Made by a program: the position numbers and the translations under genes. Under the pieces are notes generated by a model. That model saw nothing but the letters and a program-made list of their open reading frames with translations, was not told the DNA's origin and searched no databases. A stretch of 24,647 bases of DNA, taken from the IMG/VR virus record IMGVR_UViG_3300025085_000182, positions 1 through 24,647 of that record; one strand, given 5' to 3'. Of this stretch, positions 1-24,647 are shown piece after piece. How positions within the stretch are numbered: the first letter of the stretch is position 1; every line of letters begins with the position of its first letter. This DNA comes from a virus.

Positions 1-457
1 TGTATGTGTTGTACAAACTAATATAAGTAATGGTAGATTTTCTACTGAGTTCACTAATCTTAGTTCCACTTGCCACTATCTCAAATACTTTTTGGTCATA
101 CCAATGTAGTTTCTCAAACTCTTTATTAAACTTTTCTTCCATCTTTTTAAACTCAACCTCCTCTGATCCTTCAATGTTTTGTAATATCTCTGTCCCAATA
201 TAACTAACTTTTTTCTGTTTCTTCTTGAGTTGTAGAAACATTGTATAAAGAATTTTCCAAATGTAATAGTAATTAAGATCATCTTCTTGCCCTTCTTTTT
301 TATAAATTATATCAGTTCCTTTAACATTACAAATATGATCTAGTTTAATGTACATTTCCATCACTAGATCTTCAGCATAATATCTATTCAAACCAAAGCT
401 CTTACAGATATTTATCCATGTATTATGTTTTTGATATGCCTTCTCCAGTATGTTCAT
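1..457 (-). CDS. Sigma-70/ECF-like RNA polymerase sigma factor (C-terminus cut by window edge)
   Basis: An open frame of 152 codons starts at the ATG at 457-455 and runs off the left edge without a stop. It overlaps the last 35 bases of the helicase gene. Residues 29-39 (AEDLVMEMYIK) match the core of sigma region 2 in ECF factors, where an AEDLVQE-type motif binds core polymerase. Residues 119-150 (YDQKVFEIVASG, then ISELSRKSTITYISLYN) look like the helix-turn-helix of region 4, which reads the -35 element. Between them lies a Lys/Glu-rich linker. The likely role is to redirect host RNA polymerase to phage promoters, or to act as a related HTH regulator. The assignment rests on motif resemblance only. 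An in-frame stop just upstream of the ATG fixes the start. Confidence 0.68.
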   Translation of the reverse strand, partial: MNILEKAYQKHNTWINICKSFGLNRYYAEDLVMEMYIKLDHICNVKGTDIIYKKEGQEDDLNYYYIWKILYTMFLQLKKKQKKVSYIGTEILQNIEGSEEVEFKKMEEKFNKEFEKLHWYDQKVFEIVASGTKISELSRKSTITYISLYNTY

Positions 458-1343
458 TCATTAAATCAATCATATTATCTCCCTCTATACTAAACCCAAC
501 ATTGTTTATTAAACTTCTTATCCTGACTGGGGATTCAAGACTGCTAGGCATCATGCCAGTATCAGTATCTTTGACTTTTCTAATGTGTAAATGAGTTACC
601 ATCCAATCTAAGGCTGATTGAATATATCTGTGAATCACAATAAAATTATCACATCTATTACCAAACTTTCCACCACCTTCACAATCTGACATCATAGGAG
701 GAACTGGATGCCCTGCATATTCATGATTAGTACTATGCAATCTTCTTAAACTTTCTGTAACTGCATGAACTGATAACCATAATGCTACACCAGTTTTATG
801 ACAAAACATTCTCATATCTGAACATGCTTTATAATCATGCTCATGCATACCTAAAGATCTAGCCATATCTCTATCCTTTTCTAAAGAATTATATGGATCT
901 ATGAAAAATCCATGATAATCCCATGACTTCTTAATACTAGTACCTAACTCTAACAACTTCTTATAAGTATATTGTTCATCTATAGATATAAATTTAAAAT
1001 GAGAATCTACCCACCTACTTCCTTCTTGTAACTTCTCCTCATCAATCTTGTTGATGGGCAAACCCTCTTTATATTCTATTATTTTTCTAACTATTGAATA
1101 AGGTTCATTTTCTGCTGTTAGTAACAGAAATCTAAGATCATGCTTTAATGCATACAGAAACATTAGGTAAACTACTGTGTGAGTTTTACCAACATTACTA
1201 TGTCCTAGAAATATGTTAAATGTACCTTTTTTAAATCTGAAGTACTGATCAAAACTTTTGATACCTAGACCTAGACCTTCTTTTATTTTGCCACTCCTAA
1301 TGTCATGGATTTTAGAAAGTTGGTCTTTAATGTCTAGTATCAT
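423..1343 (-). CDS. DnaB/RepA-like RecA-fold replicative helicase ATPase
   Basis: A 306-aa RecA-fold ATPase. The Walker A loop GHSNVGKT is at residues 47-54, preceded by the beta strand FNIFL. A Walker-B-like strand GFFIDP is at 145-150. SVHAVTESLRR (191-201) occupies the place of the DnaB H4/sensor motif, and HIRKVKDTDTG near 253 resembles the C-terminal arginine-finger region. There is no primase or zinc-binding domain, so this is the helicase part only, smaller than T7 gp4 or Twinkle. It probably unwinds the phage replication fork as a hexamer. It lies in a run with an OB-fold-like protein and a small protein carrying an SSB-like tip, which supports replication. The start ATG at 1343 follows an A/T-rich leader with no Shine-Dalgarno, and its 3' end overlaps the sigma-like gene. 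Confidence 0.8.
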   Translation of the reverse strand: MILDIKDQLSKIHDIRSGKIKEGLGLGIKSFDQYFRFKKGTFNIFLGHSNVGKTHTVVYLMFLYALKHDLRFLLLTAENEPYSIVRKIIEYKEGLPINKIDEEKLQEGSRWVDSHFKFISIDEQYTYKKLLELGTSIKKSWDYHGFFIDPYNSLEKDRDMARSLGMHEHDYKACSDMRMFCHKTGVALWLSVHAVTESLRRLHSTNHEYAGHPVPPMMSDCEGGGKFGNRCDNFIVIHRYIQSALDWMVTHLHIRKVKDTDTGMMPSSLESPVRIRSLINNVGFSIEGDNMIDLMNEHTGEGISKT

Positions 1344-1356
1344 TTATATATTTATT

Positions 1357-1635
1357 TTAGAAAGGAACTTCATCAAGTTCTCTATCAGGATTGTGATCAG
1401 TTGTTGTAACTTTTTTCTCAGGTATAAATTCTGAGAATGGGATATACAATTTACCATTCTTACTTTTCAAAACATCCATGTTAAGATAGCCATTATTTTT
1501 TTTATAGAAATCTTTAACATATGGATCTTCAAGAAATTGTGTAAATCTTTCTACACTCAATCTCATTTTTGTTATTACAAAGTCTTTAGGAGATTCCTCC
1601 ACATAAACACCTGCAACAAAATCAGGTTTTGCCAT
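1357..1635 (-). CDS. Small replication-associated protein with SSB-like acidic C-terminal tip
   Basis: A 92-aa protein starting two bases after the stop of the OB-fold-like gene. The body contains NMDVLKSKNGKLYIPF (residues 53-68), a pattern I associate with small phage proteins found beside helicase and SSB genes. The last residues, RELDEVPF, imitate the acidic-plus-PF tip by which bacterial SSB recruits replication and repair partners (D-D-D-I-P-F in E. coli, D-D-L-P-F-like in Bacteroidota). The tip suggests a phage ssDNA-binding protein or an SSB mimic that docks on host repair proteins. Biochemical function is not established by the sequence. There is no transmembrane segment or signal peptide. 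Gene order with helicase and NinG-like genes supports a DNA-metabolism role. Confidence 0.7.
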   Translation of the reverse strand: MAKPDFVAGVYVEESPKDFVITKMRLSVERFTQFLEDPYVKDFYKKNNGYLNMDVLKSKNGKLYIPFSEFIPEKKVTTTDHNPDRELDEVPF

Positions 1636-1637
1636 AA

Positions 1638-2105
1638 TTAGTTAGGTTTAGTTAATAATTCTTTATATATAATATTAGCAGCACTAGCAGCTTGATTAAT
1701 CATCTTCTGTTGTCTAACTGAAAAGATTAATTGTTTGCCATTGTTGTCTGTATTATCATCATCATATTTCTGAAAATCATCAGAGAATATAAACTGACTA
1801 ACATTATTCCATGCAACACTTCTAGAAATTGATTCCTGCTGTGTTAATCCTCCTCCTACAGATGCATTTTGTACTGGTGTATTTTGTACTGGAGCATCTT
1901 GAGGTGTCTGTTGTAATTTAGCATAATTCTTTTTCACATCTAAGGTGTAGTAGATGACATCACCTACTGATCTTTTAAAATCTCCTATAGCTGAAAAGTT
2001 TGGAATATCTCCATTAGCTAATTCTACTGTGTATTTATTGAAAGTTTGATTACCATTTGACCAACTTCCATTTGGTGTTATTGATTTTATTGTACTATTT
2101 TTCAT
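1638..2105 (-). CDS. Putative OB-fold nucleic-acid-binding protein
   Basis: The N-terminal ~65 residues alternate beta-like strands and turns (IKSITPNGSWSNGNQTFNKY, then YTVELANGD, then VGDVIYYTLD), fitting an OB-fold-like nucleic-acid-binding domain. A Gln/Pro/Asn-rich linker with the repeat PVQNTPVQNA follows, then a helical C-terminal part (SRSVAWNNVSQF, MINQAASAANIIYKELL), an arrangement seen in phage proteins near SSB and recombination genes. The chosen ATG at 2105 overlaps the preceding gene by 11 bases (ATGAAAAATAG) and starts just before the domain. In-frame ATGs at 2129, 2123 and 2120 would lengthen it by up to 8 residues. Role is inferred from fold appearance and neighbours. No acidic SSB tip is present at its own C-terminus. 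Confidence 0.65.
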   Translation of the reverse strand: MKNSTIKSITPNGSWSNGNQTFNKYTVELANGDIPNFSAIGDFKRSVGDVIYYTLDVKKNYAKLQQTPQDAPVQNTPVQNASVGGGLTQQESISRSVAWNNVSQFIFSDDFQKYDDDNTDNNGKQLIFSVRQQKMINQAASAANIIYKELLTKPN

Positions 2106-2379
2106 ATTCTTGTATGCCATCATAGGCAAGATTTATTTTATTTAAATTTAATTTATCAGTTGATTGTTTCCATTGTTGAAACACATTATCTAAAGATTGC
2201 ACCTTGCTTTCTAATTCAGAAATTTTCATTTTATGCTTAGTGTTCTCTCTTAATAATTCTCTACATTCAGAATACATTTCTTTATAGAGTTCTAGCAGTT
2301 GATCAAACCTTAATTTTTGGTCTTGTATCATACTGTCTTTTGCAGTAGGTTCTTCACCCTTATTTTTATATATACTCAA
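2095..2379 (-). CDS. Small coiled-coil protein, function unknown
   Basis: A 94-aa, highly charged protein. Residues ~20-70 form a long heptad-like helix (FDQLLELYKEMYSECREL, then MKISELESKVQSLDNVFQQW), so a coiled-coil dimer or oligomer is likely. No enzyme motif is visible and I do not recognise a family. It sits between the NinG-like gene and the OB-fold-like gene and overlaps the latter, suggesting co-translation with the replication set. An accessory role such as a loader, scaffold or small regulator is possible, but nothing in the sequence decides it. Confidence 0.65.
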   Translation of the reverse strand: MSIYKNKGEEPTAKDSMIQDQKLRFDQLLELYKEMYSECRELLRENTKHKMKISELESKVQSLDNVFQQWKQSTDKLNLNKINLAYDGIQEYEK

Positions 2380-2429
2380 AGTTAAATATTTTTTTCTTAC
2401 AGCTAATATACAAATATTATTATAAACTA

Positions 2430-2822
2430 TTATAGTTTTTCTAATAAAGTTTTAAAATGTTCTATCATTTCTTCTAAATCTGTAATAGAGTATTTAGCTG
2501 TTTCCCTTGATTTTTGTAGTAGTTCACTAGACTTATCTGTATTATATTTTTTATTTAAAAATAATGCAAACTTATATTGTTCTCCTGATCTAAATGTGTT
2601 ACATCCTGCACATTGAGCTGATACATTTTCTTCATCCCATCTAGTTGCCATATGCCTTCTACTCATAAAATGTCCACAATGGATCTCTTTAATCTTTAAT
2701 TTTTTTCCACATGTACAACATTTACAATAACCTCTTTTATCAGAATCTCTAGTCCTGATATATAGACTAAATATCTGATCTAGCTTTCTTACTAATGTTT
2801 TTCTTTTTGGTTTCTTTGCCAT
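2430..2822 (-). CDS. ninG: NinG/Rap-like recombination protein
   Basis: A 130-aa basic protein starting MAKKPKRKTL. It carries the paired-cysteine pattern of the lambda NinG (Rap) family: CKCCTCGKKL, then IHCGHFMSRRHMATRWDEEN, then QCAGCNTF, with spacing typical of an HNH-like zinc-binding nuclease fold. The HCGHFMSR and W-D-E-N-V blocks are the family hallmark. In lambda, Rap is a Holliday-junction/D-loop nuclease that aids recombination. This copy is shorter than lambda NinG but keeps the core. The ATG at 2822 is preferred. A longer frame starts at a TTG at 2861, but that would translate through the terminator hairpin. The gene stands first in the replication block after that terminator. 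Confidence 0.82.
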   Translation of the reverse strand: MAKKPKRKTLVRKLDQIFSLYIRTRDSDKRGYCKCCTCGKKLKIKEIHCGHFMSRRHMATRWDEENVSAQCAGCNTFRSGEQYKFALFLNKKYNTDKSSELLQKSRETAKYSITDLEEMIEHFKTLLEKL

Positions 2823-2835
2823 TTTATGAAGGTAC

Positions 2836-2872
2836 AAAAAAAAGGAGAGAGCTAAAGACAACCCCCTCCTCT
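2836..2872 (-). terminator. Intrinsic terminator upstream of ninG
   Basis: Read on the minus strand, GGAGGG (2869-2864) pairs with CTCTCC (2849-2844) with one G-U wobble. The stem extends through flanking AGA/TTT and is followed by eight Ts (2843-2836). The loop is about 14 bases. It lies after the 134-aa gene and only 13 bases before the ninG ATG, so it may end the upstream transcript or act as an attenuator. Confidence 0.65.
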
Positions 2873-2905
2873 ATCTAGAAATCACCTAGAAACAAAACAT
2901 AATTA

Positions 2906-3310
2906 TTAATAACTTAATCTTGTTATCCTTCTTAGAAGTTCAACATTAGTTACTGTATCTTCTAAAGTTTCACCTTGTGCATCTTTAATGTATTTATCTA
3001 AAAAAGATTCCTCTTTGCCACCTAGAAAAACTCTAAGAACCATATCACCATAGATTAGGTGTATGTTATTATCCTTACACCATTTAGGAAATGTAGTAGA
3101 TAAAAAAGCAGTAGCACAAGAGTTCATGTCTGTAAAATCTGCTTCATCATCTCTATACTTACAAGTGTAAATCTGAGTAATAATCTCACCATCAGGTGTA
3201 CCTGATACACTTCTGATATGTATAACTTTTGGATTTATAGCCTCTATAACTAGTTCATCTTGTAGTTTTCTTTCATTTGAAGTTAGAACATATTTATAAT
3301 CATCCTCCAT
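2906..3310 (-). CDS. Hypothetical phage protein (134 aa)
   Basis: A 134-aa acidic protein of unknown function. Its N-terminal part looks beta-rich (VIHIRSVSGTPDGEIITQIY), the middle has two cysteines and a conserved-looking FPKWCKDNNI segment, and the C-terminus is helical (VELLRRITRL). No catalytic motif is evident. The first ATG at 3310 is used here. The same frame remains open 37 codons further upstream to 3421 but contains no ATG, GTG or TTG, so the start is either at 3310 or non-canonical. It is the first gene leftward of the AT-rich control region and is followed by a terminator, so it may be an early gene transcribed on its own. Confidence 0.6.
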   Translation of the reverse strand: MEDDYKYVLTSNERKLQDELVIEAINPKVIHIRSVSGTPDGEIITQIYTCKYRDDEADFTDMNSCATAFLSTTFPKWCKDNNIHLIYGDMVLRVFLGGKEESFLDKYIKDAQGETLEDTVTNVELLRRITRLSY

Positions 3311-3364
3311 TGTAAGAGGTGTAATTAAACCATCTTGTGAAAAATGGTAGTAAACAAAATCTGT

Positions 3365-3388
3365 ATTATTATTATTATTATTATTATT
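3365..3388. repeat. Trinucleotide microsatellite, (ATT)8
   Basis: Eight perfect copies of ATT on the plus strand, (AAT)8 on the minus strand. They lie 55 bases upstream of the ATG of the 134-aa gene and in frame with it, where they would read as eight Asn. No other uninterrupted trinucleotide run of this length was noticed in the window. Confidence 0.9.
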
Positions 3389-3421
3389 TGTATTGAAGAT
3401 TGAAAAATTTAAGTTAAATAT

Positions 3422-3587
3422 TTAGTTTGTTAAATTAATAACATGACAATATTACAAACTTATTTACAAACTACCAAATGTTTTTAACAAAAATATTATT
3501 ATATACTAAATTTAGTGTATAATATATATGATAATTATAATAGTAAGTATATTATAATGATAAGTATATATTAATTATATATATATA
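3422..3587. promoter_or_regulatory. AT-rich non-coding control region; candidate promoter or origin
   Basis: About 165 bases with no credible gene, bounded by the stop of the CDGSH-like gene and the open frame leading to the 134-aa gene. It contains a direct repeat TTACAAACT at 3452-3460 and 3464-3472, an inverted near-copy AGTTTGTTA at 3424-3432, a perfect 12-bp palindrome ACTAAATTTAGT at 3505-3516, and then about 70 bases of almost pure A/T (3517-3590). On the minus strand TAAGTTTG (3462-3455) matches the Bacteroidota -7 consensus TAnnTTTG, but no TTG at the usual distance was found. The features suit an early promoter/operator or a DNA-unwinding origin. This is inference from composition. 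Confidence 0.45.
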
Positions 3588-3719
3588 TTAGAGAAAAGGA
3601 AATGGTAGATTATTCATGTCAAATAAATGTTTCTTTTTCTGATGAGATCCATCACAATATCCATCTTTATCTTCAGAATTTCCACATTGACATTTTACTT
3701 TCTTAGTTTCTTCTTTCAT
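3588..3719 (-). CDS. CDGSH-like iron-sulfur mini-protein (43 aa)
   Basis: A 43-aa protein with the segment CQCGNSEDKDGYCDGSH at residues 10-26. It keeps all four ligands of the CDGSH [2Fe-2S] family (C10, C12, C22, H26) and the invariant C-D-G-S-H. The loop between Ser15 and Cys22 is one residue longer than the canonical C-x-C-x2-S-x3-P-x-C-D-G-x-H, and Pro is absent. The cluster in this family is redox-active and acid-labile, and the cellular roles in bacteria are poorly known. The gene starts inside the stop codon of the holin-like gene (TAATG at 3721-3717), a clear translational-coupling arrangement. The C-terminus is FDMNNLPFPFL. Cluster binding is inferred from the motif. Confidence 0.72.
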   Translation of the reverse strand: MKEETKKVKCQCGNSEDKDGYCDGSHQKKKHLFDMNNLPFPFL

Positions 3720-4144
3720 TACAGTTTATTTATTTTCTCAAAAGACCTACCTCCAAAATAAGCACCATATAATAACAACATTAATTGATTTATAATATCT
3801 AAATTATATTCTAAGAAGAATCCTATAGCATATACTACTGTAAAGAACACTAAAGTCATAGGTCTTACATTTTTGGAAAGCCAACTATCAGATAAGTTAT
3901 CAGATTCCCATCTTCTTGTTACAGCATCCATTTCTGCCATATCAAATCTAAGCATCTCTAAGGCTATATCTTTATCTTTTTGAGCTAGTGTATCATCTTT
4001 AACAATTAGCTGCTTCAGTACACCCAAAAACCCCTTATTTGGTATGCTTTCTGCTACTGTCTGAAACACCCCTGACTTTCCCAGTAGAAATTGTCCTAGT
4101 TTTGTTTCCTTGAACTTCTTTTTGTTTTTCTTTTCTTGGCTCAT
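3719..4144 (-). CDS. Holin-like membrane protein (GTA-holin/3TM family type)
   Basis: A 141-aa protein. The N-terminus is Lys-rich and cytoplasmic (KKNKKKFKETK), followed by an amphipathic middle. A block RRWESDNLSDSWLSKNVRPM (77-96) leads into hydrophobic segments at ~97-112 (TLVFFTVVYAIGFF) and ~117-130 (IINQLMLLLYGAYFGG). The W-x-S-D-x3-S-W-L-S-K-x-V-R-P pattern followed by two membrane helices is what I know from the gene-transfer-agent holin family. It probably forms membrane lesions that free the endolysin. Its first 110 bases overlap the end of the M15 endolysin gene in another frame, and no later ATG could give a full protein. Holin function is inferred from topology and position. Confidence 0.7.
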   Translation of the reverse strand: MSQEKKNKKKFKETKLGQFLLGKSGVFQTVAESIPNKGFLGVLKQLIVKDDTLAQKDKDIALEMLRFDMAEMDAVTRRWESDNLSDSWLSKNVRPMTLVFFTVVYAIGFFLEYNLDIINQLMLLLYGAYFGGRSFEKINKL

Positions 4145-4601
4145 AATGCTTATAACTTACTAGACCAGTTTTTTCATCCATAAAACTCTCTAGAACTTGT
4201 TTTCTATTCTTACCTTCTATATAAGATACATGCACCCACTTAGGAGAATCTTCACCAAACTCCCAAATCAATGTATCAAAGTCTAAATTATCTTTAACAT
4301 AATCAAATACATCTTTATTAGAAATAGATGTATGGTCCATATCAATATCTATTGCTTGTCCAGTCATATGAACACTTGTCTTACTAGCAAATTTAAGCAC
4401 ACTATTAAGCCTTTCTGACCTATACATGCTAGAAACATATACTGGCTTATCAAAGTGATCTCTAATAGGCTGAAATATCTTCTCTGCTGTTACCTTTAAG
4501 TTCTCTAAGTGTTCTGTAGTAGGTTTGTTATCTATTCCTACTCTCTTTGCAGTTTCTGATCTTACTGCCTCTGCTAGTGTTAAGTTCTTGCTTAATTTCA
4601 T
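4035..4601 (-). CDS. Peptidase M15A-type endolysin (L,D-/D,D-peptidase)
   Basis: A 188-aa protein of the M15A/VanY-like zinc peptidase fold. SSMYRSERLN (57-66) precedes the metal-binding set: His78 and Asp85 in SVHMTGQAIDID and His124 in WVHVSY, with Glu114 in LIWEFG as candidate general base. The domain cuts peptide cross-links in peptidoglycan and acts as the phage lysin. The catalytic domain ends near residue 140. The remaining ~48 residues are basic and low-complexity (RKEKQKEVQGNKTRT), possibly binding the wall or membrane, and overlap the holin gene by 110 bases. No signal peptide is visible, so release depends on a holin. The gene lies in a cassette with two small membrane or amphipathic genes. 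Confidence 0.85.
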   Translation of the reverse strand: MKLSKNLTLAEAVRSETAKRVGIDNKPTTEHLENLKVTAEKIFQPIRDHFDKPVYVSSMYRSERLNSVLKFASKTSVHMTGQAIDIDMDHTSISNKDVFDYVKDNLDFDTLIWEFGEDSPKWVHVSYIEGKNRKQVLESFMDEKTGLVSYKHYEPRKEKQKEVQGNKTRTISTGKVRGVSDSSRKHTK

Positions 4602-4604
4602 CTA

Positions 4605-4703
4605 TTACATTTTAATCTTACTAAGCCACTTATTCCATGCAGTAGCCACCATGTTATTAAAGGTTTCTAATTTGTTTGCTAAATATCTTAAGATTCTTAC
4701 CAT
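4605..4703 (-). CDS. 32-aa amphipathic peptide in the lysis cassette
   Basis: ATG at 4703-4701 begins one base after the stop of the 52-aa membrane protein, and the TAA at 4607-4605 is followed by TAG and then the endolysin ATG. The peptide is basic and amphipathic (MVRILRYLANKLETFNN, then TAWNKWLSKIKM). Exact packing between two real genes argues that it is translated. Function is unknown. A membrane-active helper or simply a coupling leader for the endolysin are both possible. Confidence 0.5.
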   Translation of the reverse strand: MVRILRYLANKLETFNNMVATAWNKWLSKIKM

Positions 4704-4704
4704 A

Positions 4705-4863
4705 TTATTTCTTTTTTTGACTTTTTAGTAATTGATTAATTTTTATTATTGTATAGATTATAGTTGCTAAGATTAAAACAGTTTGAAGTCCCTCATTAAT
4801 ATCTGATACAGTAATCACATAGACTGCAACTCCAAGTAATGTAGGTTCAAAATCTAAGCTCAT
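4705..4863 (-). CDS. Small membrane protein, possible second holin
   Basis: A 52-aa protein, MSLDFEPTLL..., with one strong hydrophobic stretch (LQTVLILATIIYTII, residues ~26-40) and a weaker one before it (LLGVAVYVITV, 9-19), ending in a Lys-rich tail KSQKKK. This is the layout of small class II/III holins or antiholins. It starts 11 bases after the FN3-protein stop and is followed at once by the 32-aa peptide and the M15 endolysin. The holin assignment comes from size, topology and neighbours only. Confidence 0.6.
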   Translation of the reverse strand: MSLDFEPTLLGVAVYVITVSDINEGLQTVLILATIIYTIIKINQLLKSQKKK

Positions 4864-4874
4864 TTTATTTCATT

Positions 4875-5837
4875 TTATCTATATATTGTCCCTGTATAAC
4901 TATTTGATATACTACCAGTACAATTTGAAACTGGACATCCACCATCAAAATAACCATTAGCACCATTAAAAATCCATGCATAGGTGTTACTACCTGCACT
5001 ATAACTTAAACTAGAATAACCATATAAATTACTTGCATTAGATGTATAAACTTGTGAATTATTATCACCACAACAAGATAAAGGATTTATAGTTCCATTC
5101 AGATAAACATAACCTCTAGATGTTGCAAGAGTTGATCCTGCTCTAAAATCTGGAGGAAAACCTGCTGAATCTGAAAAATACCTACATTGATTAGAAGGAT
5201 TTGATCCACTTGTACCTGCTGTAAAAGTACCATTGTGACAAGAGTTATCTGTCTGCCAACCTAATTGACTGTGAAGGTATTGACCATAACCTCCTTGATT
5301 TCCATTATTCATTGCAACATTTCCCATACTATGATTTACAGATGGGTAATTGTTTGTGCTATATCCAGTATAAGTTATTGGAGTTGTAGTTGTATTACCA
5401 GTAGTTGATCCTCTAGTTTCTCCTTGTGAATTTATTGCATATGCAGTTGCATAATATGTTGTGCTAGAATTTAAACCACCAAAGCCTCTGCTAAATGATC
5501 CAGTTGTACCACTTACTGTGTATTTACCATTACTTGCATAATTGCTGCTAGTTCCAAAATAAAACCCTCTTTCTGTAATACTACAACCATTATCAGATGT
5601 AACATTACCATTTGCAGTCATGCTATTAATTGTAGTACCTGATGAACTATTAGTTGTAACAGATGGAACAGTACAAGCAGTATAAGAGTAAAATTCTGCC
5701 ATGGTATCAGGAGGTGTAGTAAAACCTGCTGTATCTGCTAATGTCCCTAATGATACATTGTCACCAGTAGCACTTCCATCTACTTCTAATGCTATGTCTG
5801 CTCTTAATCTTAATTGTCCTGAACTTGGTACTGCCAT
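4875..5837 (-). CDS. Virion adhesion protein with FN3-like domain and Cys-rich C-terminus
   Basis: A 320-aa protein with three parts. Residues 1-55 (SGQLRLRADIALEV, MAEFYSYTAC) form a short N-terminal module I recall from marine phage virion proteins. Residues ~57-150 resemble a Bacteroidota-style FN3 repeat (ANGNVTSDNGCSITERGFYF, LNSSTTYYATAYAINSQG). The C-terminal ~170 residues are Ser/Gly/Asn/Tyr-rich with scattered cysteines (SCHNG, QCRYF, SCCGDNN, GGCPVSNCTG). The composition fits an exposed binding protein on the virion, possibly with disulfides formed after release. It sits between fibre genes and lysis genes. Receptor binding is inference; no enzyme motif is seen. Confidence 0.65.
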   Translation of the reverse strand: MAVPSSGQLRLRADIALEVDGSATGDNVSLGTLADTAGFTTPPDTMAEFYSYTACTVPSVTTNSSSGTTINSMTANGNVTSDNGCSITERGFYFGTSSNYASNGKYTVSGTTGSFSRGFGGLNSSTTYYATAYAINSQGETRGSTTGNTTTTPITYTGYSTNNYPSVNHSMGNVAMNNGNQGGYGQYLHSQLGWQTDNSCHNGTFTAGTSGSNPSNQCRYFSDSAGFPPDFRAGSTLATSRGYVYLNGTINPLSCCGDNNSQVYTSNASNLYGYSSLSYSAGSNTYAWIFNGANGYFDGGCPVSNCTGSISNSYTGTIYR

Positions 5838-5856
5838 TTTTTATAAATTTTTAAAA

Positions 5857-6315
5857 TTAAACACTAACCATATCACTAAAAGGATATTTTTTTAATAATG
5901 TATTGTAAGCATAAGTAACAATATCTGTATTTAAAAAATCATCTGATGTAATATCTAAAAGTTCCATGTCAGTCCAATCATTAATCTGTTCAGGTGTACC
6001 TGGATTTAGATTTCTTTCTTCTTCTGATAAATAAACATGATATATAATAGAAATGTACCATAATTTATTTCCATCAGACATTTTATGTTGTGTAAAACCA
6101 CATGAATTAATTACAAGATAAACATCCTCAAAACTGTTATCTTCATCTATAATCTGAATCCATCTTTTTTGTTCTTTTTCTATTACTGTCCCTCTTTGTT
6201 CATAATGAGGATCATCTTCTTTAACATCTTCAGGAACTTTCATTTGTACAATTTCTGTTTCTCCATCAGGATGCTCAATAGTTTTTGTAAATTTTATATC
6301 TCCTTGTAAAGCCAT
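5857..6315 (-). CDS. Fibre-associated hypothetical protein (152 aa)
   Basis: An acidic 152-aa protein following the S74 fibre gene after five bases. The N-terminus is beta-like (GDIKFTKTIEHPDGETEIVQ), the middle has LVINSCGFTQHKMSDGN and WYISIIYHVYL, and the end is helical. I do not recognise a family. Its place between two probable adhesin genes suggests a fibre chaperone, an attachment subunit or another tail accessory part. Nothing in the sequence confirms this. Confidence 0.55.
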   Translation of the reverse strand: MALQGDIKFTKTIEHPDGETEIVQMKVPEDVKEDDPHYEQRGTVIEKEQKRWIQIIDEDNSFEDVYLVINSCGFTQHKMSDGNKLWYISIIYHVYLSEEERNLNPGTPEQINDWTDMELLDITSDDFLNTDIVTYAYNTLLKKYPFSDMVSV

Positions 6316-6320
6316 TTTTA

Positions 6321-9128
6321 TTATTTTTTACAATTATTACACTTATTACTCAATTCTTTAACAGCTTCAATTAATAATCCAATAAGACCATTATAATCTA
6401 CTGCTTTAAAGCTATCTTCATTTTTAAGACTATCAACTTCTCTTACAAGTTCAGGCATTACTTTTTCTAGCTCTTGTGCTATAATACCACCTGATCTTTT
6501 ATCCTCTCTGTCTATCCAGTCAAATGTTACACCTCTTAACTTGTCTAACTTTTCTAATGGATTCTCAATTACCTTAACATTTTCTTTTAATCTTTCATCA
6601 GAAGGAGTAGTTGTAGAGTATGCAATCACATCTCCATCAAAATGACCATCCCCATTTGCTAAAAATCTAAATTCATTACTGTTGTTAATGAAAAAATCTA
6701 TTTGACTATTGTCAGTAAAACTAATGTAGTCTGTAGAATCTAATCCAATGTACTGGACTGCTCTAAGATCACTTGCAACCTTGTCTGCTGTAACTGAATC
6801 ATTTGCCAGTTTTGCTGTAGTTACATTAGCATCTAATATCTTAGCTGTAGTTATATTAGCATCAAGTATTTTTGCTGTAGTTACTGCATCATTTGCAATA
6901 GTTAATGCTGTTGCACCAGTAACATCACCAGTATGTGTTTGATTGTAAAGATTAGTAGTTCCTTGTGAAAGGTCATCTGAATCTGCTGCTGCTAACTTAG
7001 TATCAAAATTACTATTTGCTCTAGCTGTAGTGAAATAAAGATTTGAACTCCCCTCAGTTAAAACATCTGTTGTTGAGTTAGTTTCATCAATTAACTTAAT
7101 CCAGTTTCCTCCATGTGCAAAATATCCCTTTCCAGTTCCATGTACATGTGCAAACATACCATGATATGTAGATGCACTTGGTAATGCACCTTCTGTTGCA
7201 AACATGTTAGCATAGTAAATTTTACCAGTTGTAGTTATATCATAAGCACCTGCTGCTAAGTTACCTCCTAATGTAGGTGATGAATCTTCTGATACTGCAT
7301 TAATTGATACTGCTTGTACTCTTGCATCAGTAAAATAAAGATTTGTATTCTCAGTTATTGCTGAGGTGTTTAGAGTTATGTCTGCTGATCCATCAAATGC
7401 TACTCCTGATATGTTTCTTGCAGTTGCTAAAATTGTAGCTTCTGCTGCTAAGGTAGCTGTAGCTGCATTCCCAGTTGTTGAACCTGATGAACCACTTACA
7501 TTACCAGTTACATTACCAGTAACATTTCCAACTAAATTACCAGTAATATTTCCACTTGCTCCTATAGTTCCAACACTTATGTTTGGAGTTCCAGTCAAGT
7601 TTGCTGCTGTAGTAGCTGCAATACCTAATCCATCTACATAGGACTTTGTTATGTGTGCTTGTACTTCTGATTGGCTAGGTCCAGTATATGTAAATGCTCC
7701 ACTAGTGTTATCATAACTGAATGAACCATCACCTCCTGCATCAACAGCACTAAAGTCTGATAATCCAATTCCACTAGCAGTAGATGCAATTGTTAATGTA
7801 CCTCCTGCATCATTATATGTTAAACCAATTCCTGATCCTGCTGTTAATAATGTATTTACTTGATCATCTATTCTTTCATTTGTTAGATATTTATTTGTAG
7901 ATCCTTCAGGTAAATCATCTGTATTAACTTGATTTGCTCCAGTTCCAAAGTCAATTAAAGTATCATCAATAGAATCTGCTTTTATGCTAACAGCTCCACT
8001 TGCTACATCAAAGTGATTAGATGAGAAACTAGCTACACCCTTTGCACTTGTAGATGCATCATTACCTGCTATAGTTAGGTTTGGATATGTGCCTCCATTA
8101 GTCAATCCATTAGAACCAGTTATTGCAACAGTTTGGTCAGGAGCTGAATTTGTAATTGTAAAGTTTGGATAAGTACCTGATGCTGTTATTCCAGTTCCTC
8201 CAGTCAAGGCTACTGTTTGATCAGGTGCTGTGTTAGCTATTGTTAGAGTTCCTGCAGTATCATCATATGTACTAGAAATTCCAGTAGATGCTACTACTAA
8301 ACTACCTACTCTATCATCTACTCTCTCATCTGTGAAATATTTGTTTGATCCTTCACTTAAATCTGATGTTGATTTACTTGATAAATCTAAATTTGCTCCA
8401 GTCTGTAAGTTAACTCTTGCATCTGCTCTTGCATTTGTGAAATATTCATTTGTACCTTCTGTTATATTGCTTGTAGATAATGTTATATCAGCACTACCAT
8501 CAAAGGCAACACCTGAAATATTCCTAGCAGTAGCTAATTTTGTGGATGTACTGGAGTTTCCAGTTAATGCACCAGTAAAAGTTGTAGCTGCTACAGATGT
8601 TAATCCACTTATATTAGGATTTAATGAGATTGTTAATGCATTTCCAGTAGAATTAGTAGATATTTCATTTGAAGTTCCTACTACTGATAATACTTCTGTG
8701 TTTAAATCAATAGCTTGTTGCCCACCTGCATCACCTTGAAAGTCTAAATCTTGAACTCCTAGCTGAGAATCAACATATGCTTTAATAGATTGCTGAGTAG
8801 CTAAAGATGTAGCACTATTACTAGACATATTATCTTCATCCTTAAAGTCTGCTATTGTAATTGTACCATCTGAAAGTGATCCAAATGTCAAAGTACCTGA
8901 AATTGTTGAATTTCCAGTTATATTACCAGTCAAAGCTCCAACAAAGCTGTTTGCTGTTACAGTTCCAGTTGCTGTTAAATCTCCAGTATTATTTAAACTG
9001 ATTCCACTCTCAGTTCCTAACCCATCAGATAGAACTTGTAATGTTGAAGTCAATCCATCATTATCTCCAACCTTTATTAGAGAATCATAACTGGATGCTA
9101 TTGATATTCCTGTTAAACTACTTGCCAT
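6321..9128 (-). CDS. Tail fibre/spike with C-terminal peptidase S74 chaperone domain
   Basis: A 935-aa fibre. Most of it is Ala/Thr/Ser/Gly/Asn-rich repeats typical of trimeric beta-helical fibres, including two copies of ATARNISGVAFDGSADITL, TAPDQTVALTGGTGI-type repeats, GNVTGNVTGNVSG and TTAKILDAN repeats. The last 93 residues (843-935) are the intramolecular chaperone domain: SDERLKENV gives the Ser843/Lys848 dyad that self-cleaves after trimer folding, and GGIIAQELEKVMPELV is the other conserved block. The chaperone is expected to detach after assembly. The C-terminus adds CNNCKK, an unusual CxxC ending. The product probably recognises a host surface glycan or protein. The following 152-aa gene starts five bases downstream. 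Confidence 0.88.
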   Translation of the reverse strand: MASSLTGISIASSYDSLIKVGDNDGLTSTLQVLSDGLGTESGISLNNTGDLTATGTVTANSFVGALTGNITGNSTISGTLTFGSLSDGTITIADFKDEDNMSSNSATSLATQQSIKAYVDSQLGVQDLDFQGDAGGQQAIDLNTEVLSVVGTSNEISTNSTGNALTISLNPNISGLTSVAATTFTGALTGNSSTSTKLATARNISGVAFDGSADITLSTSNITEGTNEYFTNARADARVNLQTGANLDLSSKSTSDLSEGSNKYFTDERVDDRVGSLVVASTGISSTYDDTAGTLTIANTAPDQTVALTGGTGITASGTYPNFTITNSAPDQTVAITGSNGLTNGGTYPNLTIAGNDASTSAKGVASFSSNHFDVASGAVSIKADSIDDTLIDFGTGANQVNTDDLPEGSTNKYLTNERIDDQVNTLLTAGSGIGLTYNDAGGTLTIASTASGIGLSDFSAVDAGGDGSFSYDNTSGAFTYTGPSQSEVQAHITKSYVDGLGIAATTAANLTGTPNISVGTIGASGNITGNLVGNVTGNVTGNVSGSSGSTTGNAATATLAAEATILATARNISGVAFDGSADITLNTSAITENTNLYFTDARVQAVSINAVSEDSSPTLGGNLAAGAYDITTTGKIYYANMFATEGALPSASTYHGMFAHVHGTGKGYFAHGGNWIKLIDETNSTTDVLTEGSSNLYFTTARANSNFDTKLAAADSDDLSQGTTNLYNQTHTGDVTGATALTIANDAVTTAKILDANITTAKILDANVTTAKLANDSVTADKVASDLRAVQYIGLDSTDYISFTDNSQIDFFINNSNEFRFLANGDGHFDGDVIAYSTTTPSDERLKENVKVIENPLEKLDKLRGVTFDWIDREDKRSGGIIAQELEKVMPELVREVDSLKNEDSFKAVDYNGLIGLLIEAVKELSNKCNNCKK
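6811..6890. repeat. 30-bp tandem repeats in fibre gene
   Basis: Two full imperfect 30-bp units (6811-6840, 6841-6870) and a partial third (6871-6890) built on TTTGCTGTAGTTACATTAGC. They encode TTAKILDANI, TTAKILDANV and the start of the next copy. Confidence 0.8.
7498..7557. repeat. 12-bp tandem repeats in fibre gene
   Basis: Five imperfect 12-bp units related to ACATTACCAGTT, encoding Gly-Asn-Val-Thr-like tetrapeptides (GNITGNLVGNVTGNVTG). Copy-number change here would stay in frame and change fibre length. Confidence 0.8.
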
Positions 9129-9207
9129 TTTTTCTTATTTTTAATTTTTTATTTATATATCTCATTAACTTTATAATGTTTTTTTGCTTAGGTTTATATA
9201 TTTTCAT
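9118..9207 (-). CDS. Possible 29-aa Lys-rich peptide
   Basis: The short open frame MKIYKPKQKNIIKLMRYINK... ends in TAG at 9120-9118, 11 bases inside the fibre gene, and starts nine bases after the connector gene. It fills the whole gap and stays open despite high A/T content, but Lys/Ile/Asn codons are expected by chance in such DNA. It may be a leader coupled to the fibre gene or only spacer. Confidence 0.3.
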   Translation of the reverse strand: MKIYKPKQKNIIKLMRYINKKLKIRKNGK

Positions 9208-9216
9208 ATCTAACTT

Positions 9217-9726
9217 TTATAATACCCAACCTTGAAAAGTTGGCTCATCTCTATCAGGATATATATCATCATTTGTGTTAGATGTATATTCAGGATATGA
9301 AGTCTGATTGAAATCCATATAAGAAATAAACCTCCTTGTGTAATACTCTGCCATAGTTCTCTCCTTTTCAACTAAGAAATCTATTTCATTTTTACTAACT
9401 GTTTCTGCATTTTCAGATACATGTTTAAATATTCCACCATTCTTGATTTGATAAGCACCAAATGGCAGGAAATCAACCATTGCATAATGAATAAGCATAG
9501 GCTGAACATAATCTATTAATAATGTTTCATAAACAGTATTAGCAATAGAGTCAGTATTTATTAATTCTGCTATTTTATTGTATAGATCAGTACCTAAATA
9601 ATGCTGAATATGTATCTCTTGTGCTATAGAGATAAAATGCATTAGCTTATCTGCTTGTACATTGCCATCTATTATAGTATTTTGTACTAAATCATTTCTA
9701 TTTATAAATAATACTGTTGCTGCCAT
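9217..9726 (-). CDS. DUF6712-like head-tail connector/completion protein
   Basis: A 169-aa mainly helical protein. The start (VLFINRNDLVQNTIIDGNV) and the IHIQHYLGTDLYNKIAEL and YVQPMLIHYAMVDFLPFGAY blocks match what I recall of DUF6712, a family of Bacteroidota phages placed next to the portal and comparable in role to gp6-type connectors. It would bind the portal ring and close the head or join it to the tail. It begins one base after the portal stop, which supports this. The family name is from memory of the pattern; the connector role is inferred. Confidence 0.65.
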   Translation of the reverse strand: MAATVLFINRNDLVQNTIIDGNVQADKLMHFISIAQEIHIQHYLGTDLYNKIAELINTDSIANTVYETLLIDYVQPMLIHYAMVDFLPFGAYQIKNGGIFKHVSENAETVSKNEIDFLVEKERTMAEYYTRRFISYMDFNQTSYPEYTSNTNDDIYPDRDEPTFQGWVL

Positions 9727-9727
9727 C

Positions 9728-11542
9728 TTATTTTGGTGTTGTAAAGTTTTTAGGTTCTAGGAATCCTCTGTTTTCCATATCTCTAGGTCTTGTTGCTACC
9801 TTTTTATCATTAGTTTCAATATCAACTCCTTTTCTTTTTGCTTCACTTACAGAGCTATTTCTATCATTTTTTAATCCACTACTAGGTAAAAACTCTCCTT
9901 GTTCATTTCTCTTTCTAAAATATACTTTTCTTGTCCAGTAATGTTTACATGATCCACCACCTTTGTAAAACCAAATTGAATAAGTATCAGAATTTCCTTT
10001 TGGTCCCCACCCCTCATTTACTTTCTTCTTAGACATTGCCTCAATATCTTCTTTTCTATAGACTTTTTTAGCTGCTACCATTTTTCTACAAAACTCCCTA
10101 GAGCTTTTACCTGCTTGTAAAGGTGCATAAGAATATCTTACTTTAAACATTCCTTTATCTTGTTCACTTTTGCTGTCAGGATTTGCTGAACCAGTAGATG
10201 CTAACTTTAACATTTCATTTTGCTTGTCATCTAAGTCATAATTAACTGGCTCATCAGATATTAAATCCCAGTTTTCTAAATCTTCATCCTCTCCTAAAGC
10301 TATTAACTCATCTGCCACAGCATTACTTGGATGATTATCTGTTCTTGTTATCTTTTCCTCTTTCTTTAAACTTAACTTTTGTCCAGTTTCTTCTTCTCTT
10401 GTTTCCTGATCTGTAACATTTGTTAAATCTGTAAACTCTAAAGGCTGTAATGTCTTGAAATATAGCTTTAATGATATGTTGTTAAATGCTAATATCTTAT
10501 CAAATGCATCAATCATTATATTTTGAAAAGGTCTTATTACCATATTATCCATAAGTATAGATGCTTTCTCCATTTCATCAGCATTGTTTCCAAGACCAGT
10601 AGCATTTTTAATACCTAAAAGCATTGGTGATACAACTCTATGAGCTACTAATATCTTTTCTTGTGATTCAGTACTTAAAAATTGATACTGATTATGTGCA
10701 TCAGATAATTGTATTGGTTCTATACTAGCTTGAGATTCAGTATTATCATTAAATGATAGTATAAATCTTCCTGCATTAGTTGATCCAGTAAACTTATCTG
10801 CTATTTTTCTTTCAATTATTGATCTTTCTTCTTCATTTGGTATTCCATTATTCATATTTATAATCATTGAAGGACTTAATCCATTCTTAATATTATTCAT
10901 GTGAAAGTTAGATACCTCTCCTTCAAGTTCTGCATACTGTAATCCACCAGTATATGCAGGAGGACTGTAGTAATAATATCCTGCTTTATATGGTTTGATA
11001 AACAATATCTCTATATTTTCTTTAGATGTACCAAATGCAGGTATTCTTTTAAGCTCATCAGAGGACTTGTACTTGCTCCAATCAGGAGAATAGTAATATC
11101 CTTCAATTTGTCCTTTATCTGAGCTAATTTCAGCTCTTAGTGTTTCTACTGGTATGTGTTCTATCTGAACTATTTGCTTTCTTCCCTTACCATAGATAAC
11201 TTGTATTGCAGCACCACCCATTAAGTAGTAATCATATATAACTTTCTTGACTACATCCTTCTTCATTAAGCTAATCATCTGTGCATACTGGTCAGGTTTA
11301 CTTGCACTATCTGTAGCATCTAGTCCTCTACCATATATCATCTCTGATATTCCATTAATACATGCATGGTTTGTTGGAGATGCCATGAAGGTGTCAATTA
11401 GGTATTGATAGAAGTTGTTATCCTCTCCATACATTACAAAATCCTTTCTAGGATCTTCTATAACTTTTGGAGAAACATAACTAGCTAAATCTACTACTCT
11501 TATATCTCCTTCAAATTTTGGTTTTCTGTGTTGTCTACTCAT
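9728..11542 (-). CDS. Portal protein with C-terminal extension
   Basis: A 604-aa protein whose N-terminal ~400 residues read as a portal: DFVMYGEDNNFYQYLIDTF, then TNHACINGISEMIYGRGL, a tyrosine-rich wing, and the stem/crown region with IIERKIADKFTGSTNAGRF and ILVAHRVVSPMLLGIKNATG (the helix that lines the channel in this group). It forms the dodecameric ring for DNA passage. After ~residue 460 comes an extra ~140-residue domain (FKVRYSYAPLQAG, REFCRKMVAAKKVYRKEDI, GGGSCKHYWTRKVYFRKR) that I associate with structural proteins of related phages. It is basic and Cys/His-containing, possibly binding DNA or zinc. Portal is the firm part; the tail domain is unknown. Confidence 0.85.
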   Translation of the reverse strand: MSRQHRKPKFEGDIRVVDLASYVSPKVIEDPRKDFVMYGEDNNFYQYLIDTFMASPTNHACINGISEMIYGRGLDATDSASKPDQYAQMISLMKKDVVKKVIYDYYLMGGAAIQVIYGKGRKQIVQIEHIPVETLRAEISSDKGQIEGYYYSPDWSKYKSSDELKRIPAFGTSKENIEILFIKPYKAGYYYYSPPAYTGGLQYAELEGEVSNFHMNNIKNGLSPSMIINMNNGIPNEEERSIIERKIADKFTGSTNAGRFILSFNDNTESQASIEPIQLSDAHNQYQFLSTESQEKILVAHRVVSPMLLGIKNATGLGNNADEMEKASILMDNMVIRPFQNIMIDAFDKILAFNNISLKLYFKTLQPLEFTDLTNVTDQETREEETGQKLSLKKEEKITRTDNHPSNAVADELIALGEDEDLENWDLISDEPVNYDLDDKQNEMLKLASTGSANPDSKSEQDKGMFKVRYSYAPLQAGKSSREFCRKMVAAKKVYRKEDIEAMSKKKVNEGWGPKGNSDTYSIWFYKGGGSCKHYWTRKVYFRKRNEQGEFLPSSGLKNDRNSSVSEAKRKGVDIETNDKKVATRPRDMENRGFLEPKNFTTPK

Positions 11543-11544
11543 AA

Positions 11545-12048
11545 TTATCCATTATATACTTTGTAGGTGTTATCACCTTGTGTGCTTACTTTGTATAATC
11601 CTTTAATTGGATCATAATATTCTGATGCTCTTTGTGAAATAGTCTGATTAGTACAAAAAATTCTGTCTTTATATATTGTCTGCTCTACTGCCTCTCTAGG
11701 ATTTTGCCATTGGCTTGTTGCTAAGTTCCATTGTTCTTGTGCATTTCCCCATGTTGATCCTATTGCTGTTAATGCCTCATCCCAATTAACAGTAATATTA
11801 TTCCATAATTCAAATACTGTGTCCCAGTTTGATCCTAATGATGTTAATTCTAATTCATAGTACTTTCCTTCCTCTAAATTTAATGCAACATTAATAGATG
11901 AAAACCCACCTGACTTACCTAAAGGAACTGGATTTGTTTGTACTATATTGGTTTCTTCATCCCTTATAGTTAAAGTTCCTGATAAAACAGAAAATCTTGG
12001 AATAAACTGAAAAGTTTGTGCTGATGTTGCAGTACTTAGAATTATCAT
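11545..12048 (-). CDS. Virion structural protein with Trp-rich repeat (167 aa)
   Basis: A 167-aa protein between the terminator at 12115 and the portal gene. The N-terminal half looks beta-rich (FQFIPRFSVLSGTLTIRD, GKYYELELTS). Residues ~74-115 carry a repeated pattern of Trp every 7-12 residues (NWDTVFELWNNITVNWDEAL, TWGNAQEQWN, SQWQNP), suggesting a regular helical or rod-like stack. The C-terminus includes TIYKDRIFCTN and YDPIKGLYKV. I do not know the family; its position beside the portal suggests a head decoration, neck or tail-terminator part. The two-base spacing to the portal suggests coupled translation. Confidence 0.6.
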   Translation of the reverse strand: MIILSTATSAQTFQFIPRFSVLSGTLTIRDEETNIVQTNPVPLGKSGGFSSINVALNLEEGKYYELELTSLGSNWDTVFELWNNITVNWDEALTAIGSTWGNAQEQWNLATSQWQNPREAVEQTIYKDRIFCTNQTISQRASEYYDPIKGLYKVSTQGDNTYKVYNG

Positions 12049-12099
12049 ACCTATATAATGCTATTTATTTATTTTTTTATAAAGTGTAAGATTATTTCT

Positions 12100-12130
12100 A
12101 AAAAAAAAGGAGAACCTAAGTTCCCCCTTT
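12100..12130 (-). terminator. Strong intrinsic terminator after tail-tube-like gene
   Basis: On the minus strand GGGGAAC (12126-12120), loop TTAG, GTTCTCC (12115-12109) gives a 7-bp stem with one G-U wobble, AAA/TTT flanks and a run of nine Ts (12108-12100). It would end transcripts carrying the capsid and tail-tube genes and lower expression of the portal and following genes. Confidence 0.8.
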
Positions 12131-12153
12131 AATTAGAAAAAAACACTTAACTA

Positions 12154-12693
12154 TTATGATGTAGGAAAAGTACTAATTTGTGAATTACCAGTTGCAGCAG
12201 TTGTAACTAATGAAGGTGTTACAAATGATGGTGGTGCTTTCTCTATTGCTTCAAAAGTTAAATTGAATCCATTAAAATCACCCATTGCAGCTCCTACAGT
12301 AAAATTACCTGTATTTAGTGTACATCCATTCACCTGACCAACCATTAAATAATTGTCATCATTGTCTTGAACCACAATGTGTGGTCTACCAACTGCTAAC
12401 AATTTAATTTCTTCACTTGTTGCTCTATCATAATATTGTAGTTGTAGTGTTAATGTTTCAGTATAGAAAGTAGTTCCATTCTCAGTAGAACTTGTAACAG
12501 TAGTATCTAAGTTTGATGCTCCTCTTACATCATACTCATACATATCAGGTGAAGATGCTCCAAAAGCAGTTATTAATCCTGCTGATTCAGTTATTGCTCC
12601 TAATGCACCAAAATTTGCAAAGAACACCTTTTTAATTCCTCCTGATTTATTTCTACAAGGTACTATCCTTCCAGTAGTTAAATTACAACTCAT
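12154..12693 (-). CDS. Probable major tail (tube) protein
   Basis: A 179-aa, beta-rich protein just after the major capsid gene: NKSGGIKKVFFANFGALGAI, then GTTFYTETLTLQLQYYDRAT, RPHIVVQDNDDNYLMVGQVN and FNLTFEAIEKAPPSF. The size, the long alternating strands and a C-terminal Thr/Ser tail fit tail-tube proteins, and a terminator follows as expected for an abundant product. The closing TFEAIEKAPPSF is the kind of strand that ends tube domains. Placement directly beside the capsid gene with no connector genes between is unusual, so a head decoration protein is the main alternative. Confidence 0.6.
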   Translation of the reverse strand: MSCNLTTGRIVPCRNKSGGIKKVFFANFGALGAITESAGLITAFGASSPDMYEYDVRGASNLDTTVTSSTENGTTFYTETLTLQLQYYDRATSEEIKLLAVGRPHIVVQDNDDNYLMVGQVNGCTLNTGNFTVGAAMGDFNGFNLTFEAIEKAPPSFVTPSLVTTAATGNSQISTFPTS

Positions 12694-12718
12694 ATTATTT
12701 TATTTTTTTTGTAAGTAT

Positions 12719-12740
12719 TAGGAGGCTTTTACACCTCCTA
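12719..12740. other. Perfect 7-bp hairpin downstream of capsid gene
   Basis: TAGGAGG (12719-12725) and CCTCCTA (12734-12740) form a perfect 7-bp stem with an 8-base loop. No T-run follows on the minus strand, so it is a weak or non-canonical terminator, an RNA-processing or stabilising hairpin, or a site that occludes the next start. Confidence 0.6.
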
Positions 12741-12764
12741 TTTACTTGGATTATTAACTTAAGA

Positions 12765-12779
12765 TACTGATTATCAGTA
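12765..12779. promoter_or_regulatory. Dyad-symmetric site downstream of capsid gene
   Basis: TACTGAT-T-ATCAGTA is a perfect 7+1+7 dyad in the 102-base gap between the capsid and tail-tube-like genes. The symmetry suits a dimeric DNA-binding protein, but on RNA it could only form a tight, poor hairpin. Its function is unproven. Confidence 0.4.
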
Positions 12780-12795
12780 AATTAAAATTTAGCAA

Positions 12796-13719
12796 TTATG
12801 CTTGGTAAAGAACTATTTCAGATCCTAAACCATACTGGATTCCATATGCAAATCTTGCAACAAATCTAGCATTTCTATCTCCTAATGTATCAGCAGTATC
12901 AATTACCCTGATTTCATTTAAATCACTTAAAACTGAAGTCCCAAAATAAAGATTAGAAGTTTGTGCTAATGCCATTGTGTTTGTAGACATACCATTTGCC
13001 ATGAATACTGGAACTCCATCAAAAGTTAATGCTTGGTTATTATACCACATTTGACCTTTGTTTTCATATCCACCACCAAAACCTAAGGCAAGACCACCTA
13101 AAGCTCTAATATAGTTCTTCATTACATCTTTAGAAACATATAACTTAAGATCTTCCTTTCCATAGATTGTGTTAGGACATAGATCTAAAGTAGCTCCCAT
13201 TTTTGCTACAACATTTGCAGCAGTAATAGCAGCAGGATTAGCTACATCAATAATATCTGCATCAGCAGCCCATAATGTTTCATATCCATCTATCTCTCCT
13301 GCATTTGCATTTGTCCCAGTCCATATATTTGTTTCCACACTTGCAGCAATTTGGTCTGCAAAGTTAGCAATGATAAAGTCTGAAAAAGAAGAAGGCATAT
13401 TAGTGAATGCACTAACTCCTAATTCTGCTGATTCCCATGAATCTACAAATTGTTTAGTACAAAACTTAGTGTTTACTTGAAACTCCTCAGTTTGTAATAC
13501 TCTTTCTGTAATTGCTACAGTTCCTTGATCATCAAAATCACATGTTGAATTTTTAATAAGACCTGATGTAGCTACCTTTTGTATAACACTCTTGTGTTGT
13601 ACATTTGGCATAACAGTTACACCACCATTCTCTAGTGTAGTTCCTGAAAGTAATGCACTGGCTATATATTTTTTTGCGCTAGCACCACTATAGCTTGTTG
13701 TTATTGTTGGTTTACTCAT
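12796..13719 (-). CDS. Major capsid protein (HK97-like fold)
   Basis: A 307-aa protein following a scaffold-like and a protease gene. Features of HK97-type capsid proteins are visible: a short N-terminal arm, the E-loop region (AITERVLQTEEFQVNTKFCT), a long alpha helix (FSDFIIANFADQIAASVETN), the P-domain end, and a closing strand set near ARFVARFAYGIQYGLGSEIV. AALGGLALGFGGG-like and FDGVPVFMANGMS segments belong to the A-domain. It makes the icosahedral shell. The gene is preceded by 24 bases without promoter and followed by a 102-base gap with hairpins, the largest gap in the structural region apart from the terminator gap. Confidence 0.82.
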   Translation of the reverse strand: MSKPTITTSYSGASAKKYIASALLSGTTLENGGVTVMPNVQHKSVIQKVATSGLIKNSTCDFDDQGTVAITERVLQTEEFQVNTKFCTKQFVDSWESAELGVSAFTNMPSSFSDFIIANFADQIAASVETNIWTGTNANAGEIDGYETLWAADADIIDVANPAAITAANVVAKMGATLDLCPNTIYGKEDLKLYVSKDVMKNYIRALGGLALGFGGGYENKGQMWYNNQALTFDGVPVFMANGMSTNTMALAQTSNLYFGTSVLSDLNEIRVIDTADTLGDRNARFVARFAYGIQYGLGSEIVLYQA

Positions 13720-13743
13720 TTTTTTTGAATTTTAAAATTTATA

Positions 13744-14340
13744 TTATTTACTTAATTTTTTGATAATTCTATCAAGACTTGTTTCAACTCTATTTGATGA
13801 GATTTGAAATTCCATCTCTTTAGATTTTGACTCAGGACTATGTGTTATTGGCTGTGCTGCAGGTTCTGCTGACAATTCAGTTTCTAACTTTTCAATTTCC
13901 TCTTTTTGAGATCCTAAAACTTCAGATAGATTTGTTTTCATTTCCTCTACCATTGATTTTAGTTCATTGAATTCTTCTTTTGATGGATAATCTGTAGCTA
14001 AATCTTCAGCCTTAACATCTTCTTTAGATGTTTCAACTTCTTCTTCAACTTCTTCTGTAGCTTCAGAGATACTGTCAATTAGACCTTCTTCTTTAACTAC
14101 AACTGATCTTCCATCTTCTAAAGTATATTCACCTATTGGCATTGGAACTCTATCATCTTCTGTGACAATAAAGACTTCCTTACCACCTTCAAATGATTCT
14201 GCCTCTATAACAGTACCATTTTCTAGATTCATAGTAGCTAGTGTAACTTCTTCAGCTTTCACTTCTACTTCTTTTACTTCTTTTGACAACTCCATGCCTA
14301 AGATGTTTTTGATTTTACTAATTGTATCAGTTGCTTTCAT
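13744..14340 (-). CDS. Putative capsid scaffolding protein
   Basis: A 198-aa strongly acidic protein. The middle has a beta-like module (NGTVIEAESFEGGKEVFIV, IGEYTLEDGRSVVVKEEG), followed by Glu-rich low complexity (ISEATEEVEEEVETSKEDV) and a coiled coil (EEFNELKSMVEEMKTNLSEV, QKEEIEKLETEL), with a basic C-terminal end (RVETSLDRIIKKLSK). An acidic coiled coil with a basic C-terminal tail placed directly before the capsid gene is the usual scaffold layout: the tail binds capsid subunits and the rest is removed by the prohead protease. I see no alternative function. Confidence 0.75.
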   Translation of the reverse strand: MKATDTISKIKNILGMELSKEVKEVEVKAEEVTLATMNLENGTVIEAESFEGGKEVFIVTEDDRVPMPIGEYTLEDGRSVVVKEEGLIDSISEATEEVEEEVETSKEDVKAEDLATDYPSKEEFNELKSMVEEMKTNLSEVLGSQKEEIEKLETELSAEPAAQPITHSPESKSKEMEFQISSNRVETSLDRIIKKLSK

Positions 14341-14381
14341 GACTATATAATTATATTGATTTAAAAATTTATATTTTTGGT

Positions 14382-14531
14382 TTAAGTTTCTGTCTTACCA
14401 ACTCCTTGTCCCCATATTGTACCATCACAGCATTCTATCCTATAATTGTTATCATCACAAAGACAACCTTTTGTAGATCTTATAGGACTAGTATATGATG
14501 GTGTTGGATTTTTTCTCTTTTTTTTACTCAT
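14382..14531 (-). CDS. 49-aa Cys-containing small protein
   Basis: Starts at the ATG of an ATGA overlap (14531-14528) with the preceding 46-aa gene. The N-terminus is very basic (MSKKKRKNP); the C-terminal half has CLCDDNNYRIECCDGTIWGQ with four cysteines (CxC and CC) and a Gly-rich end. I recall very similar G-C-L-C...E-C-C-D-G-x-x-W-x-Q-G small proteins in Bacteroidota phages. It could be a small zinc- or disulfide-bound head part. Function is unknown; existence is well supported by tight overlap and pattern. Confidence 0.7.
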   Translation of the reverse strand: MSKKKRKNPTPSYTSPIRSTKGCLCDDNNYRIECCDGTIWGQGVGKTET

Positions 14532-14668
14532 CTTCCTTGTTGATTATAAGGTTTTACATAATTAGTAGCACCTTTATTCTTTGATGTCTTAGATTTAGCA
14601 TGAACTCCCTTTCTTCTAACCTTCTTTTTTTCTAAAGTTGTTGAACTTATAAACTTACTCCTTGCCAT
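14528..14668 (-). CDS. 46-aa basic small protein
   Basis: Starts in the stop of the protease gene (TAATG, 14670-14666) and ends in an ATGA overlap with the next gene. The sequence is very basic (KKKVRRKGVHAKSKTSKNKG, ending NYVKPYNQQGR). I recall the K-G-V-H-A-K-T-K-T-S pattern with a G-R end from other phages. It may bind DNA or RNA, or be packaged in the head. Function is unknown. Confidence 0.75.
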   Translation of the reverse strand: MARSKFISSTTLEKKKVRRKGVHAKSKTSKNKGATNYVKPYNQQGR

Positions 14669-15861
14669 TATCTATTAATTGGTACACAATTAGGAACTCT
14701 CTTACCATTCTTTATTTTAGTTCCATACATTTCATATCCTGATTGACATGGTTTCTTTAATTCATGCACTTCACAAGGCATGTACCATTCTTTACCTTCA
14801 ATCTCATGCATATGATAACCCTCACATCCTATGTTCATAGCCATTTCTTCAGCTTTTTCTATGGAAGAATATGCTAATCTATCATCTATGATTGCAAAGT
14901 TATCATCAACTACTACAGTTTCAAGTTCTAACTCTCCTAATTCTCTTAGTTTGTTTCTACTCCAACCTAAAGCAGCTAACCCACCCCATAACAAGTATGA
15001 TATATTAGCACATGCTTCACTATCATTCTCATTCTTTCTGTATTGATCTTCAGCTCTAGATAAATAGCTATACATTCTTTTAATTGTTTCTACAGAGATG
15101 TTCTTCTTTTGTGCTAATTGTGTTGCTCTGATCTTACCAACATCTGTTGCACATTTATTCTTTATTTTTTTATTGAGTTCAATCCCTCTTTCAGCATTAT
15201 TTGCCACTCCATCAGGATAATCATTAAAGCTCTCTAATGCAACTTCTTTGTCCTCTATAACATTCTCTATTTCTGATAACAGAAACTCTGCCTCAAGGTG
15301 TTCTAATTCACTTAGAAAGTCATTCATCTTCTCTTTAGGTCTTTCAGCTTTATCAGCAAAATAGCCTTCTATTGAGAAACCTTTAACTACTCCTTCTTTT
15401 ACATAGTTTTTCCATACATCATCAGAATCTACTCTAATTGCTCCCATCCATGTACCTACTGGAACTTCTTTAGTATTTTCATACAATCTACTCTTATCAT
15501 ACACTTCATCCTGAACTATCCAACTCTCTACAAGTGTTAATCCTTTTAAACTGTATTCATGTTCTAAACTTGCATTGTGTTGATTGCCTTGTTTAAGATA
15601 CATCTGTGATGCCTTCTCTACAGTTTCATTAGAGAAGTATATGTAATAATCTTCATCTTCTCCTTTTCTTAAAATTGGTTTATTAGGAATTAATACAGCA
15701 CCTAGTAGTATTCTTTTATCTTTTGATACTTCTGCTAATCTAATTTGCTCATCTTTTAATGCAACAAAATTTGACTGTATTGCAGGATTCTCTACAATAG
15801 AAATTGCATCAACTCCATTGTATTCAGTTTCCTCATCTAATATTAATTCTATAATCTTCAT
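14668..15861 (-). CDS. XkdF-like prohead protease with two C-terminal domains
   Basis: A 397-aa protein. The N-terminal ~190 residues match the XkdF-type phage serine protease: KRILLGAVLIPNKPILRK, YYIYFSNETVEKASQMYLKQ, NASLEHE, LTLVESWIVQDE, VPVGTWMGAIRVD and VVKGFSIEGYF. His in LEHE and Ser in GFSIEG are the likely catalytic pair. Residues ~215-310 form a helical domain (NAERGIELNKKIKNKCATD, VETIKRMYSYLSRAEDQY, SYLLWGGLAALGWSRNKL) I know as an added domain in phage head proteins. The C-terminus has a small Cys motif (SGYEMYGTKIKNGKRVPNCV). The enzyme trims scaffold and capsid during maturation. Confidence 0.85.
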   Translation of the reverse strand: MKIIELILDEETEYNGVDAISIVENPAIQSNFVALKDEQIRLAEVSKDKRILLGAVLIPNKPILRKGEDEDYYIYFSNETVEKASQMYLKQGNQHNASLEHEYSLKGLTLVESWIVQDEVYDKSRLYENTKEVPVGTWMGAIRVDSDDVWKNYVKEGVVKGFSIEGYFADKAERPKEKMNDFLSELEHLEAEFLLSEIENVIEDKEVALESFNDYPDGVANNAERGIELNKKIKNKCATDVGKIRATQLAQKKNISVETIKRMYSYLSRAEDQYRKNENDSEACANISYLLWGGLAALGWSRNKLRELGELELETVVVDDNFAIIDDRLAYSSIEKAEEMAMNIGCEGYHMHEIEGKEWYMPCEVHELKKPCQSGYEMYGTKIKNGKRVPNCVPINR

Positions 15862-15891
15862 ATTATTATAATCTTTTATTTTATTTATTTA

Positions 15892-17544
15892 TTAAATTCC
15901 TGCAACCATTACTCTGTTTCTTGCAAGTTCTTGAGCTGTTGTAACTTCTTCTGCAACTACAAATGCTTGAATTGGTTCATTTTGTTTTTCTCCTATTGCT
16001 GATGCTAATTGATTAATTGGTGATGCACCTACTACATTAAAATCAGGAGCTTGTATTTGAGGTACTGGAGCTTGTCCTCCTCCACCTGCTGAAATACCAC
16101 CAACACTTAGAACAGGTATTTGAGTTTGTTTTATTGCTTTAATTTGTGCAAACCCAGTAGCTAATACAGTAGCAACTCCTGCTATCTTAGTAGCTAATGT
16201 ACCTTCAGATTCTAAAACATCAGCAGCACCTGCATATGTAGATATTAATGCATTTGCTATACTTAATGCTTTTGCTGCATTTGAACCCTCAGTAGCAAAA
16301 CCTAAACCTAATGCTGTAAACTTTAAAATAGTATCTGCTTTAAATTTTTCCCCAGTTTCAGTTATAGCTGTTGTATCATCTTCACTCTTTTTTGTAATCT
16401 CTGCAATAGCTGCAGCTTTAGCTTCTTCTAAACCTAATACATCACCATCATACTTTTTAGCTTGTTCTATTAAAGCATCATATCTTTCCTGAGCTTTAGT
16501 AACTAATAATGCTGTTTTTTCTTCTTCACTAATAGCTAATGCCTCTCTTTGTGCTAATGTGAATGCAGCTTCATCATCAAGTTCTTTTTGTTTATCTGCA
16601 GCAGCCTTATCTTGATCAGCTTTCTTTAATGCTTTCTCCTCATTATTAAGAGCTATAATTTGACCAGTTACTTCTTTTTGTTTTGTAAGTCTTGCAGTTT
16701 CTAATGTTATTAGCTCTGCTTTTAATTGTGCCTCTAGTTCTAAATCTTCTTTAGTAGAACCTGAAAGTTTGTTTTCTTCCTGAATTACATTTAATCTAAT
16801 TCTAGCTAATGCTATTTCTTTATTTGTAATTTCTTCTTCTAATGTACTAGCCTCTTTAAGAAATCCTATTCTTTGTTCAGTTGTGAAATTTTCTCTATCT
16901 ACTGCCTTTTCTAATAAGTCTGCTCTCTCTCTATCTGCTTTAGCTCTATCAACTATTAATTGTCTTTGAATCTTATCTCCTCTAGCTGTTGCATCTGCTA
17001 ACTTAGAAACAATAGCAATTTCCCTTTTAGTTTCTTCTCCAAAATTCTTTACAGCATCAGTAGCTTCTTTGAAACTTTCTTTAACTCCATTCATAGCCTT
17101 TTCAGCTCCTTCAGTATCACCTCTAAATTTAGCTCCTAAATATTTACCAACTCCTAAAATTGCATTTCCAAAACTTGTCATGATGTCTGTAACATTCCCT
17201 ACAACTACACCAATTTGTTTTGTGATTTTTATAAATTTATTTTGCCCTTCTTCTGAACTTGTGAAGGCTGCTGCAACTGCTGCTATTCCTGCAATTAGTA
17301 ATCCTATTCCTGCAGCTTTAATTGCTTTACCAAATGTATTAATGCTTTTTATAGCACCAATAATAGCTTTTTTAGCATTATTAAAGCCTGAAACTAAGCC
17401 ACCAGTTGCTTTGTCAGCAGCTCCATCTAACTCATCCATGTTTGTTTCTACCTGCTTGACTTCTTGAGCAGTTTCTTCAATAGCTTGATTAGCCTCTGTA
17501 TTATCTACTTGAAAAAGTAACTGTATTTTCTTTATAACACTCAT
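15892..17544 (-). CDS. Short tape-measure-like tail protein
   Basis: A 550-aa protein. The start (SVIKKIQLLFQVDNTEANQA) resembles tape-measure N-termini. A hydrophobic stretch at ~75-93 (AAGIGLLIAGIAAVAAAF) is the membrane-like segment typical of them. Residues ~160-400 are a long charged coiled coil (KADRERADLLEKAVDRENF, LEAQLKAELITLETARLT). The C-terminal part AKALSIANALISTYAGAADV with GFAQIKAIKQTQIP is the hallmark end region of these proteins. At ~0.15 nm per residue the tail would be roughly 80 nm. The first four bases overlap the 51-aa gene as ATGA. Confidence 0.8.
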   Translation of the reverse strand: MSVIKKIQLLFQVDNTEANQAIEETAQEVKQVETNMDELDGAADKATGGLVSGFNNAKKAIIGAIKSINTFGKAIKAAGIGLLIAGIAAVAAAFTSSEEGQNKFIKITKQIGVVVGNVTDIMTSFGNAILGVGKYLGAKFRGDTEGAEKAMNGVKESFKEATDAVKNFGEETKREIAIVSKLADATARGDKIQRQLIVDRAKADRERADLLEKAVDRENFTTEQRIGFLKEASTLEEEITNKEIALARIRLNVIQEENKLSGSTKEDLELEAQLKAELITLETARLTKQKEVTGQIIALNNEEKALKKADQDKAAADKQKELDDEAAFTLAQREALAISEEEKTALLVTKAQERYDALIEQAKKYDGDVLGLEEAKAAAIAEITKKSEDDTTAITETGEKFKADTILKFTALGLGFATEGSNAAKALSIANALISTYAGAADVLESEGTLATKIAGVATVLATGFAQIKAIKQTQIPVLSVGGISAGGGGQAPVPQIQAPDFNVVGASPINQLASAIGEKQNEPIQAFVVAEEVTTAQELARNRVMVAGI

Positions 17545-17696
17545 TTGTTTTTATTTATTTCCCAGTTAGCCATCCTTTTAGCAATCTTTAAGCCTTTTTT
17601 CCAGTTATCAGGTAGATATTTAGAACCTTGTGCAAACTTTATATTGTCAGTTTCACCATTTACTATCTGTAGTAAGTCTATAATGTTCTTTAACAT
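17541..17696 (-). CDS. 51-aa tail-module protein
   Basis: MLKNIIDLLQIVNG... lies between the hydroxylase (stop 5 bases upstream) and the tape-measure gene, whose ATG overlaps its TGA (ATGA). The peptide has KYLPDNWKKGLKIAKRMANW as its conserved-looking core with a predicted amphipathic helix. I do not recognise it. Such a small gene just before the tape measure often corresponds to a tail chaperone, but this one is too short for a G/GT pair and no slippery site was seen. Confidence 0.65.
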   Translation of the reverse strand: MLKNIIDLLQIVNGETDNIKFAQGSKYLPDNWKKGLKIAKRMANWEINKNK

Positions 17697-17701
17697 GCTA
17701 C

Positions 17702-18319
17702 TTATATAATACTTAATTGAGATTTTTTTAATAATTTTTGATATTCTTTGTAATCATCTGATCCATTCCAATTATTCTCTCTCCACCATGATGTTACTAT
17801 GTATTTTGTACCTTCTTTTACATCTTCACCTGAATGCAACTTATATTCATCAGGTTTCCCCATGTGTAAATTATTCCAAATGACAGCTTTGTATTTTTTT
17901 GGCTGTATTTCTTTTTTAAGATGTCTAAAATTTGTAGTACCTCCAGTAAAATCATCATTTAAATACAACATAAATGTATATGTTCTGTTTCCTGATGCTA
18001 AACAATTCATATCATAGTGTTCTCCTATAAAGTAATCAGGATGCTCTCTAAAGTATTGACCTTTTTCATATCTCTGACCTTGTAATACTTCTCCTTTATT
18101 AAAAGGCACACCTAAATATTTAGCAATTCTTTGATGAATCTTTTTAATAGTAGGATTTTTACTGTCTAATGTTGCTGAGTAAGATGTTCTAGCATTATCT
18201 AGTTTACTGTATTGATTTTTAGAACCTGCAACTGTAGATTTATGTGCAAACTTATCTATTAAATATATTAAGTGATCTGCTTCAGCTTTGTTTATAAAAT
18301 TTTCTACTTCTTTAATCAT
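17702..18319 (-). CDS. Prolyl-4-hydroxylase-like 2OG-Fe(II) oxygenase
   Basis: A 205-aa double-stranded beta-helix enzyme. RYEKGQYFREHPDYF (83-97) supplies His93-x-Asp95, LHSGEDV (161-167) the distal His162, and KGT-KYIVTSWWRE (168-181) the basic residue, probably Lys172, that binds 2-oxoglutarate. NRTYTFMLYLND and GGTTNF are further family blocks. This matches the P4H-alpha-type family, which hydroxylates proline using O2, Fe(II) and 2-oxoglutarate. ATG at 18319 is used because the 37 extra upstream codons lie mostly inside the hub gene; spacing to the hub stop is ten bases. The preceding gene has Pro-rich linkers, so its product is a candidate substrate. DNA-base or lipid-modifying roles remain possible. 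Confidence 0.85.
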   Translation of the reverse strand: MIKEVENFINKAEADHLIYLIDKFAHKSTVAGSKNQYSKLDNARTSYSATLDSKNPTIKKIHQRIAKYLGVPFNKGEVLQGQRYEKGQYFREHPDYFIGEHYDMNCLASGNRTYTFMLYLNDDFTGGTTNFRHLKKEIQPKKYKAVIWNNLHMGKPDEYKLHSGEDVKEGTKYIVTSWWRENNWNGSDDYKEYQKLLKKSQLSII

Positions 18320-18329
18320 TCTTTTTATT

Positions 18330-21300
18330 TTATTGTGACTGACAACTGTTAGTATATGGACCTTGTAGGTTAGTACCTGACCAATAATAATAGTTCCCTG
18401 CAGGTTGGTCTGCAAAATACCTAGCAACATTTAATACAGTATTACAAGATGAATTTGTGTAAACAGTATTTGCTTGTTCTATTGTATTTGCATCTATATA
18501 AACAGTTCTAGGTGTAGTTTGGTTACATAAATCAGGAGCTGTTGATGCATAAAATAAGCTCTGACTTCCACATATTGGAGTAGGTGGAGGTGTAGCAGGA
18601 GGAGTAGGAGGAGTAGGTGCATTCTCATTACACTCTATACAGTTTTCTCCTGCTGTAGTAGCAGTTGAAAATATAGTGAAGTTTGTTATGTCTTGTGGGT
18701 TTACAGCATTTTCTAAATTAGTAACCCATCTCAAACATTCATAACCAGTTGTACCACCCCTTTGTATAACCCACCATGATGATATTTGTAGTGTTTGACT
18801 TACAACATATAAAATTTGACCATTAGGATCATCACAAGTAATAAACTGTGCATAGTATGGACCTTGTGGTGCAACTGGTGGTGTAGGTGGTGGAGTTGTA
18901 GGACAACTTGTAAATGAAGTAGGACTCATAGGTCCAGCATTGTTTCCTGATGTTACCAATCCTACTACTTTATATGTAGTTCCACCATTACCAAAAGATA
19001 CAATATCATTTGTGTTAAAAGTAATCTGTGTGTTATCTTGCTGTGATCTCCAACCAGTTGTGCCATCATCACATTTTTGTAATGAATAATAGTTTACAAC
19101 TGGAGGTGTTGTTGGACATCCAGTAGCACCTGTGTCTGTTACAGTACCTACATTAGCAGTTGAGTTTGTAGTACCTACAACTATATAAAAAATTCCATTA
19201 GAATCTTGAACTCTTGTACCATTAGGATCATTTTCAACTAGATTTGGCAGCTCTACAGTTGTATTACCACTTCTATAACCACCTTGTAAAGTTCCACATT
19301 GTTTTAAAGACCAGTATAAAGGACATGCTGTTAATGTTGATTTTGTTACAGATCCCACACTAGTTCCTGATTGAGTAGTTCCTGTTACCTCATATATCTG
19401 ACTAGGTGTAGCAGTTTCAAAAACAAAATCTCCTACTGCTAAAGCACTTAACTGTTCAGTTGTTTGTGCTGATATAAAACCTGTATTGTTTGTAGAACAT
19501 TGTTTAAGCTCCCAATAATATATATCATTTGGTTGAATAGTAGTTGGACATCCAGTTGCACTTAAACTAACTACAGAGATTACACCACTTGAAAAATTAT
19601 TAGGTGTATCTGTATTACCATAAACAATATAAACCTCTCCATCAGGACCTTGCACTCTAGAACCATTAACAGGGTCTTCTGTCATACCAGTTAATTCAGC
19701 AGTAGTTTGTTCTGAAACATATCCACCTACTGATGTTGTACATTTTTGCATTAACCAATAAAAATCTGTAGGAGTAGGAGTTGCAGTAGGACAACCATTA
19801 CTACCTAAATCTACTAATGCAGCTACAATACCATTTGTGTTAGTAGTAGTCCCTATAACTGTATATATAAATCCATTTGCATCTTGCACCCTTGAACCAG
19901 TTTGTCCATTAGCATCAATATCTAAATCAATTTGGTCTGTAGTTTCAGGTGATACATAGCCAGTTTGATTATTAGAACACAATTTTAAAGAGTATCTTAT
20001 TGGATCAGGTGTGCCTCCTCCTGAAGGACATGTACAAGTAGATAAAGCTCCTATATTAATTGAACCAGTTGTATTACTTGTTGCTGCTACATAATAACAT
20101 GTACCATTATATGTTCTTTCAGTTCCTGCTAAATTAGATAAATTAGAAAACCCATAATGTTGTATTGAGCTTGTGTTAGAACAAGAGTTTAAAGTATAGT
20201 AATAAACTGGACAAGTACAAGTAGGCAAACTACTTACATCTATAGTTCCAGTATTTGTTGTTGATGCAATGTTGTAACATGTATTATTGTATGTTCTGCT
20301 CCCACTAAGTCCTGATGTACCACTAAAACCATATAAAACAGTTCCAGTACCATCACATCTTGTTAAACTATAATAATATGTTGTTGGACCTTGTGTACAA
20401 TTATATACTTTAGGACTAAAAGCTGATACAGTTTTTGCTGATACTACAGTTGGCTGTCCTGATGTATTATTTACAATAGTTGAAGTTGTTGTATTACTAT
20501 TAATAATCACATATGCAACATTATTAGAATCTTCTACTTTTTCTGTTATAGCATATGTAGGATTTGTTACTGCTGTTGATGTTCTAAAAGTACTCTCATT
20601 ATCTGAACACCTCTTTAAACCATAATATAATGTAGGAGGAGTAGTTGATTCAGGACATCCTGAGAATCCAGTATCACTAACTGTTTTTGCTGTGTAAGTT
20701 CCTGGTCCTATATTTCCTTTAACAATATAAAAGTTTCCACCTTCTGTTAGCCTTCTATTATTTACAAAATTAAAATTTGCTATTGTAGAAGATGATTCAT
20801 AAAAAGTTCCTGAGTTAGCACAATCCTCAAAGTAAAGCACATTAGTTTCAGGAGTTCCTTCAGGTTGAGTTGTATCACCACCTCCAGTATCAGGATTAAT
20901 GCTAGGTATTACATCAACTGTTTCATTTAACAACTGCATTTGACTCTCACCACTTAATAGATTTGTTGTTATACTGTTTATTTTATAAGACTCATTGTTA
21001 ATGGTTACACTATCTGCTAAACTGTAATTTAAAATAAACTTTTTTGGTAATCTTGCATTTAGTCTTGTTAGTCTTTTAGATCTATTAAATACTGATTGAA
21101 TATAAAACCTATAATATTTTAAGAATAATGTTTGATCAAAAGCAGTACTATTAGTAAACTCATTTAACTCTAAATTAAAATGTATGTTTTCTTTATTTAC
21201 TTCAGGTTGAATACTTACTGAATTGCTTGGCATCCAAAATTCACCAAAGTCATTTATTCCTCCAGTTCCAGTTTTCTGTTCTAGAAATCTTATATCATTA

Positions 21301-23045
21301 GCTGATTGTTGAAATATTGGAATAAACAAAACTGCATCTTCAAAGTAAGGTTCTCCATTTTCATTAGCCATCCATCCTACTTGTACTTCTGTTTCATTAC
21401 TACCATTTAATAATTTTTCATATTTTAAATGTGCAAATGGCAGCTCTACATTAAATACTTTGTTATTACTATCTAGTAATTCACTATTGTTGTATTTCAA
21501 TGAACCCCAATCTGATCCACTTAGCTGACTGTGTTGTTTTGCTAACCTTGTATCTGTGTCTTTATATTTAAAAATAATTTCTTCATATGGCAATGCTTTA
21601 TCTATTTCACTAGAACTTGGATCAACAAATTCTGTAATGTCTCTAATAGAACCTGAATTGTAAAACTCCTCTAAAGTTTTTACATGTATAATTCCATCTT
21701 TTTCAAAGGCTGTTAGATTAAACATTTTAAACAATCCACTAATAAAATCTATTGTTTTTAGAGATGGTAGATGGTCTTTAATTATAAATTCTTTTTCAAG
21801 AGGTATAATTACATTTGTAAGTTGATGGCTAGAGCTGTTACCACTTGAATCACTTGCTTGAAAAGTAAAATTAGATAATTGAAAAGCTGTAGTAGTTTCA
21901 ATTTCTATTGTATAACCTGCTGATGTGTTATACATAAACACAGTAAATGAGCCAGTTGTATTAGTTCCTCCAGTAAAGTTTTGTGAAAATACTTCTGATG
22001 TGCCACCCCTTCTTACTCTAATTGTAAAATCAGGATATGCTGAGGTAGCTTGAAAACTAAACACACCAGTTATAAAATCTCTTTCAGGTAACCCTTGAAT
22101 GTAAATTGCATTAAATGTAACTGCTAGTTTATTATTTAATGCTTGTGCTGTGCTAAACCCTGATACTTGTTTTAGAGCTGTCCCCATATCTTCAAACTGC
22201 CTACCCTCTGTATTTTGACAAAGCATATAGAGTTTTTTATAACCCTCTGGACCATTTGTTAAACTAAAGAAATCATCACTAAATCTGATTGATGTATATT
22301 GATTTTGTATTGCTCTTACAATTAAGTGAACTGGAATAGCATAAGTTAAATCTTCAAAATACACCCCATGTACATCTGCAGCAGTTTCTGATCCTGCATT
22401 AGTTGGTGCTAAGTTTCCTCCTAGCTCTAAATTTTCTGAACCATCTGCATTCTGATATGGAACTGTTATACCTCCATCCATATATAATCTAGCTGAGTTA
22501 GATATTAAAGGACAGATAACTGATTTGTAATAAGTTACATTAGTTCCTAAATCATCTACTGTGACACCTGATGTACCTCCCAAACCATCCTCTGTAGTTA
22601 AAAGATTTAATACTTGTGATGCACTATATGTAGTATTAAAATTGTCTAGCCAGTTTAATGAGTTGATTTCATCTTCTCTTAATGTGTCCTTTAATGTAAC
22701 TGTATTACCAAAAAAGGTAACCTTGTATGATTTAGGTTGATTGTTTTCTATTGATACTCCTTCTAATCTTAAAAGTCCTTCTTTAAATGGTATTGTATTT
22801 AACTCTATTCTAGCAGGAACTTTCTTTCTAGCATCAAATGATGTACCAGTTGCTAAATTAAATCTATAATAATGTTTGAATATTTTGTTGTTTTCTTTTG
22901 ATGCAGGTAAGTTAAAAGGTTTTGAGAAGTCTGTAAACACTTTAGAAACATCCCTAACATCTTGAATTGTTTGATTAAGACTTAGGCTTTCATCTTCAAA
23001 TATTTCTACTCTCTGATTATTAATGTATAATTCATATCCATTCAT
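18330..23045 (-). CDS. Large tail hub/baseplate protein with tandem Cys-module adhesin region
   Basis: A 1571-aa protein. The N-terminal ~730 residues (start MNGYELYINNQRVEIFEDES, then VFTDFSKPFNLPASKENNK) are the type I know from Bacteroidota phages at the tail tip, rich in beta strands. From ~733 to the end it consists of about eleven modules of roughly 55-80 residues. Each opens with an aromatic-x-L-x-x-C motif (WSLKQC, YSLKLC, WELKQC) and closes with GCP- or CTCP-like motifs, with Tyr/Thr/Gly-rich strands between. Linkers are Pro/Thr-rich (TTPPPTPPVAPQGP, APTPPTPPATPPPTP). It is probably the tail-tip or receptor-binding component. TAATG at 23047-23043 couples it to the 322-aa gene. Confidence 0.7.
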   Translation of the reverse strand: MNGYELYINNQRVEIFEDESLSLNQTIQDVRDVSKVFTDFSKPFNLPASKENNKIFKHYYRFNLATGTSFDARKKVPARIELNTIPFKEGLLRLEGVSIENNQPKSYKVTFFGNTVTLKDTLREDEINSLNWLDNFNTTYSASQVLNLLTTEDGLGGTSGVTVDDLGTNVTYYKSVICPLISNSARLYMDGGITVPYQNADGSENLELGGNLAPTNAGSETAADVHGVYFEDLTYAIPVHLIVRAIQNQYTSIRFSDDFFSLTNGPEGYKKLYMLCQNTEGRQFEDMGTALKQVSGFSTAQALNNKLAVTFNAIYIQGLPERDFITGVFSFQATSAYPDFTIRVRRGGTSEVFSQNFTGGTNTTGSFTVFMYNTSAGYTIEIETTTAFQLSNFTFQASDSSGNSSSHQLTNVIIPLEKEFIIKDHLPSLKTIDFISGLFKMFNLTAFEKDGIIHVKTLEEFYNSGSIRDITEFVDPSSSEIDKALPYEEIIFKYKDTDTRLAKQHSQLSGSDWGSLKYNNSELLDSNNKVFNVELPFAHLKYEKLLNGSNETEVQVGWMANENGEPYFEDAVLFIPIFQQSANDIRFLEQKTGTGGINDFGEFWMPSNSVSIQPEVNKENIHFNLELNEFTNSTAFDQTLFLKYYRFYIQSVFNRSKRLTRLNARLPKKFILNYSLADSVTINNESYKINSITTNLLSGESQMQLLNETVDVIPSINPDTGGGDTTQPEGTPETNVLYFEDCANSGTFYESSSTIANFNFVNNRRLTEGGNFYIVKGNIGPGTYTAKTVSDTGFSGCPESTTPPTLYYGLKRCSDNESTFRTSTAVTNPTYAITEKVEDSNNVAYVIINSNTTTSTIVNNTSGQPTVVSAKTVSAFSPKVYNCTQGPTTYYYSLTRCDGTGTVLYGFSGTSGLSGSRTYNNTCYNIASTTNTGTIDVSSLPTCTCPVYYYTLNSCSNTSSIQHYGFSNLSNLAGTERTYNGTCYYVAATSNTTGSINIGALSTCTCPSGGGTPDPIRYSLKLCSNNQTGYVSPETTDQIDLDIDANGQTGSRVQDANGFIYTVIGTTTNTNGIVAALVDLGSNGCPTATPTPTDFYWLMQKCTTSVGGYVSEQTTAELTGMTEDPVNGSRVQGPDGEVYIVYGNTDTPNNFSSGVISVVSLSATGCPTTIQPNDIYYWELKQCSTNNTGFISAQTTEQLSALAVGDFVFETATPSQIYEVTGTTQSGTSVGSVTKSTLTACPLYWSLKQCGTLQGGYRSGNTTVELPNLVENDPNGTRVQDSNGIFYIVVGTTNSTANVGTVTDTGATGCPTTPPVVNYYSLQKCDDGTTGWRSQQDNTQITFNTNDIVSFGNGGTTYKVVGLVTSGNNAGPMSPTSFTSCPTTPPPTPPVAPQGPYYAQFITCDDPNGQILYVVSQTLQISSWWVIQRGGTTGYECLRWVTNLENAVNPQDITNFTIFSTATTAGENCIECNENAPTPPTPPATPPPTPICGSQSLFYASTAPDLCNQTTPRTVYIDANTIEQANTVYTNSSCNTVLNVARYFADQPAGNYYYWSGTNLQGPYTNSCQSQ
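18334..20850 (-). repeat. Tandem Cys-framed protein modules
   Basis: Roughly eleven diverged repeat modules at residues ~733-1571 of the 1571-aa protein. Shared marks are an N-terminal [YW]-x-L-x-x-C, then a G-[YF]-x-S-x2-T-T segment, G-[ST]-R-V-Q-D-x-N-G in several copies (e.g. GTRVQDSNG, GSRVQDANG), a V-x-G-T-T strand and a closing G-C-P-T. Modules 3 and 4 share YNNTCY/YNGTCY and TCTCP. DNA identity between copies is low, so they are old repeats rather than recent duplications. Confidence 0.75.
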
Positions 23046-24013
23046 TATCTCACATTGTTTAAGATGTCATATGCAAATTCAAAATCTAAACTATAATTGA
23101 CAAGTTTATTGTTTATCTGTGTTTTCTTTTCTAAAGAATTAGTTACAACATTTATTGGAGAAACTACTGATCCTATTTGTACCCAAACTAATTCAGATAG
23201 CATTATTTGTTTTATAGGTTCAAATTGTCCCTCATCTACATAACCAGTATTCATTCTGATTGTTTCAGATCCTTGTTTGTTGTATTGTAATTTTTGATGA
23301 TCTAAAGGTGAATATGTTGATCCTGAAATTATAGTTGATTTGTAACTCTTTTGATTTGTACTTAAAGACTGAACATTCTTCTTATTAAAATAATACTCTT
23401 GTAAAGCTCCAAACTTGTTTAAGAATATAACTTTTAAAATATTGTAAACTGGTTCACATATCCTTCTAACAGTTATTGGAAGTCCTGCTATTGTCTGAGT
23501 TCCTCCATCTGCTAATGTATCAGGAATTGTTGTATAAGTTACACCATTAGATGATTCAGATGGGACATATGCAGCTCCAGTTTCAGGAAGATACATTGTA
23601 GTGTTTGATTGTAATAGTTGTCCTGCAACTAATTGCTTGTTAGAACCTTCATTAAATTCACTATAAGCATCAAATCCATATATATTATGTTCAATTAATT
23701 GACTAGAACTTTGTGCTGCAATAGCTCTTTGTTCTTTAGTTCCAGTAAAAAAGTTAATATCAATTTCTGCTGTAATTACTAGACTGTTTTTTGTAGTTGT
23801 GCTATATGGAAATACACCATCCCATGTAACATCTAAATAGTCTTTTATCAATTCTGACACCTCAAAGACTACATTGTTAGAGTTTGTGTTTTTTGAAATA
23901 ACATATTGATTAACACTATTTATTTTAATTGAAAGGTCTGCTGAACCTGATGCTGATTGTGATGTTTCATTTAAGAAAAAAGGTGATCTAAGTCTTACTA
24001 AGTAATTTGCCAT
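23045..24013 (-). CDS. Tail/baseplate protein (322 aa)
   Basis: A 322-aa, beta-rich protein with no hydrophobic helix. Blocks such as YLVRLRSPFFLNETSQS, VFEVSELIKDYLDVTWDG and KVIFLNKFGALQEYYFNKK recur, as far as I remember, in tail modules of Bacteroidota phages and lie next to the hub gene. The C-terminal LVNYSLDFEFAYDILNNVR resembles an assembly-interface strand. It is probably a distal-tail or baseplate subunit that binds the 1571-aa protein. The enzymatic role is nil as far as visible. Start ATG at 24013 is one base after the upstream stop. Confidence 0.6.
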   Translation of the reverse strand: MANYLVRLRSPFFLNETSQSASGSADLSIKINSVNQYVISKNTNSNNVVFEVSELIKDYLDVTWDGVFPYSTTTKNSLVITAEIDINFFTGTKEQRAIAAQSSSQLIEHNIYGFDAYSEFNEGSNKQLVAGQLLQSNTTMYLPETGAAYVPSESSNGVTYTTIPDTLADGGTQTIAGLPITVRRICEPVYNILKVIFLNKFGALQEYYFNKKNVQSLSTNQKSYKSTIISGSTYSPLDHQKLQYNKQGSETIRMNTGYVDEGQFEPIKQIMLSELVWVQIGSVVSPINVVTNSLEKKTQINNKLVNYSLDFEFAYDILNNVR

Positions 24014-24014
24014 G

Positions 24015-24572
24015 TTATTTGTTTGTTGTATAGTCTAAAAATGATTCTACATCAAGAGCATACTTATCTATTAATTCTTGAGGTAGTTTTTTGTAAGCTG
24101 ATTCAAATGCATCACTAAACCAGTATGATGGTTTCTTACCATACATAAAAATAGATCTAGCTATTAGGAAGGCTAAACTCTGCTGACCACCTTTCATAAA
24201 CTTTCCAGTTTCTTTATTTCTTAATCTTAACCTTTTCTTATTAGTCCATTTTAATATTGATGCTATAGGAGGCATTTTAGTCTTATAGCTAAATGTTTTT
24301 AAACCATATTTTCTTTGTCCATATTTTGTTTTCTTTCCATCAACCCCTGCATCTAAGTATGAACCATAATCTAAAAACATAAATTGTAATTGAAATGAAT
24401 TACTAGATACCTTTAGCTTATCATCTACTGATTTATCTAATTGTCCTGAGGCTACTAAAGGATATGACTTCCCATTCCTTCTGATCCTTTTCTTTTTAAG
24501 ATTCTTTCTTGCAGCAATAACTACATTCTTTCCAAAATCTTGTAATGCTTTCTTTGTCTTGTTAAAATCCAT
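24015..24572 (-). CDS. HK97 gp10-like tail completion/connector protein
   Basis: A 185-aa basic protein starting MDFNKTKKALQD at ATG 24572. A TTG two codons upstream was rejected because the ATG forms TAATG with the preceding stop. The pattern VASGQLDKSVDDKLKV followed by FMFLDYGSYLDAGVDGKK is the layout of gp10-like tail/neck completion proteins (a leading helix, a G-x-L-x-x-S turn, and an F-x-M-x-D-Y-G-x-x-x-D-x-G-V-x-G core). KMPPIASILKWTNKK and LAFLIARSIFMYGKKPS complete the fold. It would cap or join the tail tube. The neighbours are tail genes, consistent with this. Confidence 0.62.
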   Translation of the reverse strand: MDFNKTKKALQDFGKNVVIAARKNLKKKRIRRNGKSYPLVASGQLDKSVDDKLKVSSNSFQLQFMFLDYGSYLDAGVDGKKTKYGQRKYGLKTFSYKTKMPPIASILKWTNKKRLRLRNKETGKFMKGGQQSLAFLIARSIFMYGKKPSYWFSDAFESAYKKLPQELIDKYALDVESFLDYTTNK

Positions 24573-24647
24573 TAGCAAACACTTATATCATTTAATATTT
24601 GTACTGTAAAAGTAGTTGCCCATCCTGCTAAGATGTTTTCAAATCTA
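24572..24647 (-). CDS. C-terminal end of an upstream structural gene (cut by window edge)
   Basis: The last 24 codons of a gene entering from the right: ...RFENILAGWATTFTVQILND, then ISVC and TAA. Its stop shares a base with the next ATG (TAATG, 24574-24570). The fragment looks like beta strands ending in a Cys. The family cannot be named from this; by position it is a head-tail or tail gene. Confidence 0.6.
   Translation of the reverse strand, partial: RFENILAGWATTFTVQILNDISVC

Follow-up and report, generated by a model that had tools for sequence, protein, structure and literature searches.

A predicted prolyl 4-hydroxylase and proline-rich linkers of the adjoining tail-region protein in a phage of marine Bacteroidota

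The most likely role of a 2OG-Fe(II) oxygenase encoded directly behind a putative tail protein in a marine phage genome is the hydroxylation of proline-rich linkers in that same protein. The enzyme has the fold of a prolyl 4-hydroxylase (P4H) and intact catalytic residues, it is under purifying selection, its adjacency to the tail-region gene is conserved, and it changes jointly with the Pro linkers. The 2OG oxygenases of marine phages are abundant enzymes for which we know of no assigned substrate; the locus provides a concrete candidate substrate for one group of these enzymes, and a testable prediction. The window analysed is the 24,647-nucleotide stretch at positions 1-24,647 of record IMGVR_UViG_3300025085_000182; L-numbers designate loci or records of the survey.

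The oxygenase and the adjoining tail-region protein

The oxygenase (205 aa, 17702..18319), the tail-region protein with its parts and linkers, and the neighbouring genes described in this section, apart from a tail fibre, lie on the minus strand. The original prediction was of a P4H-like enzyme with intact His-x-Asp...His and Lys, 10 bases behind a 1571-aa protein, and the coordinates, the family and the residues all agree with it. The protein matched PF13640 in Pfam (4.2e-14) and phrog_61 (9.6e-24). PHROG 2297, labelled DNA endonuclease, also matched (3.8e-12) and is probably a mislabelled family. In an alignment, His93, Asp95, His162 and Lys172 were invariant among 36 homologues, and they align with B. 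anthracis P4H. The AlphaFold model (pLDDT 93.3, pTM 0.88) has a double-stranded beta-helix predicted to be closest to P4Hs: its top PDB match was 3gze, an algal prolyl 4-hydroxylase with (Ser-Pro)5 (TM 0.82, E 7.8e-17), followed by B. anthracis P4H, human collagen P4H and the viral P4H of PBCV-1 (vCPH), and among the fold matches listed all were prolyl hydroxylases. A PDB profile search with the sequence agreed. The dN/dS against the nearest relatives was 0.06-0.18, and by this measure the gene is under purifying selection. In conclusion, the oxygenase is a predicted prolyl 4-hydroxylase by fold, catalytic residues and family.

The type I P4Hs of algae and plants (Chlamydomonas P4H-1, PDB 2jig/3gze) are like the window enzyme in fold and in their HxD...H...K site. 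By analogy, their substrate class, Pro-rich and extended, would also resemble the proposed phage linkers. The phage enzyme differs from them in that its gene is coupled to that of a tail-region protein, in an identity of only about 24%, and in that its substrate is putative.

The gap between the two genes is 10 nt (18320..18329), because the 1571-aa ORF ends at 18330 and the oxygenase begins with the ATG at 18319. A longer oxygenase start at 18430, given by the ORF finder, was dropped, as it overlaps the tail gene and the homologues begin MIKE or MKE. The oxygenase followed a 1571-aa-type protein directly in 25/25 window-type loci (56-100% identity), with -4 to +10 nt between the two genes; the -4 overlap, found in many relatives, suggests translational coupling of the two genes. 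On the other side of the oxygenase, a 51-aa ORF (MLKNIIDLLQ..., 17541..17696), kept in many relatives (L001, L002 and others), separates it from the next structural gene, which encodes a 550-aa tape-measure-like protein (15892..17544) similar in place and make-up to P12024L_50. The window also encodes, at 6321-9128, a tail fibre of 935 aa whose C-terminal domain is an S74 chaperone (PF13884). Relatives in genome collections were Bacteroidota MAG contigs (Winogradskyella, Flavobacterium), and the host is therefore probably a marine flavobacterium.

The 1571-aa protein (18330..23045) is a putative tail protein from its position, since it is encoded beside structural genes, among them the tape-measure-like gene. 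It matched phrog_38559, whose function is unannotated (5.5e-56), and none of the family models searched names it. Alignments delimit a conserved N-terminal platform of about 735 aa (20842..23045), with 26 Pro and no Pro linkers. The platform, the first 735 residues, is common to the homologue in Nonlabens phage P12024L, a 750-aa protein that has no repeat region and no oxygenase after it. A structure model of the platform was poor (pLDDT 51.6) and was set aside. The remaining 836 aa or so (18330..20840; 54 Pro, 30 Cys) form a Cys-pair repeat region, in which Pro-containing linkers connect the modules. The Pro-dense linkers described previously in this C-terminal part were located, the two densest being TTPPPTPPVAPQGP at aa 1383-1396 (18858..18899) and APTPPTPPATPPPTP at aa 1476-1490 (18576..18620), as were the shorter TPTPT at aa 1089-1093 (19767..19781) and ESTTPPT at aa 799-805 (20631..20651). 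The density of 8 Pro in 12 residues seen in APTPPTPPATPPPTP was reached by 1/5000 shuffles of the C-terminal part, so that clustering goes beyond composition.

Occurrence of the oxygenase with proline linkers

If the enzyme acts on the linkers, the two should be gained and lost together, and the oxygenase should not be equally frequent beside linker-free tail proteins; the survey bore out both expectations. Platform relatives were gathered irrespective of the oxygenase, which gave 114 proteins that were complete, differed from one another and had 700 nt or more of sequence downstream. Pro linkers and an adjoining oxygenase-type gene were both present in 34 and both absent in 78, and the two mismatches could be explained: L079 has PPPPPE only, a single run rather than a linker set, and the apparent enzyme without linker in L058 was an artefact of the domain boundary, which hid a linker that is present. 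In two of the concordant cases (L085 and L091) the adjoining gene encodes a stand-alone second domain, a putative oxygenase. L073, taken for a platform protein without a C-terminal part, appears frame-broken and was discarded as such.

Because most negatives are short and have no C-terminal extension, the fairest controls are the approximately 10 linker-negative proteins with long C-terminal parts, and the enzyme was found in none of them. Three of these loci bear on the identity of the target. Cys-pair repeats also occur in every window-type tail protein, so the enzyme might hydroxylate Asp, Asn or Lys of the Cys-rich modules rather than the linker prolines. This is quite improbable: L074, L433 and L427 have Cys-rich C-terminal parts with neither Pro linkers nor oxygenase, so that the enzyme tracks Pro linkers and not adhesin length or Cys repeats, and its fold is of the prolyl hydroxylase type.

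On platform trees, both traits required three changes (one tree) or four (the other), linkers and oxygenase changing on shared branches every time. L085 has linkers and oxygenase, and its close kin L077 has neither. Three or four independent joint changes are consistent with the proposed pairing and too few for a significance test. Such a small number would also be expected if enzyme and linker domain had been captured as one block and kept by linkage, with no functional relation, and Pro linkers are indeed frequent without the enzyme. We consider functionless shared descent very improbable, as the dN/dS is low, the catalytic residues are invariant, the pairing recurs in unrelated lineages, and L077 lacks both traits in spite of its kinship with L085.

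The gene directly upstream was then counted per distinct enzyme with upstream sequence. It encoded a Pro-linker protein for 27/30 window-type enzymes (29/30 with a looser cut), for 27/34 enzymes in which the P4H domain is fused to a second domain, and for both stand-alone second domains (2/2). The background was 42/562 for other ORFs in the same loci and 3/464 for ORFs in enzyme-free loci. No such protein stood directly upstream of the oxygenases of a distant clade (0/22). The 2OG-Fe(II) oxygenases of PHROG 61 from cyanophages and Erwinia phages belong to the same broad family as the window enzyme and differ from it in that those examined had no Pro-linker neighbour (0/22); phage oxygenases of this type are widespread (PMC12774648).

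These last enzymes bring up a different target. The related oxygenases of Erwinia-type phages are encoded well away from the tail genes and beside no Pro-rich protein, and the EF-Tu-binding or EF-Tu-modifying P4Hs of B. anthracis and Pseudomonas (5v7y, 4iw3) are among the fold matches of the window enzyme. Some bacterial P4H-like enzymes modify EF-Tu or a ribosomal protein, and the phage oxygenase might likewise modify a host protein of this kind, its place in the late operon serving only the timing of expression. We regard this as unlikely, as a host target accounts neither for the joint change of enzyme and Pro linkers within one protein family nor for the fact that, in another lineage, the same domain accompanies (PxP)n proteins that are unrelated.

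The converse association is weak. Among loci picked without regard to the oxygenase, this oxygenase type was present in 3/111 with PTPTPTPTP and 3/85 with TPPTPPTPP, and only two PF13640 matches were found among 98 genes downstream of 70 blind-picked Pro-repeat loci. Long (PT)n or (TPP)n linkers are a common feature of proteins from diverse viral contigs, and this oxygenase is absent in most of these cases. One real exception to the pairing was observed: in L145, a 52-kb record, a fused enzyme lies in a non-structural region near an HPAT-like gene, and no Pro-rich protein was found in all 52 kb.

Two other loci can be mentioned here. L116 (5411-8549) comes from another kind of phage and encodes a window-type oxygenase of 74% identity, and a protein with about 20 PSGG[LI][QE] repeats ((PSGGLQ)n-like), another Pro-containing repeat, is encoded two genes upstream. 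In L307 (4100-8734), an unrelated phage picked up without regard to the oxygenase, a (PT)n protein, a 2OG oxygenase of a different subfamily, an epimerase and a fucosyltransferase-like gene stand in a row, apparently an independent instance of the pairing of a Pro-repeat protein with a 2OG oxygenase.

Viral precedent and proposed role

The P4H of chlorovirus PBCV-1 (vCPH, PDB 5c5t) is likewise virus-encoded and was proposed to act on viral proteins with Pro repeats (Eriksson et al., 1999, as cited in PMC7019647 and PMC9301287). PBCV-1 differs in being a eukaryotic virus, and in having no operon link such as that of the phage locus. The proposal made for PBCV-1 calls for a Pro-repeat protein from the same virus; here the linkers are in the adjacent 1571-aa protein and change jointly with the enzyme. 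PBCV-1 P4H acts on peptides, and hydroxyproline was not found in PBCV-1 virions (PMC7019647). By analogy, PBCV-1 may be seen as a double-edged precedent for hydroxylation of a virus's own proteins, and as a warning. A survey of Baltic viruses describes as cryptic the use that viruses make of prolyl 4-hydroxylase (PMC9301287). Our literature search, which covered few subscription journals, turned up no account of phage particles containing hydroxyproline, a weak sign of novelty.

We propose that the P4H is synthesised along with the tail-region protein of the preceding gene, and that exposed, polyproline-II-like linkers (PP, PxP, TPP) between the Cys-rich C-terminal modules would be hydroxylated before or during assembly. 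The idea that the phage modifies its own tail protein was part of the original prediction, and it is well supported by the co-occurrence, by the joint changes on the trees and by the pairing with (PxP)n proteins in a crAss-like lineage; from the sequences, we infer hydroxyproline as the product. The linkers are the presumed substrate and the protein a presumed virion component, and mechanical effects may follow from the modification: in the window lineage the product would probably be hydroxyproline alone, which may render the linkers stiffer or more resistant to proteases. If this is true, the chemistry by which these phages modify their own tail proteins is one familiar mostly in animals, plants and protists, and adsorption, the stability of the particle and escape from surface defences would be affected.

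Fused enzymes and glycosyltransferases in crAss-like phages

In a second lineage, found in phages with crAss-type muzzle genes, the P4H domain is fused to a second oxygenase-like domain, and the fused enzyme is usually encoded immediately after a protein with long (PTPxP)n or TPP linkers. The second domain alone had no match in Pfam and none in the PDB by sequence; its oxygenase nature therefore rests on an HxD...H pattern and on a weak PF13661 match in L026. Enzyme make-up may correspond to linker type, single-domain enzymes occurring with PP-rich linkers and second-domain enzymes with PxP linkers, a correspondence confounded by descent.

Among 71 sampled genes just downstream of the fused enzyme, we found 16 PF11397, 14 O-FucT, 5 HPAT and 9 nucleotide-sugar epimerase matches; carbamoyltransferases were also present. 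The HPAT match was above its cut-off in one record of this lineage, and no PDB relative of the HPAT-like family was found. PF11397 is the family of the Skp1 hydroxyproline GlcNAc-transferase and comprises Ser/Thr-directed enzymes as well, so that the sugars could sit on Thr and the linkage to hydroxyproline is unproven. In the window lineage, by comparison, eight records, six of them 31-33 kb long, contained no PF11397 or HPAT match, and the gene list of one record contained no glycosyltransferase. The glycan handle envisaged in the original prediction is therefore unsupported there, and phage-encoded glycosylation is unlikely in the window lineage, judging from gene content. The same idea is strongly suggested for the crAss-like relatives by the adjoining PF11397, O-FucT and HPAT genes: glycosylation of hydroxyproline is probable, and hydroxyproline would there serve as the anchor for sugars added by glycosyltransferases encoded beside the fused enzyme.

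The neighbourhood of oxygenase and glycosyltransferase genes in these relatives also recalls the TET/JBP enzymes, which together with their glycosyltransferases modify DNA in some phages. That the present enzymes act on DNA is extremely unlikely. The sequence and fold matches of the window enzyme are P4Hs rather than TET/JBP-type oxygenases, and its nearest folds are peptidyl-prolyl hydroxylases; the glycosyltransferase families (PF11397, HPAT, O-FucT) are protein-directed, the genes are linked to tail genes and not to replication genes, and the window lineage has the oxygenase with no glycosyltransferase found.

Hydroxylation of linker prolines, followed in some lineages by glycosylation, has counterparts in the Skp1 pathway of Dictyostelium and Toxoplasma and in the arabinosylation of plant extensins, where a P4H acts before hydroxyproline-directed glycosyltransferases; the crAss-like relatives have PF11397, HPAT and fucosyltransferase-type families beside the enzyme. 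The phage systems differ in that the genes stand beside structural proteins and, in the window lineage, in the lack of any glycosyltransferase found. It is possible, and we suggest it tentatively, that marine Bacteroidota phages, crAss-like ones included, run their own hydroxyproline pathway, consisting of a P4H and, in some lineages, of Skp1-type, HPAT-type and fucosyl transferases, which would convert PP/PTP-rich tail linkers into hydroxyproline-rich, partly glycosylated, extensin-like spacers. Soluble prolyl hydroxylases and hydroxyproline glycosyltransferases could then be obtained from the marine relatives.

Some of the glycosyltransferases are themselves fused. L149 (9236-11950) encodes, directly behind the fused oxygenase, one protein that joins an HPAT-like N-terminal part, an O-FucT domain and a PF11397 (GlcNAc) domain, and L154 (5498-9115) encodes at the same place one protein with O-FucT and PF11397 domains. 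Skp1-pathway glycosyltransferases also occur as fusions (PMC8724618). In L138, L146, L158, L163 and L164, Radical SAM/SPASM-like genes separate the fused oxygenase from the PF11397-type gene.
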